Positions 1 through 64,000 are shown, counted from the stretch's first letter. The stretch is DNA of 64,000 bases from Abyssibacter profundi (GCF_003151135.1 NZ_QEQK01000007.1:82501-146500), one strand, 5' to 3'. Numbers and translations are program-made. Notes: generated from the letters alone by a model not told the origin.

Positions 1-456
1 GAAATCATCCCTCTCCAACATCCGCGCCACGGTGTGCTTAGACGCAAGCTGAATCATGTCGCTGGCCTGCATCGATCCAAACCATTCCGAATTGAAGCGA
101 ACTTCTGTACGCTCTGCATCCAGAATCTTGAAGACTTGCTCCTTATACGTCTGCGCGTTCTCCGCCACTTGCTCGGGGGTGAGCGCAGGGCGGGTCTCGC
201 TCTTGCCGGTCGGATCGCCAATCATCCCGGTGAAGTCACCGATCAGAAAAACGACACGGTGGCCAAAGGACTGAAAGGCACGCATCTTGTTTAACAAGAC
301 GGTATGCCCTAGGTGCAGGTCTGGCGCGGTGGGATCGAACCCCGCCTTGATCGTCAACGGCCGCCCCTCACTGAGCCGCGCCGTCAGGTCCTCTTCGCGA
401 ATGACCTCCTCGGCACCACGAAGCAGTTCGGCGAGCTGATCGTCTGTATTGGGCAT
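1..456 (-). CDS. tyrS: Tyrosyl-tRNA synthetase, 5' part (gene runs off the left edge)
   Basis: Charges tRNA-Tyr with tyrosine in the cytoplasm. The 152 codons present, starting with [10 protein letters not shown], carry a class I synthetase Rossmann start. [17 protein letters not shown] contains the HIGH-type ATP motif as HLGH, followed by [15 protein letters not shown] and the conserved SEWF segment. The KMSKS loop and tRNA-binding domain lie outside the window. It is divergent from the peptidoglycan endopeptidase gene, with about 125 bp between them, an arrangement often seen beside anmK in gammaproteobacteria. No break is visible in the part present. Identification is from family motifs and is firm; only the missing 3' end limits it. 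Confidence 0.95.
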
Positions 457-477
457 CAAAGATTCCAGATGTTGATG

Positions 478-498
478 AAGCACTTTCTAGAAGTGCTT
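478..498. promoter_or_regulatory. Inverted repeat in the tyrS leader / divergent intergenic region
   Basis: Two perfect 8-base arms, AAGCACTT and AAGTGCTT, flank a 5-base loop (TCTAG), some 20 bases upstream of the tyrS start. It could be an operator or a leader hairpin. No clear sigma-70 hexamers could be assigned in the surrounding 457-582 stretch. Confidence 0.35.
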
Positions 499-582
499 GC
501 TAAGTGTTGGATTTTGTGATTATTTGCGAGGCTTAAGGAGTGGTTAAATCACAGCCCGAGCCCGCGGGAGGAGATGCAAGGC

Positions 583-1971
583 ATGCCGATGTCCGGCCGA
601 GATTATAGCTTACGACCCCGACGCACCCGGTCGAAGCTCGTGCCCGTCGTGCTTTCTGCCACGGCGATTTCTAGCGGCAGTCTGGCGGCGGTTCTCGCAC
701 TGCTGCCAGCCGAAGAAGCGACGACGCTGGAGGTCGCGCCACCGCGCGTGGGGGACCTTAGCCCCGTGCCCGTGGCGGGCGCACTAACGACACCGGCAAC
801 CCCTCGCGACAACTCGCCCATCGAAGCATTGGTCGAGGAGGCCCTGACGACCGAGGTCGCAGCGAACTGGCTGGAAATGACTGTTGCCAGCGGCGACACA
901 CTGTCCGGCCTGTTCGATCGTTACGGCTTGGCTGCGGCTGACTGGATGGCCTTGAGCAAAACAGCCGGTGCCGGCGAGGCGCTGACTCGCATCCGCCCCG
1001 GAGATCGCCTGCGGATTGATCGTGACGCGTCCGGCCGGGTGACTCGCCTCGAGTATCCACTAGACCAGCTGACCACGTTGACTGTGGAGCGCGGGGACGA
1101 AGGCCAGTTCGTGGCTGAGACCCTGACCGTCGACGTAGAGGAGCGGATTGCCTACGCCACCGGTGAGATTCATAGCAGCCTATTTGCAACCGCCAACGCG
1201 GCCGGCCTCAGCGACAAGCTGACGATGGAACTGGCGAACATCTTTGGCTGGGACATCGATTTTGCCTTGGACATCCGTCGTGGCGATCAATTTGCCGTGG
1301 TGTACCAACAACGATTCCTCGAAGGCGAGAAGATCGCCGACGGCGACATCCTCGCTGCCGAGTTCGTCAATCAGGGGCGGCTCATCCGCGCAGTCCGATT
1401 TGAAACACCAGAAGGCGACGCGGATTACTACACCCCGTCAGGCGATTCCATGCGCAAGGCCTTTATTCGCACGCCGGTCGACTTCGCAAGAATCAGCAGC
1501 GGCTTCAACCTGAACCGCAAGCACCCCATCCTGAACACAATTCGGGCCCACCGAGGCGTGGATTACGCAGCCCCGAGAGGTACGCCGATCAAGTCCACGG
1601 GAGATGGCAAAGTGATCTTTGCCGGAACCAAGGGCGGCTATGGACGCACGGTCATCGTTCAGCACGGGCGTCAGTACACAACGCTCTACGCTCACATGAA
1701 CAGCTTCCGCAAGGGCATCCGGACCGGGGCACGCGTCCGTCAGGGCCAGACCATCGGTTATGTGGGCAGCAGCGGCCTGGCGACAGGGCCACACCTGCAC
1801 TATGAGTTCCGCCTGGATGGCGTTCACCGCAACCCGGTCACCGTCCCCTTACCTCGCGCCCACCCCGTTCCGGCAGCTCTCAAGGCCGAGTTCACGCAGG
1901 CCACGGCACCCCTGGTTGCGCAGCTCAACGTGTTGTCTAAAACACAAGTCGCAGCTAACACGGCGGAGTGA
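583..1971 (+). CDS. M23 family murein endopeptidase (MepM-like)
   Basis: Zinc metallopeptidase that cuts peptide cross-links in peptidoglycan, acting in the periplasm while anchored in the inner membrane. After a basic N-terminus there is one hydrophobic segment (roughly residues 20-42). A LysM/OapA-like region follows (VASGDTLSGLFDRYG...IRPGDRLRID), then a C-terminal M23 domain with the HRGVDYAAP zinc motif, YAHM, and GPHLHYEFR, so the catalytic histidines and aspartate are intact. ATG codons occur at 574, 583 and 589. The GGAGGAG ribosome site at 567-573 abuts the first, so 583 has the better spacing. It overlaps anmK by 4 bp, linking wall cutting with recycling of anhydro-sugars. Confidence 0.9.
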   Translation: MPMSGRDYSLRPRRTRSKLVPVVLSATAISSGSLAAVLALLPAEEATTLEVAPPRVGDLSPVPVAGALTTPATPRDNSPIEALVEEALTTEVAANWLEMTVASGDTLSGLFDRYGLAAADWMALSKTAGAGEALTRIRPGDRLRIDRDASGRVTRLEYPLDQLTTLTVERGDEGQFVAETLTVDVEERIAYATGEIHSSLFATANAAGLSDKLTMELANIFGWDIDFALDIRRGDQFAVVYQQRFLEGEKIADGDILAAEFVNQGRLIRAVRFETPEGDADYYTPSGDSMRKAFIRTPVDFARISSGFNLNRKHPILNTIRAHRGVDYAAPRGTPIKSTGDGKVIFAGTKGGYGRTVIVQHGRQYTTLYAHMNSFRKGIRTGARVRQGQTIGYVGSSGLATGPHLHYEFRLDGVHRNPVTVPLPRAHPVPAALKAEFTQATAPLVAQLNVLSKTQVAANTAE

Positions 1972-3107
1972 ACGAGCGCTTTGTCGGACTGATCTCAGGC
2001 ACCAGCGCCGATGGAATCGATGCGGCGCTGGTGACGTTCGACCCAGACGGACGGTTGGCCGAGGCACCCCTCACGCTGACTTTGCCCTACCCAACAGCGC
2101 TCCGGCGTTCACTCATCCAATGCATGCGTCGCGACGCGGCGCTTCCACTGGATCGCCTGGGGCAGCTAGACCAACAAGTGGGCTTGGCGTTCTCTGCCGC
2201 GACACTGACTCTGCTTGAAGAGGCGAAACTGAGTCCATCGGCGATTCACGCCATCGGCTCACACGGACAGACGCTTTTTCACGCCCCGGATGCCGGGCTA
2301 CCGCACACGCTACAAATCGGTGACCCCAACCAAATCGCAGCGGGTACGGGCATTCCCGTCGTCGCCGATTTCCGCAGAGCCGACATGGTCGCGGGCGGCC
2401 AAGGCGCGCCCTTGGCGCCTGGCCTGCACGCCGCGCTCTGGCGCTGTTCGGGCATCACGCGGGCCGTCATTAACCTCGGGGGCATTGCGAATGTCACGAC
2501 GCTACCCGGTGACCCTGGCCAGGCCGTGACGGCCTATGACTCCGGCCCGGCGAATTGCCTGCTCGACCTGTGGCACAGCCGTCACCGGGGCGGCCCCGTC
2601 GACACCGATGGCGAATGGGCACGGACCGGCAAGCCCGTGGCCTCGCTGCTCAGTGCCATGCTCGCGGATTCCTACTTTTCCCGCCCCGCGCCCAAGAGTA
2701 CCGGCCGGGAATACTTCGATGGGCAGTGGCTAGACAGTCACCTGGGCGCCCACCTGTCGCCGCTGCCGCCAGAGGATGTCCAGGCCACGCTGCTGGCATT
2801 GACGATCGAAACAGTGGCCCAAGCCATTGAGACCACGGCAGCTAAAGAAGCCTATGTCTGCGGCGGCGGCGCTCACAACTCGGCGTTACTGCAAGGCCTA
2901 CGCATGCGCATGCCCGGTGTAAGCATCGCCGCCACGGACACGCTGGGACTCCCCGCGGACGATGTAGAGGCCGTTGCCTTTGCCTGGCTCGCCATGCGTC
3001 ATACACGCCAACAAGCCGGCAATCTTCCCAGTGTGACGGGTGCTCGATACGCGGCGATCCTGGGTGGACGCTACCTGCCCCCCATCTCTGCTAGCGACCC
3101 AGGTTAG
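1968..3107 (+). CDS. anmK: Anhydro-N-acetylmuramic acid kinase
   Basis: Hydrolyses and phosphorylates 1,6-anhydroMurNAc to MurNAc-6-phosphate in peptidoglycan recycling. The 379-aa product has the family length. It starts NERFVGLISGTSADGIDA, which holds the ATP-binding GTS-DG motif. VINLGGIANVT, YDSGPANCLLD and YVCGGGAHN are typical ASKHA-fold kinase segments. The start is GTG inside GTGA, overlapping the stop of the M23 endopeptidase, so the two are translationally coupled. The genes form a cell-wall recycling pair that fits with ampD further along the window. Confidence 0.95.
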   Translation: MNERFVGLISGTSADGIDAALVTFDPDGRLAEAPLTLTLPYPTALRRSLIQCMRRDAALPLDRLGQLDQQVGLAFSAATLTLLEEAKLSPSAIHAIGSHGQTLFHAPDAGLPHTLQIGDPNQIAAGTGIPVVADFRRADMVAGGQGAPLAPGLHAALWRCSGITRAVINLGGIANVTTLPGDPGQAVTAYDSGPANCLLDLWHSRHRGGPVDTDGEWARTGKPVASLLSAMLADSYFSRPAPKSTGREYFDGQWLDSHLGAHLSPLPPEDVQATLLALTIETVAQAIETTAAKEAYVCGGGAHNSALLQGLRMRMPGVSIAATDTLGLPADDVEAVAFAWLAMRHTRQQAGNLPSVTGARYAAILGGRYLPPISASDPG

Positions 3108-3172
3108 GTGGAGACGCTTGCGACTGCGATCGACTAAACGCCCGCCGCTACCGGCCGCGGCCTCCATACCCT

Positions 3173-3288
3173 CGTCCGCTAGCGCGGACACCCCCTAACT
3201 GAGGGGGAACGGCGCCTGCTAAACAGCAAACGAGTTGCCACAACCACAGGTGGTCGAGGCATTGGGGTTACGGATAACGAACTGGGCG
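3173..3288. repeat. Duplicate of the erpA 3' tail and its downstream hairpins (outer copy)
   Basis: These 116 bases match 3348-3463 at an offset of 175 with only two differences. On the minus strand they repeat the last 22 codons of erpA with its stop (ending CGCGNSFAV) plus the sequence just beyond. There is no start or upstream erpA sequence, so this is a gene-tail fragment. It includes the perfect hairpin GTCCGC-TAGC-GCGGAC at 3174-3189. Confidence 0.85.
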
Positions 3289-3347
3289 GCCGCTGCGCGG
3301 CCGCGATTTGCTCACCGCAAATCGGTACCGGCCGGTCTCCACACCCC
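3286..3347. repeat. Hairpin-rich spacer between the two erpA tails
   Basis: Contains GCGGCCGC-TGC-GCGGCCGC (3286-3304) and GATTTGC-TCACC-GCAAATC (3305-3323), two perfect stem-loops in a row. The last 23 or so bases resemble 3150-3172 on the other side of the outer copy. This looks like a palindromic intergenic element of the REP kind or a decayed tandem duplication. The rest of the 3108-3393 gap holds nothing I recognise as a gene. Confidence 0.5.
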
Positions 3348-3463
3348 CGTCCGCTAGCGCGGACACCCCCTAACTAAGGGGGAACGGCGCCTGCTAAACA
3401 GCAAACGAGTTGCCACAACCGCAGGTGGTCGAGGCATTGGGGTTACGGATAACGAACTGGGCG
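3348..3463. repeat. Inner copy of the erpA-tail repeat (lies in the intact gene)
   Basis: Same 116-base unit as 3173-3288, here covering the true 3' end of erpA (3394-3463) and the adjoining hairpins GTCCGC-TAGC-GCGGAC (3349-3364) and CCCCCT/AGGGGG (3366-3382). No U-run follows the second hairpin, so it is not a classical terminator. Confidence 0.85.
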
Positions 3464-3759
3464 CCGTTGACGTCTTCGCGGTAGTCGATTTCGGCGCCGC
3501 CCAGGTAGAGCACGCTCATCGGGTCGACGAGCAGGGTGACTCCGGCGTTCTCGATCTGGGTATCGCCCTCTTCAGGCGCCTTGTCGAATTTGAAGCCGTA
3601 CTGAAATCCCGAGCAGCCGCCGCCCGTCACAAAAACACGCAGGCATTGCTCCGGATCCGATTCATCACGTAGCAACTCTCGAACCTTGTGCGCCGCGGCG
3701 TCAGTAAAAACCAACCCGGCATTCACGTCTGGCGTATGGAGTGATTCGCTCATAAGCAT
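3394..3759 (-). CDS. erpA: Iron-sulfur cluster insertion protein ErpA
   Basis: A-type carrier that hands Fe-S clusters to apo-proteins, including isoprenoid-pathway enzymes. The 121-aa protein has the A-type signature: a cysteine in [11 protein letters not shown] (residue 49) and the C-terminal CGC pair (113 and 115) in [10 protein letters not shown] second in-frame ATG at 3753 gives MSESLHTP and may be the real start; neither start has an obvious ribosome site. The bactofilin gene lies just upstream on the same strand. The oddity is that its last 22 codons are duplicated downstream at 3220-3288. Confidence 0.93.
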
Positions 3760-3784
3760 TGAGTGGGGACGGTGACCACCAGAC

Positions 3785-4267
3785 TCAAGATGAAGCGGAA
3801 GTCGCCGGCTTACGCTCGGTGACCAGTTCCCGCTCGTCGGTTCCGGCAGGAACTGCCTTGGGCCGCTGATGCGTGATCGCCTCCACCTTGTCGGCGTCCT
3901 CGTGAACCATTTGTCCGTTCACTGTGGCGCCGCTGGCCATCTCGATCAGCTTGTAATAAACGTTTCCGTTCACCCGGGCCTTCGCTGACAATTGCAGCCG
4001 TTCGCCCGCATGCACATCCCCCTGGACCGTCCCATTCAAATTAACGTGCGGAACGCGCACATCCCCTTCAATAGAGCCGGTCTCGCTCACCGACAGCACG
4101 GCGGATTTGTCGGACGTCGCGACAATCTTCCCCTTGACCTTGCCATCGATATGCAAACCGCCAGCGAAGTGGATATCGCCCTGGATCTCGGTCTGCTTTC
4201 CGATCAGTGTATCGACGCGCGCACTGCTCACGGGTGCCTCCGGTTTCTCAGCCTTCTTGTTGAACAT
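3785..4267 (-). CDS. Bactofilin family polymer-forming cytoskeletal protein
   Basis: Bactofilins polymerise without nucleotide into filaments that position cell-wall enzymes or stalk machinery. The 160-aa product has a short unstructured start and a central repeated beta-helix-like DUF583 region ([27 protein letters not shown], then [26 protein letters not shown]), with hydrophobics alternating in short strands around glycines. A charged, disordered tail follows. It sits one base after the coiled-coil membrane protein, giving the order argC - membrane protein - bactofilin on the minus strand. That neighbour may anchor the filament to the membrane (inference). Confidence 0.9.
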
Positions 4268-4268
4268 C

Positions 4269-5012
4269 TCACCCTCGTAAAATCTCGTCCCAGTCGAACT
4301 GGCGCTCGATCCGGTTGTTCGCGCCTTGAGGGTCCGCCGAAATCACCATGCGTGATGGAATAAACCCCTCGGGAAGCGCGAAATCGACGGCAATCTCCTG
4401 AAAAAACTTGAAGGAGAAATCGAAGCCGCCGGCATCACCTGACTTGAGTTCCCCCAAGTTTAACCGAAGCGGCTCGTCACCCTGCAGTCCATCGATCACG
4501 ATGCTGGCTCGGCCGGAGACGCTACGATTGCCTCGCACAGACTGGACCAGGGTGACAACCGTCGTGAAGTGCCGTTCCTCGGACAATGCACGTAGGCTGA
4601 CCGCATGTACACGCAGGCCTGCCCGCGTTTCATCCGGCTGGACGATGTCGCGGTAGAACACCACCTGCTCTCGCAGTTCCGCAAGCTCGGACTCCAACTC
4701 CTTGAGCGACGCCCGCACTGTGGCACAAGCCATTTGATCGATTTCGGCAGAGCGCTCGGTGAAGGTCAGCTGCTCTCGCAGCCGCTGATTCTCGCGCTCT
4801 AACTGGGCTGCCTGTTCCTGTAGGGCAGTGCGTTCACTGGCCAGGTCCTGGGCACGGGCACGCATCTTCGCCCAATCCCCACCGGCCACGCTCAAGGCCA
4901 GGCCGTACCCACCCCAGAGCAACAGGCCCACGACCACCGCCACGGCGCCCGCGATGGCCCAACGCAACCAGGGGCGCGGCTCGCGCTCATCGATGACAAT
5001 GCGCGGGGCCAT
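4269..5012 (-). CDS. DUF6776-like membrane-anchored coiled-coil protein
   Basis: The 247-aa protein has a cytoplasmic basic start, one transmembrane helix (roughly residues 18-40, AIAGAVAVVVGLLLWGGYGL), a long glutamine- and glutamate-rich coiled coil (about 50-120), and a beta-rich C-terminal domain. A pairing of such a protein with a bactofilin is common in gammaproteobacteria. No catalytic motif is visible. Its start codon shares one base with the argC stop, implying co-translation. A role in envelope organisation together with the bactofilin is inference from context. Confidence 0.75.
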   Translation of the reverse strand: MAPRIVIDEREPRPWLRWAIAGAVAVVVGLLLWGGYGLALSVAGGDWAKMRARAQDLASERTALQEQAAQLERENQRLREQLTFTERSAEIDQMACATVRASLKELESELAELREQVVFYRDIVQPDETRAGLRVHAVSLRALSEERHFTTVVTLVQSVRGNRSVSGRASIVIDGLQGDEPLRLNLGELKSGDAGGFDFSFKFFQEIAVDFALPEGFIPSRMVISADPQGANNRIERQFDWDEILRG

Positions 5013-6040
5013 CAGGGCAAGGCCGCGGGCAAGGTGAGACCGGCCGCCTCATCCAGCCCGAACATCAGATTCATGGCCTGGATCGCCTGACCCGAGGCGC
5101 CCTTGACGAGATTGTCGATCACGCTGAGCACCGTGACACGACCCGGACGGGTCACATGCACCGCCAGGCGACAAACATTTGTGCCACGCACACTCCGTGT
5201 TTCGGGGTGGCTGCCGGCGGGCAGGACATCAACGAATGGCGTCTCCGTATACCGCTGCGCATACACCGCCTGGACATCAGCCACCGGCGCCTTGAGCGTG
5301 GCGTACACCGTGGCATGAATACCCCGCGCCATCGGCATGAGATGCGGGGTAAAGGTGATGTCCGCAGCCTGCCCGGCGTGCCGGGTCACCTCCTGCTCGA
5401 TTTCGACGCTATGACGATGCCCGTCAACGCCGTAGGCTTTCACGTTCTCGCCCGCCTCGGCGAGCAGCATGGGAATCTTTCCACTGCGCCCCGCGCCGGA
5501 CACGCCTGACTTGCAATCGGCAATGATGGGAGCCTGCGCCAGATACCCCGCCTCGGCCAACGGCAACAAGGCCAGTTGCACCGCAGTTGGATAGCACCCC
5601 GGACAGGCCACCAGCCGTGCCGTTGCCAAATCCGATGCCGCCACCTCTGGCAGCCCATAAACCGCCTCGGCCAGCAACTCAGGTGCCGCATGGGGTTGGC
5701 CGTACCACTGGGCGAAACACTGGGCGTCACGCAGTCGGAAATCAGCCGACAAATCGATTACTCGGACACCGCTGTCCAACAAGGCCCGCACCTGGTGCAT
5801 GGCCGTGCCATGCGGTGTGGCGAAGAAGACCACGTCGAGCCCGCGGCCGCCATCGGGTAGCGACTCCACAAAATCCAGTGTGCTGTGGCCGCGTAAATGC
5901 GGAAACCAATCCGCAACAGCCGTCCCGGCAGCCTGCCGGGAGGTCACCGCCTCGATACTCAGCTGCGGGTGCCCAGCGGCCAGACGCAACAATTCGCCGC
6001 CCGTGTAGCCAGTCCCGCCGACGATTGCCGCTTTGATCAT
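5012..6040 (-). CDS. argC: N-acetyl-gamma-glutamyl-phosphate reductase
   Basis: Third step of arginine biosynthesis: NADPH-dependent reduction of N-acetylglutamyl phosphate to the semialdehyde. The 342-aa length is normal. The N-terminal nucleotide-binding loop reads [11 protein letters not shown], the catalytic cysteine is C149 in ACPGCYPTA, and GVSGAGR and [10 protein letters not shown] mark the substrate domain. It starts the minus-strand run argC - DUF6776-like - bactofilin - erpA and is divergent from the CLC gene. Confidence 0.96.
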
Positions 6041-6132
6041 GCGTCTACTCGCTGTTCAGTTTCATACACTATGGCCATGGACCATCCGCCCATGCCCTCA
6101 TCACCGCCGCCTCACGCCCTGCAGATCGGTCC

Positions 6133-7905
6133 GTGAGTCGCCAGATCCTGCATCGAGTGCGCGCGCCGCTGGATCGCATGCGCTATCGCCTGAGCGGCCT
6201 GGAAACGCCGCCCGGCCTGACGTTGCTATCCTTGCTGGGCACGCTGTGCGGGCTTGCCTGCGGCGGGGTGATTGTCCTCTTTCATGCGCTGATCGACCTG
6301 TTCCGCCATGGATCTGCCGGCCTGGATGACATCGCGCTGGGCGCTAGTGTAACGGTCCCACTCGCCGTCTGGCTGCCTATTCTCGGTGCGCTGATCGTCG
6401 GACTGGCCTACCAGTGCCTTGCCCGCGACAGCCGCGACGGCGGCATCGTGCATATCGTCGAACGATTGACCTACCACCAGGGAGAGTTCCCCTGGCGCAA
6501 TGCGCTTGCACAGTTCATTGGGTCGGTGGCCGCCATCTGCACCGGACAAAGTGTCGGGCGTGAAGGTGTGGCAGCCCATATGGGCGCCACGACTTCCAGC
6601 TGGGTCGGCCAGTGGTTGCAGCTCCCGAACAACGGCATCCGCACCCTGGTTGGCTGCGGAACCGCGGCCGGCATTGCCGCCAGCTTCAATACACCGCTGG
6701 CCGGCGTGATCTTCGCCATGGAAGTGGTGATGATGGAATACACGCTGGCCGGGTTTGCGCCCATTATTCTTGCGGCCATCAGCGCCACAGCGGTCACGCA
6801 TATCTGGGCCACCGATCATCCACAGCTGCTGGTGGATGCCGCTGAGCTGCAATCGATGATCGAGCTTCCGTACCTGGCACTTTGCGGCTGTGTGCTGGGC
6901 ACCACCGCGGTGGCCTTTACACGGCTCACCCGGCTGCTAACGCGCTACCTGATGCCGCAGCCCATCTGGCTGCGCATGTTGCAGGCTGGCATTGTCGCAG
7001 CTCTCTGCGCCTGGGCGTTCCCGCAAACGTTTCAGTTCGGATTCGAATCCATCAATACCGCACTGGCGGCAGAATTCGCCCTGGGCGTGGCCCTGGGCGT
7101 GGCCGCCGCCAAGCTGGTGGCCACAGCGTTTGCCGTCTCCAGCCTGATGCCGGGCGGCATCATCATGCCCTGTCTGCTCATGGGCGCTGCAATCGGCCAG
7201 GCATTAGGCCTGATCGCAATGTGGCTGCTCGGCGACAGCGCCGCCGACCCCATGCTCTACGCCTTGCTCGGCATGGGCGCGATGATGGGCGCCGTGCTCC
7301 AGGCCCCCCTAACCGCCCTGATCGCCATTCTGGAACTGGCAGGCCGGACCGAGATGGTGTTTCCAGCCATGCTCGTCGTCATCACCGCCATACTCGTCGC
7401 CCGCGAGGGCTATCACAGCGAAAGCATCTTTCTGACCCTGCTCCGTGACCGGGGCCGCGACTACAAGAATGACCCGGTGTCGCAGTCGCTGCGACGCTCC
7501 AGCGTGGTCAGCTACATGGAACGCTCATTCCGCCTCACTCCGCTGAACATCACCCTGGCTGAGGCCCACGACATTGTCGGGCAGGACGCCCGGTGGATTC
7601 TCGCGCGTCGCGATGACGGCCGAAGCGGTTACTTGCTGCCGCTGGCAGATCTGCTGCGCTACATGCTCTCAGAGGCCGGCGAGTCACTGGCCGACGACGA
7701 CACCATCGCCCTGCACAAGATCCCCGCCGTCAACCGTCTGCAGGCCGGCCCCATTCACCTGCGCGCCACCATGCAGGAAGCATTCGACACTTTGCGCCGA
7801 ACCGAGGCCGAGGCGCTGTACGTGCAACGGCGGGTCCGTGGCGATGAGCGCACGATTTATGGTGTGCTGACCCGGGATGCCATCGAACGTGCATACCTGC
7901 GGTAA
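6133..7905 (+). CDS. CLC family chloride channel/transporter with C-terminal CBS pair
   Basis: Integral membrane CLC protein (590 aa) with about 10-12 hydrophobic helices and a cytoplasmic CBS-like region from about residue 455. The gating glutamate is present in GREG (E144). FNTPLAGVIFAMEVV aligns with the E. coli ClC segment holding the internal proton glutamate, but here the residue is V198. The selectivity motif GSGIP is replaced by DGGIV, while GGIIMPCLLMG matches the GxFxP region. GTG start (VSRQILHR). The gene stands alone between argC and hemJ. Whether it is an exchanger or a passive channel cannot be told from sequence; the valine is what channel-type CLCs carry. Confidence 0.85.
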   Translation: MSRQILHRVRAPLDRMRYRLSGLETPPGLTLLSLLGTLCGLACGGVIVLFHALIDLFRHGSAGLDDIALGASVTVPLAVWLPILGALIVGLAYQCLARDSRDGGIVHIVERLTYHQGEFPWRNALAQFIGSVAAICTGQSVGREGVAAHMGATTSSWVGQWLQLPNNGIRTLVGCGTAAGIAASFNTPLAGVIFAMEVVMMEYTLAGFAPIILAAISATAVTHIWATDHPQLLVDAAELQSMIELPYLALCGCVLGTTAVAFTRLTRLLTRYLMPQPIWLRMLQAGIVAALCAWAFPQTFQFGFESINTALAAEFALGVALGVAAAKLVATAFAVSSLMPGGIIMPCLLMGAAIGQALGLIAMWLLGDSAADPMLYALLGMGAMMGAVLQAPLTALIAILELAGRTEMVFPAMLVVITAILVAREGYHSESIFLTLLRDRGRDYKNDPVSQSLRRSSVVSYMERSFRLTPLNITLAEAHDIVGQDARWILARRDDGRSGYLLPLADLLRYMLSEAGESLADDDTIALHKIPAVNRLQAGPIHLRATMQEAFDTLRRTEAEALYVQRRVRGDERTIYGVLTRDAIERAYLR

Positions 7906-8004
7906 GTCGATATCGCCAACCCCGGCCAGCGCTTGCCGAGCGGCTGCCCAGCCCCGATCATCGCCGCCCCCATCCGATGCCCCTACCGATTACCGGAACC
8001 CGCC

Positions 8005-8427
8005 ATGCTCTGGATTAAAGCTTTTCACGTCATTCTGATGGTCACGTGGTTTGCCGGCCTGTTCTACCTGCCACGACTATTCGTTTACCACGCGCAGGCG
8101 GCCGACCCGATCGGGCAGGATCGGTTCAAGACCATGGAGCGCAAACTGCTTGCCATCATGACCATTGGAGCCGTCGGAACCGTGCTGACAGGACTCTGGC
8201 TGCTGCTTGGTTGGTGGGCGGCTGCCTTGCCGCAGGCGGGCTGGCTACACGTGAAGCTCACCGCGGTCATCGCGCTGATCGCCTACCACCTATGGCTTTG
8301 GAAGGTGGTCCGTGTGTTTGCTGCGGATGCCAATCGCCGATCCGATCGCTTTTATCGGATCATGAATGAAGTGCCGGCAATTCTGTTGATCGCCATCGTG
8401 ATCATGGCAATGGTCAAGCCGTTCTAG
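8005..8427 (+). CDS. hemJ: Protoporphyrinogen IX oxidase HemJ
   Basis: Membrane enzyme that oxidises protoporphyrinogen IX to protoporphyrin IX in haem synthesis. The 140-aa product has four hydrophobic helices and the family start MLWIKAFHVILMVTWFAGLFYLPRLF, including the conserved histidine, followed by HAQA, KLLAIMT, HVKLTAV and the RFYRIMNEVPAILL tail. The reading frame is open back to 7933, but 8005 is the start that gives the family N-terminus. It is convergent with bfd, so haem synthesis and haem-iron storage genes adjoin. Confidence 0.93.
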   Translation: MLWIKAFHVILMVTWFAGLFYLPRLFVYHAQAADPIGQDRFKTMERKLLAIMTIGAVGTVLTGLWLLLGWWAAALPQAGWLHVKLTAVIALIAYHLWLWKVVRVFAADANRRSDRFYRIMNEVPAILLIAIVIMAMVKPF

Positions 8428-8451
8428 CAGCGGGGCGCCGCTGCGCACACC

Positions 8452-8652
8452 TCAAACGACGCGCGAGAGATTGGACTCGGCAGCCGGTACCGGCGCGGCC
8501 TCGCGCATCACGTCCAGGGCCGTGGGCAGGCACTTGGCACACTGCGTCCCCACACAAAGCTCACGCCGTAAATCGCGTAACGCACAGGGCGACGCCTGCA
8601 CGCGCTCACGGATTTCGCGGTCGGAGACTCGATTGCAGACACAGACGATCAT
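8452..8652 (-). CDS. bfd: Bacterioferritin-associated ferredoxin
   Basis: Small [2Fe-2S] protein that reduces bacterioferritin to release stored iron. The 66-aa product starting MIVCVCNRVSD holds the four family cysteines, C4 and C6 near the start and C38 and C41 in GTQCAKC. An upstream in-frame ATG at 8688 would add a hydrophobic stretch unlike the family, so 8652 is preferred. A Fur-box-like sequence lies 19 bases upstream, which fits iron-starvation control. Bacterioferritin itself is not in the window. Confidence 0.92.
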   Translation of the reverse strand: MIVCVCNRVSDREIRERVQASPCALRDLRRELCVGTQCAKCLPTALDVMREAAPVPAAESNLSRVV

Positions 8653-8670
8653 GAACCGTATGCAATCGCA

Positions 8671-8689
8671 AATAAGAGTGATTGTCAAT
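8671..8689 (-). promoter_or_regulatory. Probable Fur box of bfd
   Basis: The 19 bases AATAAGAGTGATTGTCAAT closely follow the Fur consensus of repeated NAT triplets (compare AATGATAATGATTATCATT). They lie 19 bases upstream of the bfd start, where repression by Fe-Fur would be expected. Read from consensus by eye only. Confidence 0.6.
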
Positions 8690-8730
8690 TACATGCAGCA
8701 GCAAGGGCGACGAACGGCCGGCCTGTCGGC

Positions 8731-9213
8731 CTAGCCGGTCGGCGGCTGAATCAGCGGCCCCAATTCGTTCAATGCGCGGCGGTAGACATCCCGCTTGAAG
8801 AAAATCACCCGCTCGGCGGGCTCGTCCGGCCCAACCCACTGCCAGCGCTCGAACTCCGGCTCGTCATGGGCATCGAACCGAATGGCTGACTCGTCGCTGC
8901 GCAGCCGCAACAGATACCAGATCTGCTTCTGACCGATGCATAACGGCCGCTTGTTGCGGCGGACAAAGCGTTTGGGCAGGCGATACCGCAACCAGCGCTC
9001 GGTGCGTCCGAGACACTCGACATCATCGGGGTCCAGCCCCAGTTCTTCGTGCAATTCTCGGTACATCGCCTGCCGTGGCGACTCACCCCGGCTGATCCCG
9101 CCCTGCGGAAATTGCCAGGCATCCTGGCCAATTCGCTTGGCGATTAACAACTCACCCTTATCATTGGCGATGATGATTCCGACGTTGGCACGAAAGCCGT
9201 CTGCGTCGATCAC
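8731..9213 (-). CDS. rppH: RNA pyrophosphohydrolase (Nudix)
   Basis: Removes pyrophosphate from the 5' end of mRNA, opening transcripts to RNase E decay. The product (about 160 aa) carries the full Nudix box from [20 protein letters not shown] on to LGL, preceded by WQFPQGG, and LRYRLPKR and [11 protein letters not shown] match RppH throughout. GTG at 9213 ([12 protein letters not shown]) is chosen because it aligns with the MIDDDGYRPNVG start of known RppH. The frame continues up to an ATG at 9267 that would add 18 atypical residues. Divergent from the HAD phosphatase. Confidence 0.93.
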
Positions 9214-9267
9214 GGTGGCTTGCCACTTCTGATTCTTGATTCCCCGCATTCTAGTACGAGATCGCAT

Positions 9268-9927
9268 ATGGCCCGCAACTTGGCACTTTTCGACCTGGAC
9301 AACACCTTGCTGCTGGGGGACTCAGACTACAGCTGGGGCGAGTTTCTTGTTCGGGAAGGACTGGTCGATGCGCAGGACTATTTCGAAAAAAATCGAGCAT
9401 TCCACGAGGACTACAAGGCCGGCCAACTCGACATGAATGCGTTCTTTGCCTTCAGCCTACAGCCCTTAATTGATCACGGGGTCACGACGCTGCAAGCACT
9501 GCGCCCCAAGTTCATGGAGACCGTGGTCAAACCGATGATCGCGCCCGGTGCAGCCGCGCTGCTGGACGCACACGCAGCGGACTTCCGCGTCATCATTACG
9601 GCCACCAGCAGCTTCATCACCCAACCGATTGCCGAGCATTTCGGCGTGGACCTGCTGATTGCCACGGATCCAGAGATCGTCGATGGCTGCGCCACCGGCC
9701 GCATCGCGGGTACGCCCTGCTACCAGGCGGGAAAGATCACCAAGCTACAAGACTGGCTGGCATCGAGCGCGCAGGCGTTTGAACAGAGCTGGTTCTATTC
9801 CGACTCCATTAACGACCTGCCGCTGCTGGAATGGTCAGATCATCCGCATGCCGTCCATCCGGATGATCGGCTGCGGGCCATTGCCGAGGCACGAAACTGG
9901 CCAATCCTAAGCCTGGAAACGGCCTAG
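9268..9927 (+). CDS. HAD-IB family phosphatase (SerB-like)
   Basis: Cytoplasmic HAD hydrolase of the phosphoserine phosphatase-like IB subfamily, 219 aa. Motif I is FDLDNTLL with D9 as nucleophile and D11 as acid/base. Motif II is ITATSS, the motif III lysine is in AGKITKL, and motif IV is [12 protein letters not shown] helical cap lies between motifs I and II. The substrate is unknown; relatives act on small phosphomonoesters such as phosphoserine. The upstream open frame is not used, since residue 1 at 9268 gives the family start MARNLALFD. Confidence 0.88.
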
Positions 9928-9960
9928 GCAAGATCGATCCACTGAATTGATCGGCAAAGT

Positions 9961-10746
9961 TTAGCCGTCGCCAAGAACAGCCACTGCAGAGGCGCGCAGA
10001 CGACCGTTTGTAGCCAATACGCTGGTGGTGTCCAGATCGATGGGGCCACCATCCAGGTCGGTGATGTCGCCACCGGCTTCGCGCAGAATCACGGTCAGAG
10101 CGGCGATATCCAGGATGTTCACATCCGATTCGATGACCACATCCAGCTTGCCCGAGGCGAGCAGGTGATAGTGGTAGAAATCGCCATAGCCACGAATGCG
10201 GTGGACCTGCTGGATCAGCTGCCCCAAAGACGCCCAGCGCGAACCGGCGGCCAGTGTTGGTACATTGCCGATCGACAGCGTGCTGCGCGCCAGGCTGTCC
10301 ACATCGCTCACCTGGATCGGTGCACCGTTCAACCACGCACCCTGCCCCTGCTCGGCCCAGGCCACCTGCCCACCATCAAAGCACGGCGCTGACGACACAC
10401 CCACCAGCAGATCGCCGTGATGCAGCAGCGCGATCTGTGTCGAAAAGAAGGGATACCCCCGGACAAAGCTCTTGGTCCCATCAATGGGGTCGATGAGCCA
10501 GACGTACTCTGCATCAATCGATTCGCGCCCCAGTTCTTCACCATAGAAACCATGGTCGGGGAACGCCCGGCCCAGGACAGCCTTGATCGCCTTTTCGCAG
10601 GCGATGTCGACCTCCGTCACCGGGCTGTCATCCGCCTTGATCTGCACATCGAACGCGCCTTGATAGCGTGATCGAATGATCTCGGCCGCAGCTTCTGCCG
10701 CCTCGAGGGCAGCCTGAACAAAGGGGGACGGGGTGGGTTGCGTCAT
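9961..10746 (-). CDS. hisN: Inositol-monophosphatase-fold phosphatase, probable histidinol-phosphatase
   Basis: Mg-dependent phosphatase, 261 aa. The IMPase metal sites are present: GEELG (the glutamate), DPIDGTKSFVRGYPFF, and DVNILDIAALTVILREAGG near the end. The sequence GTKSFVRGYPFFSTQIALLHHG is characteristic of the HisN group that dephosphorylates histidinol phosphate, rather than SuhB, where GTTNF is usual. No his genes are nearby, so the pathway assignment rests on subfamily resemblance. Divergent from the cobalamin operon. Confidence 0.82.
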   Translation of the reverse strand: MTQPTPSPFVQAALEAAEAAAEIIRSRYQGAFDVQIKADDSPVTEVDIACEKAIKAVLGRAFPDHGFYGEELGRESIDAEYVWLIDPIDGTKSFVRGYPFFSTQIALLHHGDLLVGVSSAPCFDGGQVAWAEQGQGAWLNGAPIQVSDVDSLARSTLSIGNVPTLAAGSRWASLGQLIQQVHRIRGYGDFYHYHLLASGKLDVVIESDVNILDIAALTVILREAGGDITDLDGGPIDLDTTSVLATNGRLRASAVAVLGDG

Positions 10747-10851
10747 GTTGGTTCCTGTCAGCTAGCGGGGCCAATGGCGCGGCATGGTCCGCGATTCGCC
10801 AGCATCTGCCAAGCCGCATCGTTGACCGCTCACTGAACAACACCGTAGGCT

Positions 10852-11055
10852 TCGCCGCGTTGTTGGATACGGGAAGTGGGTCATGCGCCAGTCGCGACCA
10901 AGCCCACGCTGCCCCCGCAACGGTAGGTGAGAACACCCGTCCGGCCCCTCACGCCACTGCGCCACGCGCGGGAAGGCTGCCGGATGGGCTCACGAGCCCG
11001 GAGACCGCCCAACTTCGAGACCCTTGTTCCTCACGGTGGGTGAGGCACTGGTTCC
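10852..11055 (+). ncRNA. Cobalamin (AdoCbl) riboswitch
   Basis: The conserved B12-riboswitch elements appear in order: GGGAA (10871), CTGCCCCCGCAA (the B12 box, about 10909-10920), CCACTG (10954), GGGAAGG (about 10970) and GAGCCCGGAGACC (about 10993). A small CCTCA...TGAGG hairpin (about 11029-11045) follows that may form the kissing loop. It lies directly ahead of btuB and should lower its expression when adenosylcobalamin is abundant. No intrinsic terminator is seen, so control is probably translational or Rho-linked. Exact edges are approximate. Confidence 0.92.
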
Positions 11056-11099
11056 GCCCCGTCCGGCTACGACCGGTCGGCGGCTCGAGTCATGATCGG

Positions 11100-13136
11100 A
11101 TGTCGCAGAATCTGTACAGCTTGACTGGCCCCATTACGCTGGCCCGGCACGGCCTGCGCGCAATGGCGTTGGCCGCCGGCGTGCTATGCGCCGCCGTGAG
11201 CGCGGCCCAATCCCCGGGCGACAGCCAAACGCTGCCCCCTGTGGAAGTCTCGGGACAGGCCAGCGAGATCGAAACCCTGGGCCATGTGGAGCGAATCAAC
11301 ACGGCTCGGGCGCGCGCCCGGGCCCTGGAACTCACCGACCTGCTCGACCAGCAGGCGGGGTTGCAGGTCCGGCGCAGCGGTGGCTTCGGCAGTTTCGCGA
11401 CCGTCTCGGCGCGCGGTGCCTCGGCACAGCAGACCACGTTGACACTGAACGGGCTCCCGCTGGCGCCCACGATTTCGGGTGATTTCAATCTGGGGGCGCT
11501 CAGCCTCAAGCAAATCGATCACATTGATCTATATGCCGGCTACGCGCCCATCGAGTTCGCCGCTGCCGGCCCTGGCGGGGTCATTGACCTGCGCACGGAC
11601 CCGGAGGGCTGGATGCCCAGCGGCTACGCCAGCACTGGCTCGGCCAGCACCTGGCAGGCCGGTGCCCGTACAAGCCTCGAGCATGGCCTCGCCCGCCATG
11701 GATTCAGCCTCGGCGTGGCGGCAAGCGACAACGACTATTCGATCCGTAACCCCAACCGGGCCTTCGACCCCTCCGACCCCGACCGGCGCCGCGAAGAACC
11801 CCGGCGCAATGCGGATGTGCGGCGCGTCCATGGACTGTATGTCGGCCGATGGGGCGCCGATGACGGACCGCGCATGGACAGCCTCATTCAGCTTCAGGAT
11901 CAGGATCAGGGCATTCCGGACGCCCGCAACAGCACACTCGCCCGCACCCGCCTGGGTAGTCAGCAAGCCAATCTGCAAACCCGCATTCGCTGGAGCGAAC
12001 CCGGCGTTTGGCCGCTTGGGCTCACAACACGCGGCTTCTGGCAGGCCAGCCGGCTCCGATACGACGATCGCCAGGATCAAGTCGGCATCTCCGCGCAGCT
12101 CACCGACACCCGGCAACACCACTACGGCGCGGACTTGCTGGCCAGGACAGAGCTGACACCGGCACTGCACTGGTCCGGTCTGGCCCGGCTGTCCCGCGAG
12201 ACCTACCGCGCCACCGACCTGCTGCGGAATCGACAGGATAGCGGCGCGCGTCAGCATGCGCAGCTGGCCACCGAACTGCACTGGGAACGAGATTCGGCGC
12301 TAAGCAGCAGCGCCACGCTTCGGCACCAGATCGTGGAAGACCGCTTTGCGGCGCAGCGCCACCAGCGCGATACCGCCACGACCTGGCAGCTGGCGGCGCA
12401 GTGGTCGCCGACATCCCCCTGGCAACTGCACGTCAACGGTGGCCGGTCGATCCGACCACCCACCTTCTTTGAACGCTTTGGTGATCGCGGACTGTTTATT
12501 GGCAACAGCACGCTACGCCCCGAGTCCGGACGCAACCTCAACCTAGGCCTGGGCTGGGTCCATCTGCCCTGGCGCGCCAGCATCGAGGCCTACGCCAGCC
12601 TGCTGGACGATGCCATCGTCACCCAGTTCGACGTGCTATCAGGCATCGGACGCGCGGAGAACGCCGACAGCGCACGCGTCTGGGGCGCCGAAGCGCGATT
12701 AACCGGCACCTGGGGGCTGGGGCCAGCGGGTCGACTCAACCTGGTGCTACGCGCCGCGGCGCAGGACACCGAGAACACCAGCGCAGGCGTGCTCAACGGC
12801 AAGCAATTGCCCGGCCGCTTCCGCCAGAAAGGCTTCTCAAGCCTGACCTGGCTGCTGCCACGCGACTACGAGCTGTTCTACGAGGTGTTACTGGAACGCG
12901 GCCGCTTCTACGACAGCCTCAACAGCCGACCCGCCCCCGATGTTCAGGTCCACGACCTGGGCTTGCGCAAAGTGCTCCCACTGGGTCGATACCGCCTCGA
13001 CCTGGGTGGCGAGATTCGCAATCTCACCGACCAACACACCCAAGATTTCAGCGCCCAGCCGCAACCGGGCCGCCAGTTCTTCGTCAGCCTCGAATGGGTG
13101 CTGGCGCCGACGCCCCACCATGGAATGGATTCATGA
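11100..13136 (+). CDS. btuB: TonB-dependent vitamin B12 receptor
   Basis: Outer-membrane beta-barrel that imports cobalamin using TonB energy. The 678-aa product has an N-terminal signal peptide (hydrophobic AMALAAGVLCAAVSA), a TonB-box-like stretch before the plug (LPPVEVSG), plug motifs LQVRRSGGFGSFATVSARG and GPGGVIDLRT, then amphipathic strands. The frame is open back to 10860 across the riboswitch; the ATG at 11100 is the first start after it. The last barrel strand (RQFFVSLEWVL) is followed by about ten extra residues, unlike the usual aromatic end, perhaps because the coding end overlaps the next gene by 4 bp. The B12 ligand is inferred from the riboswitch and neighbours. Confidence 0.9.
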   Translation: MSQNLYSLTGPITLARHGLRAMALAAGVLCAAVSAAQSPGDSQTLPPVEVSGQASEIETLGHVERINTARARARALELTDLLDQQAGLQVRRSGGFGSFATVSARGASAQQTTLTLNGLPLAPTISGDFNLGALSLKQIDHIDLYAGYAPIEFAAAGPGGVIDLRTDPEGWMPSGYASTGSASTWQAGARTSLEHGLARHGFSLGVAASDNDYSIRNPNRAFDPSDPDRRREEPRRNADVRRVHGLYVGRWGADDGPRMDSLIQLQDQDQGIPDARNSTLARTRLGSQQANLQTRIRWSEPGVWPLGLTTRGFWQASRLRYDDRQDQVGISAQLTDTRQHHYGADLLARTELTPALHWSGLARLSRETYRATDLLRNRQDSGARQHAQLATELHWERDSALSSSATLRHQIVEDRFAAQRHQRDTATTWQLAAQWSPTSPWQLHVNGGRSIRPPTFFERFGDRGLFIGNSTLRPESGRNLNLGLGWVHLPWRASIEAYASLLDDAIVTQFDVLSGIGRAENADSARVWGAEARLTGTWGLGPAGRLNLVLRAAAQDTENTSAGVLNGKQLPGRFRQKGFSSLTWLLPRDYELFYEVLLERGRFYDSLNSRPAPDVQVHDLGLRKVLPLGRYRLDLGGEIRNLTDQHTQDFSAQPQPGRQFFVSLEWVLAPTPHHGMDS

Positions 13137-14350
13137 CCCGACAAGCACCTCTCACAACACCCCGTCTGCTCCGCCTAAGCCTCCCCCTCGCAGCAGGCCT
13201 GCTCGCCGCCTGCGGCAGCTCTGACTCAGACATCGACCTCATTGTCGATGGGCCGCAACTGGCGGTGGTCACCACCACCGCATCCGATTTCACTAGCGGC
13301 GCACATGCTCTGGTCGAGATCGAGGCGCCCTACCAGACCACGGACGATCTGGATGCAGCGGAGTCTGACATCAGCGTGACCACCTACGGCGAACACATTT
13401 TCAAGCTCCGTCGCTTCAATCTCGACACGGTCACCAAGTACCGACTCGACGCACCGGCCACTCCGGTCTGGCAGTACTCCACGCTCGATGCCGATGACAG
13501 CAGCTCGGCCAATCCCTACGACCTGGTTTTCGCGGCCACCGACAAGGCGTTTCTGCTCCGCTACGGCAGCGACACCGCGTGGATTACCGACCCGAGCGTC
13601 GGCGCCAACCAAGAGGCTGACTTCAAGACCGGGGAGCTGGACCTGTCGGCCTACAACCCGCAGAACGAGGACGGCAGCACCGCGAGCAACCCGAACATGG
13701 CCGCCGGCCTGGTCGTCAATGGCCAGTTGTATGTCGCCATGCAGCGCTTCGATGACAACTTCAATCTGCATGACGCCTATGTCGCGGTCTTCGATCTCGG
13801 CACCGACACCGAAATCCAGACGGGCCAGGACCCGGTACTCCCTGGCATCCCGTTGCCCGTACGCAATCCCATGGCGCTGGACTATGACCCCACGCTAGAT
13901 CGAATTTTCGTCGTCGGTGCCGGGTCGACCTTCCCGTCCAGCGACTACAGCGGCGGGATCGCCGTGATCGACCCCAGCAGCTTCGAAACCGAATTGCTGA
14001 TCGATGACACGGCCAGCACCGGCAGTTTTGGCGCCATGGAAGTCGTCAGCCAGGACCGCGGCTACCTCATCACCTCGGCCGGCTTCGCCAACAACACGCT
14101 GGTTGCCTTCGACCCGCGCGACGGCAGCTTCTACAACAGCACGGCCGGTCAGCCGGGAGCGGTTGCCGGGTTGTCACAGACCAATCTGACGGCGCTGGCT
14201 GCCGATATCGGCGACAGACTCTGGGTCGGTCGTGGCTCGGACAGCAACCCCGGCCTCACCGTCATCGACACGCTGGATGACAGCGTCGTACAGTCGCTGA
14301 TCCCGCTATCGCGCAACCCGGCGCGCGTGGTGTTCATCCGCGCCCGCTAG
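13133..14350 (+). CDS. Beta-propeller lipoprotein in the B12 operon (BtuG-like in context)
   Basis: The 405-aa protein has a lipoprotein signal (LAAGLLAACGSS, cysteine about residue 24), an acidic mature start, and then five or more repeats with the pattern of YncE/SMP-30 propeller blades: NPYDLVFAATDKAFLLRYG, NPMALDYDPTLDRIFVVGAG, GGIAVIDPSS, NTLVAFDPRDG, LTVIDTLDD. Its ATG overlaps the btuB stop (ATGA), so the two are translationally coupled behind the riboswitch. In Bacteroides, BtuG is a surface propeller lipoprotein that caps BtuB and captures B12. No family match beyond the fold is claimed; a BtuB-partner role is inference from fold and position. Confidence 0.8.
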   Translation: MTRQAPLTTPRLLRLSLPLAAGLLAACGSSDSDIDLIVDGPQLAVVTTTASDFTSGAHALVEIEAPYQTTDDLDAAESDISVTTYGEHIFKLRRFNLDTVTKYRLDAPATPVWQYSTLDADDSSSANPYDLVFAATDKAFLLRYGSDTAWITDPSVGANQEADFKTGELDLSAYNPQNEDGSTASNPNMAAGLVVNGQLYVAMQRFDDNFNLHDAYVAVFDLGTDTEIQTGQDPVLPGIPLPVRNPMALDYDPTLDRIFVVGAGSTFPSSDYSGGIAVIDPSSFETELLIDDTASTGSFGAMEVVSQDRGYLITSAGFANNTLVAFDPRDGSFYNSTAGQPGAVAGLSQTNLTALAADIGDRLWVGRGSDSNPGLTVIDTLDDSVVQSLIPLSRNPARVVFIRAR

Positions 14351-14365
14351 GCAGTAGCACGTCGA

Positions 14366-14390
14366 CACCCGGCAGCGACGCTGCCGGGTG
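14366..14390 (+). other. Strong hairpin between the propeller gene and the adenosyltransferase gene
   Basis: Perfect 11-base stem CACCCGGCAGC / GCTGCCGGGTG closed by a GAC loop, without a following U-run. It sits in the 70-base gap inside the cobalamin operon and may act as an RNA stability or attenuation element rather than a terminator. Confidence 0.6.
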
Positions 14391-14420
14391 CTCACGCCCC
14401 ACTCCAGAGGAGCCGCTTCC

Positions 14421-14963
14421 ATGGGCCACCGACTCAGCAAGATCGTGACGCGCACCGGCGACGCCGGCACCAGTGGGCTGGCGGACGGCGAGCGTCTGCC
14501 CAAGACCCATCCAAGGTTCCAGGCCATGGGCGATGTGGACGAGTTGAACGCATTGCTGGGCGTGTTGTTGGCCCACCACATCGCGGAACGCTTCGCCGCG
14601 CCGCTCAGGCCGGTCCAGCATCAGCTCTTCAACCTCGGTGGCGAGCTCGCCATGCCCGGCCAGGCTCTGATCCGCGAGGACCATGTGGCGGCCCTGGAGC
14701 AGGCATTGGAACCACTGAATGCCGACCTGCCTCCGCTCAAGGAATTTGTGCTACCCACCGGCCCGCTGCCCGTGGTCACCACCCATCACGCCCGTGCTGT
14801 CTGCCGCCGGGCAGAGCGTGCGGTCTGGGCCGTCATGGAGGAGGACGACGACGCCTCACGACTGCCCGCGGTCTACCTGAACCGGCTCTCCGACCTGCTA
14901 TTCGTCATTGCCCGGCAGCTTGCCCGGGCGGCGAATCCACAGGAACAGACCTGGCAGATCTAA
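14421..14963 (+). CDS. Cob(I)alamin adenosyltransferase, PduO type
   Basis: Transfers adenosyl from ATP to cob(I)alamin, making the AdoCbl coenzyme in the cytoplasm. The 180-aa product has the N-terminal ATP motif TRTGDAGTSGL, GDVDELNALLG, the arginine-rich RRAERAV helix, and NRLSDLLFVIAR near the end. These identify the PduO/MMAB family rather than CobA/BtuR. An ATG at 14421 follows a good AGAGGAG site; the frame also opens at 14388. As the third gene after the riboswitch it converts imported B12 to the form the riboswitch senses. Its last 59 bases overlap the end of btuF on the other strand. Confidence 0.92.
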   Translation: MGHRLSKIVTRTGDAGTSGLADGERLPKTHPRFQAMGDVDELNALLGVLLAHHIAERFAAPLRPVQHQLFNLGGELAMPGQALIREDHVAALEQALEPLNADLPPLKEFVLPTGPLPVVTTHHARAVCRRAERAVWAVMEEDDDASRLPAVYLNRLSDLLFVIARQLARAANPQEQTWQI

Positions 14964-15759
14964 CAGCGCTCACGTGATCACATACCCGCTCGGTTCCTAG
15001 TAACAACCGAGGTCCTGGCCGGGTCAGCCAATCCGCCGGGATGTGATGCAGCTGTCGTTGGGCCACCGCCGGGATGGCCTCCAGTCGACGCCAGGGCCGC
15101 TCTCCGGTCGGGCTGCTGTACAGCAAGAGTTCGGGCCGGGCCGCCAGCACAGCCTCGCGGCTGACCTGCGGCGCAATCACCGGGGCATCGGCAAAGACAT
15201 TGCGTCCGCCGCACCAGCGAATGACATCCGATGCCACATGCGCATCACTCAGCGTGTAGAGCGGCGACTCCGAGACCTGGTAGAACACGGCCACCGGCCG
15301 GCCCGTGCGCACGCGCAGCGCCTCCAGTCGCTGCTCGAATGCCTCGGCAGCCTCGCGACCGGCCTCAGCGCGGCCCAGCAACTGGCCGATGCGGCGCATC
15401 GCTGCGGCGACCTCGGGCAAACGTTGGACCTCGATGATCTCGACTGGCAGCTGCAACGCCCGCAATCGCTGGATCTCGGACAGCGGCGTTCCGCCGCCCC
15501 AGGCCAGCACAAGCGTCGGGCGTAGCGTGAGGATTTGTTCCTCGTTGAACTGGAATGCATCGCCAACCGAAGGCAAACCGCGAATCTCTGGCGGATGGTC
15601 CGAATAACGGCTGACGCCCACCAAATGATCGGCGCCCCCCACCGCCGCGACCAGCTCAGCCAGGTGCGGCGCCAGCGTGATCACGCGAGGGGCTGCGATA
15701 CCCGTTAAGGGGCTGAGCAGCAGCATCAGCAGCACGGCCCGACAGCACCCGCGCGTCAT
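14905..15759 (-). CDS. btuF: Cobalamin ABC transporter substrate-binding protein
   Basis: Periplasmic protein that carries B12 to the BtuCD importer. The 284-aa product has a signal peptide (VLLMLLLSPLTGIAAP) and the family pattern VITLAPHLAELVAAVG, VGVSRYSDHPPE, LPSVGDAFQFNEEQILTLRPTLVLAWGGG, and a C-terminal lobe with VSREAVLAARPELLLYSSP. No btuC or btuD lies in the window. Its ATG overlaps the ampE stop by 4 bp, so it is carried by the ampD-ampE transcript rather than the riboswitch operon, to which it is convergent. Confidence 0.9.
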   Translation of the reverse strand: MTRGCCRAVLLMLLLSPLTGIAAPRVITLAPHLAELVAAVGGADHLVGVSRYSDHPPEIRGLPSVGDAFQFNEEQILTLRPTLVLAWGGGTPLSEIQRLRALQLPVEIIEVQRLPEVAAAMRRIGQLLGRAEAGREAAEAFEQRLEALRVRTGRPVAVFYQVSESPLYTLSDAHVASDVIRWCGGRNVFADAPVIAPQVSREAVLAARPELLLYSSPTGERPWRRLEAIPAVAQRQLHHIPADWLTRPGPRLLLGTERVCDHVSAVRSARSVPVDSPPGQAAGQ

Positions 15760-16652
15760 CCCAGCCAGCCACCAATGGTGGGCAAAGCCAGCAATGCAAG
15801 CAGGACCAGCAACGCGCGGCCGCGCAAACCCAGCACGGCCTCCAGCGACGCTTCCAATGAGCGGCTGGGCGGCGACTGGCCACGGTCATCCTGAACGCTC
15901 AGCGCGCCGACACCGACAACCGCCAACTGGCGCCAGGTATCCGCCACCCAGTTCACGGCCGGGGTCTGCAGCACACGGTGCCGCTCGGCCAAGGCATCGT
16001 CCGTGCTGCCGGCCAGCGCGTAAAGCATCTGCGTGATCCGGGCGGGCACCCAGGCCATGATGCCGTGCAACCGCGTGGCGGGTTCGAGCGCGCGCGGACT
16101 GTCGCCCGCATCCTGCAGAACCCGCGGCAGTCCCGAGACGATCCGATACGCCACGGCCCCCACCGGCCCCAGCACGAAGAACCACATCAGTACGGCAAAA
16201 CTGCGTTCGTGCGCCTGAATGCAAATCGCGGCGATCACGGAGCGGCGATCGTCGCCCTGACAGGCCTGCGTCAGCCGGCCCGGCGTACTCAACAAATCGG
16301 CGCGTAAACGATCAACAGCGGCCTGGTCACCATTTTCCTGGGCAGCGAGCAGCGCGTGAATCTCCTCACCCAGGTCCCTGGGCCCCAATGACAGCAGCAA
16401 CACCAAGGTGGCGAACACGAACTCAAGCACGCCGTAGACCGCATCGGCCAACAGCCACTGCACGGCCAGCGTCACCAGCAGCGTGGGGCCCAGCAGCCAC
16501 AGCAGCGCCCAGGGGGTATTCCACATGGCAGCCGGCGCGGATCGATGAAACCAGCGAACGTGACGCTCGAACAAGGCGTGCTCGCGCCAGCTCTCCAAAT
16601 GACTGAGCGCACGCTCCAGCCCCAGCGCCAACACCATCGACAGCAGAATCAT
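15756..16652 (-). CDS. ampE: AmpE-like inner membrane protein
   Basis: Multi-spanning membrane protein of the AmpE/CobD-like family, 298 aa. In enterobacteria it is co-transcribed with ampD and linked to beta-lactam signalling, with no known enzyme activity. It starts MILLSMVLALGLERAL, the usual AmpE opening, and has about four to five hydrophobic segments: residues 46-70, 75-92, 155-175 and the C-terminal LVLLALLALPTIGGW. The start overlaps the ampD stop by 4 bp, confirming the ampDE pair. Distant kinship to CobD may explain how btuF came to be attached (inference). Confidence 0.85.
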   Translation of the reverse strand: MILLSMVLALGLERALSHLESWREHALFERHVRWFHRSAPAAMWNTPWALLWLLGPTLLVTLAVQWLLADAVYGVLEFVFATLVLLLSLGPRDLGEEIHALLAAQENGDQAAVDRLRADLLSTPGRLTQACQGDDRRSVIAAICIQAHERSFAVLMWFFVLGPVGAVAYRIVSGLPRVLQDAGDSPRALEPATRLHGIMAWVPARITQMLYALAGSTDDALAERHRVLQTPAVNWVADTWRQLAVVGVGALSVQDDRGQSPPSRSLEASLEAVLGLRGRALLVLLALLALPTIGGWLG

Positions 16653-17212
16653 GCGGCCACCTCCTCCATCCGTGCCCGATACTGCGCCCAGTCGAACGCC
16701 GGGCCAGGGTCGGTTTTGCGACCAGGTGCGATATCGCTATGGCCGACGATACGGTCCGGGGTCACCCCGGGGTACGCATTTCGCAGTACGGCGGTCACCT
16801 CGGCAAGTCGCTCGTATTGCGCCGAGGCATACGGCGCGTCATCGACACCCTCCAACTCGATACCAATCGAGAAGTCATTGCAGCGTTCACGCCCGGCAAA
16901 ACAGGATTGCCCGGCATGCCAGGCCCGCAACACGGTCGGCACGAACTGCAATAAGCCGCCATCTCGACGGATCAGCAGGTGGGCCGACACGCGCAATTGG
17001 TGAATCTCCGCAAAATACGGGTGCGCCGCAGGATCCAGTCGATTGGTGAACAAGGCCTCGATCCACGGCCCGCCAAACTGCCCTGGCGGCAGGCTGATGC
17101 CATGGATCACCAACAGGTCGATCTCGGCATCATCGGGCCGCTCGTCGCAATTGGGCGAGGGGCAGCGCCGCGCGCCCGACAGCCAGCCGGTTTGTGGATC
17201 AAGCGTCACCAT
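16649..17212 (-). CDS. ampD: 1,6-anhydro-N-acetylmuramyl-L-alanine amidase AmpD
   Basis: Cytoplasmic zinc amidase that cuts the peptide from anhydro-muropeptides during cell-wall recycling, thereby limiting AmpC induction. The 187-aa product has the Amidase_2 zinc ligands: H37 in LLVIHGISLPPG, the later histidine in VGHSDIAPGRKTDPGPAFDW, and the aspartate of KTDPGP. RERCNDFSIGIELEG is nearly identical to E. coli AmpD. The ATG at 17212 matches the family start; an upstream ATG at 17248 would add 12 residues. It works in the same pathway as AnmK at 1968. Confidence 0.95.
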   Translation of the reverse strand: MVTLDPQTGWLSGARRCPSPNCDERPDDAEIDLLVIHGISLPPGQFGGPWIEALFTNRLDPAAHPYFAEIHQLRVSAHLLIRRDGGLLQFVPTVLRAWHAGQSCFAGRERCNDFSIGIELEGVDDAPYASAQYERLAEVTAVLRNAYPGVTPDRIVGHSDIAPGRKTDPGPAFDWAQYRARMEEVAA

Positions 17213-17341
17213 GGACGCTAGCTTAACGGGACCGTGCACGGGACACACGCACGTAGCCGCGGCGGCGACCGACTGATGCGTTCGTGCGAAGCCTGCCGAG
17301 ATTCCCTAGGCTTGCACCCTCTCTTCGTCGACCCGATTCGC

Positions 17342-20125
17342 ATGCGCCCATTGTTGCTGCCACTGCTCGTTGCCGCCCTGTCCGGTTGCGCGGCGTTCAC
17401 CGCTCAGACCACCGACTCGCCCCGCCCCTCGCCGGCGGTCGAGATTCCGTCGCTGGATATCCCGTACCAGGCCTTCACGCTGGACAATGGCCTGCGCGTG
17501 GTGATTCACGAGGATCACAAAGCCCCGATCGTCGCGGTCAATCTTTGGTATCACGTCGGCTCCAAGGACGAAACGCCGGGCAAGACGGGGTTCGCCCATC
17601 TGTTCGAACACCTGATGTTCAACGGCTCGGAGCATTACGATGACGAGTTCTTCCGGCCGCTGGAGAACGTCGGCGCCACGGGCCTGAACGGCACAACCAA
17701 CGTGGATCGCACGAACTACTACGGGACCGTGCCTTCCGGTGCGCTGGACCTTGTCTTGTGGCTGGAGTCGGATCGCATGGGCCACCTGCTGGGTGCCATT
17801 ACCCAGGACAAGCTCGACGAGCAGCGCGAGGTCGTGAAGAACGAGAAACGACAGCGAGCGAACCAACCTTACGGCCAGGTCTGGGAGCGAATTGCCGCCG
17901 CCACCTATCCGCAGGGCCACCCCTACAGCTGGTCGACCATCGGCTCGATGGCCGATCTGGAAGCCGCTTCGCTGGACGATGTGCACGCCTGGTTCCGTCG
18001 CTACTACGGGCCGAACAACGCGACGCTGGTCATTGCGGGAGATGTCGACACCGAGCAGGCCCTCGCTCGGGTGCGCCACTACTTCGGGGGCATCGAACCG
18101 GGGCCGGCCGTATCGCGCCGAACACAGTGGATTGCTCCCATGCAAGCACCCAAGCGTGAACGGATGGTCGATGACGTCCCCCAGCATCGGATCTACAAGG
18201 TCTGGAACATCCCCGGCCTGGACACCCGTGCTGCCAGCGAACTCAACCTGCTCAGCGACGTGCTGGGCAGCGGCAAGAACAGCCGGCTGTACCAGCGACT
18301 GGTTTATGAGGACCAGATCGCAACCGATGTCAGCGCCGGCATCTGGCCCAAGGAACTGGGCTCACAGTTCATCATGACGGCCACCGTACAGCCCGGCGGC
18401 GACCCGGCTGCGGTGGAAGCGGCCATGACAGAGGAACTGAGTCGCCTGCTCGCCGACGGCCCGCGCAGCGACGAGTTGTCCCGCGTACGAACCCGCGTAA
18501 CCGCAGGCTTTATCCGGGGCGCCGAACGGGTGGGCGGCAGCTCCGGCAAGTCCGGCATTCTGGCCCGCTCTGCCGTCTTCGGCGGCAGCCCGGATGCCTA
18601 CAAGCGGTATCTCGATGTACTGGAGAACGCCACGCCGCAGGATTTGCGGGAGGTCGGCCAGCAGTGGCTCGACGCGGGCGTGTACACGCTGGTTGTCGAA
18701 CCCAAGGCATCGCTCGCCGCAACCACGGACGATCCGGTCGACCGCAGCCAGCTGCCGACGCCCGGCACGCCCCCGGATCTGAGACTTCCGACGGTGCAGA
18801 CCACCACCCTGGCCAACGGCATCGAGGTCCTGCTCGCGCAGCGCTCGGCTGTTCCGTTGGTCGAGGTCCGCATGCTCTTCGATGCCGGCTATGCCGCCGA
18901 CCAGTCGGCCCGGCCCGGCACGGCCTCGATGACCATGGCGATGCTCGATGAGGGCACGGCCACGCGCGATGCGCTGGGCCTGTCCGCCGAACTGGACCGT
19001 CTGGGCGCACGGCTGTCGGCCGGAGCCAATCTTGACCAGTGCCGTGTCAGCCTGTCAGCGCTGACCCCGCAGCTGCCGGCCGCCCTGGACATCATGAGCG
19101 ATGTGCTGCGAAACCCGGCGTTTCCCCCCGATGAATTGGCGCGTATGAAACCCCGCTGGCTGGCCTCGATTGCACAAGAGAAGACGCGCCCGAACTCACT
19201 GGCGTTTCGCCTGCTGCCGCCACTGCTTTACGGACAAGACCATGCCTACGCGCAACCACTCACCGGGTCCGGCACCGAAGCCAGCATCGCCGCGCTGACC
19301 CGGGAGGAGCTCCAGCAGTTCCACCGCAGTTGGATTCGCCCCGAACGTGCAACGCTGGTCGTCGTTGGCGACATCGACATGGCCACGCTCAAGCCCATGC
19401 TCGAGCGGCGCTTTGGTGACTGGACCGTCGACGCCCCGGCTGCCCCACCCAAGACGCTCAATACCGTGGCCACACCCCAGCACCCGCGTGTCTTCCTGAT
19501 CGACCGCCCCGGCGCTGAGCAGTCCGTGGTGCTGGGCGGCCAGCTGGTCCCGCGGCGTGGTGACATCGATGAGGCGGCGCTCCGCGCCATGAACGCGCTG
19601 TTCGGCGGCAATTTCACGGCGCGGCTCAACATGAACCTGCGCGAGGACAAGGGTTGGGCCTACGGCGCCAGCAGCTTTGTGCCGGATACAGCCGCACAGC
19701 GCCCATTCATTCTGTTCGCCCCAGTGCAAACCGACCGCACCGCTGATGCCATGTTGGAAATGCTGCGCGAGGCCCGGGCCTTCGGCGGGAGCGCGCCGGT
19801 GACCTCGGATGAATTGTCGGTAGCCAAGAACGGGCTCACGCTGGAACTGCCAGGCTCCAACGAAACCAGCCGTCAGGTGGCCGGCACGCTATCGGAATCG
19901 GTCCGCTTCGGCCTCGATCCGCGCTGGTACGAACAGTTTGTTTCCCGGGTCCAGGCACTGGACACCAGCACCATCGACCGGCTGGCACGCCGCCTGATCA
20001 CCCCGGACCGGATGACCTGGGTCGTCATTGGCGACCTGGCCCGGATCGAACCGGAAGTGCGGGCACTGAATCTGGGACCGGTCCAGCGGCTGGATGCCGA
20101 CGGCAAGGTCATCGCCTCGCCATGA
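17342..20125 (+). CDS. M16 family metallopeptidase, lipoprotein (pitrilysin-like, two-domain)
   Basis: Large 927-aa envelope protease. A lipoprotein signal ends LSGC (cysteine 16). The first M16 domain is active, with the inverted zinc motif HLFEH at 86-90 and the downstream glutamate in DEQREVVKNEKRQR. The second M16 domain (from about residue 490) lacks HxxEH, reading TMAMLDEGT, and is structural, but keeps the R/Y substrate loop (NMNLREDKGWAYGASSF). This active-plus-inactive pairing is the normal form for such periplasmic peptidases. The start at 17342 is chosen because it gives a clean lipoprotein signal; the open frame begins at 17234. Confidence 0.88.
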   Translation: MRPLLLPLLVAALSGCAAFTAQTTDSPRPSPAVEIPSLDIPYQAFTLDNGLRVVIHEDHKAPIVAVNLWYHVGSKDETPGKTGFAHLFEHLMFNGSEHYDDEFFRPLENVGATGLNGTTNVDRTNYYGTVPSGALDLVLWLESDRMGHLLGAITQDKLDEQREVVKNEKRQRANQPYGQVWERIAAATYPQGHPYSWSTIGSMADLEAASLDDVHAWFRRYYGPNNATLVIAGDVDTEQALARVRHYFGGIEPGPAVSRRTQWIAPMQAPKRERMVDDVPQHRIYKVWNIPGLDTRAASELNLLSDVLGSGKNSRLYQRLVYEDQIATDVSAGIWPKELGSQFIMTATVQPGGDPAAVEAAMTEELSRLLADGPRSDELSRVRTRVTAGFIRGAERVGGSSGKSGILARSAVFGGSPDAYKRYLDVLENATPQDLREVGQQWLDAGVYTLVVEPKASLAATTDDPVDRSQLPTPGTPPDLRLPTVQTTTLANGIEVLLAQRSAVPLVEVRMLFDAGYAADQSARPGTASMTMAMLDEGTATRDALGLSAELDRLGARLSAGANLDQCRVSLSALTPQLPAALDIMSDVLRNPAFPPDELARMKPRWLASIAQEKTRPNSLAFRLLPPLLYGQDHAYAQPLTGSGTEASIAALTREELQQFHRSWIRPERATLVVVGDIDMATLKPMLERRFGDWTVDAPAAPPKTLNTVATPQHPRVFLIDRPGAEQSVVLGGQLVPRRGDIDEAALRAMNALFGGNFTARLNMNLREDKGWAYGASSFVPDTAAQRPFILFAPVQTDRTADAMLEMLREARAFGGSAPVTSDELSVAKNGLTLELPGSNETSRQVAGTLSESVRFGLDPRWYEQFVSRVQALDTSTIDRLARRLITPDRMTWVVIGDLARIEPEVRALNLGPVQRLDADGKVIASP

Positions 20126-20177
20126 GACCGCGCCCCGCCTCCGCGCCCACCGGCCGCTGTTCGAAGGTACAACGCCC

Positions 20178-20519
20178 GTGTTGATGCTGGCCGTGACCGG
20201 GATGCTGCTCGCAGCAGTGGCCGGCGTGATCCTGTTGGCCTGGACAGACGAATCACCGACGCGCAGCTGGCTGCGCGTCGGCCATGTGGTGTTGGGCGTC
20301 CTGACATTGACGCTGGTGCTCGTCGGCGCACACGACGCTGGTGTTAGCGCCCAGGGCGCCCTGATCGGCCTGGTGGGCTTCACCACAGCAACTGGCGGCA
20401 CGCTGTTCCGCCAGCGGATGAAACAGGTCACACGACGCCGCAGAGCCCTGACAGCACATGTCGCGCTGGGCGCGCTGAGTCTGTTCGCGCTACTGGCTCT
20501 GGCCGGCGGTCTGGCTTAA
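20178..20519 (+). CDS. Small four-helix membrane protein, function unknown
   Basis: About 113 aa, with four hydrophobic segments separated by short loops: VLMLAVTGMLLAAVAGVILLAW, GHVVLGVLTLTLVLVGAH, GALIGLVGFTTATGG, and ALTAHVALGALSLFALLALAGG. Histidines occur at the edge of helices 2 and 4, a placement seen in small b-type cytochromes, but there is no firm match. The start is uncertain: GTG at 20178 follows GAAGG, while the open frame reaches back to 20094 inside the M16 gene. It directly follows the protease and is probably co-transcribed. Confidence 0.55.
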   Translation: MLMLAVTGMLLAAVAGVILLAWTDESPTRSWLRVGHVVLGVLTLTLVLVGAHDAGVSAQGALIGLVGFTTATGGTLFRQRMKQVTRRRRALTAHVALGALSLFALLALAGGLA

Positions 20520-20532
20520 GCCCGGAGGGCGG

Positions 20533-20826
20533 CTATTCGTCGACACCCAGTGGCCGGGTGAACGTGAACCGAGCCGGCTCAACCACCAAGGTGTCCGCGG
20601 CGTCCAACGGCGACTTGCCCTGGATGGCGGAAAACGGCACCGACAGCACGAACAGCCCGGCACCGGCCACCGTCGTCACCAACCCGATCGGGCGGACAAT
20701 CAGCAGATCAAACGCCATGGCACCCGCCGTGGGTTCCTCGTAGGGTGAAGCCGAACTGGCGGCGGTAGCCACCGTCGCACTCAAGCCCAGGACCGTGGCA
20801 AACACAATTGCAGTTACTCGCCGCAT
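20533..20826 (-). CDS. Small exported/membrane protein, unknown function
   Basis: 97 aa with a cleavable-looking signal (MRRVTAIVFATVLGLSATVATAASS), then SPYEEPTAGAMAFDLLIVRPIGLVTTVAGAGLFVLSVPFSA with one or two hydrophobic hairpins, and an ending in VVEPARFTFTRPLG. I recognise this as a conserved gammaproteobacterial small protein type with the E/D-P-T-x-G-A-M-x-F-D and EPARYTF-like segments, but know no function. The ATG at 20826 is chosen because it gives a standard signal peptide; the open frame starts at 20883. Confidence 0.65.
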   Translation of the reverse strand: MRRVTAIVFATVLGLSATVATAASSASPYEEPTAGAMAFDLLIVRPIGLVTTVAGAGLFVLSVPFSAIQGKSPLDAADTLVVEPARFTFTRPLGVDE

Positions 20827-20883
20827 GACGCACTCCCTAGCAGGTTCAAATCGACAGTAGGCCCGGCTGCAGCACGCTGTCAA

Positions 20884-21255
20884 TCAGACGGGCTCGTCGC
20901 GGCGCGGCGGCTGATCCGGCGCGGCCCCGTGCGGTGCGGGCTCGGCAGCCACGGACTGATCCGACAGGGCGCGCCCCCGATCCAGCGGTGCTTCACTCAC
21001 CCCAAAGCGTCGGGCGCCGGCGGCCAAGTGCGCGTACATGTCCTGGTAGTCGGCCGCCAATCGGTCCATCAACCCTGCGGTCTCGCGCAGATGGGTCTCC
21101 ACATCGCGCTGGAGATCCGCCTGGGCCTTGGCATGCTCATCCACGGCCTGGCGTTGACGGCTCACACCGGCCCGCCCCACCAGGAAGCCGATCGCCCCGC
21201 CAATGACCAGGCCAATAAACAAGGCGACCAAACTGATCTCAGGTCCAAATTCCAT
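20884..21255 (-). CDS. zapG: ZapG/YhcB-like (DUF1043) inner membrane protein
   Basis: Divisome- and elongasome-associated protein. It has a short N-terminal transmembrane helix (LVALFIGLVIGGAIGFLVGRA) followed by a cytoplasmic coiled coil (RQRQAVDEHAKAQADLQRDVETHLRETAGLMDRLAADYQDMYAHLAAGARRF), as in YhcB, where the YxxLYxHLA-like segment is conserved. The tail is acidic, proline-rich and disordered. The 123-aa length suits the family. ATG at 21255 (MEFGPEISL) is preferred over the longer frame to 21327. Confidence 0.82.
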   Translation of the reverse strand: MEFGPEISLVALFIGLVIGGAIGFLVGRAGVSRQRQAVDEHAKAQADLQRDVETHLRETAGLMDRLAADYQDMYAHLAAGARRFGVSEAPLDRGRALSDQSVAAEPAPHGAAPDQPPRRDEPV

Positions 21256-21433
21256 GCGCACAACTCCTCGCAGCGATGTGTGAAGCAGCCGCCGCGGCTC
21301 GACGGCACGTGGCGGGCGTTTGACCATAGCGGATCAGACACGCTGGCTCCCACTCGGGTTCGTACAGGCCCGTTACAATCCCGCCCATGCAGACGGATGT
21401 CACCAACCGGGGCGCGCCGACCCCCATCCCCAC

Positions 21434-22213
21434 ATGACCGACGGAACGCCTCACCCATCGCCCCCGACACTGGCCGACTGGCTTGCATTGGAACCCTTTG
21501 GCCTGACGCTGTCCTCCGGCTTTTTCGGTTTTTTTGCCCATGCCGGCGTGGTGCAGGCACTGGCCGAGCGCAAGCTCCAGCCCGCCAGCCTTTCGGGGTC
21601 TAGCGCCGGCGCGCTGATTGGCGCCAGCTGGGCGGCCGGCCTGTCCCCCTCGGCCATTGCCGAGCGGCTGCTGGTGCTGGACAAGACCGATTTCTGGGAC
21701 CCCTTCCCTGGGGCCGGCCTGATCCGTGGCAAGCGCTTCGAGCGCCTGCTGGAGAGCTGGTTGCCAGTGCAGCGACTGGAGGACTGCCGCGTTCCGCTGG
21801 CCCTGTCGGTGTATGACGTCTTCGCCCGCAAGACCCGCGTGCTCACGCAAGGCCCGCTGGCCCGTGCCGTACGCGCATCCTGCGCGGTACCCCTCATGTT
21901 TCACCCCGTGTGGATCCGAGGCCGCGCCTATCTGGATGGCGGCGTACAGGATCGACCCGGACTCGCGGGCATGACGCAATCCCGGGTGCTTTATCACCAC
22001 CTCGCATCGCGCTCGCCCTGGCGCTCGGCCGACGGGGCGCACACGGTCATCCCCGAACGCCCCGGCCTGATTGCGCTGGTCCTCGACGACTTGCCCCGCG
22101 CCGGTCCGGACGCACTCGACCGTGGTGTCGAGGCTTACCACATGGCATTGGCGCTCACGCGTGCTGCATTGGACCAACCGGCGCCCGCCCACGTGCTGCA
22201 CGTCGGGCCATGA
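21434..22213 (+). CDS. Patatin-like phospholipase
   Basis: Serine acyl hydrolase of the patatin/RssA group, 259 aa. The nucleophile elbow is GSSAG in LSGSSAGALIGASW, and the dyad aspartate is in YLDGGVQDRPGL. The oxyanion loop reads LSSGFFGFFAHAGV instead of the glycine-rich GGG form, an unusual variant. No signal peptide. The ATG at 21434 follows a weak site; the frame opens at 21320. It overlaps the DUF2007 gene by 4 bp, and that gene overlaps trmL, making a three-gene operon whose members have no obvious shared pathway. Confidence 0.82.
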   Translation: MTDGTPHPSPPTLADWLALEPFGLTLSSGFFGFFAHAGVVQALAERKLQPASLSGSSAGALIGASWAAGLSPSAIAERLLVLDKTDFWDPFPGAGLIRGKRFERLLESWLPVQRLEDCRVPLALSVYDVFARKTRVLTQGPLARAVRASCAVPLMFHPVWIRGRAYLDGGVQDRPGLAGMTQSRVLYHHLASRSPWRSADGAHTVIPERPGLIALVLDDLPRAGPDALDRGVEAYHMALALTRAALDQPAPAHVLHVGP

Positions 22214-22515
22214 TCTGCGTCTACGAGGCCTCGGACCCGGTGAATGCAGAGATCGTCAAAGACTATCTCCTGTCCTGGGGGCTCGATGTCGTCATCCAGG
22301 GCCAGTTTGGCTGGGGCGGCCGCGGCGACCTGCCGGCCAACGCCTATCCACAGATCTGCGTCACCCGTGACAGCGACGCAACGCGCGCCCGTGAGTTGGT
22401 CAAGCAATGGGAGCGTGGCGAGGATCCGCGCCCGGCATGGACCTGCGGCGACTGCGGCGAGCGACTTGACGGTACGTTTTCGGATTGCTGGCGATGCGGG
22501 GCAGAGAAGCCATGA
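22210..22515 (+). CDS. DUF2007 domain plus zinc-ribbon protein
   Basis: 101 aa. Residues 1-70 form the small ferredoxin-like DUF2007 fold (MICVYEASDPVNAEIVKDYL, then WGLDVVIQGQ and YPQICVTRDSDATRARELV). Residues 76-100 are a zinc ribbon with CGDC and CWRC pairs. DUF2007 proteins resemble the nitrogen regulator PII and are suspected signal or metabolite binders. ATG overlaps the patatin stop and its own end overlaps trmL, so it is translated in the middle of an operon. Confidence 0.85.
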   Translation: MICVYEASDPVNAEIVKDYLLSWGLDVVIQGQFGWGGRGDLPANAYPQICVTRDSDATRARELVKQWERGEDPRPAWTCGDCGERLDGTFSDCWRCGAEKP

Positions 22516-22982
22516 GTCCGCTTGCCATTGCCCTGTTCGAACCCGAAATCCCACCCAACACCGGCAACGTCATCCGGCTATGCGCCAACCTGGGTGCCGA
22601 GTTGCACCTGGTCGAACCCCTGGGTTTCGACATGGACGACAAGCGGCTGCGCCGCGCAGGACTGGATTACCACGAATTCGCCCACGTGCAACGCCATGCA
22701 AACCTCGAGGCGCTCGCGCAGGCACAGGGCCACCGCCGCTGGCTTTGCTGCTCGACACGGGGGGCCGAACGCTACGACCGGGTGCAATACCAGACCAACG
22801 ACCTGCTGGTCTTCGGGCCCGAAACCCGAGGTCTGCCCCAGGCCGTGCTGGACGCTCAACCCGCCGGGCAGCGGGTGCGCATTCCAATGCGCCCAGACAA
22901 TCGCAGCCTCAACCTGTCGAACGCGGTGGCGGTCATCGCCTACGAAGCCTGGCGGCAGCTGGGCTTTATCGGCGGCAGCTAA
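22512..22982 (+). CDS. trmL: tRNA (cytidine/uridine-34-2'-O)-methyltransferase TrmL
   Basis: SPOUT-class enzyme that 2'-O-methylates the wobble base of tRNA-Leu. The 156-aa length is normal. The knot motifs are present: LFEPEIPPNTGNVIRLCAN at the start, LVFGPETRGLP for motif 2, and MRPDNRSLNLSNAVAVIAYEAWRQ for motif 3. The ATG overlaps the preceding stop (ATGA). It converges with gpsA, 12 bases away, matching the classic secB-gpsA-trmL neighbourhood of gammaproteobacteria. Confidence 0.95.
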   Translation: MSPLAIALFEPEIPPNTGNVIRLCANLGAELHLVEPLGFDMDDKRLRRAGLDYHEFAHVQRHANLEALAQAQGHRRWLCCSTRGAERYDRVQYQTNDLLVFGPETRGLPQAVLDAQPAGQRVRIPMRPDNRSLNLSNAVAVIAYEAWRQLGFIGGS

Positions 22983-22994
22983 GCCCGGGCGAGG

Positions 22995-24002
22995 CTACTC
23001 CGTTTCGGCCCGCTGGGGCCGCGAAGACAGACTGAGCACCGCCGCAACAGGGGCAACGTCCTGGTAGAGCACCTGGTACACCTGCTCGGTGATCGGCATC
23101 TCGATACCCAGCTCATGCGCCAGCTCACGGACTTCGCGCGTCACCCGGTAGCCCTCGACGACCTGGCCGATGCCCTCAATGGCTTGGTCTACCGATTCCC
23201 CCCGGGCCAGTGCCAGGCCGAACCGCCGGTTACGCGATTGATCGTCGGTGCAGGTCAGCACGAGATCGCCCATGCCCGACAGGCCCATCAGGGTCTCGGA
23301 GCGCGCACCCAGCGCCTCGCCCAGCCGGCTCATCTCAACCAGCCCGCGGGTAATCAGTGCGGCGCGTGTATTGGCCCCGAGATTCAGCCCGTCAGCAATG
23401 CCGACGCCGATCGCCAAGACGTTCTTGACCGCGCCACCGATTTGCACCCCGACGATGTCGTCGGTGGTGTAGGCACGGAAACCAGCCCCGTGCAGGGCAT
23501 CGGCGAACAGCTCGCCCGTCGCCAGATCGCGCGCACCGATGCTGACCGCGCTGGGCATGCCCTGGCCGATTTCCCGTGCAAACGTGGGTCCAGAAATAAC
23601 GGCCAGTGGCCAGTCCTCGCCCAGCACCTCCGCAATCACGTCCAACGGCAGCTTGCGGCTATCGGGTTCCAGCCCCTTAGCGGCGCAGGCCACCGGAACA
23701 CGGTTGTCCAGATGCTTGGCGACTTCGGCACAGGTTTCGCGCAGGGCGTGGCTGGGCACGGCGACAATCACCGCTTCCACACCATCCAGCGCTGCCTGCA
23801 TCGCGGCCACGGGCTCCAGTGAATCGGGCAGCGGACAGCCGGGCATGTAGCGGGCATTCTCCCGGGCTTCGGCCATTTGCGTCATGGCCTCGGCATTACG
23901 CCCCCAGAGACGAACCCCGCGTCCCTGACGCGCCACCTGAATGGCTAGCGCGGTGCCGTAGCTTCCGGCCCCGATGACGGCGATGACGGATGGCGCGCTC
24001 AA
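22995..24002 (-). CDS. gpsA: Glycerol-3-phosphate dehydrogenase [NAD(P)+]
   Basis: Makes sn-glycerol-3-phosphate from dihydroxyacetone phosphate for phospholipid synthesis. The 335-aa product has the N-terminal dinucleotide fold (VIAVIGAGSYGTALAIQVARQG), SGPTFAREI with the conserved family residues, GAVKNVLAIGVGIADGL with the catalytic lysine, and NTRAALITRGL. The start appears to be TTG, overlapping the secB stop by 4 bases (TTGA); no ATG or GTG lies upstream in a sensible place. It is the last gene of the rhodanese-grxC-secB-gpsA run. Confidence 0.96.
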   Translation of the reverse strand: MSAPSVIAVIGAGSYGTALAIQVARQGRGVRLWGRNAEAMTQMAEARENARYMPGCPLPDSLEPVAAMQAALDGVEAVIVAVPSHALRETCAEVAKHLDNRVPVACAAKGLEPDSRKLPLDVIAEVLGEDWPLAVISGPTFAREIGQGMPSAVSIGARDLATGELFADALHGAGFRAYTTDDIVGVQIGGAVKNVLAIGVGIADGLNLGANTRAALITRGLVEMSRLGEALGARSETLMGLSGMGDLVLTCTDDQSRNRRFGLALARGESVDQAIEGIGQVVEGYRVTREVRELAHELGIEMPITEQVYQVLYQDVAPVAAVLSLSSRPQRAETE

Positions 24003-24472
24003 TGTCGGATCCCGTCTCCGTCACCATCGGCCTGCTGGGCCAGGTGCTGCTGGTAAACAGCATCGAAGTTCACCGGCTGCAGCAGCATCTGCGGGAATCC
24101 CCCGCGCTGCACGAAATCGTTCACCGCCTCGCGGGTGAAGGGAAAGAGCACGTTCGGGCAGTACGCGCCTAGCACGGCACGGCGCTCGGCATCGTCGGTA
24201 ATGCCCTGCAGCACAAAAATGCCCGCCTGCTGAATCTCGCAGATGTAGGCGACCTCGGCCTCCTCACCCACCGTGGTGGTCACGGTCACGGTGAGGGTGA
24301 CCTGGTAGGTCTCGCCCTCGACACGCTGGACGGCCGTATTAATGGACAAGTCCACCTTGGGCTCCCACTTGCGCGTAAAAATCTGCGGGGCCTTCGGGAC
24401 CTCCAGCGACGCGTCGTGAATGAACACCTTCTGCATGACGACCTGCTTGGCGCCTGCTTGCTCTTCAGCCAC
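23999..24472 (-). CDS. secB: Protein-export chaperone SecB
   Basis: Cytosolic tetrameric chaperone that keeps preproteins unfolded and hands them to SecA. The 157-aa product contains QKVFIHDASLEVPKAPQIF, the beta-rich core LTVTVTTTVGEEAEVAYICEIQQAGIF, and CPNVLFPFTREAVNDFVQRGGFPQMLLQPVNF, all typical. GTG start at 24472 with a GGAG site seven bases upstream. It follows grxC with a 53-base gap and couples to gpsA. Supplies the export needs of the many signal-peptide proteins in this window. Confidence 0.96.
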   Translation of the reverse strand: MAEEQAGAKQVVMQKVFIHDASLEVPKAPQIFTRKWEPKVDLSINTAVQRVEGETYQVTLTVTVTTTVGEEAEVAYICEIQQAGIFVLQGITDDAERRAVLGAYCPNVLFPFTREAVNDFVQRGGFPQMLLQPVNFDAVYQQHLAQQADGDGDGIRH

Positions 24473-24525
24473 TGCTTACTCCGTATCTTGTGAAAGGCCG
24501 GCGCGACAAGCACCTGGCCGTAGGT

Positions 24526-24786
24526 CTAGTTCGCCTGCACCAGTCGCGACAATTCGCCGCTGGCGTCCAGGGCATGCAAATCATCACAACCGCCGATATG
24601 CGTTTCGCCGATGAAGATTTGCGGCACGGTCCGTCGCCCGGCCCGCTGGGTCATGGCCTGGCGTGTCGCCGGATCGTCGTCGACCGCGATTTCGTCGTAT
24701 GCCAGCCCGCGCGCCTGCAGCAGGCGCTTGGCCATGATGCAGTACGGACAGTATCGCGTGGTGTAAATCTGGATGGGAGGATGCAT
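24526..24786 (-). CDS. grxC: Glutaredoxin 3
   Basis: Glutathione-dependent disulfide reductase of 86 aa. The active site CPYC occupies residues 13-16 (YTTRYCPYC), followed by ARRLL-type helix AKRLLQARG, the cis-proline loop RRTVPQIFIGETHIGG, and the GSH-binding CDDLHALD. Its start directly adjoins the rhodanese stop (24787), so the two are co-translated, an arrangement conserved around secB. Confidence 0.95.
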   Translation of the reverse strand: MHPPIQIYTTRYCPYCIMAKRLLQARGLAYDEIAVDDDPATRQAMTQRAGRRTVPQIFIGETHIGGCDDLHALDASGELSRLVQAN

Positions 24787-25215
24787 TTAACGCCCCTTGG
24801 TAACGGGCAAGCCGGCTCCCTGCCAGGCGTTGAGGCCACCGCGTAGTGGGAACACCTCGTCCCAGCCCTGCTTGAGCAGTTTCTCGCGCGCAGCCCCGGC
24901 GGCGGTGCCGATGGCGCAGTACAACAGCACCGGCTTGCTCTTATGCTTGGCGAGTTCCTTGTCGGCATCACCGATTCGCGCAAGCGGCAGGTTGAGAGCA
25001 CCAATGATGTGGCCCTTGCGGTAGTCGGCTTGGGAGCGCACATCCACAATGACCGGCTCGCGGTCATTGATCAGGCGCACCGCATCAGCCGGTGACAGCT
25101 TGTGCCCCGAGCGCAACGCGATGGCGATCTCGTTGCCGATCACCGCAACGAGCACGACAATGAAGGCCGTGGTCAGGACCGGGTGCCGGGCCAGGAAGTC
25201 GAGTATCAAGTCCAT
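24787..25215 (-). CDS. Membrane-anchored rhodanese-like sulfurtransferase (YibN-like)
   Basis: 142 aa: one N-terminal transmembrane helix (LTTAFIVVLVAVIGNEIAIAL), then a single rhodanese domain with VIVDVRSQADYRKGHIIGALNLP and the catalytic loop LLYCAIGTAAG, whose cysteine is present, and a GGLNAWQGAGLPV ending. The family moves sulfane sulfur; the physiological acceptor is unknown. The frame runs on upstream to 25611 in the antisense of envC, but MDLILDFL at 25215 is the natural start. First gene of the rhodanese-grxC-secB-gpsA operon, divergent from envC. Confidence 0.9.
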   Translation of the reverse strand: MDLILDFLARHPVLTTAFIVVLVAVIGNEIAIALRSGHKLSPADAVRLINDREPVIVDVRSQADYRKGHIIGALNLPLARIGDADKELAKHKSKPVLLYCAIGTAAGAAREKLLKQGWDEVFPLRGGLNAWQGAGLPVTKGR

Positions 25216-25240
25216 ACGATCGTTTTCGGAAACCGCTTGC

Positions 25241-26452
25241 GTGCAAAGCACAGGATTATCGCACTCGCCTGCATCGGGTAGAAGGCCGGCCCTCGGTTGC
25301 CGCCGCCTGCTCGTCGTGTTGCTGGGCGCCTGCCTGCTGCTGTCGATGCCCGCCAGCCGGGCCCAGGACGACGACCGTATGGCAGAGAATGCGGCCGAGC
25401 TCGAGCGCGTCCGGGCCCGCCTACAGGCCCTGAAGAAAGAGGTGGATCGCGACCGATCGCGCAGAGGGCAGCTCTTTGCGGAGCTCGAGGCCACCGAGAC
25501 TCGGATTGGTGAACTGGCATCGACCATGCGCGCCCTGCAGTCCGACATCGACAGCGAGCAGACCCGCATGCAGGCCACCCGCCGGGATCGCGATGCGGCG
25601 CTGGGTGACATGGAGCGCGAGCGCGAGGCGCTGAAACACCAGATTCGCGCGGCCTATCAAATCGGCCGCCAGGGCCGCACCAAACTGCTGCTGAATCAGG
25701 AGGACCCGGCTGCCATCGGGCGCGTGCTGACCTATTACGACTATCTGGCCAAAGCCCGCAGCCAGCGCATCCAAGCCTTTGCGGAAGCGGCCCGCACCCT
25801 ACGCGGGTTGGAGTCCCGGCTGGCACAGGAAATCAAATCGCTCGAAGCCTTGTATGCCAAACGCAAACGATCACTGGAGGCGCTGGAGTCGACAAGGACG
25901 CAACGCGAGACCGCGGTGGCCAACCTGGAGGCGAAGATTCGCGACTCCGTGCTGCAGGTGCGCCAGCTGGAGGCCGATGAGGCCCAGCTCACCGACCTGC
26001 TGGCCAGCCTCAAGGATGTGCTGGCCGACATCCCGCTGAATCTCGACGACGATCAACCCATCACCCAGCGCCGCGGCGCGGTGGACTGGCCGGTACGCGG
26101 CCGCCTGCTGGCCGGATTCGGTCAGCCCAAGGCGGGCAATATCCGTTGGAAGGGCCTCTGGATTGCCGCCGAAGAGGGCACCCCGGTCCAAGCCGTGGCC
26201 AGCGGCCGGGTCGCCTATGTCGGGTGGATGCACCGCTATGGCGTCCTCGTCATTCTTGAACATGACGACGACTGGTATTCCTTGTACGGTCACAATCAGA
26301 CCGCTTTTGTGCAGGTGGGCGAGTGGGTGCGCCAAGGCGAATCGGTCGGCGCGGCCGGCAACAGCGGCGGACACCGCAACAGCGGGCTGTACTTCGAACT
26401 ACGCAAGGGCCAAAGACCGGTGGACCCGATCCGCTGGCTGGCCGCGCGTTGA
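25241..26452 (+). CDS. envC: EnvC-like murein hydrolase activator (degenerate M23 domain)
   Basis: Periplasmic activator of the AmiA/B septum-splitting amidases. It has a signal peptide (LLVVLLGACLLLSMPASRAQ), two long coiled coils (about residues 45-130 and 165-270), and a C-terminal LytM domain from about 295. The zinc ligands of active M23 enzymes are lost: HxGxD reads WKGLWIA and HLHFE reads SGLYFELR, as expected for EnvC. The start is unsure; GTG at 25241 lies 25 bases from the divergent rhodanese start and gives a sound signal. The order envC-ctpA-yibQ is conserved in gammaproteobacteria. Confidence 0.88.
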   Translation: MQSTGLSHSPASGRRPALGCRRLLVVLLGACLLLSMPASRAQDDDRMAENAAELERVRARLQALKKEVDRDRSRRGQLFAELEATETRIGELASTMRALQSDIDSEQTRMQATRRDRDAALGDMEREREALKHQIRAAYQIGRQGRTKLLLNQEDPAAIGRVLTYYDYLAKARSQRIQAFAEAARTLRGLESRLAQEIKSLEALYAKRKRSLEALESTRTQRETAVANLEAKIRDSVLQVRQLEADEAQLTDLLASLKDVLADIPLNLDDDQPITQRRGAVDWPVRGRLLAGFGQPKAGNIRWKGLWIAAEEGTPVQAVASGRVAYVGWMHRYGVLVILEHDDDWYSLYGHNQTAFVQVGEWVRQGESVGAAGNSGGHRNSGLYFELRKGQRPVDPIRWLAAR

Positions 26453-26646
26453 ACAAGACCGCGCCCGGCGTGGTCACACTGTCGAACTACAGGGTCATCG
26501 GCCCGCGCGTACGGGGTTCGATGGGCATGCACCTTGCCTGACCACCCCCATGGTCAGCACGACGGTCCTCCACAGGGCCTGTACTATCATGCGCAGATGG
26601 CCGGGCTGCCCACCTATAAGACCCCGGTCCACGGAGAACTGAGATC

Positions 26647-27951
26647 ATGACCAACCCCGTCAAAGCCGCGCTACTGCTCAGCACAGGCGCCGCACTGGGT
26701 ATGCTGCTCACGCTGTCACAGGGCGTGTTTGCAGGCCGCGAAACCACATCCGAGCTTCCCCTGTCGGAGCTCCAGACCTTTGTGGAGATTCTCAACCGCG
26801 TTCAACAGGACTACGTGGAACAGGTTGACGACGACACGCTGCTGGAGTCGGCGATTCGCGGCATGCTGTCTGGCCTGGACCCGCACTCGGCGTATCTGGA
26901 TGCCGACGAGTTCAAGGACATCACCATCTCGACCTCCGGCAAGTTCGGCGGCCTCGGCATTGAGGTACAGGGTCAGAACGGATTTGTTCGTGTGATCGCG
27001 CCGATTGATGACACGCCGGCACAACGCGCGGGTGTCGAGGCGGGCGACCTGATCATCAAGGTCAATGAAAAGCCGGTCAAAGGGCTGACGCTCACCGAAT
27101 CCGTCCGCCTGATGCGGGGCGAACCCGGCACCAAGGTCACGCTGGAAGTCCTGCGAGAAGGCGAGTCGCAGCCGCTGCAAATCGACATCGTCCGCGACAT
27201 TATCGAGGTCCGCAGCGTGCGCTCGCGCATGCTCGAACCCGGCTACGGATACCTGCGCATCTCCACATTCACCGGCGGCACAGGCCGGCTGCTAGAAGAG
27301 GAGTTGCAAAAACTGCGCGAGCGCAATGAGGGTGCGCTGCGCGGCTTGGTGCTGGATTTGCGGACCAACCCTGGCGGCGTGCTGAATGCTGCTGTGGATG
27401 TCTCCGACGCGTTTCTCGGCAAGGGCAAGATCGTGTCAATCAAGGGACGCAGCGATCAGGCCAACCGCATCTTCAACGCCACGCCGGGCGATCTGCTCGA
27501 CGGCGCCCCGGTTGTGGTCCTGATAAACGAGGCCTCAGCATCCGCCTCGGAAATCGTCGCCGGCGCGTTGCAGGATCATCACCGTGCGGTGTTGGTCGGT
27601 GCCAAGACCTTTGGCAAAGGCTCGGTCCAGACCATCGTGCCGCTGAAAAACGACGCGGCGATCAAGTTGACCACCGCGCGGTACTACACTCCCTCTGGGC
27701 GCTCCATCCAAGCCGAGGGAATCGATCCGGATATCGTGCTGGAGCGCGTCAAGGTCGAGAAGCGGGATGGCCCACGCGCCATTACCGAAGCGGACTTGGC
27801 CGGTCGCCTGGACAACGACCAGGACAGCGACGAAACCGCTGACGACAACGCGATTGAGTCCGACCCCAACCTCGCCGAGAATGATTTCGGCTTGTTCGAA
27901 GCGCTCAACATTCTGAAGGGCCTGTCCATTCTGGAGCAGGCACGGCGCTAG
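26647..27951 (+). CDS. ctpA: S41 carboxy-terminal processing peptidase
   Basis: Periplasmic serine protease that trims wall-enzyme partners. The 434-aa product has an N-terminal signal or anchor (AALLLSTGAALGMLLTLSQGVFA), a PDZ domain (about 95-175: GGLGIEVQGQNGFVRVIAPIDDTPAQRAGVEAGD), and the S41 core with the serine motif NEASASASE (residues 294-302) and the lysine motif KTFGKGSVQ (320-328). The acidic tail, rich in D, E and N, is probably disordered. It follows envC, so septal amidase activation and proteolytic control are encoded together. Confidence 0.94.
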   Translation: MTNPVKAALLLSTGAALGMLLTLSQGVFAGRETTSELPLSELQTFVEILNRVQQDYVEQVDDDTLLESAIRGMLSGLDPHSAYLDADEFKDITISTSGKFGGLGIEVQGQNGFVRVIAPIDDTPAQRAGVEAGDLIIKVNEKPVKGLTLTESVRLMRGEPGTKVTLEVLREGESQPLQIDIVRDIIEVRSVRSRMLEPGYGYLRISTFTGGTGRLLEEELQKLRERNEGALRGLVLDLRTNPGGVLNAAVDVSDAFLGKGKIVSIKGRSDQANRIFNATPGDLLDGAPVVVLINEASASASEIVAGALQDHHRAVLVGAKTFGKGSVQTIVPLKNDAAIKLTTARYYTPSGRSIQAEGIDPDIVLERVKVEKRDGPRAITEADLAGRLDNDQDSDETADDNAIESDPNLAENDFGLFEALNILKGLSILEQARR

Positions 27952-27964
27952 AGCATCGTGACAT

Positions 27965-27989
27965 GCGCTCCGGCCAGCGGCCGGGGCGC
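27965..27989 (+). other. Hairpin between ctpA and yibQ
   Basis: Stem of about 11 bases built on CCGGCC-AGC-GGCCGG with flanking GCGC arms and one wobble pair, just after the ctpA stop. There is no U-run, so probably an RNA stability element or partial attenuator rather than a full terminator. Confidence 0.4.
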
Positions 27990-28053
27990 TGTGTCTCACC
28001 GGGGAAGACGCGACTCATGGGGATGAGCGCGTGGCAGACAGGACGAGAGTCAG

Positions 28054-28890
28054 GTGAAGGGATTCGGGGACATCACGACTTGGGCGCTGGGCGGGTTGCT
28101 GGCGCTTGCTGCGGCCACCGTGCAGGCACGCCCGCAGATTGCCATCATCATTGACGACCTGGGCTACGGGCAGGTGTCTGGGCAACGTGTACTCGACTTA
28201 CCGGGCCCCGTGGCCTGCGCGTTCATTCCGGATGCCCCGCACTCCCCACGCCAGGCTCAACAAGCCCATGTGGCCGGCAAGGAAGTCATGCTGCATCTAC
28301 CGATGGAGCCGCAGAACGGCGCCCGGGCGCACCCGACGACGCTGACCACGCACAGCACGGCCGATGATGTGGAGCAGATGCTGCACCGGGCCATGCGCGA
28401 CATCCCCCACGTGGTCGGCGTGAACAACCACCAGGGCAGCCTGCTCACCGAACAGACCACGCATATGCGCTGGCTGATGGATGCGATGGATGCCTATCCG
28501 CACCTGTACTTTGTCGACAGCATGACCACACCGCGCAGCGTCGCATTGCGCAGTGCCCAGGCAGCGCTCATCCCGAGCACCCGCCGGAACGTGTTTCTCG
28601 ACCATGTCCGCAGCCGGCCCGCCATCGAAGCCGAATTCGACCGGTTGCTACGCGTGGCCGAACGCCACGGCAGCGCCCTGGCCATCGGGCATCCCTACGA
28701 CGAAACGCTTGCGGTGCTGGAAGCGCGCCTTCCGGAATTGGAAGCACGCGGGATCGATCTGGTCCCAGTTAGCGGCCTGATCCGGCTACGGACGGCCCAA
28801 CGCAGCGACCAGTCTTGGCGGGTCAGCCTGCGCCTCGGCGGCGAGCCGAAAGCCACAATGCCAGTCCGGACCCTGCGAGCAGCCAACTAA
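28054..28890 (+). CDS. yibQ: Divergent polysaccharide deacetylase YibQ
   Basis: Exported protein of the DUF610/COG2861 group, 278 aa, related to NodB-type deacetylases. After the signal ([11 protein letters not shown]) it reads [17 protein letters not shown] with the DD metal pair, [36 protein letters not shown] and [10 protein letters not shown]. These cover the motifs expected for the fold, including the aspartates and histidines. Substrate unknown. GTG start at 28054. Its last 68 bases overlap the end of ubiB on the opposite strand. Confidence 0.9.
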
Positions 28891-30439
28891 TCGACGGTAC
28901 GCCGTTCCAGATCACCGGGCGGTAACCATCCAGGCCGAAAACGATGAGCGCCCCCAGCATCAGCGTGGCGCCGATCACGACCCGGCGATTGCGGCGCTGC
29001 TCGCGCACCAGTGTTTGCAGGCTACGATCCAGCTCTTCCCGCGTCACCGAAGCGCCTGCCTCATCCGTACCCAGCCGCGCCAGCATCCGGGGCAGTGATT
29101 CCACCAGCTGCGGGCCGTGCCGACGCAACTCGGCCATGGCCCGTTTGGGACTCAGGCGCTCCTGCATCCATTCGGTCATCAGCGGCTTGGCCGTCTTCCA
29201 CAAATCCAGATCTGGATAAAGCTGCCGACCCAGCCCCTCGACCTGCAGAATCGTCTTCTGCAACAACACCAGCTGTGGCTGCACCTGCATGTCGAATCGC
29301 CGCGCCACCTCGAACAGGCGGAGCAGGAATACGCCAAACGACAGTTCGCTGAGCGGCCGGTTGAAAATGGGTTCGCAAACGGAACGAATGGCGCCCTCAA
29401 ACTCGTCAACGCGCGTGCTGCGCGGCACCCAGCCGGACTCCACATGCAGCTCGGCAACCCGCCGATAGTCCTGGTCAAAGAACGCGACGAAGTTCTCGGC
29501 GAGGTAGCGCTGATCCTCGGGCGTCAATGAGCCGACGATGCCGAAATCCAGCGCTAGCCAGCGCGGATTCTCCGGATCGCTCGGGTCCACGAAAACGTTG
29601 CCGGGATGCATGTCGGCATGGAAGAAATTGAAGAAGAACACCTCGCGGAAGAAGATCTCGACCCCGCGCTCGGCCAGCAACTGGATGTTGACGTTGCGCC
29701 GGCGCAGTTCCGCCACCTCATCCACCGGCAGGCCATTGAGCCGCTCCATGACCATGACGTTCGGCCGGCAGAGGTCCCAGACCACCAGCGGGTGATAAAT
29801 CATTTCGCTGCCCAGCCAGTTGCGGCGCAGCTGACTCGCATTGGCCGCCTCTCGCAGCAAATCCAGCTCGTCGAAGATCACCTTTTCGTATTCGGCCACG
29901 ACCTCCTTGGGCCGCAGCCGGGGCGCCAGCGGCGAGAACCACTCGGCCATCTGGGCAAGCCCGTGCAACAACTCCACATCGCGCCGAATCTGGGCTTCAA
30001 TGCCGGGCCGCACCACCTTGACCACCACGTCGAACCCGGCCTCGCCGTCTTCGCCCGGCAACCGCGCCGCGTGCACCTGGGCGATGGACGCCGACGCCAG
30101 TGGCTTGTCGTCGAACATGGCGAACACCTGCCCCACCGGCTTGCCGATTGCGGCCTCTACGAGCGCACGCGCCTCGGCACCGGGGAACGGTGGCACCTGG
30201 TCCTGCAGCTTGGACAACTCGCTCGCCAGCTCCGGCGGCAGAATGTCAGGCCGCGTGGACAAGGCCTGGCCGAACTTGACGAAAACCGGCCCGAGCTCCT
30301 CCAGCGCCTTGCGCAGGCGCACGCCCACGGGGTCGGGAAAGCTGCGGCGAACCGGACGGCCCAGCGCCTCGGCCAGGCCGTAGCGACGGTAGACGCGCCG
30401 AATCTGCCAGAGCCGGCGCCATTGTAGTGGTGAGAGCAT
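28823..30439 (-). CDS. ubiB: UbiB, atypical kinase/ATPase for ubiquinone biosynthesis
   Basis: ADCK/COQ8-type protein that supports ubiquinone synthesis, probably by extracting precursors from the membrane. The 538-aa product has the KxGQ motif ([18 protein letters not shown]), the A-rich loop [12 protein letters not shown], catalytic-loop [16 protein letters not shown], and two C-terminal transmembrane helices ([31 protein letters not shown]). Starts at 30475, 30448 and 30439 are possible; 30439 ([15 protein letters not shown]) fits the family length best. ubiE and ubiJ, usually next to ubiB, lie 10 kb away here. Confidence 0.94.
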
Positions 30440-30574
30440 GCCGCGCATTCTCGCCGCGTCGACACGCGGCGGCAAACCCGCGACGACCCAACGCCCTGGG
30501 CTATACAGATAGGTTGATTAATTGAACGCCGGTGGGCGTCACGTACCATGCAGCGGTCATCGGGGGAAAACCAC

Positions 30575-32974
30575 ATGAAAATAATCACGACGGCCGCCGC
30601 CGCCATCCTCGCCTGCATCAGTGTTTCCGCGCAGGCGGCCCAAGCCAGCTATCCCGTCAAGGATGATCCGTTCACGCGGACCTTGCGCAGCCCGACACCG
30701 GAAGACCTCGCCGCCAAGGGCTTCCCAATGGGTGTCTACGAAGGCTCACCCAAGGTGCTGGCCGACCCGCAGTGGTACGAAGACAACTTCTACAACACGC
30801 TGGCTGCAAAGAAGATCTGGCACGACGGCACCGGCCCCGACACGCACGAGCGCAACGGCCCTATTACCTGGGACATTGCCCCCATCGCGCAGGAGCCACC
30901 GCCGCCCTGTGACCAGCCGCAGCCCACCCGCTACGACGCCGAGGGCTGCCGGATTGCCGGCGCGCTGTTCAAGGACGTGGAAGCCGAGGACCCGGCGAAG
31001 GCGCAGCGCCTGCGCGAGGCCGTGCGGCGCGGTCGCGATGTCTGGTTCAAGGGTACCTTCGGCAACCAGGATCTAAACGACATCCACCTGGCGCGCACCA
31101 TCGGCGACGAAAACATGCATTACGCCGAATGGATGCACACCAAGCATCGCCCTTATCGCTATACCAAGTGGGGGCTGATCAACGACCCCGACTGCAAGCA
31201 GGGTGACGCCTCAACCTACTGGCTCGACGACTGTGCCGACCCGAAATCCACCGGCGTGGTCGGGTATCGCAAGTATTTCCGCGATCCGACGCTGGATGAC
31301 GAGGGCAACGTGGTTTACGACCCCCGCACCGCGCCGTATGAAGAGGGCGAGATGGAGTCGCAGAAGCGTTTCATGATCGGACACGCCTGTGTCCAGTGCC
31401 ATGTGGCGTTTGACCCGACCCATCCGCCGGCCGATCCCAACGAGCCCGAGTGGGAAAACCTCATGGGCCTGATCGGCAACCAGTACGTCAACCAGCCGCA
31501 TGCCGCCTTTCTGTCCGCGGTTCCGCGAGACCACTTCGCGGTCCAGGCCGTGGGATCGGCCCGGGCTGGCACGGTGGACACCTCGCTGAATCCCAACGAT
31601 TTTCAGCACAATCCAGGCACCCAGAACAACATCACCGACTTCATCAACAAGCGCATCTTCCAGCATGAGATGAAGCACCCGATTACCGGCGAGATCAGCA
31701 CGGCACCCACCCAGCATGTGCTCAAGGGTGGCGAGGATTCGGTGGGGGACCGCCTGGCGCTGCTGCGCGTGTACATCAACATCGGCATGTGCACCGAGGA
31801 ATGCTGGGTGCCGAACTTCCCGGTTCCTGGCGACTTCTTCGGCGATGGTTCGACGCAGAAGCCCATGTCCATCCAACAGTGCTCCATTGACTGCGAGGCC
31901 TGGAACTACGCCGACGCGAAAATGGATGATCTGGCCGCCTATCTGCTCACCGGCGGGCCCACCTATCTGCTCAACGCCACCGACGTGGATGGCACGCCTG
32001 GCAGTACCTTTATCGACCTGGAACAAGTGCCCGAGGGCCGCAAGGTCTACGCACGTAACTGCGCGCAGTGTCACTCCACGAAAGTGCCACCGCAGGCCAT
32101 CGTCGGCGATCCCGATGCCCTGGAGCGGTTCTACGAGGGCCATGTCTTCGGCGCCGAAGCGTTCTGGAAACATGAGTTCACCGCGGAGCAGCTAGCCTCC
32201 GAGCGCTTCCGGACGCAGCATCTGGTCGAGACCGATGACGGTCAATGGCGCCCCCGGCAGTTTGCAGAGAACGGCATGTTCGGTCAGGACTGGCTGGGCA
32301 ATGATGAGCCCACCCCCTACAACGTTGTCGGCGTCAACAGTTGCCGTGCGCGCCATGACAACCACTCCACCGGCCATATCTGGGAGGAGTTCGCGTCGGA
32401 AACCTACCGCCAGCGACCGTCTCCCGGCTCCGAACCCAAGAAGGTCAATCGCATGGTGCCCCTGCTGGGCGGCAAGGCGGTCGGCACCAAGACCATCGGT
32501 GGACCTGCCGAGCCCGGGGAAACCTTTGCTGACGATGGTGCCGGGTACTACCGCAACATCTCGTTGATCAATGTCTGGGCCATCGCCCCATTCCTGCACA
32601 ACAACTCGGTGGGCGAACTCACCTATCTGGAAGACGGCGGCATCGACTACACGGTCGCAGGCCGCATCGCCCAGTACGAAATCGCCATGCAGCGTCTGCT
32701 CATGTCGGACGACCCCAATGACGAGCCGCATCGTCCGCAAAAGATCACCGGCACGACGATGGACATCAAGGTTGCGCCTCGCGAAGACGGCCAGGGCCTG
32801 ATCAAGCTGCCGGTGGCAGAGGGCACACCCGTGGCCTACTTCGCCAGCTCCGACCCCCACAAGCCGCTGTTCCAGAAGTGTGACGACCTGGTCGAGAACA
32901 AGGGTCACCAGTTTGGTGTGGACCTGTCGGCAGAGGACAAGGCTGCGCTGACCGAATTCCTCAAGCTGATGTAG
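30575..32974 (+). CDS. RoxA/MauG-like diheme cytochrome c, exported
   Basis: 799-aa periplasmic or secreted protein with a signal peptide (AAAAILACISVSAQA). Two c-type heme sites are present: CVQCH at 272-276 and CAQCH at 496-500, spaced as in rubber oxygenase RoxA and the cytochrome c peroxidase/MauG superfamily. INVWAIAPFLHNNSV (665-679) matches the conserved RoxA-type segment near the second heme. CRARH at 590-594 looks like a heme motif lacking its second cysteine. Four cysteines (406, 410, 436, 440) may form disulfides. It leads a three-gene cytochrome cluster. A dioxygenase or peroxidase role is inference; the substrate cannot be read from sequence. Confidence 0.82.
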   Translation: MKIITTAAAAILACISVSAQAAQASYPVKDDPFTRTLRSPTPEDLAAKGFPMGVYEGSPKVLADPQWYEDNFYNTLAAKKIWHDGTGPDTHERNGPITWDIAPIAQEPPPPCDQPQPTRYDAEGCRIAGALFKDVEAEDPAKAQRLREAVRRGRDVWFKGTFGNQDLNDIHLARTIGDENMHYAEWMHTKHRPYRYTKWGLINDPDCKQGDASTYWLDDCADPKSTGVVGYRKYFRDPTLDDEGNVVYDPRTAPYEEGEMESQKRFMIGHACVQCHVAFDPTHPPADPNEPEWENLMGLIGNQYVNQPHAAFLSAVPRDHFAVQAVGSARAGTVDTSLNPNDFQHNPGTQNNITDFINKRIFQHEMKHPITGEISTAPTQHVLKGGEDSVGDRLALLRVYINIGMCTEECWVPNFPVPGDFFGDGSTQKPMSIQQCSIDCEAWNYADAKMDDLAAYLLTGGPTYLLNATDVDGTPGSTFIDLEQVPEGRKVYARNCAQCHSTKVPPQAIVGDPDALERFYEGHVFGAEAFWKHEFTAEQLASERFRTQHLVETDDGQWRPRQFAENGMFGQDWLGNDEPTPYNVVGVNSCRARHDNHSTGHIWEEFASETYRQRPSPGSEPKKVNRMVPLLGGKAVGTKTIGGPAEPGETFADDGAGYYRNISLINVWAIAPFLHNNSVGELTYLEDGGIDYTVAGRIAQYEIAMQRLLMSDDPNDEPHRPQKITGTTMDIKVAPREDGQGLIKLPVAEGTPVAYFASSDPHKPLFQKCDDLVENKGHQFGVDLSAEDKAALTEFLKLM

Positions 32975-32980
32975 TCGTGT

Positions 32981-33013
32981 GGCCCTGCCGTGCTGAACAC
33001 GCCCGGCAGGGCC
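32981..33013 (+). other. Hairpin after the first cytochrome gene
   Basis: Perfect 10-base stem GGCCCTGCCG / CGGCAGGGCC with a 13-base loop, no U-run behind it. It lies in the 64-base gap between the first and second cytochrome genes and could lower read-through so that the large cytochrome is made in excess. Confidence 0.5.
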
Positions 33014-33038
33014 TTGGCGAAGGTTTCACACTGACGGA

Positions 33039-34760
33039 ATGAAGAAAGCACTCTCAGCCGGCCTGATCGCGCTGGCCTGTAGCGGCTGTGGCAGTGAGCC
33101 GCCGGCATCCGAGGGCGTCGATGCCCTGGCTGACCGGCTGCCACCGCTTTACGACCCCGATAGCCTGTCCGCGCAGGTGATTCCCAACACCGACCTGCCG
33201 CCGCCTGGAACGCGGTCGCTATTCGACCAGTTGGTGGCGCAAAACGGTGCACTGCCGTATCCCTTCGAATCCATCGTCGACTGGATCGCGAGCCTGGATG
33301 CACAGGGCGCCCGGCCGACCACGGTGCTCATCCCACATGGCCGGTCGCTGCAAAAGGGCCGATCCTCGTTTGCCGATCCACGCGTGGTGTTGTCCGCTGA
33401 CATCGCACCGCCCGAGGGGGCCGCGCTGACCCCACCGATCAAAGGCCGTTTATTCCTGGGATTTGTAGACGCTGCCGACGAGATCGAAGTGCTGTCGTAC
33501 AACGAAGCGGCCGGGCGCTTCGAGTTTCAGCTCGTGCAGGACTATTGCGCCGGCTGTACGCCGCGCATCGTCTACGCCAAGCGCAATGTCTGCCTGACCT
33601 GTCACCAGAATGCCTCAGCCATCTTCCCGGTCAGGCCCTGGGAGGAGACCAACGCCACGCCAGACATTGCTGCTCAGATTCGCGCAGCACATCCGCAGGC
33701 CCGGCAGTTACACGGCGCGCCGGTGCAGGTACGGCTGGCCGCGCCGGAGGCCATCGACAACGCCACCGATGTCGCGAACATGCTGCCACTGGCCCAGCGC
33801 ATCTGGCTCGACGGCTGCGGCGCAGGCGAGGCGGGTTTGGACTGTCGGCGCCTGCTGCTGGCGCAGGCGCTGCGCTTTGCCCTGGCGCCCGGCAGCTTCG
33901 ATCCTGCATCGGAAAACGCACAGCAACTCATGCAACGATTCCGCCGCCAATGGCCGGACCGCGGCTTCGAAATCCCCGACAACGACCTACAGAACCGCGA
34001 CCCGCTGGAAGATGACCTGTACCAGGGCGGCTGGATCGCAGGACTCAAGCGCGCGATCTTTGGCCGTGATGCCGGCCCCGCCGTCGGCACCGAAGACGGC
34101 AAGCTGGAAGAATTCGATGCCCTGCCGCCACTGCCGGCCGAGTTCGACCCGCTGACACGGCGCCCACCACTGCGCTGGTCCCAGCCCCAGGATCTGGACG
34201 CGGTATACGCGCTGGCCCAAGCATTCACCGCCCACGACATCCGCCGGCTGGAAGCTGCCGGCACGCTGGACGAGGTGCTGGCGACCGTGAGTGACCCCGC
34301 CCTTCAGCCCCATCTGGGCGCGGTGCCCTTCCGGCGCAGTTACATCATGCTGGCGGTCCTCGGCGCACTGGATGTCGACACCCTGCCCGTTCGCTGGGGG
34401 CTGCCGGTCGACGAACTGTCACCGCCGATCAGCGAAGGCGAGCCCCCGCTGAACATTGCAGCCGACTCAGAGCTCAAGCCCTTCGAGACTTATTGCTTCG
34501 CCTGCCATCGGGACAACCCCAGCGCGCGGCTGAACTTCATGGCCGGCCCCACCGAGGCCGATGTATTGGCGCGCATCCGCGAGACCGACAGTATTCGCGA
34601 TGCCCTGGACTACAATCGCTATCGTGGCACCCGCAAGGCCGGCCAGCTCATGCCCCCGGAAGGGTCCTGGCAACGTGAACACCTGGAACAGGCGCTGGCG
34701 GCCGGTGAAGACCCCCTCACCCCCATGCGCGAGCAGGTGCCCAGCCTGTTCGATTTCTGA
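33039..34760 (+). CDS. Diheme c-type cytochrome lipoprotein, unknown function
   Basis: 573 aa with a lipoprotein signal (LIALACSGCGS, cysteine about 18). Heme motifs are CLTCH at 185-189, with a CAGC pair just before it at 170-173, and CFACH at 486-490. Between them lies a long region without recognised domains. The C-terminal CFACH segment (YCFACHRDNPSARLNFM...LARIRETDSIRDALDYNRY) resembles the terminal cytochrome modules of surface oxidoreductases. It is encoded between two other exported cytochromes and is probably their electron-transfer partner, fixed to a membrane by its lipid anchor (inference). Confidence 0.75.
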   Translation: MKKALSAGLIALACSGCGSEPPASEGVDALADRLPPLYDPDSLSAQVIPNTDLPPPGTRSLFDQLVAQNGALPYPFESIVDWIASLDAQGARPTTVLIPHGRSLQKGRSSFADPRVVLSADIAPPEGAALTPPIKGRLFLGFVDAADEIEVLSYNEAAGRFEFQLVQDYCAGCTPRIVYAKRNVCLTCHQNASAIFPVRPWEETNATPDIAAQIRAAHPQARQLHGAPVQVRLAAPEAIDNATDVANMLPLAQRIWLDGCGAGEAGLDCRRLLLAQALRFALAPGSFDPASENAQQLMQRFRRQWPDRGFEIPDNDLQNRDPLEDDLYQGGWIAGLKRAIFGRDAGPAVGTEDGKLEEFDALPPLPAEFDPLTRRPPLRWSQPQDLDAVYALAQAFTAHDIRRLEAAGTLDEVLATVSDPALQPHLGAVPFRRSYIMLAVLGALDVDTLPVRWGLPVDELSPPISEGEPPLNIAADSELKPFETYCFACHRDNPSARLNFMAGPTEADVLARIRETDSIRDALDYNRYRGTRKAGQLMPPEGSWQREHLEQALAAGEDPLTPMREQVPSLFDF

Positions 34761-34770
34761 GAGACCGCCC

Positions 34771-35556
34771 ATGTCCCAGCGTCACCCCAATCCCGTAGTC
34801 ACCATGGGCCTCGCTGGCCTGCTTTTGCTCAGCAGTGGCCCGGCACTCGCGGAACCAGCCTTTGCCCGCCAGTACAAGAATCAATATGGCTACATGCCCT
34901 CCTGCAACGCCTGCCATAAGGACGGGGGTGGCACGCCGGTGAATCGCTACGGCCAGCAGTTCAAAGACGCCGGACTCAACGCAGGCGCGTTCAACGCGAT
35001 TGCAGAACTCGATGCCGACGGCGATGGCGCCCGCAACGGCGCAGAAGCCACGGCGCGCTCCAATCCGGGTTCCGACCGCTCCACGCCCGATGCGCCGGGC
35101 GACTGGCTGGATACCAGCAACCTTGTCCCCCGCGCCGTCCGTGACCTGTTTCCCGACGTCACGACCTACAAGCTGGTCGACGCCATCTTCACCGACAAGG
35201 AGGTCACCCGCGCGGCCGAACGCGGCGTCACGCTCACCGCCGAGGACGAGAACACGATTTATGTCCCGGTGGACAACCGACGCCCGGTCGGAACAGCCAT
35301 CATCGTGGCCGGCCAGTTCGAAGGACAACAATTCTTCGTGGTGCTCAGCACCGATCGGCAACTGGTCATCACCCACGTCGAAGCCATCGACGCGGGCCCG
35401 CTGGAGGCCGCGAGAGACGACGATTTGTACCAGTCCTTCCCGGGACAATCTGTGGAAACGCTGCAAATCGCTGATGACGTCACCGGCCTGCCCCGCGCCG
35501 CCCAACAGGCCGTGTTGCGGGCGGCCACCATGTTGCAGGTTCGGCTCAAGCCCTGA
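34771..35556 (+). CDS. Exported monoheme cytochrome with calcium-loop-like segment
   Basis: 261 aa with a signal peptide ending ALAEP. Near the mature start a heme site, CNACH at 45-49, sits in YGYMPSCNACHKDGGGTPVNRYGQQFKDAG, a pattern seen in small exported cytochromes. It is followed by DADGDGARNGAE, an EF-hand/thrombospondin-type calcium loop. The C-terminal 130 residues are a separate alpha/beta domain (IYVPVDNRRPVGTAIIVAGQFEGQQF) that I do not recognise. It is ten bases after the lipoprotein cytochrome gene, so the three are one operon. Probable electron shuttle or co-factor of the diheme proteins. Confidence 0.75.
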   Translation: MSQRHPNPVVTMGLAGLLLLSSGPALAEPAFARQYKNQYGYMPSCNACHKDGGGTPVNRYGQQFKDAGLNAGAFNAIAELDADGDGARNGAEATARSNPGSDRSTPDAPGDWLDTSNLVPRAVRDLFPDVTTYKLVDAIFTDKEVTRAAERGVTLTAEDENTIYVPVDNRRPVGTAIIVAGQFEGQQFFVVLSTDRQLVITHVEAIDAGPLEAARDDDLYQSFPGQSVETLQIADDVTGLPRAAQQAVLRAATMLQVRLKP

Positions 35557-35561
35557 TCGGC

Positions 35562-36743
35562 TCAGGGATCGGGTGACAGCCAGCCGTATTCCCAGCGCCA
35601 GGGAAAACCGATGTCACCCAGCACCTGCCGCGTGATGTCGCGGTAGATGCGTTCGGCGCGAACATCGTTCGACATCATAACCACACAATCACCGGTGGCC
35701 TCGACGCAAACAGCCAGATTGCCGGTCCCGACATCGTGCCCGCCCTTGAACCAGACCTGCCCCGCAGGCCCCTGGTAGGTGATCACGCCCAACCCCGCAG
35801 CCAACCCGATCGCCGCATAGGGTGCCGAGAGATCCTCGGTCAGCGTGGGGAACTGGTGCGGCGTGGCGATGACCCGCTGGGGCCGGACCAGCTCCGATCG
35901 TGCCCACTGGCTAAGCCCGTCACCGCGCACCAGCGCCGCCCAGAACCGGGCCTGGTCGGCAATGGTCGATGCCATGGACCCGGCGGCGTCGGCACGTGGT
36001 CGCTGGTCGAACGGCTGCGCCTGCCCTTGCGCGTCATAGCCGGTGGCCGCCCGCAAGGCGTAGCGTGGCTGCCAGACAAGGCTGGTATCCAGCATGCCCA
36101 GCGGCGTGAACACCTCGCGTTCCATGGTCCGCGCCAGACGCAGGCCCAAACCCTGCTCCAACATGAACTGCAGAATCTGGTAACCCTCCCCGGAATAGGC
36201 GTAGCGGGTGCCGGGGTCGAAATGAATGCGCAGGCGACCATCTGGCTCAAAATGCCTGAAGTTCGCCAGACCGCTGCCATGTGTCAGCAGGATGCGCGGG
36301 CTCCATGCCCGCCAGCGCGCGTCGGCCTTGAGGTCCGAGTAGTCGGCGTCTGCGCGTTGATACTGGGGGAGCGGATTGCGCAGGATCGATGTCGGCCCGG
36401 CGTCGAGGTCCAGCCGCCGCTGATCCGCCAGTTGCAGCACGCGGTAGGCCACCGCGGTCTTGGTCCAGGACGCCGCGGCCAAGACGCTCGATTCACGCAG
36501 CGGAATGCCGCTGGCGACGTCCTGATACCCATACACGGCCAGTTGCCGGACCTGGCCATTGCGGATCACCGCCATCGCCAGCCCTTGCACCTGCTCTCGG
36601 TCCATAAGCGCGCGTACAGGGCCATCCAGTGCCGACTGCGGTGAACTCTGCGGCAACGGAGGCGGGGGCGTGGATGCGCAGGCGCCCAGCAGCATGACAA
36701 CCATGGCCAAAGCGGCATGCTGCAGTCGGTTGATTCGCGTCAT
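35562..36743 (-). CDS. Serine hydrolase, class C beta-lactamase/DD-peptidase fold, lipoprotein
   Basis: 393 aa with a lipoprotein signal (MVVMLLGACAST). The serine motif SxxK is SWTK in LAAASWTKTAVAYRVLQLAD, the second motif is YSGEGYQIL (YSG rather than YSN), and the third is a GGHDVGTG loop in place of KTG. HGSGL and PLGMLDTSLVW are typical of the COG1680 group, which holds esterases and peptidases as well as beta-lactamases. Substrate unknown. Convergent with the cytochrome cluster, six bases apart; not evidently part of it. Confidence 0.85.
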   Translation of the reverse strand: MTRINRLQHAALAMVVMLLGACASTPPPPLPQSSPQSALDGPVRALMDREQVQGLAMAVIRNGQVRQLAVYGYQDVASGIPLRESSVLAAASWTKTAVAYRVLQLADQRRLDLDAGPTSILRNPLPQYQRADADYSDLKADARWRAWSPRILLTHGSGLANFRHFEPDGRLRIHFDPGTRYAYSGEGYQILQFMLEQGLGLRLARTMEREVFTPLGMLDTSLVWQPRYALRAATGYDAQGQAQPFDQRPRADAAGSMASTIADQARFWAALVRGDGLSQWARSELVRPQRVIATPHQFPTLTEDLSAPYAAIGLAAGLGVITYQGPAGQVWFKGGHDVGTGNLAVCVEATGDCVVMMSNDVRAERIYRDITRQVLGDIGFPWRWEYGWLSPDP

Positions 36744-36791
36744 GGACAGGCTCTCGATCCGATCGGTGTCACAGCATCCGACGGCGCCGGA

Positions 36792-37994
36792 TCACGCGCC
36801 ACCCTCAGCCTGCTCGGAAAAGCACACCGGCCGGCCATAGGCGTAGCCCTGCCCCCAGCCACAGCCCAGCTTGTAGAGCTGTCGCCCCTCGGCTTCGGCC
36901 TCAATGCCCTCAGCGACCACCCGCAGCCCAAGTTCCTCGGCCATGGCAGCAATGGCACGGACGATTCGCGCGCCATTGGGTCCGCGCCGGACCTCCCGCG
37001 CAAAGCTGAGGTCCAGCTTCAGCACATCGGCCGAAAAATGGTGCAGATAGGCCAGCGAGGAGTAGCCGGTACCAAAATCATCAATGGCAATCGAAATGCC
37101 CAGCGCCTGAAAACGGTCCAACAGCTGGGCGGCATACTCCGGATCGCTCATGATCACGCCCTCGGTCAGCTCGATTTGCAGCCGCTCCGGCGGCAACCCG
37201 GTGGCCTCCAGCGTACTGGCCACCAGGTCGAAGGCCGAGGGCTGTGCGAACTGACGCCCGGACAGATTCACACTGACATACCCGCGCCGCATCGCCCCGG
37301 CATGCTCAACCGCCTGCTCACAGGATCGGCGCAACACCCAAGCATCCAGTTCGAGAATCAGGGAAGTCTGCTCGGCCAGCGGAATAAAGTCTGCCGGGGA
37401 AATGACGCGCCCATCTTCCTGCGGCCAACGCACCAGCGCCTCGTAGCCCACGGTCTTGCCCAGGGGAAGCTGCACAATGGGCTGGTAGAGCATTTGCAGA
37501 CCATCCGTCCGGATCGCCTCCCGCAACCGCGCCTCCATTCGACTTTGCTGCAGGACACCGTGACGCAATGCGGCATCGCCCGGCATGACGGGGAGCGCTT
37601 CGGATTCTGGAACCCGGGGCGGAGCGGGCGCCTGCTCGCCCTCCCTGACGCGGTGCATGGCGAGGCGAAAGCGGCCGAGCATGCTATGCAGCACGAGCTG
37701 CACCATGGCATCCACCGATTCCAGGCGATCGTTCAGACCTTCACGACTGATCACCGTCAGCCGGGTCATGCCGATGGATCGCACACTGGCCGAACGCGGC
37801 CGGGTGTCGATCAACGCCATCTCGCCGACAATTTCACCGGGGCCCAGCGTCGCGAAGACCGTCCGCGTGTCGCCCTGGCCGGTAAAGACCTCAACCGAGC
37901 CCTGGTCCACCAAATAGGCCACGTCGCCGACATCCCCTTCGGCAAAGACCAGTTCCCCGTCTTCCAGCGTGCGCTGCTGTGCCACTTGCGCCAT
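36792..37994 (-). CDS. Cyclic-nucleotide-binding EAL phosphodiesterase
   Basis: 400 aa. Residues 1-110 form a Crp-type cNMP domain whose phosphate cassette GEMALIDTRPRSASV (57-71, with E58 and R67) is intact, so cAMP or cGMP binding is likely. Residues 150-393 form an EAL domain with all catalytic elements: EALVRW (185-190), N243, ELTE (275-278), DDFGTGYSSL (305-314), KLD (326-328), E362 and GQGYAYGRP. It should hydrolyse c-di-GMP to pGpG under cyclic-nucleotide control, as in Bdellovibrio Bd1971. Divergent from a membrane-protein gene. No GGDEF partner in the window. Confidence 0.92.
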   Translation of the reverse strand: MAQVAQQRTLEDGELVFAEGDVGDVAYLVDQGSVEVFTGQGDTRTVFATLGPGEIVGEMALIDTRPRSASVRSIGMTRLTVISREGLNDRLESVDAMVQLVLHSMLGRFRLAMHRVREGEQAPAPPRVPESEALPVMPGDAALRHGVLQQSRMEARLREAIRTDGLQMLYQPIVQLPLGKTVGYEALVRWPQEDGRVISPADFIPLAEQTSLILELDAWVLRRSCEQAVEHAGAMRRGYVSVNLSGRQFAQPSAFDLVASTLEATGLPPERLQIELTEGVIMSDPEYAAQLLDRFQALGISIAIDDFGTGYSSLAYLHHFSADVLKLDLSFAREVRRGPNGARIVRAIAAMAEELGLRVVAEGIEAEAEGRQLYKLGCGWGQGYAYGRPVCFSEQAEGGA

Positions 37995-38060
37995 GCGCCC
38001 TCCCCGTTTGCAGGCAACATACGGCGGCCCACCGAGACAGACAAGCCGTTACCCGACGGC

Positions 38061-38077
38061 CTGCGTAGACTACGCAG
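38061..38077. promoter_or_regulatory. 17-bp palindrome, possible operator
   Basis: CTGCGTAG-A-CTACGCAG is a perfect inverted repeat with one central base. It lies 21 bases before the start of the membrane-protein gene and 66 bases from the divergent EAL gene. Its symmetry and size suit a dimeric repressor or activator. Confidence 0.5.
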
Positions 38078-38098
38078 CAAACAAAAGGGGAGCCGACC

Positions 38099-38845
38099 AT
38101 GAAATTCATCATTTGGGCGCTGTTTGCGCTGCTGATGCTCGCGCCTGACTGGGCCGCCGCCCAGGGCGATTTGTCAGTACTGGACGCACTCGATATGGAC
38201 GATCTCGTCGAGGTCGAGCCGCCTGCGCCGGCCTGGCAGGCCGTTGGCGGTCCCATTGCCCTCGGACTGTTCTTCATTTTCGTGCTGTGGCTGGGTCGGG
38301 TCTCCGTGCCCTTCCGGGTCAGCAAGGAATCATTGACGCTGTTCTACTACCCCACCGGGGTGAAGCGCGGCCTGGCGCTGGCCATCACGCTCTACGGCAT
38401 TGCCTTCGCATTTGGCGCCGCCGAGATCAGCTACCAACTGCATTTGCACGGAAGCGCCGAGGCCTATTTCGCCAATATGTCGCAAGGCAAGCTCATCGCC
38501 TTTACCCACGCGCATCTGTTCGGCTTCACGACCAGTTTTCTGGTGATCGGCATTCCGTTCTCCATGCAGTTCAATCACCTGTGGATCTACCAGTGGATTT
38601 TCCCCATCGGACTGGCCGCCGCGCTCACCGACGTGATCTCCTGGTGGGGTATTAAATATGTGTCGCCGAATTTCGAGGTCATCTCGATCATCTGCGGCAT
38701 TTTGTTCTCGGTCACATACCTGTACATGCTCATCGGCCTGCTGCGCGTGCTGCTGTTCCCGCAGGTGATCTGGGCAACCGACAAGGACCGCGATCAGCGC
38801 CTCAGCAAGAAACAAAGCAATCCAGACAGCCAGACGGGCTACTAG
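38099..38845 (+). CDS. Multi-spanning membrane protein with THAHLFG motif, unknown function
   Basis: 248 aa. A signal peptide (FALLMLAPDWAAAQ) leads to an acidic stretch (LDALDMDDLVEVEPP), then about six helices: IALGLFFIFVLWLG, GLALAITLYGIAFAFG, LIAFTHAHLFGFTTSFLVIGIPF, WIFPIGLAAALTDVIS, VISIICGILFSVTYLYML and a short last one. Four or five histidines (LHLHGSAE, FTHAHLFG, FNHLW) cluster at the membrane edge and could bind metal or haem. I do not recognise the family. A good AGGGGAG site precedes the ATG. The 5'-nucleotidase gene follows 11 bases later. Confidence 0.7.
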   Translation: MKFIIWALFALLMLAPDWAAAQGDLSVLDALDMDDLVEVEPPAPAWQAVGGPIALGLFFIFVLWLGRVSVPFRVSKESLTLFYYPTGVKRGLALAITLYGIAFAFGAAEISYQLHLHGSAEAYFANMSQGKLIAFTHAHLFGFTTSFLVIGIPFSMQFNHLWIYQWIFPIGLAAALTDVISWWGIKYVSPNFEVISIICGILFSVTYLYMLIGLLRVLLFPQVIWATDKDRDQRLSKKQSNPDSQTGY

Positions 38846-38856
38846 CCACCACCCCC

Positions 38857-39801
38857 ATGCCGTACTACATCGAAGACAAGCTGGTGATCGCCGTGTCGTC
38901 CAGCGCGCTATTCGACTTGTCCGAGTCGCATGAGGTCTTCGTCCGGCAGGGGCGCAAGGCCTACAAGGCCTTTCAGGAGCAACATCAGGACAAACCGCTG
39001 GGCAAGGGCGTGGCGTTTCCGTTCATCAAGCGGTTTCTGGCGCTGAACCAACGCTTTCCCGATGACCTGCCGGTCGAGGTGGTCCTGCTATCACGCAACT
39101 CGGCATCCACGGGCAAGCGCGTGTTTCGCTCCATCCAGCACCATGGTCTGGACATCACGCGCGCGGCATTTATGGAAGGCGAATCGCCCTACGAATACAT
39201 CCCGGCCTTCAATGCGTCGTTATTTCTGACCGCGAACGAGGATGACGTGCGCAGTGCGATTGCCGCGGGCCACCCCGCCGGCCTGGCCCTGCCCAGCGCG
39301 GAGGTCAATGATGACCAGAACGATGTGGGCATGCTGCGCATCGCCTTCGACTTCGATGGCGTCATCGCCGACGACGAGGCCGAAACGGTATTCAAGGGCG
39401 GCGATCTGGACGCCTTCGTGGAACACGAAGTTGAAAAATCCGCGATCCCCCATCGACCGGGGCCGCTAGCCGACCTGTTCCGCAAGCTGTCGCAGCTACA
39501 GCACCTGGAGGACGACGCCCTGGAACGCGACCCCAGCTATCAGCGGGCGCTGGTCACGGCCATTGTCACCGCGCGCAATGCGCCGGCTCATGAACGCGTC
39601 ATCCATACCCTGGAAAGCTGGGGCGTCAGCGCCAACAAGACCTTCTTCCTGGGCGGCATGGAGAAACACCGGGTCTTGTCGCGCTTCAAACCGCACATCT
39701 TTTTCGATGATCAGCGCGGTCATCTGCAGTCTGGGACAGGGGATATCGCCATGGTCCACATCCCGTTCGGGATCGCCAACCGGTCGGCCATCGACGGCTA
39801 A
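38857..39801 (+). CDS. Cytosolic 5'-nucleotidase (NT5C1-type family)
   Basis: Dephosphorylates nucleoside monophosphates. The 314-aa product belongs to the 5_nucleotidase (PF06189-like) group: it starts KLVIAVSSSALFDLSESHEVF, then PFIKRFLALNQ, VVLLSRNSASTGKRVFRSI, LFLTANEDDV, the HAD-like DFDGVIADDEAE, VTARNAPAHERVI and FFLGGMEKHRVL, ending IFFDDQRGHL. No signal peptide. It converges with an HD-domain deoxynucleotidase, overlapping by 4 bases, so two nucleotide-monophosphatases are neighbours. Confidence 0.88.
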   Translation: MPYYIEDKLVIAVSSSALFDLSESHEVFVRQGRKAYKAFQEQHQDKPLGKGVAFPFIKRFLALNQRFPDDLPVEVVLLSRNSASTGKRVFRSIQHHGLDITRAAFMEGESPYEYIPAFNASLFLTANEDDVRSAIAAGHPAGLALPSAEVNDDQNDVGMLRIAFDFDGVIADDEAETVFKGGDLDAFVEHEVEKSAIPHRPGPLADLFRKLSQLQHLEDDALERDPSYQRALVTAIVTARNAPAHERVIHTLESWGVSANKTFFLGGMEKHRVLSRFKPHIFFDDQRGHLQSGTGDIAMVHIPFGIANRSAIDG

Positions 39802-40382
39802 GGTTGCAGCCAGCCCGCCACCACGGCCTGTTCCAGCCGTGCACGCAGCCAGTCCCAGACCGCCGGAAGCGGCCCTGCAATGCCGGCGTTACGCGCCAAC
39901 ACCTGCTCCAACCGAATCCCGTGCGCGCGCCATCCCTTGCCCTGGGTTGCGAGATTCAGCATCACCGGGTTGACCCGGTCCACGGCCTTGGCAAAGCGGG
40001 CATCCGGGGTCTGGCCGGCTTCGAATTCGTCCCAGAGCGCGCGGTCGGCCCGAGACTGGTCTGCTGGGAGCAGCCCGAACAAGCGATCGGCCGCCGCGCA
40101 TTCGCGCTCGGCCTGATCAGCGCTGGCCACGGCGTCGTATAAGAAGGTGTCGCCCGCATCGATCTCCACCAGATCGTGTAGCAGCAGCATGCGGATCGCG
40201 CGATCCACCTGGATGGGCTCGCGGGCAAACGGGGCCAGGACCATCGCGGTCAATGCCGCGTGCCAGGAGTGCTCGGCGGCGTTTTCCTGGCGCGACGCGT
40301 CGGTCAGCCAGGTCTGGCGATCCACCGACTTGAGCCGATCAGCCTCGACCAGAAACGCCAGCGCCTGATCCAGCGCCGTCAC
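39798..40382 (-). CDS. HD-domain hydrolase, probable 5'-deoxynucleotidase (YfbR-like)
   Basis: 194 aa with the HD_3 metal pattern: H38 in ENAAEHSWHA, H69-D70 in LLLHDLVEIDAGD, and the distal aspartate in AVDRVNP. This is the layout of YfbR, which dephosphorylates deoxyribonucleoside monophosphates. GTG start at 40382, four bases after ubiJ, so the two are co-transcribed. Convergent with the 5'-nucleotidase gene. Confidence 0.85.
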   Translation of the reverse strand: MTALDQALAFLVEADRLKSVDRQTWLTDASRQENAAEHSWHAALTAMVLAPFAREPIQVDRAIRMLLLHDLVEIDAGDTFLYDAVASADQAERECAAADRLFGLLPADQSRADRALWDEFEAGQTPDARFAKAVDRVNPVMLNLATQGKGWRAHGIRLEQVLARNAGIAGPLPAVWDWLRARLEQAVVAGWLQP

Positions 40383-40386
40383 GACA

Positions 40387-41007
40387 TCAGGCCTCGGCCA
40401 GCTTGCGTTCCAGCCGCCGAATCCGCGCCTCTAGCCGGTCGGTGTCGCTGCGCAAACCGTCGACATCATCCATCCAGATTTCCACATCCTCGGCGTGGAC
40501 CAGGTCGCCGGTCTCTTCGCGCAGGAACTCCACGGCATCCTCACCCAGCGTGGCGGCTGCCTGACGCCCCCAGCCCAGGAAACGCCTTGCCGCCTGCCCC
40601 ATCCGGTGGGCCGCAATGGGGCCGAACAGACGTTCCAGCGGGGCTTCGAGATCCAGGTCCAGTTCGTCGAATACCTCGGCGAAACGCTGCGCCAGAATTG
40701 CATCGCCCTCAATGCGCACACCGCCTGAGAGCAGTTCCGCCTGCTTGTCCGCACCGGCAGCCGCCAGCCGCGCAAAATCGCCGACCCGACCGATCAACCG
40801 AACCTGCGCCGCCTCCGGCCAGGTCGTCGCGAGCTGCAGACGGTCGCCAATCGGCACGCAGTACACCGTCTGCTCCAGACCGGTGAGCGTCACCGCCACA
40901 ACACGACCGTCCAGCTTGCGCAAACGCTCGCCTACCGCCGGATCCAGCGCCAGCGCCCGATTGAGGCCGGCCTCCACCACCGCCAGCGCGTTAGCGACGA
41001 CACTCAT
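40387..41007 (-). CDS. ubiJ: UbiJ, SCP2-domain accessory factor for ubiquinone biosynthesis
   Basis: Binds ubiquinone intermediates in the soluble Ubi complex. The 206-aa product has an N-terminal SCP2 sterol-carrier domain (VEAGLNRALALDPAVGERLRKLDGRVVAVTL...LLSGGVRIEGDAILAQRFAEVFDELDLDLEAPLE) followed by a helical part with FLREETGDLVHAEDVE and a C-terminal coiled coil (DTDRLEARIRRLERKLAE), as in UbiJ. ATG at 41007; the frame opens at 41037. ubiE, normally adjacent, is on the same strand but 1.7 kb upstream, with plus-strand genes between. Confidence 0.88.
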   Translation of the reverse strand: MSVVANALAVVEAGLNRALALDPAVGERLRKLDGRVVAVTLTGLEQTVYCVPIGDRLQLATTWPEAAQVRLIGRVGDFARLAAAGADKQAELLSGGVRIEGDAILAQRFAEVFDELDLDLEAPLERLFGPIAAHRMGQAARRFLGWGRQAAATLGEDAVEFLREETGDLVHAEDVEIWMDDVDGLRSDTDRLEARIRRLERKLAEA

Positions 41008-41123
41008 GGTCGGGCCTCGCCTGACAAGACTTCGCATAGAGTTAACATGGTGTCGATTATCGCACTCTCGGCGTGAAAACGTCGGCCTGCAGGTGCGAGG
41101 GGAATGGGGACAGGGGAGGTGTA

Positions 41124-42266
41124 ATGATGCTCAAGCATCGGCTTGCCGCAGCAGCTGCGGCGACGGTTGTGTGGACGATGCCCGCCGTGGCTGGCGCCCA
41201 GCTGCCACCGGCGGCCAACCAGGATCGCAGCGTGGAACTGCTGGAAGATCCACAGGACATGCCCACCACGCCGGAGCAGGCACAGGAACGCGGCAAGACC
41301 CTGCTGACCTACCTGGAGCAGGTTGCGCCGGTCCTGAAAGGCCGACCCGCAGACCCCAGGGGCTGCGCCGACACGGTGACGACGATTATGGAATCACTGG
41401 ACAACCCGGCGCTGTGGCAACCCCACGTCGATGACTACGTCCGCGTACTCGATCGCCTTCAGCCCGCATTGGCGCAAAGCGCCCTGCCGGGCACCGGCGC
41501 GCTGCGCGATCAGACCGCCAAGCTTCAGGCCCGGATGCGCACCACCGTGCGAGCGCAGGCACAAAACGCACCCGAGTATGGTTTGAACGCAGGCGTGCGG
41601 TATCAGCTGACACCCAGCGGCGCCTGACGCTCGGGCGTGCTGGTCAACTACCGCGCCACCGCCAAGGCCGTGCCCTGCGAGTCCCGGTTCCTCTGCGACC
41701 GTTTTCGCACCTATCTGGACCTGGACTTCGGCTACCACGCCGGCGGCAGCGATTCCGCACTGGACCCGAACGGCGACGAAGAGGGAAGCCAGACCAGCGT
41801 CAACCCCTTCGAAGCCGAAGGCGGTGTTGCGCGTATCGAACTTGGCTGGATCGGGCTTCGCAGCCATGCCCTGGGCTTGGGGGTTCGCGGCGGGATCAGC
41901 AGTCTGATCACCGACCGGGAAGACAACGAGTCCACCGTTGTGCGTGTCGAGCCTCACTGGGCGATCGGCCCGCAAACCTTCACCCGTTACGTCGATGGGG
42001 CGGTGGGCACCATGTTTGTCGGGATCGGCCAGGACTACCGGTGGCAGCAGGAAGATACCGGCACAACGGACGCCATCTGGCGCGGTGTCTTCGATGGCCG
42101 CCTACAGCTGGCCCGGCTGGGCGCTAACTGGCAGTTGCTGGCCCAGGCCGAAGCCTCAGTGCCCCTTTCCGGTAACGCAGGTTCCGAACTGGCTGTGGCC
42201 CTGCTGCTCAATTACGAACTCGGCAAGCTCCTGCCCGGACTGGGCGGTGGCGCGGCCACACCATGA
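41124..42266 (+). pseudogene. Outer-membrane-barrel protein gene interrupted by one in-frame TGA
   Basis: The two halves, 41124-41627 and 41628-42266, are in the same frame, separated only by a TGA at 41625-41627. The first half has a signal peptide (AAAAAATVVWTMPAVAGA), a helical region, and an incipient barrel strand YGLNAGVRYQLTPSGA. The stop falls in a hairpin turn, and the frame continues RSGVLVNYRATAK, then FRTYLDLDFGYHAGG, VARIELGWIGL, ALGLGVRGGI and ELAVALLLNYELG, which are strands of a barrel with no signal of its own. Restored length would be about 380 aa. It may be a nonsense mutation, a sequencing error (CGA to TGA), or readthrough. The ATGA coupling to the next gene is kept. Confidence 0.8.
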
Positions 42267-42661
42267 TTCGCTACCAGCGCCGTCGGCGGTACAAGTACAC
42301 GCTGACCTCACGGTATACACACCCCACGGACCTGCTCCCCTCGCAGGCCATTCAACGACGTTATCTACAACTGGATGCCGATGGACTGCTGACCATTCAG
42401 CCCGGCTACGCCTGGGACGGCCCCAGCGGACCGACCCTGGATACACCCAGCTTCATGCGCGGCTCCCTGGTTCATGACGCGCTTTATCAGCTCATGCGGG
42501 AAGGAGACCTACCCATTGAGGCGCGGCAAAGAGCCGACGCGTTGCTACGGGATATCTGCCTGGCTGCTGGCATGTGGCCGCTGCGTGCACGGTACGTGTA
42601 TTGGTTTGTCCGCCGCTTCGGCGCCCGCCATGCCGGCGATCAGACGCGGCGCGCGCCCTAG
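42263..42661 (+). CDS. DUF1353 family protein
   Basis: 132 aa with the DUF1353 core LLTIQPGYAWDGPSGPTLDTPSFMRGSLVHDALYQLMREGDLPIEARQRADALLRDIC, a short domain found in phage and bacterial genomes with no known function. The conserved YAWDGPS and HDALYQ segments are intact. It starts with an ATGA overlap to the broken barrel gene, implying translation on the same mRNA. No other phage gene is near, so a prophage is unlikely. Convergent with ubiE. Confidence 0.82.
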   Translation: MIRYQRRRRYKYTLTSRYTHPTDLLPSQAIQRRYLQLDADGLLTIQPGYAWDGPSGPTLDTPSFMRGSLVHDALYQLMREGDLPIEARQRADALLRDICLAAGMWPLRARYVYWFVRRFGARHAGDQTRRAP

Positions 42662-42673
42662 CGGCGCCTCGGG

Positions 42674-43417
42674 CTATGCGCCGAAGCCGCGGTGCACGGC
42701 GCAGATGCCGCCCGCCAGGTTGTAGTACTGGCAGCGCAGGAAACCGGCCGTTTCCATCATGCCCTTGAGCGTGTCCTGGTCCGGATGCATGCGGATGGAT
42801 TCGGCCAGGTAACGGTAGCTGGCCTCGTCCTTGGCCACGTAACGCCCCAGGCGAGGCAGCACTTTGAAGGAATACTCGTCGTAGAGCTTGCCGAAGCCGG
42901 CAGAGGTGGGCTTGGAGAATTCCAAGATCAGCGCCCGTCCACCGGGCCGCGTCACGCGCTGGATTTCAGCGAGGGCCGCGTCTTTGTCGGTCACATTGCG
43001 CAGCCCGAACGCCATGGTCACGCAGTCGAAGTGATCCGTGGGAAACGGCAGTTCCTCGGCATTGGCCAACACGTAATCCATGGCCTGGACGATGCCGCGA
43101 TCCATCATCCGGTCGCGGCCAACGCTGAGCATGGACGCATTGATATCCGAGGCGATCACCTGGCCCTGGGGCCCGACCTGTCGAGCAAACTTGCCGGCCA
43201 GATCGCAGGTGCCGGAGGCCAGGTCCAGCACGCGTTCGCCCGGTCGCACGGCCGCCAGATCGATGGTGAACCGCTTCCATACCCGGTGGATACCCATCGA
43301 CATCAGATCGTTCATCACGTCGTAGCGCGAGGCCACCGACGCAAAGACTTCACCGACCCGCTCCGTCTTTTCCGTGGTGCTGACGGTCTCGTAGCCGAAA
43401 TGCGTGGTCTTGCTCAT
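42674..43417 (-). CDS. ubiE: Ubiquinone/menaquinone C-methyltransferase
   Basis: SAM-dependent methyltransferase that adds the ring C-methyl in ubiquinone synthesis. The 247-aa product starts THFGYETV, followed by [22 protein letters not shown], motif [38 protein letters not shown] and LEFSKP, all family signatures, and ends CAVHRGFG. Its ATG overlaps the DUF971 stop by 4 bp. The DUF971-ubiE pair is a common gammaproteobacterial arrangement. Confidence 0.96.
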
Positions 43418-43830
43418 GCGGGTTTCGATCCCTTCGGAGTGTATTGACGGACCACCGAGTCCAGCGAGCGCACACCGGGATCACGACCGACCCCAGCCTC
43501 TTCGAGCCGGGCCTCATAGGCCTGCCACAGGCGGGCCTGATCGGTACACAACTCGTGGATGAGGCCCCAGCCGAACAGCCCGCTGTCGTGACCGTCATCA
43601 AACACCGGGCGGATGGCATAGCCACCCACAGGCTCGATGCGCTCGATGCCCACACCACGTTTACCCCAGACCAGCTTCTCCTGGCCCGGCCCATGGCCTT
43701 TGACCTCCGCCGACGGCGAATACACACGCATCAGTTCGGCAGGTACCTGATAGGTCTGGCCGTCTTCGTAGATCACATCCAGCACGCGGGAGGCGCGATG
43801 CAGGGTGAGCTTGGTCGGAACCGGAATCAT
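43414..43830 (-). CDS. DUF971 domain protein (gamma-butyrobetaine hydroxylase N-terminal-like)
   Basis: 138 aa: [80 protein letters not shown]. This is the small beta domain that forms the N-terminus of gamma-butyrobetaine hydroxylase, here standing alone, as is usual before ubiE. It may bind iron-sulfur clusters or act in respiration; the role is unproven. ATG at 43830 is the family start (frame opens at 43893). Translationally coupled to ubiE. Confidence 0.85.
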
Positions 43831-43889
43831 TAAATCGTTGTTGGCTTGGCGCAATTCAGGCGCGCACGATAGCACCGCCGGGGCCTGGC

Positions 43890-44918
43890 TCACGAGCGTT
43901 GACCGCCGGCATCATGCCCAGCCACGTCGCTGGGCGCCTGCCCGGTCCAGCGCTTGTAGGCGCGCGCGAAGCTGCTCGCGTCCGAAAACCCGACCAGATA
44001 GGCCACTTCGGTCACCGACACCTGACCGGCCCGCAAGTGGCGATCCGCCAGCTCGCGGCGCGTGCGTTCCAGCTGCTCGCGAAAGCTGGTGTGTTGTTCG
44101 GCCAGCTTGCGCTGGAGGCTGCGCAGGCTCAAATGCAAGGCCTCCGCCACCGCCTGCTGGGTACAGCGACCGCCAGGCAGCAACCGGGAGATGGCATCTC
44201 GGACCTGCGATGCCAGATCGTCCCGGGTCCGGCTGCGCAGCATGTCGTCCAACAGGGCTTCGTTGACCGCACGCAGGGCGGGGTTGGCCGTTTCCAGCGG
44301 CATTTCCGCACTGGCCCGGTCGAAGACGATGCGGGTATGCGGCCCGGCAAACGTGAGCGGGCAGCGGAACACCTGCTCGAAGGCCACCAGATTCCGGGGC
44401 TGCGGCCGGGCGAATACGGCGCGCACCGGCAGACACTCCGGCCCCACCAGCGCCCGCGCGGTGCGGACGAAGATCGCGGCGAACGCGTCGATGGCCTGCC
44501 AGGCCGGCGGCGGTTCCACCGGCAGGTGGCCCAGGTCCATCCAGCATTGGGTGGCATCGCCACCAACCGATGTCCCGGCCGCGTCGGTCACAACGCGGCT
44601 GTAACGCACGGTGCGCTCCATGGCGTCGAGCAGGGTGTCGCTGACCAGCGTGGTGACGGTCAGGGCATGGAAGGTGGTCTGATTGACATGCCGCGCCACG
44701 CGCAGGCCGAAGGCATCATCTCCGGTCGCCGCCACCACGGCCTCCCACAGTCGGGTCGTGTGGCTGAGCGGAATCCGCGCCTCGGGATCGGCCAATGCCT
44801 CGGGAGCAATCCCCGCCTGGTCAAACAGCGGTTGCCAGTCGATCTCGGCCTGCACCAAGGCCGCGCGAATCGCACGCGCCCAACTGGCCAGCGTGGTCAG
44901 TTCATCTGCGGAGTTCAT
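43890..44918 (-). CDS. AraC family regulator with OruR-type ligand domain
   Basis: 342 aa. Residues 1-230 form the arabinose_bd/OruR-type sensor seen in regulators such as OruR and alkane regulators (LPLSHTTRLWEAVVAATGDDAFGLRVARHV, then FHALTVTTLVSDTLLDAMERTVRYSRVVTDA). The C-terminal AraC DNA-binding domain has both helices: LHLSLRSLQRKLAEQHTSFREQLERTRRELA and VTEVAYLVGFSDASSFARAYKRWTGQAPSD. It is divergent from the desaturase gene, and tandem 21-bp repeats lie between, so it most likely controls that gene in response to a fatty or alkane-like ligand (inference). Confidence 0.9.
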   Translation of the reverse strand: MNSADELTTLASWARAIRAALVQAEIDWQPLFDQAGIAPEALADPEARIPLSHTTRLWEAVVAATGDDAFGLRVARHVNQTTFHALTVTTLVSDTLLDAMERTVRYSRVVTDAAGTSVGGDATQCWMDLGHLPVEPPPAWQAIDAFAAIFVRTARALVGPECLPVRAVFARPQPRNLVAFEQVFRCPLTFAGPHTRIVFDRASAEMPLETANPALRAVNEALLDDMLRSRTRDDLASQVRDAISRLLPGGRCTQQAVAEALHLSLRSLQRKLAEQHTSFREQLERTRRELADRHLRAGQVSVTEVAYLVGFSDASSFARAYKRWTGQAPSDVAGHDAGGQRS

Positions 44919-44956
44919 GGTACGCGGTGGCCACAAGATGACCGCATGGCCCTGGT

Positions 44957-44998
44957 TTGGCGCATCCGGTCATGCGATTGGCGGATTCGGCCCTGCGA
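44957..44998 (+). promoter_or_regulatory. Two tandem 21-bp direct repeats, probable AraC-regulator operator
   Basis: Units 44957-44977 and 44978-44998 match at 17 of 21 positions; each begins TTGGCG and ends TGCGA. A spacing of two helical turns is what AraC-family activators use. They end 49 bases ahead of the desaturase start at 45047, with a weak -10-like GATACT at 45014. Confidence 0.7.
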
Positions 44999-45046
44999 CG
45001 GAGACCGGCCATGCCGATACTGCCTCCAGACATTCTGGAGACTCTC

Positions 45047-46156
45047 ATGAGCAGACAAGCGATATCCGACCTGGATCGAAGCCGCATCCAAACCATCCGC
45101 GCCGCGATTAGCGCCGCGTCCGACGACGTGCGCGCACGCCACAGCTGGTTGCGCCATCAGGACGCCATCGGCGCGCTGATCATGGCCCTGTCGATTGCCG
45201 GTGCCGTGGCCAGCGGCTGGGCCTACGTGGCCGATGTGATTCCCTGGTATGTCTGCGTCCCCCTGACCGCCGTGTTCCTCTCGTTCATTCATGAACTGGA
45301 GCACGATCTGATCCATCAACTCTACTTCCGAAACAGCCCGCGCGCCTACAACCTGATGATGGCGCTGTGCTGGATTACGCGGCCGAGCACGATCAGCCCC
45401 TGGGTGCGCAAGCGCATGCACCTGCATCACCACAAGTTCTCGGGCACGGAATCGGACATCGAAGAGCGCGGCATCACCAATGGCGAACGCTGGGGTTTGC
45501 GCCGCCTGATCATGACCGGCGACAACATGCTGGCGGTGTACCTGCGGCCAAAGACCATCTACAAAGCCGCGCGCGCCTTTGTGATCGCCCAGAACCCGCA
45601 ATCAGAAGAAGAACTCAAGCAGCTGGCGCACGAACAGCGTCGCGGCTATTTCCCGCTGGGCCTCATCCATTACGCGTTCTGGCACGGTTTCGTGCTGTTC
45701 CATCTGGCCAATGGCATCGCCCTGCTGTTCGGCTCCGGCATCCCGCTGTCCAGCGGCATGGAAACCTTCATCGCCGGGCTGAACACCGCCGCCGTGGTCT
45801 ACATGGGCCCGAACATGCTGCGCACGTTCTGCCTGCATTTCATCAGCTCGAACATGCACTACTACGGTGACGTCGAAGCGCGCAATATCATCCAGCAGAC
45901 CCAAGTCCTCAACGCCTGGTGGTTGGCGCCGATGCAGCTGTTCTGCTTCAACTTCGGGTCGACCCACGCCATCCATCACTTTGTCGTGAAGGAGCCGTTC
46001 TACATCCGTCAGGCCACGGCCAAGCGTGCCCATGCGGTCATGCGCGAAAACGGTGTGCGCTTCAATGACATGGGCACCTTCCGGCGCGCCAATCGCTATG
46101 CCATGGCAGACGATGCGCAGCCCGCGATAGCGTCTACGGAAGTAGTCGACGGCTAG
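45047..46156 (+). CDS. Membrane fatty acid desaturase/hydroxylase-type enzyme
   Basis: Diiron membrane enzyme, 369 aa, of the FADS superfamily. Histidine boxes: HELEHDLIH at 82-90, HLHHH at 125-129, HFISSNMHYYGD, and HAIHHF near the end. Hydrophobic helices lie between them. It may desaturate or hydroxylate fatty acyl chains or a related lipid; substrate is not readable. An ATG at 45011 with its own GGAGA site would add 12 residues; 45047, with a CTGGAG site six bases upstream, is preferred because the probable promoter overlaps 45011. Divergent from the AraC regulator. Confidence 0.87.
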   Translation: MSRQAISDLDRSRIQTIRAAISAASDDVRARHSWLRHQDAIGALIMALSIAGAVASGWAYVADVIPWYVCVPLTAVFLSFIHELEHDLIHQLYFRNSPRAYNLMMALCWITRPSTISPWVRKRMHLHHHKFSGTESDIEERGITNGERWGLRRLIMTGDNMLAVYLRPKTIYKAARAFVIAQNPQSEEELKQLAHEQRRGYFPLGLIHYAFWHGFVLFHLANGIALLFGSGIPLSSGMETFIAGLNTAAVVYMGPNMLRTFCLHFISSNMHYYGDVEARNIIQQTQVLNAWWLAPMQLFCFNFGSTHAIHHFVVKEPFYIRQATAKRAHAVMRENGVRFNDMGTFRRANRYAMADDAQPAIASTEVVDG

Positions 46157-46225
46157 TCTGCACTCCCGTGGGGGCGGCCTTTGTGCCCCCCATGTCGGGT
46201 GTGATCCGCAAAGGCGTCACATCCA

Positions 46226-46264
46226 CAAAAGCCCGCCCACCGGTACCGGTGGGTGGGCTTTTTG
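46226..46264. terminator. Bidirectional intrinsic terminator
   Basis: Stem AAAAGCCC-CCCACCGG with matching CCGGTGGG-GGGCTTTTT around a short loop, about 16 pairs with one G-T mismatch, A-run on one side and T-run on the other. It lies between the convergent desaturase and propeller genes and should stop both. Confidence 0.9.
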
Positions 46265-46272
46265 TTGCCAGA

Positions 46273-48318
46273 TCATTCGAGTTCGATTCGCGCCAACTCG
46301 CTGCCCGCATCGGCGTCAGTCACGACAAGAAACGCGTCGGAGAGGGTGTACACCGTCTGTTGCAACAGGCCTGTCGCGATCGCCGAGCGCAGTGGCTGGT
46401 TGTAGAACACCGGGGCAAAACTCGTGCAACCACCCTCACCGCCCTCGGCAGTGGGCGGGCAGCTGTCGCCACCACCGGTTTGTTTGTGGTCGATCCGCAG
46501 GGCTTCCTCGATCAGCCCGGCGGTGTCGATACGCCAGGTCATGAAGCCCGAAAATGCACGCGATTCCGATGGTGATCCGATCTGCGCCGGTATGCTCAAC
46601 AGGCCGGCCGTATCCGTTGACGGCGCGTAGGTGAAGGCCAGCGGCTCGTGCTCGGCCAGCGAGTACGCCCAGTCATCCGGTTCGATGGTCGGGGTCGCAG
46701 CGGCGATCCGGGCCGGCTGGGTTAGATCGGAGACATCGAAGATCTGCAACTGGAAGGCATTGCCGGTGCCGACCCCGCCTTCGCCACCCGCGCGCCCGAT
46801 GGTCAACAAATGATCCTCCGACAGCGGATAGATGTAGGAAGAAAAGCCGGGGATCTCCACCTCACCCAATAGCGTCGGATCGGTGGGATCGGACAAATCG
46901 AAGGTAAATAGGGGGTCGATTTGCTCAAAGGTCACCACATAGCCCACATCCCCGACAAAGCGGGCGGAAAACACACGCTCGTTATTCCCAAATCCGGTGA
47001 CGTTTCCGACCTGGGTCAGGGCGTCGTCGTCCAGTCGTAGCACCGTGACATCGTTCGTCGGGGTCATCACCGCAGGACAGGCCGTGTCTGGATTCGTGCT
47101 CTGGCAGCTGTCCTGTCGGGATGTCGCCAGGCGCAGATGGCCGTCATGTTCGCTCATGGAAAACCGATTGAGCAGCCAGCCGTCGACCACACCAGAGCCA
47201 CGCGGCACGGCCGGACCGTCCTCGCTGACCTCGAATCGATAAACCGCCGTCTGATCCACCTGGAACGGCGCAAAAAACCAGCCATTGCTGGTCTGTGCCA
47301 GATAGAGGTTGTCGGCTGAGGCGTAGACCTCCCAGGCGTTGTTCACCGAGGCGATCGTAGAGGCATTGCTGCCATCCGTATTCACGCTGGTAATGGAGAG
47401 CGTCGCCATCGCCGTGGGGACGTCCGGCTTATAGATCGCAGCGCAGTCCAGGGGCACAGCACTGGCACCCACGCCGCTGGCCCGGTTTGGAACCAGCGTG
47501 GACAGCGGCGCGGTGTTGGCGGCGTCCAAGGCCAGTGTCACCAGTTGCTCACGAATCGCGTCCGCGCGCTCCGTATCGCCCTCGGCCTGGGCATCAAACC
47601 AGGCGTTGACGCGGTCGGTATAGGCAGACTGCCCGTACAAGCCGTCCAGCCCATTGAAGTAGTGGCTGGCGATTAGATGCAGGCGATCGTCGATGCGCCT
47701 GGAGCTGAGGTAATAGCCGTCGATCCGGTATCGATTCAGCTGCACCGGATTCCCTGGATCCGATACATCGAAAAAGTCGACTTGCGTCCCCTGCTGACTC
47801 CGCGCAATCGTCGTCAAACGTTGGCGCTCGGTGTCGAGATACATGCCATACAGGCCATCAACGCCCGCCAGATCAATGCGCCCGACCTGGGCCGTGGATC
47901 CAGCCGGCACCGCATCGAATATCCGCACACTGGCCGAGGGTCGATGGCCGGCGAACAACAGGCCTCGCGCGCTATCCGTCTCCAGCAGATCGGCCTCGTC
48001 GACACCGGCCTCCTGGGTGTTCGTTTCGGTGAACTCGGGCGCGCCGGCCGCAACATCTTCCGCGGCCCCCGGTGTCGCCACATCGCCATCGGCCGCGAAG
48101 GCGTACACCGGACTAATCGATTGCTCCACAAAGCTTTCGGCAGCAAAGGCCCGCCAGTCGTCACAGTCTGCGGCCGGGCGAATCTTGAGATCATCAGCCG
48201 GCGTGCGCTGGGCAATCAGGCGGCTAAGCGCCGAGCTCCCACCGCCGCTGCCGCCGCAGCCTGTCAATCCGATCGTGGCGCCGGCCAGTACGGCCACACA
48301 AAGTTGTTGCTTGTTCAT
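46273..48318 (-). CDS. Secreted beta-propeller lipoprotein (PF09826-like)
   Basis: 681 aa with a lipoprotein signal (GATIGLTGCGG). It carries the hallmark of the archaeal and bacterial secreted propeller family: ETNTQEAGVDEADLLETD, then repeated blades such as ASVRIFDAVP, DGLYGMYLDTERQRLTTIA, VDFFDVSDPGNPVQLNRYRIDGYYLSSRRIDDRLHLIASHY, FTFDLSDPTDPTLLGEVEIPGFSSYIYPLSEDHLLTIGR, and LQIFDVSDLTQPARIA. Function unknown; possibly an extracellular binding or scaffold protein. Translationally coupled to the small lipoprotein upstream (4-bp overlap). Confidence 0.85.
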   Translation of the reverse strand: MNKQQLCVAVLAGATIGLTGCGGSGGGSSALSRLIAQRTPADDLKIRPAADCDDWRAFAAESFVEQSISPVYAFAADGDVATPGAAEDVAAGAPEFTETNTQEAGVDEADLLETDSARGLLFAGHRPSASVRIFDAVPAGSTAQVGRIDLAGVDGLYGMYLDTERQRLTTIARSQQGTQVDFFDVSDPGNPVQLNRYRIDGYYLSSRRIDDRLHLIASHYFNGLDGLYGQSAYTDRVNAWFDAQAEGDTERADAIREQLVTLALDAANTAPLSTLVPNRASGVGASAVPLDCAAIYKPDVPTAMATLSITSVNTDGSNASTIASVNNAWEVYASADNLYLAQTSNGWFFAPFQVDQTAVYRFEVSEDGPAVPRGSGVVDGWLLNRFSMSEHDGHLRLATSRQDSCQSTNPDTACPAVMTPTNDVTVLRLDDDALTQVGNVTGFGNNERVFSARFVGDVGYVVTFEQIDPLFTFDLSDPTDPTLLGEVEIPGFSSYIYPLSEDHLLTIGRAGGEGGVGTGNAFQLQIFDVSDLTQPARIAAATPTIEPDDWAYSLAEHEPLAFTYAPSTDTAGLLSIPAQIGSPSESRAFSGFMTWRIDTAGLIEEALRIDHKQTGGGDSCPPTAEGGEGGCTSFAPVFYNQPLRSAIATGLLQQTVYTLSDAFLVVTDADAGSELARIELE

Positions 48319-49022
48319 CGAGCTCCTCCTGCTGAAGCCTGTCCCCAGTGTGCGATGGTGACCGTGTGTTCGGTGCCATCCATCCGCGTGCCGGTGCCGC
48401 TGACCCGGCCCGTGGTGCCATCGGCAACAAAACTCGCGTTGAAGATCACCACTCGTGACGCGTAGGTCTCCGGATCGGCGCTGGCATAGTCGTAGCTACC
48501 CGCCAGCGCATCGGCGTCCACTTCGACGATGGCGCCGGCTTCGCTGGCCTGGAAGGCCACCAGCGGTGCGGTCAGGGTTTCATCGAACCGACCGTCGTCG
48601 CTGGTCAGCTCCAGCTGCACGGTCAGCACGACGAAATCCGGGCAGCCGGCGCCGGGCGAGGATTCACCCGGCGACGCATCGACAAACTCCGCGACCTCGC
48701 CGAGATCAGACACCGTCACGGTCAAACCGCTGGTGTCGCCGGGTTGCGTGGAGGTGGAGAAATCCAATGTCGCCCGCTGACTGCCCGCGGCCAAGTCCAG
48801 CATGTCCTGCGCCGTGAAACCGAGCGTGGTCGGCTCATCGCGCCCGATGGCGTGGCGACTGGCCTCCACACAGCCCGCCAGCCCGGCGTCCGTGGCCGGT
48901 GGCTCTTCGCCTGTCCCGACCGGGCTTTCGCTGCCCGACTGACCACCCGCGCAAGCGCCCAATACCAGCGAGGCGATCACGGCATGCGCAAGCATTAAAT
49001 GACGAAACAGACGGTGCGGCAT
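48315..49022 (-). CDS. Lipoprotein of unknown function
   Basis: 235 aa with a lipoprotein signal (VIASLVLGACAGG). The mature part is acidic, with two further cysteines (GLAGCVEASRH, GAGCPDFVV) that may pair. Its strand-rich sequence (RATLDFSTSTQ, LTVTVSDLGEVAEFVDAS, VVLTVQLELTSDD, TVTIAHWGQ) suggests a beta-sandwich. No family recognised. First gene of a two-gene operon with the beta-propeller lipoprotein, divergent from the DUF4423 regulator. An inner ATG at 48995 is possible as start. Confidence 0.72.
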   Translation of the reverse strand: MPHRLFRHLMLAHAVIASLVLGACAGGQSGSESPVGTGEEPPATDAGLAGCVEASRHAIGRDEPTTLGFTAQDMLDLAAGSQRATLDFSTSTQPGDTSGLTVTVSDLGEVAEFVDASPGESSPGAGCPDFVVLTVQLELTSDDGRFDETLTAPLVAFQASEAGAIVEVDADALAGSYDYASADPETYASRVVIFNASFVADGTTGRVSGTGTRMDGTEHTVTIAHWGQASAGGAR

Positions 49023-49138
49023 CGGACAGGCTCGGTCGATTCTTCGACCTTCATTATTCGCCCAATCCGCGTAACGAGCTACAGCTTTAATGCACGTTTC
49101 ATGTGGCGGATACGCGTTTTTCTGTGCATATTTGCTAG

Positions 49139-50185
49139 ATGAGCGACGATTACGATCTACATGCCATCAGCCGCGAGTTGCTGCGCAGTTGGCGCGGCCA
49201 ACGCTCCCAACCGGCTCAGTCCCGGCGGTTGGGTTATCGCAGCAACGTGGTCTACGCCTGGGAGGCAGGCCGACGCTTTCCGACCGCCGCCGAGGCGCTG
49301 CGTGCCGCAGGCCTGGGCGAGCGTTCCGCTGTGCGTATCTGGGAATCGTTCTACGGCGCAAGGCCCGGCTGGTTGGATCACATTGCTCCCGATACCCCCG
49401 CTGGCGTGGTCGCGGCGCTGAATGACCTGCGTGGCCGCACGCCCATCGATGACATCGCCACACGAGCCGGGCTCAGCCGTTTCGCCGTATCCCGCGCCTT
49501 GTCCGGGCAAACCCAACCGCGGCTGCCGACCTTCTTGGCACTGATCGATGCCCTGAGTCTGCGGCTACTGGATTGGCTGGCCGCGGCGGCTCCGATTCAA
49601 TCGCTACCCAGCGTGGGGCCGGCCTGGTCCCGGCTGGAGGCGCAACGCCGCGCTGCCTATGCCCTGCCCTGGACACAGGCTGTGCTGCGCGTCATCGAAC
49701 TACAGGCCTACCAGCGCCTGCCTGTTCATGAGCCGGGCTGGATCGCCAAGCGCATCGGACTGCCACCGCAGGTCGAGGCCGATTGCCTCACGGCACTCGA
49801 AGCCGGTGGACAGATCAGCTGGGACGGTCGGCGGTGGCAGTTATCGGGCAGCGAGGCCCTCGATACCCGACGCGACCGCGCCTTGGGCGTGCGCAACAAG
49901 CAATTCTGGGCGCAGACAGCCCTGGACCAACTCAGCGCGGACTCCGATGGGTTGTTCTCCTACAACGTTTTCTCCGTCTCCGAGCGCGATGTCGAACGCC
50001 TGCGGCGCTTGCATCTGGGGTACTTCCGCCAGTTGCGGTCCATCGTGGCCGAGTCCACCCCGGCAGAACGGGTCCTGGTCGCCAATGTTCAACTCTTTGC
50101 GCTGGACCAAGGCCCGCTGGGACCTCCGGCACGGCCGACCACGCCCGTGCGCCCAAATCCGCAGCCAATCGAAGGCGAGGACTGA
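49139..50185 (+). CDS. DUF4423/TIGR02147-like transcriptional regulator
   Basis: 348 aa. The N-terminus holds two helix-turn-helix-like segments: SQPAQSRRLGYRSNVVYAWEAGRRFPTAAEALRAAG, and TPIDDIATRAGLSRFAVSRALSGQTQPRLPTFLALIDAL, the second XRE-like. The C-terminal part (WTQAVLRVIELQAYQ...DALGVRNKQFWAQTALDQLSADSDGLFSYNVFSVSERDVERLRRLHLGYFRQLRSIV) is the DUF4423 domain typical of TIGR02147 regulators. These act on secreted-protein genes in some bacteria. Divergent from the lipoprotein/propeller operon, which it probably controls (inference). Confidence 0.8.
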   Translation: MSDDYDLHAISRELLRSWRGQRSQPAQSRRLGYRSNVVYAWEAGRRFPTAAEALRAAGLGERSAVRIWESFYGARPGWLDHIAPDTPAGVVAALNDLRGRTPIDDIATRAGLSRFAVSRALSGQTQPRLPTFLALIDALSLRLLDWLAAAAPIQSLPSVGPAWSRLEAQRRAAYALPWTQAVLRVIELQAYQRLPVHEPGWIAKRIGLPPQVEADCLTALEAGGQISWDGRRWQLSGSEALDTRRDRALGVRNKQFWAQTALDQLSADSDGLFSYNVFSVSERDVERLRRLHLGYFRQLRSIVAESTPAERVLVANVQLFALDQGPLGPPARPTTPVRPNPQPIEGED

Positions 50186-50275
50186 TGCACCCATCGACAA
50201 CCCGGCGGTGCCGCCGGCACACTCGCTGAATGCCAGCATCCCAGCCCAGGTCCGGACCATCAACGCGGCGCGCCC

Positions 50276-51067
50276 ATGTCTGACGCGCTGATCACCAGCC
50301 CATTCTGGCTCGGTTTACTGGGCAGCACCGCCGCCGGAGCCTGCACGGCCGTGGGCGCGGCGGGCGTGTTCGCCATCCAGCGGCTGTCGCCCAAGCTTGA
50401 GGACATGCTGCTAAGTGCCGCCGCCGGCATCATGCTGGCCGCCTCCTTCTTCTCATTGATACTGCCTGGCCTGGACATCGCCAACGCCCGCCTCGATCAC
50501 GAGGTCCTGGCAGCGCTCATCGTGATTGGAGGCGTCATGCTGGGTGCCATCGGGCTTTGGCTGCTGCACGAACACCTGCCGCACGAGCACTTTGTGCTGG
50601 GACGGGAGGGACCGGACCAGGTGCAGCTAAAACGGATCTGGCTGTTCATCATCGCGATCACCCTGCACAACCTGCCGGAGGGTATGGCGGTGGGTGTCGG
50701 ATTTGCCACTGGCGACCCCGGCAATGGCGCCGGGCTGGCCGTGGGCATCGGCCTGCAGAACATTCCCGAAGGTCTGGCCGTTGCGGTGTCCCTGCTGGCG
50801 ATTGGTTACTCGCGCAAAGCCGCGTTCGGCTGGGGCGCACTGACCGGCGCCGCCGAACCCCTTGGCGGCCTCATCGGCGCCGCGGCGGGAAGCCTGGCAG
50901 AACTGGCCCTGCCAGCCGTGCTGGGAGCAGCCGCCGGCGCGATGCTCTACATCATCAGCGACGAGATCATTCCCGAAACCCATCGGCGTGGATTCGAGAC
51001 GCCAGCCACCTTCGCGCTCATGACCGGCATGGTGGTGATGATGTTCCTGGATACGACACTGGGCTGA
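50276..51067 (+). CDS. ZIP family metal transporter
   Basis: Inner-membrane divalent cation importer (zinc or a related metal), 263 aa, eight predicted helices. The metal-site helices are present: HNLPEGMAVGVGF in helix 4 and IGLQNIPEGLAVAVSLL in helix 5. A histidine-rich loop (LLHEHLPHEHF) lies between helices 3 and 4. The start MSDALITSPFWLGLLGS follows 90 bases after the regulator gene. No Zur-box-like sequence was noticed. Convergent with ntrC. Confidence 0.92.
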   Translation: MSDALITSPFWLGLLGSTAAGACTAVGAAGVFAIQRLSPKLEDMLLSAAAGIMLAASFFSLILPGLDIANARLDHEVLAALIVIGGVMLGAIGLWLLHEHLPHEHFVLGREGPDQVQLKRIWLFIIAITLHNLPEGMAVGVGFATGDPGNGAGLAVGIGLQNIPEGLAVAVSLLAIGYSRKAAFGWGALTGAAEPLGGLIGAAAGSLAELALPAVLGAAAGAMLYIISDEIIPETHRRGFETPATFALMTGMVVMMFLDTTLG

Positions 51068-51089
51068 ACCCGCGCCGACGCCCGGCCAG

Positions 51090-52526
51090 TTACTCCGGTC
51101 GACCGTGTTCCTTCAGTTTGCGCGTGAGCGTATTGCGCCCCCAGCCCAGCAGGCGGGCCGCCTCCTGCTTGTGGCCGTGACTATGCTCCAGCGCGACATC
51201 CATCAGCGTTTGCTCGACCTGCGCCATGGCTGCCTGGGCCACGCCTGTCGAACCATCGGCCAGCCGCTGCCGTGCCCACTGCGCCAGCTGATCATCCCAA
51301 TGGCCTGACCCAGCCACTGCCGGTGCGTCCCCAACGGTCGGCGCAGCCGCGTCTGTCGGCGGTGGTGGCACATCGCCGCCCAATACTTCCGGCGGCAGGT
51401 CATCGGCGTGAATATCCTGACCCGGGGCCATGACCGTCATCCAGCGGCACACGTTCTCGGCTTGTCGCACATTGCCCGGCCAATCGAAGGCCTGCAGTCG
51501 ATGCATGGCGTCGCTGAGAATTCTCTTGGGCTCGACATCCAGCTCACGCGCGGCGCGGGCCATGAAATGCGTCATCAGGAGCGGTAGGTCGGACTTGCGT
51601 TCGCGCAACGGTGGGATACGGACCCGGATGACATTGAGCCGGTGGTACAGGTCCTCGCGGAAACGCCCCTCTTCGACGGCCGACTCCAGCTCCTGGTTGG
51701 TGGCCGCGATGACTCGCACGTCCACCTGCACCGGCACATGACCGCCGACACGGTAGAACTGCCCGTCCGACAACACGCGCAACAAGCGCGTCTGCAGGTC
51801 GGCCGGCATATCCCCGATTTCATCGAGGAACAGGGTGCCGCCATGCGCCTGTTCAAACCGACCACGGCGGAGCGCGGTTGCACCGGTAAATGCACCCTTT
51901 TCGTGCCCGAAAAACTCGGACTCCATCAAATCCTTGGGGATGGCCGCCGTGTTGACCGCGATGAACGGCTTGCCGGCACGGGGGCTATGTTCATGCAAGG
52001 CGCGCGCAACCAACTCCTTACCGGTGCCGGACTCGCCCGTAATCATCACCGTGATCTGCGAACGCGCCAGCCTTCCGATGGCGCGAAATACCTCCTGCAT
52101 GGCCGGCGCCTCACCCACGATGATGGCATCGCGTTGCTGGGCATCCAGGCCGTTTTCCTGCGCATCACCTGCAATGCGGGCCGCGCGCTGCACCAGCTCG
52201 ACGGCATCATCAACGTCAAAGGGCTTGGGCAGGTACTCGAATGCCCCCTTGCGATACGCCGCCACGGCGCTGTCCAGGTCCGAATGCGCGGTCATGATGA
52301 TGATGGGCAGATCCGGCGCCTGTGCCTTGACCCGCTCCAGCAGCTTCAAGCCATCGATACCCGGCATGCGGATGTCGGTGAGCAACACGTCAGGCATGTC
52401 GCTCTCCAGCTCATCCAACATCTCCACACCGCCCGGGAAGCTCTTGACGTCCACGTCATGCGCGCCCAGTGCGCGCTGCAGCACCCAGCGAATTGATTCG
52501 TCATCGTCGACGATCCATGCCTTCAC
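51090..52526 (-). CDS. ntrC: Nitrogen regulation response regulator NtrC
   Basis: Sigma-54-dependent activator of nitrogen-assimilation genes. The 478-aa product has a receiver domain (AWIVDDDESIRWVLQRAL; phosphoacceptor in VLLTDIRMPGIDG; conserved K in PKPFD), an AAA+ core with GESGTGKELVARALH (Walker A), the sigma-54 contact GAFTGA, FLDEIGDMP (Walker B), and a Fis-type HTH ending QEAARLLGWGRNTLTRKLKEHG. The real start is GTG at 52526, overlapping the ntrB stop by 4 bp; the open frame reaches 52595. It should act on the glnA promoter at 55965. Confidence 0.96.
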   Translation of the reverse strand: MKAWIVDDDESIRWVLQRALGAHDVDVKSFPGGVEMLDELESDMPDVLLTDIRMPGIDGLKLLERVKAQAPDLPIIIMTAHSDLDSAVAAYRKGAFEYLPKPFDVDDAVELVQRAARIAGDAQENGLDAQQRDAIIVGEAPAMQEVFRAIGRLARSQITVMITGESGTGKELVARALHEHSPRAGKPFIAVNTAAIPKDLMESEFFGHEKGAFTGATALRRGRFEQAHGGTLFLDEIGDMPADLQTRLLRVLSDGQFYRVGGHVPVQVDVRVIAATNQELESAVEEGRFREDLYHRLNVIRVRIPPLRERKSDLPLLMTHFMARAARELDVEPKRILSDAMHRLQAFDWPGNVRQAENVCRWMTVMAPGQDIHADDLPPEVLGGDVPPPPTDAAAPTVGDAPAVAGSGHWDDQLAQWARQRLADGSTGVAQAAMAQVEQTLMDVALEHSHGHKQEAARLLGWGRNTLTRKLKEHGRPE

Positions 52527-53617
52527 GTGTTGCGGCCCTCCGGCGATATCGGGAGATACACGGAAAACACCGTGCGACCCCGCCGACTGTTGCATTCGAT
52601 GAATCCCCCGTGGTTCTGGACCAGGTACTGAGCAATTGACAGGCCAAGTCCCGTGCCATCGGCGCGGGAGGTCACCAGGGGGTAGAAAATCTTGTCCTGC
52701 ATGTCGCGGTCGATGCCCGGGCCGTTGTCCTCGACATCCACTTGTGCGACCAGGCGATGACGCGTGGCCCCGATCGTGAACTGGCGTCGCGCACGCGAAC
52801 GAATGTGAATGGTGCCGCAGCGCACCGCGGTGGCAGCCAACGCCTGCACCGCATTGCGCAGAATGTTCAGGAACACCTGGATCAGCTGCTCCCGATCGCC
52901 ATAGACATCCGGCAGGCTGGGGTCGTAATCGCGAACGATGTCGATATCGCTGAACCCGTCGATCTCCACGAGTTGGCGCACATGCTCCAGCACCTCGTGA
53001 ATATTGAGTTCCGTGGGATGCGGCCGCCGTGACGGACCCAACATTTGATCCACAAGCCGCTGCAGCCGGTCAGCCTCGCGAATGATGATCCGCGTGAACT
53101 CCGCCAGGCTTTGATCGGGCAGCTCGCGCTCCAGCAGCTGCGCGGCGCCGCGCAACCCGCCGAGCGGATTCTTGATCTCATGCGCCAGCCCGCGGACGAT
53201 TTCACGATTGAGCTTCTGATGCGCCAGGGTTTGCTCATCCCGGGTGATGCGCATGTGCCGATCGAGGCGGAAGAATTCCAACAACAACAATGGGCGACGC
53301 TTCGAGTCCGCCTGGGGCGAGAACGTGCAATCGACGATGATCGCGTCCTCGCCGCTGCGTCGCAGGGAGATCTCGCGCTCGATCATCGGTGCCCCCAGTT
53401 CCAGCACCTCGCGGCAGCGGGACTCCAGTGGCGCAATCAGCGGAACCCCGCGACTCACCGGCTCGCCCAACACATGCCGGGCGCCGGTCGCGAACAGCAT
53501 TTCAGCCGCCGCGTTGAGATAAACGACGTTAAGCGCCTCGTCCAGGCAGACGATGGCCGTGCTCAGGCCATCGAGGACCGTGCCGAGTTTTGGAGACGTT
53601 GCACCACGAGACAACAT
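52523..53617 (-). CDS. ntrB: Nitrogen regulation sensor histidine kinase NtrB
   Basis: Cytoplasmic kinase/phosphatase partner of NtrC, gated by PII. 364 aa: a PAS domain (about 15-115, TVLDGLSTAIVCLDEALNVVYLNAAAEMLF), the H-box VRGLAHEIKNPLGGLRGAAQLLE, and an HATPase domain with NILRNAVQA (N-box), VEDNGPGID (G1) and DGTGLGLSIAQYLV (G2). The start is ATG at 53617, which has a GGGAG site five bases upstream; 53629 is a TTG in the open frame. Upstream lies the DUF4124 gene, then glnA on the same strand. Confidence 0.95.
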   Translation of the reverse strand: MLSRGATSPKLGTVLDGLSTAIVCLDEALNVVYLNAAAEMLFATGARHVLGEPVSRGVPLIAPLESRCREVLELGAPMIEREISLRRSGEDAIIVDCTFSPQADSKRRPLLLLEFFRLDRHMRITRDEQTLAHQKLNREIVRGLAHEIKNPLGGLRGAAQLLERELPDQSLAEFTRIIIREADRLQRLVDQMLGPSRRPHPTELNIHEVLEHVRQLVEIDGFSDIDIVRDYDPSLPDVYGDREQLIQVFLNILRNAVQALAATAVRCGTIHIRSRARRQFTIGATRHRLVAQVDVEDNGPGIDRDMQDKIFYPLVTSRADGTGLGLSIAQYLVQNHGGFIECNSRRGRTVFSVYLPISPEGRNT

Positions 53618-53713
53618 GCAGACTCCCAAGCAATGAACAGGCCATAGCCGACCCCACAGTGCGCACCATAACAGTGCGCCTCACCATCGATCTCTGCACC
53701 CGCAGGGGCGGCG

Positions 53714-54253
53714 TCAGTTCACCGACGGGGGCTTCATGAACACGGTGCGGCGTTCCGTCTGTGCCAACTGCCGCCCCGATCCATCGACCACAACCACCTG
53801 CACCGTGTGTGTTCCTCGGTAAACCTCGGTCAGCGTCCGGCTGGTTGACGTGGTCGGTGCCCCAGCCGGCTGGCCATCGAGAAAATACTGCAGGCGATGA
53901 CCCAACTTGGTGCGCAGCGGCGGGGCGACTTGCACCGACACGGTGAGCGTGTGGCTGGGGTCACGAATGGTCTGCTCCGATGCGGGACGCATCAGCTGCA
54001 CGCGCTCGTAACCAACCTCGCCGCGGTCATCTGACTCGCGCCGGGGCGCCCGCGGCTGGGTCTGCAGGCGGCGACCTTCATAGGTCTGCACGCCGTCCAG
54101 AGTCAGCGCCTCGGCCTTGCGCTCGTACTGCGGCGGCGGCTCATCCGTGTAGTGCACACGCCCCTGCTCATCGACATAGCGATAGATTTCGCCGGCTGCG
54201 ACCAGCCCGGGCAGCGCGCCCAGCCAGCACAAGAACACGATGTACTTGGTCAT
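53714..54253 (-). CDS. DUF4124 domain exported protein
   Basis: 179 aa with a signal peptide (YIVFLCWLGALPGLVAAG), the DUF4124 motif EIYRYVDEQGRVHYTDEPPP at the mature start, a polar linker, and a C-terminal Ig-like part (LGHRLQYFLDGQPAGAPTTSTSRTLTEVYRGTHTVQVVVVDGSG). This type of protein commonly lies between glnA and ntrB in gammaproteobacteria; its function is unknown. ATG at 54253 is the true start; the open frame reaches 54439 across the glnA terminator. No separate promoter was identified. Confidence 0.82.
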   Translation of the reverse strand: MTKYIVFLCWLGALPGLVAAGEIYRYVDEQGRVHYTDEPPPQYERKAEALTLDGVQTYEGRRLQTQPRAPRRESDDRGEVGYERVQLMRPASEQTIRDPSHTLTVSVQVAPPLRTKLGHRLQYFLDGQPAGAPTTSTSRTLTEVYRGTHTVQVVVVDGSGRQLAQTERRTVFMKPPSVN

Positions 54254-54349
54254 ATTGCTTCGACCTGTTTGGCCCGGTGGAGTGCCCCGCGCCTGATCAT
54301 ACGCCGCCCCGCCAGACCACGGCGGCCACGGTTTCGTGGCGCTGAAACG

Positions 54350-54380
54350 AACAGGCCCCGGTCCAATGCCGGGGCCTGTT
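54350..54380 (-). terminator. Second hairpin downstream of glnA
   Basis: Perfect 12-base stem AACAGGCCCCGG / CCGGGGCCTGTT with a 7-base loop. In the glnA direction it is followed by TCGTTTC, only weakly U-rich, so it may back up the stronger terminator at 54431-54470 or act as a stabilising structure. Confidence 0.5.
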
Positions 54381-54430
54381 GGCTGTGCCCGCATCGCGGA
54401 CACGACCGGACTCAATCCGGCCTGAAGTCT

Positions 54431-54470
54431 CAAAAACACCGGCCGGGCAATCCATCAGGCCCGACCGGTG
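54431..54470 (-). terminator. Intrinsic terminator of glnA
   Basis: Read on the minus strand: stem CACCGGTCGGGC / GCCCGGCCGGTG with one G-U pair, followed at once by TTTTTGAG. It lies 12 bases past the glnA stop. Confidence 0.85.
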
Positions 54471-54481
54471 AGGAGACCGAT

Positions 54482-55891
54482 TTACAGCGAGTAGTACATC
54501 TGGAACTCGACCGGATGCGTGGTCATCTTCATCAGCGAGACCTCTTCGCTCTTCAGCTCAATGTAACCGTCGATGAGATCGTCGGTAAACACGCCACCGG
54601 CCTTCAGGAACTCGCGATCCTTGTCCAGCGCGTCCAGCGCCTGCTCCAGGCTGTAGGCCACCTGCGGAATCGCCTTTTCCTCTTCCGGCGGCAGGTCGTA
54701 GAGATCCTTGTCCATCGGGTCGCCGGGGTGGATCTTATTCTGGATGCCGTCCAGGCCAGCCATCAGCATCGCGGCAAAGGCGAAGTACGGGTTGGCGGTG
54801 GAATCCGGGAAGCGCACCTCGATCCGGCGGCCCTTCGGGTTGGCGATGTACGGGATACGGATCGAAGCCGACCGGTTACGGGCCGAGTAGGCCAGCAGCG
54901 TCGGGGCTTCAAAGCCCTTGACCAGGCGCTTGTAGCTGTTGGTCGAGGCGTTTGCGAAGGCGTTGATCGCCTTGGCGTGCTTGATGATGCCGCCGATGTA
55001 GTACAGCGCGGTTTCGGACAGCCCGCCTACGCCGTCACCGGAGAACAGGTTCACGCCGTCCTTGGAGATGGACTGGTGCACGTGCATTCCGTTGCCGTTG
55101 TCGCCGACCAGCGGCTTGGGCATGAAGGTGGCGGTCTTGCCGTAGGCGTAAGCCACGTTCTGTACGGCGTACTTGAGCGTCAGCACCTCGTCGGCCTTCT
55201 TGACCAGGGTGTTGAACTTGACGCCGATTTCGCACTGACCGGCCGTGGCCACCTCATGGTGATGCACTTCGGTCGGGATGCCCATGTCTTCCAGCGCCAG
55301 GCACATGGCCGAGCGGATGTCCTGCAGGGAATCGACCGGCGGGACCGGGAAGTAACCACCCTTGACGCCCGGGCGATGGCCCAGGTTGCCGTCTTCGTAG
55401 ACCTTGCCGGAGTTCCAGCTGGCCTCTTCGGAATCGATGGAATAGAAAGCACCCTTCATGTCGGCGCCGTACTTCACGTCTTCAAAGACGAAGAACTCGT
55501 TTTCCGGACCGAAGAAGGCGGTGTCGCCGATGCCGGTGGACTTCAGGTAAGCCTCGGCACGCTTGGCCAGGGAACGCGGATCACGCTCATAGCCCTGCAT
55601 GGTGGACGGCTCGACCACGTCGCAGCGAATGATCAGCGTGGACTCTTCGTAGAAGGGGTCCATCACGGCGGACTCGGTGTCCGGCATCAGGATCATGTCG
55701 GACTCGTTAATGCCCTTCCATCCGGAGATGGAGGACCCGTCGAACATCTTCCCGCCTTCAAGTTCATCCGCATCCACCGTATGCGACGGCACGGTCACGT
55801 GCTGTTCCTTGCCGCGCGTATCGGCAAAACGGTAGTCGACAAACTTGACGTCTTCGTCCTTGATCAGCTTGAGAACGTCTTCGGCTTTCAT
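54482..55891 (-). CDS. glnA: Glutamine synthetase, type I
   Basis: Central ammonia-assimilating enzyme: glutamate plus ammonia plus ATP to glutamine. 469 aa, the GSI-beta length. Key parts: [12 protein letters not shown], the metal and substrate region [11 protein letters not shown], the flexible-loop [28 protein letters not shown], and the adenylylation site [10 protein letters not shown] with its tyrosine. ATG at 55891 ([24 protein letters not shown]) is the family start. Preceded by a sigma-54 promoter and followed by a strong terminator. Confidence 0.97.
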
Positions 55892-55964
55892 CCACCCTCT
55901 CCAACAATGTTTGTGTAAGTGCGAATGCCAGCGCATTTGCGACCGACATCCGGGCTGCAGGAAA

Positions 55965-55981
55965 AGCAGCATTTATGCCAA
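55965..55981 (-). promoter_or_regulatory. Sigma-54 promoter of glnA
   Basis: On the minus strand TTGGCATAAATGCTGCT matches the -24 TGGCAC and -12 TTGCA/T boxes with the correct 12-base GG-to-GC spacing; one mismatch at the -12 box. The start site would be about 63 bases before the glnA ATG. NtrC activation is expected, but no clear NtrC site was seen. Confidence 0.75.
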
Positions 55982-56023
55982 CGGTCCGAAAGCCCCGCAC
56001 CCGCAGCCGGACCGCCACGCCGG

Positions 56024-56029
56024 TATACT
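56024..56029 (+). promoter_or_regulatory. Possible -10 element of glyQS
   Basis: TATACT preceded by CGG, 36 bases ahead of the glyQ start. No convincing -35 hexamer was found, so it is only a candidate. It lies within the 174-base region shared with the glnA promoter. Confidence 0.35.
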
Positions 56030-56065
56030 CGCGCGCTCTCCAACCCAGATGAAACGCCTCGTCGC

Positions 56066-56971
56066 ATGCAACGGCTGACTTTTCAGGACCTGATCCTACG
56101 CCTTCAGAACTACTGGGCAACTCGCGGCTGCGTGATTGTCCAGCCACTGGACATGGAGGTCGGCGCCGGCACCTTCCACTGGGCCACCTTTCTGCGCGCC
56201 ATCGGCCCCGAACCGTGGAACACGGCGTATGTGCAGCCGTCGCGGCGGCCGACCGACGGCCGTTACGGCGACAACCCCAACCGGCTGCAGCACTACTACC
56301 AGTTCCAGGTCTTGATGAAGCCCTCGCCGCCCGATTTCCAGCAGCTGTATCTGGATTCGCTGGCGGAGCTGGGCCTGGACCCGCTGGTCCATGACATCCG
56401 CTTCGTCGAGGACAACTGGGAATCGCCGACGCTGGGCGCCTGGGGCCTGGGCTGGGAAGTCTGGCTCAACGGCATGGAAGTCACGCAGTTCACCTATTTC
56501 CAGCAATGTGGCGGCATTGAATGCAAGCCCGTCGCCGGGGAGATCACCTACGGGCTGGAGCGCCTGGCCATGTACCTCCAGGACGTGGAGTCGGTCTACG
56601 ACTTGGTCTGGGCCGAGACCCCCAACGGCACGGTGACCTACGGCGATGTGTTCCACCAGAACGAGGTCGAGCAGTCGACCTACAACTTCGAACACGCCAA
56701 CACCGATGCCCTGTTCACCCAGTTTGCCGAATGCGAAGCGGCCTGCGCCCGGCTGGTCGAGGCCAAGCTGCCGCTGCCGGCCTATGAGCAAATGCTCAAG
56801 GCCAGCCACCTGTTCAACCTGCTGGACGCCCGCAAGGCCATCTCCGTGACCGAACGGCAGAACGTCATCCTGCGCGTACGCGCCATGGCCCGTGATGTGG
56901 CCAAGGTCTACTACGAGGCACGCGAGGCCCTGGGCTTCCCCATGCTGCAACAAGCCGTCGACGCGGCCTGA
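56066..56971 (+). CDS. glyQ: Glycyl-tRNA synthetase, alpha subunit
   Basis: Catalytic subunit of the alpha2-beta2 bacterial glycyl-tRNA synthetase. The 301-aa product starts [50 protein letters not shown], with the class II motifs [16 protein letters not shown] and [25 protein letters not shown]. The ATG at 56066 fits the family; the open frame begins at 55919 inside the glnA leader. It is followed by glyS after 14 bases. Divergent from glnA. Confidence 0.97.
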
Positions 56972-56985
56972 TCGATCCCGAACCC

Positions 56986-59025
56986 ATGAACGCAGATCTC
57001 TTGTTTGAACTCGGCTGCGAAGAGCTGCCGCCCGCCCCGTTGCAAGCCATGGCCAAGGAGCTGGGCCAACGCGTCAGCGATGGCCTGGCCGAGCTGGGCG
57101 TGGAGGCCGGCGAGGCCCGCATCTTCGCCACGCCGCGCCGCCTGGCCGTGCTGATTCGCGATGTTGCAGACCGCCAGCCCGACCGCGATATCGAACGCCG
57201 CGGACCGGCCACCAAGGCCCCTGAGAAAGCGGTCGCCGGCTTCGCACGCTCCTGCGGCGTCGAAGTCGATGCGCTGGACACCATCGAAACGGACAAGGGC
57301 CCGTATTACGTGTTCCGTGGCCAGGAAATCGGCCAGCCACTGGCGGATATCCTGCCCCCGCTGATCATCGAGTCCATCCGCAAGCTGACCACGCCCAAGC
57401 GCATGCGCTGGGGCAGCCTGGACGAGGGCTTCCTGCGTCCCGTGCAGTGGATGGTCTGCCTGCATGGCCACACCGTTATCCCGGTGGAGCTGTTCGGCCT
57501 GACCGCCGACCGCCTCACCTCGGCGCATCGCTTCCACGCCCCCGAGCCGATCGCGCTGGAACAGGCTGGCGACTACGAAACCACCTTGTTCGACCACCAG
57601 GTCATCGCCTCCTTCGAGGAGCGCCGCAAAATCGTCGCCCAGCAGGTCAAGCGCACGGCCGAACGCGCCGGCGGGATCGCGCAGATGGATGCGGCGCTGG
57701 TCGATGAGGTCACGGCGCTGGTCGAATGGCCTGTCGCCCTGTCAGGGCAGATTGATGAACGCTTCATGGCCATGCCGCCAGAGGTGTTGATCACGACCAT
57801 CGAAAGCCACCAGCGCTACTTCCCCGTGCGGAATGCCGAGGCGGGGCTACTCCCCCGCTTCGTCACCGTCGCCAATGTCGAGTCACTGGACATCCAGCAG
57901 GTGGTGTTGGGCAACGAACGCGTGGTCCGCCCGCGCCTGGAAGACGCCCTGTTCTTCTGGGAGAAGGACCGCAAGCAGTCGCTGGCCCAGTTCGGCGAAC
58001 GACTCGACAAGGTCACCTTCCAGAAAGGACTCGGCAGCTATGCCGACAAGACCCGTCGCCTGGAAGCCCTGGCCGCTACGCTGGCCGAATCCCTGGGCGC
58101 GGATTCCGACACCGCCACGCGCGCCGCCGCACTGGCCAAGGCCGACCTGGTCACCGACATGGTGTTCGAGTTCACCGAGCTCGAAGGCATCGTCGGCGGC
58201 TACTACGCCCGCGAGTCCGGTGAACCCGAAGCCGTTGCCGGCGCCATTGCCGAGCACTACCAGCCGCGCGGCCCCTCCGACGCCATTCCCGCCACGCCTG
58301 CCGGCCGCGTGCTGGCCCTGGCCGACAAACTGGACACCCTCGCCGGCCAGTTCGCACTGGGCAATCGCCCCACCGGCGACCGCGACCCGCTGGGCTTGCG
58401 TCGCGCTGCATTGGGCGTGCTGCGCATCTTGCTCGAAGCCGAGCAGCCCTTGGATTTGCGTATTGCACTCGCCGCCGCAGTGGCGCATCAGCCAGTGGAT
58501 GGCGAATCCGATACCCCTGATGCCCTGCAGGCGTTCTTCGCCGACCGCCTGCGCGGCCTGCTGGCCGATCAAGGCATGGGGGCGGATGTGTTCGACGCCG
58601 TCACGGCGCTGGAGCTAGCCGACCCACTGGACATCCAGCACCGCTGCCAAGCCGTGCGAAGCTTTCAGGGCTCGGCGGCAGCCGCCAGCCTGGCTGCTGC
58701 GCATAAGCGCGTTCGCAATATCCTCAAGAAATCGGGGGCCGATACGGCGACCGTCGAAACCCCGCTGTTCGAGGCCGATGCCGAACGCGACCTGTTCGAC
58801 ACCATGAGCCGACTGGCCGAACAGGTCACCGCCTTTGTATCGCAAGGCGACTACGCCGCCGCCCTGGAACAGCTGGCCACGCTGCAAGCACCGGTGGATC
58901 AGTTCTTCGAGGAGGTGATGGTCATGGCCGACGATGCCGCCGTACGCAGCAACCGCCTGCGCCTGCTCACGCAGCTCGACGCGCTGCTGCGCCAAGTCGC
59001 CGACTTCTCGCATCTCTCCGGCTGA
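56986..59025 (+). CDS. glyS: Glycyl-tRNA synthetase, beta subunit
   Basis: tRNA-recognition subunit, 679 aa, normal length. Starts NADLLFELGCEELPPAPLQAMAKEL, with the conserved ATPRRLAVLI, TPKRMRWGS, SHRYFPV-like ESHQRYFPVR, DALFFWEKDRKQ, FQKGLGSYADKTRRLE and the C-terminal anticodon domain ending SNRLRLLTQLDALLRQVADFSHL. Follows glyQ in one operon and is followed after 22 bases by the gmhB-like gene. Confidence 0.97.
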   Translation: MNADLLFELGCEELPPAPLQAMAKELGQRVSDGLAELGVEAGEARIFATPRRLAVLIRDVADRQPDRDIERRGPATKAPEKAVAGFARSCGVEVDALDTIETDKGPYYVFRGQEIGQPLADILPPLIIESIRKLTTPKRMRWGSLDEGFLRPVQWMVCLHGHTVIPVELFGLTADRLTSAHRFHAPEPIALEQAGDYETTLFDHQVIASFEERRKIVAQQVKRTAERAGGIAQMDAALVDEVTALVEWPVALSGQIDERFMAMPPEVLITTIESHQRYFPVRNAEAGLLPRFVTVANVESLDIQQVVLGNERVVRPRLEDALFFWEKDRKQSLAQFGERLDKVTFQKGLGSYADKTRRLEALAATLAESLGADSDTATRAAALAKADLVTDMVFEFTELEGIVGGYYARESGEPEAVAGAIAEHYQPRGPSDAIPATPAGRVLALADKLDTLAGQFALGNRPTGDRDPLGLRRAALGVLRILLEAEQPLDLRIALAAAVAHQPVDGESDTPDALQAFFADRLRGLLADQGMGADVFDAVTALELADPLDIQHRCQAVRSFQGSAAAASLAAAHKRVRNILKKSGADTATVETPLFEADAERDLFDTMSRLAEQVTAFVSQGDYAAALEQLATLQAPVDQFFEEVMVMADDAAVRSNRLRLLTQLDALLRQVADFSHLSG

Positions 59026-59047
59026 ATCGCGCGCTACACTGGCCACC

Positions 59048-59578
59048 ATGAAGCTGATCATTCTCGGCCGTGATGGCGTGCTCAACGAACCTGTCGATGG
59101 CGGTGTTCGCCGCCCCGCCGACTGGCGCCCGTTACCGGGCAGCCTGGAAGCCGTGGCACGGCTGAATCAAAGCGGGGTGCGCGTCTGCGTGGTCACCCAC
59201 CAACCCCAGCTCGGCTCGGGTGACATGACCCATGACGAGCTCTTCGCCATACACCAACGCATGCAGGAGGCCGTGGGGCAGTTTGCCGGGCGCTTTGACG
59301 CCATTGCCTTCAACCCCCACGCCGACGCCGAGGACCGCCAGGCCGGCAAGTCAGCGCTCATCGCTGACATCGCTCGGCGCATGCAGATCGACGCCCAGAC
59401 CATCCCGGTGGTGGGAGACGAGTGGAGCGATGTCGAAGCCGCCCGGACAGCCGGCGCCCAACCCGTGTTGGTCCGCACAGGCCACGGGGCGGCGACCGAA
59501 GAGGCCCACCGCGACACCCTGCAATCCGTCGACGTGTTCGACGGCCTGCCCGCGTTGGTTCAGGCGCGCCTGGGTTGA
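59048..59578 (+). CDS. GmhB-like HAD protein lacking the nucleophile aspartate
   Basis: 176 aa, in the place (after glyS) where many gammaproteobacteria carry gmhB for D,D-heptose 1,7-bisphosphate dephosphorylation. It aligns along the GmhB fold: IILGRDGVLNEPVDGG, FEFIDG-like WRPLPGSLEAVARL, VCVVTHQPQ, FNPHADAEDRQAGK, and VVGDEWSDVEAARTAG. But the first motif aspartate is glycine (G7; D9 remains), VTNQSG is VTHQPQ, and the zinc-loop cysteines are missing. It is likely not a phosphatase by the usual mechanism and may be a pseudoenzyme. The start at 59048 is the family start. Confidence 0.8.
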   Translation: MKLIILGRDGVLNEPVDGGVRRPADWRPLPGSLEAVARLNQSGVRVCVVTHQPQLGSGDMTHDELFAIHQRMQEAVGQFAGRFDAIAFNPHADAEDRQAGKSALIADIARRMQIDAQTIPVVGDEWSDVEAARTAGAQPVLVRTGHGAATEEAHRDTLQSVDVFDGLPALVQARLG

Positions 59579-59599
59579 CGCCCTATCACCCGGCCAACG

Positions 59600-60103
59600 C
59601 TAACGCGGCGACCAGCTCACCCGTGTGAGCGCGCCGGGCGGCACATCGGCCGCCATCTCCGCCCAAAGCTCGGCATAGCTGCGCCCCACGACAGGATGTC
59701 GGGCCTCTGGCGCCAGGTCGGCCAGCGGTTTGAGCACGAACGGGTACTGAAGAATTTCTTCGCGCGGCACATCGATTGCCGGATCGGTCGACACGAAATC
59801 ACCGTAGATCAGCAGATCGAAGTCCAGCGTCCGCGGACTGAACTTGGGCCCCGAGCGATCGCGCCCGCAGGCGTCCTCAACGGCGCGCAGCCGCCGCATG
59901 CACTCGGCCATCGGCACATCGGTTTGCAGGCCGATGACAAAGTTCAGGAAATCATCGCCATCAAAGCCCACGGCCGGATTGCGATAAACCGGCGAGCAGC
60001 GCAGAGGCCCCAGCGCGTCTTCCAGCAAGGCCACACCCTGGGCGAGATGCTGTTCGGCGCGGTCGTTACTACCCGCCCCGACGAACACGTCAGGCACTGG
60101 CAT
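59600..60103 (-). CDS. folK: 2-amino-4-hydroxy-6-hydroxymethyldihydropteridine pyrophosphokinase
   Basis: Transfers pyrophosphate from ATP to the pterin in folate synthesis. 167 aa: VFVGAGSNDRAEQHL, SPVYRNPAVGFDGDDFLNFVIGLQTD, VEDACGRDRSGPKFSPRTLDFDLLIYGD (with the metal-binding DFD), and PREEILQYPFVLKPLADLAP. All family motifs are present. It overlaps folB by 14 bases, giving the order tsaD-folB-folK on the minus strand. Confidence 0.94.
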   Translation of the reverse strand: MPVPDVFVGAGSNDRAEQHLAQGVALLEDALGPLRCSPVYRNPAVGFDGDDFLNFVIGLQTDVPMAECMRRLRAVEDACGRDRSGPKFSPRTLDFDLLIYGDFVSTDPAIDVPREEILQYPFVLKPLADLAPEARHPVVGRSYAELWAEMAADVPPGALTRVSWSPR

Positions 60104-60458
60104 AGTCCTCGGTGCGCCGCTCGATAATCACGCCGACATCCCGCGAGCCGCGCACCGCACCCTGCTTGTTCACGACCACTTTGACGTAAGGCACGTCGAA
60201 CTCGGTGACGATAATGCGGGCGATGCGATCGCTCAGGGTCTCGACCAGTTGGAAGCTTGATTCGCCAACAAAGCTGATGATGCGCTTGGCCACCGACTTG
60301 TAGTCCAAGGTGTCTTCGATGGCGTCGGTTTCGGCGGCGCGGCGAATATCGGCCCCCATTTCCAGGTCGATGACGACCGTCTGTTTGATTTCGCGCTCCC
60401 AGTCGAAAATGCCGATGACGGTCTCGATGCGCAGATCGCGCAGGTAGATCAGGTCCAT
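60090..60458 (-). CDS. folB: Dihydroneopterin aldolase/epimerase
   Basis: Converts dihydroneopterin in folate synthesis. 122 aa: [71 protein letters not shown], and [23 protein letters not shown] cover the FolB fold. Glu in LVETL and the lysine in the C-terminal strand are the usual active residues. The ATG at 60458 is inside the 3' end of tsaD (10-base overlap), and its own end overlaps folK, so three genes are packed tightly. The usual plsY gene between tsaD and folB is missing here. Confidence 0.94.
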
Positions 60459-61459
60459 GCAAACTGTCCGGGTGGTTCCAGGGTATCCAGCGGCCAGCGC
60501 GGTCGCGCCAGCATGCGGGTCGGCTGCTCGATGGCATCGGCCAAGCGCAACGCGCCAGCGTGGGCAATCATGGCGCCATTGTCGGTGCACAAGGCCAATG
60601 GCGGCGTATGCAGCCGAACGCCCGGCAATGCCGCCAGCGCTTGGCGCAACCGCGTGTTGGCCGCCACGCCGCCGGCAATGAGCAGATCGGCGCAGCCTGC
60701 CTGAGCCAGCGCCCGCTGGCATTTCGTGGCCAAGGTCTCGACCACAGCCTCCTCGAAGGCGCGGGCAATGTCGGCCGGCGATTCGGGGTGATCCTGCGCC
60801 AGCAGGTACACCGCCGTCTTGAGCCCGGAGAATGAGAAATCCAACCCAGGCTTGTCGAGCATAGGCCGGGGCAGGCGAAAACGGGCCGGGTCGCCCTGCT
60901 CGGCCAGCCGCGCCACGGCCGGCCCGCCGGGGTAATCCAGCTGCAATAGCTTGGCGGTCTTGTCGAAGGCCTCGCCCACGGCATCATCGCGCGTCTGGCC
61001 CAGCAGCCGGTAGCGGCCAATCCCCTCGACCTGGACCAGCAGCGTGTGCCCGCCCGAAACCAGCAGCGCCACAAACGGAAAATCCGGTGCTTCGCCCGTC
61101 ATCAACGGGGCCAACAAATGGCCTTCCATATGATGAATGGGGATCACCGGTCGCCCCCAGGCCGTCGCCAACCCGGTGGCGAAGGACGCACCAACCATCA
61201 GCGCACCGATCAGCCCAGGCCCGGCGGTGTAGGCGATACAATCTGTCTGCTCGACGCCGGCCGAAGCCAATGCCTCGTCCACCAACCCGGCCAGCCGACG
61301 CACGTGGTCCCGCGAGGCCAGCTCCGGTACCACGCCCCCATGTTCGGCATGCAGGGCGATCTGGCTGAACAAGGCCTCGGACAGCAGCCCGCGCTGGCTG
61401 TCATAGACCGCAACGCCGGTTTCGTCGCAAGAAGTTTCGATGCCGAGAACAGTGGTCAC
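60449..61459 (-). CDS. tsaD: tRNA N6-adenosine threonylcarbamoyltransferase TsaD
   Basis: Catalytic subunit for t6A37 modification of ANN-reading tRNAs. 336 aa: [55 protein letters not shown], the metal motif [18 protein letters not shown], and SFSGLKTAV, all typical. GTG start at 61459. Divergent from rpsU, 184 bases apart. Other t6A genes are not in the window. Confidence 0.97.
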
Positions 61460-61560
61460 GCGTCGGGGCTGGGCTGATCACGAAGCCGCCTGGCGGCAGC
61501 TCGCCGAGTGAATGGAAGGGGGCGGATTATCCGGGGAATTCGCCCGTTGTAAATTTGCCG

Positions 61561-61589
61561 TTGAAAAACGCAAACCACGCCATTAGAAT
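61561..61589 (+). promoter_or_regulatory. Sigma-70 promoter of rpsU
   Basis: TTGAAA at 61561 and TAGAAT at 61584, 17 bases apart, 54 bases ahead of the rpsU ATG. Close to consensus at both boxes, and suits a strong ribosomal-protein promoter. Confidence 0.75.
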
Positions 61590-61643
61590 CCGCGTCCCTT
61601 TCTGAACCTAGCCTGGCTAACAGGCCTCGGAGTTGTACCCAAC

Positions 61644-61859
61644 ATGCCAGCCGTACGCGTCAAAGAAAACGAGCCTTTCGAAGTTGCCCTGCGCCGTTTC
61701 AAGCGCACCTGCGAGAAGGCCGGAGTGCTGTCGGACGTACGGAAGCGTGAGTTCTTCGAAAAGCCGAGCCAGGAACGCAAGCGTAAGAAGGCCGCTGCGG
61801 TTAAGCGCCACGCCAAGAAGCTGTCTCGCGAGACGGCCCGCCGGACGCGCCTCTACTAG
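61644..61859 (+). CDS. rpsU: 30S ribosomal protein S21
   Basis: Small basic ribosomal protein of 71 aa, needed for translation initiation in proteobacteria. [58 protein letters not shown] is the full family pattern. First gene of the macromolecular-synthesis operon rpsU-yqeY-...-dnaG, with its own promoter and a terminator hairpin behind it, which lets S21 be made in excess of primase. Confidence 0.98.
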
Positions 61860-61900
61860 AGGCCGCCCGGGCGCTGGCAGCGCCTACATTGCGTGAAGTG

Positions 61901-61931
61901 ACTAGCGGCCGCGAGCCGCTAGTTTCGTTTT
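61901..61931 (+). terminator. Intrinsic terminator after rpsU (partial read-through expected)
   Basis: Stem ACTAGCGGC / GCCGCTAGT with a 5-base loop, followed by TTCGTTTT. It stops most transcripts after rpsU while letting some pass into yqeY and dnaG, as in the known operon design. Confidence 0.75.
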
Positions 61932-61959
61932 AAGCCACCGAACACGACAAGGAAGCACC

Positions 61960-62409
61960 ATGTCCGCACTCAAGGACCGCATCACTGCCGACATGAAGAC
62001 CGCCATGCGCGAGAAGGACAAGGAGCGCCTGGCCACGATCCGCATGCTCACCGCCGCGATTAAGCAACGTGAAGTCGATGAGCGCATCGAGCTCACCGAC
62101 GACGACGTGGTGGCCATCGTCGAAAAGCTGGTCAAGCAGCGCCGCGAAGCCGAAGCCCAGTATCGCGCGGGTGATCGTCCCGAATTGGCGGATCAGGAAG
62201 CCGCCGAAGCCGCACTGCTGACGCCTTATCTGCCCGCCCAGCTGGATGAAGCGGAGATCGATGCGCTGATCGAACAGGCCATGGCCGACACCGGCGCCGA
62301 ATCCATGCGCGACATGGGCAAGGTCATGGGCCAGCTCAAGCCCAAGGTCGCCGGCCGCACCGACATGTCCGCGCTCTCGGCCAAGATTAAAGCCCGCCTG
62401 GCGGGCTAA
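61960..62409 (+). CDS. yqeY: GatB/YqeY domain protein
   Basis: 149 aa, homologous to the tail domain of GatB and found between rpsU and dnaG in many bacteria: SALKDRITADMKTAMREKDKERLATIRMLTAAIKQREVDERIELTDDDVVAIVEKLVKQRREA, then LTPYLPAQLDEAEIDALI and GKVMGQLKPKVAGRTDMSALSAKIKARL. Thought to bind tRNA; exact role unknown. A strong AAGGAAG ribosome site precedes the ATG. Next gene after the rpsU terminator. Confidence 0.95.
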   Translation: MSALKDRITADMKTAMREKDKERLATIRMLTAAIKQREVDERIELTDDDVVAIVEKLVKQRREAEAQYRAGDRPELADQEAAEAALLTPYLPAQLDEAEIDALIEQAMADTGAESMRDMGKVMGQLKPKVAGRTDMSALSAKIKARLAG

Positions 62410-62482
62410 TTCAGCCTGCGCCGGAACACCACCGGCCATCCGCGGTCTTCTGCAGCAGACACCACACGCTGCCGGAGACCGC

Positions 62483-62668
62483 ATGCCCCAACCTGGCCCC
62501 AAGCACCCGTCGACCCGAAACCGGGATTCCGACGACGCAGCGGAAAGCCACGCGCCCGACCACGAAGCGAAGGAGGACGCGCTGGCCGATGAAGCCGGCG
62601 ACGAATCCTTCCCGGCCAGTGATCCACCGGCCTGGACACCGGGCAAACCCGGCTCACCCGCAGGTTGA
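62483..62668 (+). CDS. Small acidic protein with ESFPASDPPAW motif
   Basis: 61 aa, highly polar, with no helix or signal. The C-terminal motif DESFPASDPPAWTPGKPG belongs to a widespread set of small uncharacterised proteobacterial proteins that share the E-S-F-P-A-S-D-P-P-[AS]-W core. The rest is disordered and acidic (about 14 D/E). GGAG site four bases before the ATG. One of three genes inserted between yqeY and dnaG. Confidence 0.72.
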   Translation: MPQPGPKHPSTRNRDSDDAAESHAPDHEAKEDALADEAGDESFPASDPPAWTPGKPGSPAG

Positions 62669-62700
62669 AGCCCGCCCATCGCCCATCGCATGATCGGCGC

Positions 62701-63267
62701 ATGAGCTCTACGACACGCCATGGCCGCAACATCGCCCTTGCAATGCTGGCGGCGGCCCTGAGTGCCTGCGTCACCACCGGCGCGGGCGGCGGCTTGCATA
62801 CTCCAGTCTCCTTAGGCTCGGCGTCGGAACTGGCGCAAACCCTGAACCACGTCTTCCAGCCCCAGCCCAGCCCTGACGAGGGTCTGCGCAGAGCCACCCA
62901 TGTCGCAGACGGCGAACTGGACAACGAATCGGCGGCCCCGGCAGCCGCCACAACGGAACAGCCGGTCGCCCTCGCCACGCAGACCGCATCGCCCGGCAAC
63001 AGCGACACCACCAAAGACGACCCTTGGCGGTGTGCCCGCACGCCGGGGGCGCGTGGCTGCGAGCGTCGCCACGGCGAAGACCTAGTCATCGCTCAACCCG
63101 ACATCCACGCCGCTCCCGGCGGGCTACCCGCCCCAGCCGAAGCCGCCCGCTCTTGCCGCATTCAGTGTGATGGCCAATGGCACAGGGTCAGTTGCGCATC
63201 AGACGCGGAAGCTCGTTGCGACTGCCATGCCGAGCCGGTGGCCCAGTGCGTGGACAAACCGCTCTAG
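62701..63267 (+). CDS. Predicted lipoprotein of unknown function
   Basis: 188 aa. A lipoprotein signal (IALAMLAAALSACVTTG) precedes a low-complexity A-, T- and P-rich stretch (about residues 60-125) and a cysteine-rich C-terminus: WRCARTPGARGCERRH, SCRIQCDGQWHRVSCASDAEARCDCHAEPVAQC, about nine cysteines likely in disulfides. No family recognised. ATG at 62701 is used; an upstream TTG at 62665 overlaps the stop of the small acidic protein gene. Sits between yqeY and gpx in the dnaG neighbourhood. Confidence 0.6.
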   Translation: MSSTTRHGRNIALAMLAAALSACVTTGAGGGLHTPVSLGSASELAQTLNHVFQPQPSPDEGLRRATHVADGELDNESAAPAAATTEQPVALATQTASPGNSDTTKDDPWRCARTPGARGCERRHGEDLVIAQPDIHAAPGGLPAPAEAARSCRIQCDGQWHRVSCASDAEARCDCHAEPVAQCVDKPL

Positions 63268-63347
63268 ACGGACCCACCCACCTGCTCATCTAAGCCGACG
63301 GGGCCGGGCAGGCTAGAATGCCGGTCCATTTCGCGCTGCGAGCCACC

Positions 63348-63824
63348 ATGTCCATCTACGACTTTTCCGCCCAGACCATTGACGGCACGGAGCAGTCGCT
63401 CGCCGACTACAAGGGCCAGCCGCTGCTCATCGTCAACACCGCGAGTAAGTGTGGCTTCACGCCGCAGTACGAAGGCCTGGAAGCGCTCTACCAGCAGTAC
63501 AAGGACCAGGGCTTTGCGGTTCTGGGCTTTCCCTGCGATCAGTTTGGCCACCAGGAGCCGGGCGACGAAGAGGAGATCAAGTCGTTCTGCTCGCTGACCT
63601 ATAACGTCAGTTTCCCGATGTTCGCCAAGATCGAGGTCAATGGCGACAACGCCCACCCGCTGTACCAGCACCTTAAGCAGGCCAAGCCCGGCGTGCTGGG
63701 CTCACAAGGCATCAAGTGGAACTTCACCAAGTTTCTGGTCGACGGCCAGGGCGAGGTGGTGAAGCGCTACGCCCCCACCGACAAGCCGGCCTCGCTGACC
63801 CAGGACATCGAAGCCCTGCTCTAG
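63348..63824 (+). CDS. Glutathione peroxidase (thiol type)
   Basis: Reduces hydroperoxides with thioredoxin or glutathione. 158 aa: peroxidatic C35 in VNTASKCGFTPQYEGLEALY, the catalytic glutamine and tryptophan regions GFPCDQFGHQEPG and KWNFTKFLVDGQGEVVKRYAP. This is the BtuE/Gpx-type cysteine enzyme. ATG at 63348; the open frame begins at 63318. Not normally part of the rpsU-dnaG operon, so probably an insertion. Confidence 0.92.
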   Translation: MSIYDFSAQTIDGTEQSLADYKGQPLLIVNTASKCGFTPQYEGLEALYQQYKDQGFAVLGFPCDQFGHQEPGDEEEIKSFCSLTYNVSFPMFAKIEVNGDNAHPLYQHLKQAKPGVLGSQGIKWNFTKFLVDGQGEVVKRYAPTDKPASLTQDIEALL

Positions 63825-63847
63825 CCTCATCACTGCCGAGCCCCCGC

Positions 63848-64000
63848 GTGGCCCGAATCCCGCAAAACTTTCTCGACGACCTGCTGGCGCGGACGGATAT
63901 CGTCCAGCTCATCGACGGCCGCGTGCCGCTCAAACGCCAGGGCAGCGAGTACGCCGCCTGCTGCCCGTTCCACGACGAAAAATCGCCCAGCTTCACGGTC
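63848..64000 (+). CDS. dnaG: DNA primase, N-terminal part (gene runs off the right edge)
   Basis: Synthesises RNA primers at replication forks. The 51 codons present, beginning with GTG (VARIPQNFLDDLLARTDIVQLIDG), hold RVPLKRQGSEYAACCPFHDEKSPSF, which is the primase zinc-ribbon motif CPFHDEKSPSF. The catalytic TOPRIM domain lies beyond the window. It follows the rpsU-yqeY genes in the standard order, but with three extra genes in between. Confidence 0.93.
   Translation, partial: MARIPQNFLDDLLARTDIVQLIDGRVPLKRQGSEYAACCPFHDEKSPSFTV

Follow-up and report, generated by a model that had tools for sequence, protein, structure and literature searches.

In a 64,000-nt stretch of Abyssibacter profundi DNA (the window), a cobalamin riboswitch, a gene for a BtuB-type TonB-dependent receptor, and a gene for a lipoprotein form a single operon. 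We propose, at a probability of roughly two in three, that the lipoprotein is an outer-membrane beta-propeller resembling BtuG and acts as a lid that catches cobamides for its partner BtuB. Operons that combine such a lipoprotein with btuB under B12 control occur in some marine and soil Proteobacteria. In the literature, BtuG and lipoprotein-capped transporters are called exclusive to Bacteroidetes, and our literature search for a proteobacterial BtuG counterpart found none. Structure prediction and gene linkage thus point to a BtuG-like lid arrangement, known from Bacteroidetes, that would be new for Proteobacteria.

The locus in Abyssibacter profundi

An earlier note, made from the sequence alone, had interpreted the lipoprotein as a BtuG-like partner of BtuB, and this interpretation is supported by the present analysis. 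As the note had it, the gene lies behind a cobalamin riboswitch (Table 1) and overlaps btuB by 4 bp, the lipoprotein ATG (13133) and the receptor TGA (13134 to 13136) sharing the tetranucleotide ATGA. The lipobox and the three blade-like segments that it listed, NPMALDYDPTLDRIFV, GGIAVIDPSS, and NTLVAFDPRDG, are all present in the protein. Riboswitches were called by covariance model, a strict B12-box regular expression having missed most of them. The riboswitch, whose 3′ end lies 72 nt from the btuB ATG, is the only RF00174 match in the window and also the only one in the genome. Since the genome has no CbiC, a single B12-binding domain, and this single cobalamin riboswitch, the organism is probably a B12 scavenger.

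Genes for AmpE-like and AmpD-like (amidase) proteins are found immediately upstream of btuF (window positions 15756 to 17248, minus strand). CobD/CbiB, its relative in cobamide biosynthesis, is a further match of the AmpE-like protein (2.4e-12).

Table 1. Features of the btuB-lipoprotein locus (window coordinates)
Feature	Position	Strand	Evidence
Cobalamin riboswitch aptamer	10847..11027	+	RF00174, 71.5 bits, E 1.2e-15
BtuB-type TonB-dependent receptor, partner of the putative lid	11100..13136	+	Pfam Plug 3.6e-11, barrel 1.8e-27
Propeller lipoprotein, proposed BtuG-like B12 lid, 405 aa	13133..14350	+	ATGA overlap, lipobox, AF2 model, PDB matches
Lipoprotein signal peptide and lipidated Cys27 (LAAC)	13133..13213	+	Sequence; Cys27 conservation
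Conserved N-terminal loop, residues 47-57, TTTASDFTSGA	13271..13303	+	hhalign alignment to BtuG
PduO-type cob(I)yrinic acid a,c-diamide adenosyltransferase	14421..14963	+	PF01923 6e-52, TIGR00636 7.7e-47
BtuF-like periplasmic B12-binding protein, convergent	14905..15759	-	NF002894 1.3e-50 (below its cut-off), Peripla_BP_2 8.9e-22

Predicted fold of the lipoprotein

No Pfam or NCBIfam family scored above its cut-off with the lipoprotein, a plain sequence search of the PDB returned nothing useful, and a profile search of the PDB gave weak propeller matches only. The AlphaFold2 model, built from 19 homologues, has a mean pLDDT of 87.1 and a pTM of 0.85, with residues 1 to 35 alone poorly defined. 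Fold had been set in advance as a test of the earlier note, and the model is indeed a propeller with BtuG1, BtuG2, and BtuG3 as its top PDB matches. In a Foldseek comparison with 350,542 PDB chains, ranks 1 to 12 are BtuG chains (1.2e-12 to 1.6e-11), followed by XusB (1e-10) and by other propellers at 1e-8 or weaker; E. coli YncE, a generic seven-bladed propeller, is a much weaker match than BtuG (5.6e-8). VIA-align, applied thereafter, places entries of the three BtuG proteins at ranks 1 to 11 (Z 31.1 to 32.6, rmsd 2.7 to 2.9 over 307 to 314 residues, 10 to 18% identity), and an archaeal propeller comes next with a Z of 28.8. As propellers are common, the weight rests on the gap in Z to this next entry and on the fact that all of the top entries are B12 lids.

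Remote homology to BtuG extends over the full length of the protein (hhalign probability 96%, pairwise E 4.6e-9, 340 columns). The BtuG profile used here consists of four BtuG rows, and all hhalign E-values in this work refer to a single pair and not to a database. In this alignment, the TTTASDFTSGA block coincides with the loop Asn54-Thr64 of BtuG2, a correspondence by alignment only. Cys27 is invariant in 32 of 32 aligned homologues, a lipobox is found in every homologue examined, and 21 of the 28 invariant positions fall in the first half of the propeller (p 0.04). The mature proteins are acidic, with a mean net charge of -31 (BtuG2, -18).

In two homologues, L063:6457-8031 (-) and L065:5935-7476, the lipobox is separated from the propeller by an additional N-terminal domain of ~110 aa; that of L063 matches Calx-beta (7e-8).

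The receptor and its linkage to the lipoprotein

The receptor does not reach the cut-off of TIGR01779, the BtuB equivalog (73 bits; cut-off, 599.7), and a role in B12 uptake is suggested by the riboswitch, the neighboring genes, and the fold. Its AlphaFold2 model (pLDDT 84.5) has a plug and barrel like those of solved BtuB. The best Foldseek matches are BtuB1, BtuB2, and BtuB3 of B. theta (6e-33 to 1.4e-31), which are partnered by BtuG, followed by XusA (2.3e-31), another receptor with a lid, and PqqU; E. coli BtuB matches at 3.8e-30. By VIA-align, BtuB1 (Z 37.4) and E. coli BtuB (Z 36.7) are tied. E. coli BtuB and the lidless riboswitch-linked BtuBs share receptor fold and riboswitch class with the system described here, but they have no lid gene and belong to a separate clade (see below).

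Co-occurrence with btuB in related genomes had also been set beforehand as a test. Among 100 related genomes we found 20 homologues, one per genome, and all 20 lie on the same strand directly behind a gene for a BtuB-type receptor, so the btuB linkage reported in the earlier note exceeds chance. A class-wide sample of 274 genomes yielded 16 homologues (13 new) in unchanged arrangement, while the window's own lipoprotein was the sole homologue found in a phylum sample of 398 genomes. Profile scanning of named genomes detected 51 loci, 16 of which were already among the earlier ones. In contrast to these 51, the single-sequence version of the scan of genome contigs detected zero relatives, because the pattern method is limited; no stretch of the 32-row alignment is conserved enough for pattern scanning.

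Pooling the samples gave 68 distinct loci from Gammaproteobacteria and Desulfobacterota. By our own count, the lipoprotein gene lies directly behind that of a BtuB-type receptor in 65 of them, and 58 have a cobalamin riboswitch; a cobalamin adenosyltransferase or BtuF is often encoded as well. In many families and in both phyla, the lipoprotein gene is almost always found together with btuB and the riboswitch. Three of the 10 loci that have no riboswitch are contigs ending at or inside btuB (L036, L067, L078). In L086 (5522-9990), the lipoprotein gene and btuB are convergent, tail to tail, and each has its own cobalamin riboswitch just upstream, so that there the lipoprotein's membership of the regulon is independent of cotranscription. 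Of the 100 related genomes, 89 have cobalamin riboswitches and 20 have the lipoprotein, which is thus an optional partner.

The nearest named relative is from an Abyssibacter sp. (L076). Among the other named organisms with the lipoprotein are Solimonas terrae, Sinimarinibacterium flocculans, Panacagrimonas perspica, Nevskia, Colwellia, Paraglaciecola arctica, and Psychrosphaera; it is also found in Granulosicoccaceae metagenome-assembled genomes (MAGs) and in Desulfobacterota, e.g., Desulfonema magnum. Four Colwellia loci (L108, L114, L118, L122) have the order btuF-btuB-lipoprotein, with no cobalamin riboswitch detected within ~6 kb on either side.

In two desulfobacterotal loci without a cobalamin riboswitch (L116, L117), the lipoprotein gene lies behind that of another TonB-dependent receptor. 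In both D. magnum (L117:2209-12447) and a Desulfobacteraceae MAG (L116:2715-10394), it is found amid several genes for tetrapyrrole methylase proteins with a signal-peptide-like N terminus, and FmdE and DUF4198 proteins are encoded nearby. Possibly, these are loci for the scavenging of tetrapyrroles or cobalt. Five Acido-Lenti-1 RNA matches lie dispersed around the Desulfonema locus, including 1281-1471, 9167-9342, and 12552-12597.

A receptor tree was inferred with IQ-TREE from 63 receptors and 674 columns; the long-branch rows L162, L164, and L178 were left out. All 35 lipoprotein-linked receptors fall into one clade (bootstrap 93, SH-aLRT 90), apart from the 19 lidless riboswitch-linked receptors and from the Bacteroidota BtuBs, and the linkage maps onto the tree as one change in 90% of the bootstrap trees. 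The clade groups with XusA-type receptors (95/90), represented by only two rows on a long branch; the Bacteroidota BtuB references are three rows. A preceding tree, with 73 rows, gave the same picture; its row L193, labeled lidless, is the lipoprotein locus of G048 again and was placed beside its own copy. In a genome with the lipoprotein (G045), a second riboswitch-linked receptor (L177) falls among the lidless type. Receptors of Desulfobacterota MAGs (L080, L085, L090, L094, L126) nest within the gammaproteobacterial clade (100/99) together with L119, named Proteobacteria only, and the position of the Desulfobacterota receptors suggests horizontal transfer.

Given the linkage of lipoprotein and receptor, the explanation of an E. 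coli-like BtuB with an unrelated neighbor was set aside. A partner that assembles or stabilizes the receptor and binds no ligand would likewise be expected to keep so strictly to one clade of receptors, but the two lids of this propeller type with solved structures each bind the transported ligand, and we regard a mere assembly role as highly improbable.

Relation to known lids and proposed mechanism

Like btuG, the gene encodes a propeller lipoprotein beside btuB under a cobalamin riboswitch, and fold and regulation suggest that the protein would be BtuG-like in action. We do not file it as BtuG, because the DUF5074 and receptor-tree features fail. With the DUF5074 family (PF16819), the lipoprotein scores 12.5 bits (0.073; cut-off, 27.2 bits), and the best of 19 homologues (0.0031) is likewise below the cut-off, whereas BtuG2 passes at 1.9e-20. 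The BtuG-like proteins of Persicobacter, whose genes adjoin one for a TonB-dependent receptor behind cobalamin riboswitches, pass too. A Bacteroides finegoldii record (L070) encodes a protein identical to BtuG2 across the aligned region. The lipoprotein also differs from BtuG in its low identity (see above), in its hosts, which are Pseudomonadota and Desulfobacterota rather than Bacteroidota, and in its receptor, which does not group with Bacteroidota BtuB. Sub-picomolar binding of B12 is a feature of BtuG.

XusB, too, is a propeller lipoprotein that forms the lid of a TonB-dependent receptor, and the receptors group together. Among the sequence-profile comparisons, that with XusB-type relatives from Prevotella and Phocaeicola scores highest (probability 98.8%, pairwise E 8.5e-17, 183 columns), although the fold of the lipoprotein is nearer that of BtuG. 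A plasmid search provided the corresponding XusAB-type receptor-lipoprotein pairs of Phocaeicola and Prevotella (L071:1159-4846 and L072:1089-4837). Their receptors are XusA-like (phmmer 5.4e-63); their lipoproteins have no Pfam family and resemble XusB (1.5e-7), at a distance from the solved XusB.

The nearness of both lipoprotein and receptor to XusAB rather than BtuBG by sequence indicates a separate lid family and no recently transferred BtuG. The earlier note had left open a separately evolved or a transferred lid; separate evolution fits better, and a transferred BtuG was set aside on the DUF5074 result and the placement of the receptor with the XusA type. It is tempting to assume a third lineage of propeller lids, allied in sequence to XusAB and not to BtuBG and put to use by Gammaproteobacteria and Desulfobacterota for capturing cobamides, so that lidded transport would not be confined to Bacteroidota; we offer this only tentatively.

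The same affinity to xenosiderophore systems, together with the riboswitch-free Desulfonema locus amid tetrapyrrole methylase genes, would suit a lid with a different ligand, such as a siderophore or another tetrapyrrole, the cobalamin riboswitch then reflecting something besides B12 uptake. This is improbable in view of the frequency of the riboswitch and of cobalamin genes among the 68 loci and of the B12 proteins that are the best PDB matches by Foldseek for lipoprotein and receptor alike. The window's own locus, with its cobalamin riboswitch and cobalamin genes, is no xenosiderophore (iron) uptake locus like that of XusB.

In B. theta, BtuG caps BtuB like the lid of a pedal bin (PMC10404256). 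BtuG2 binds B12 in its central cavity, on the negative face, where blades 1 to 4 form hydrogen bonds and the loop Asn54-Thr64 grips the ligand, and upon lid closing the BtuB loop EL8 pushes B12 out of BtuG (PMC10404256). In the scheme proposed here, when cobalamin is scarce, the riboswitch would permit joint production of BtuB, the lipoprotein, and the adenosyltransferase. The acidic propeller, held by its N-terminal lipid tether, would capture corrinoid outside the cell, close on BtuB, and pass the vitamin on for TonB-driven import. BtuF and an inner-membrane transporter would take B12 further, and the adenosyltransferase would convert it.

Within this scheme, exposure at the surface is the weakest step. 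Most gammaproteobacterial lipoproteins face the periplasm, surface export being uncommon, and in E. coli an Asp at position +2 can hold lipoproteins back at the inner membrane. The +2 residue varies among 33 homologues (Gly in 10, Ser in 10, Asp in 7), and the Asp in these seven could mean such retention. The linker following the Cys showed no significant excess of acidity as a surface-export signal (p 0.13, 7 controls), and a search of the genome for a Slam exporter (PF04575), run without a working control, gave no match. The lipoprotein could therefore be a membrane-anchored periplasmic binder that takes cobamide from BtuB on the inside and gives it to BtuF, with no lid outside. We consider this unlikely: its nearest structural relatives, BtuG and XusB, cap their receptors from the outside (PMC10404256, PMC13142918), BtuF is encoded alongside and already has the periplasmic role, and the lipoprotein's association with a single clade of receptors suggests that it touches the receptor loops directly.

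If the lipoprotein is a lid, lidded B12 capture would not be peculiar to the gut, and marine and soil auxotrophs would have an additional strategy for scavenging cobamides. With a lid family widespread in Gammaproteobacteria that can be cultured (Solimonas, Sinimarinibacterium, Panacagrimonas, Colwellia, Paraglaciecola), the exclusivity to Bacteroidetes would be overturned, and lid opening as well as the surface export of lipoproteins could be studied in new hosts. Should a third lid lineage exist, B12 lids would have originated at least twice from a common propeller stock, and the Proteobacteria that have them would need a route that takes a lipoprotein to the cell surface.
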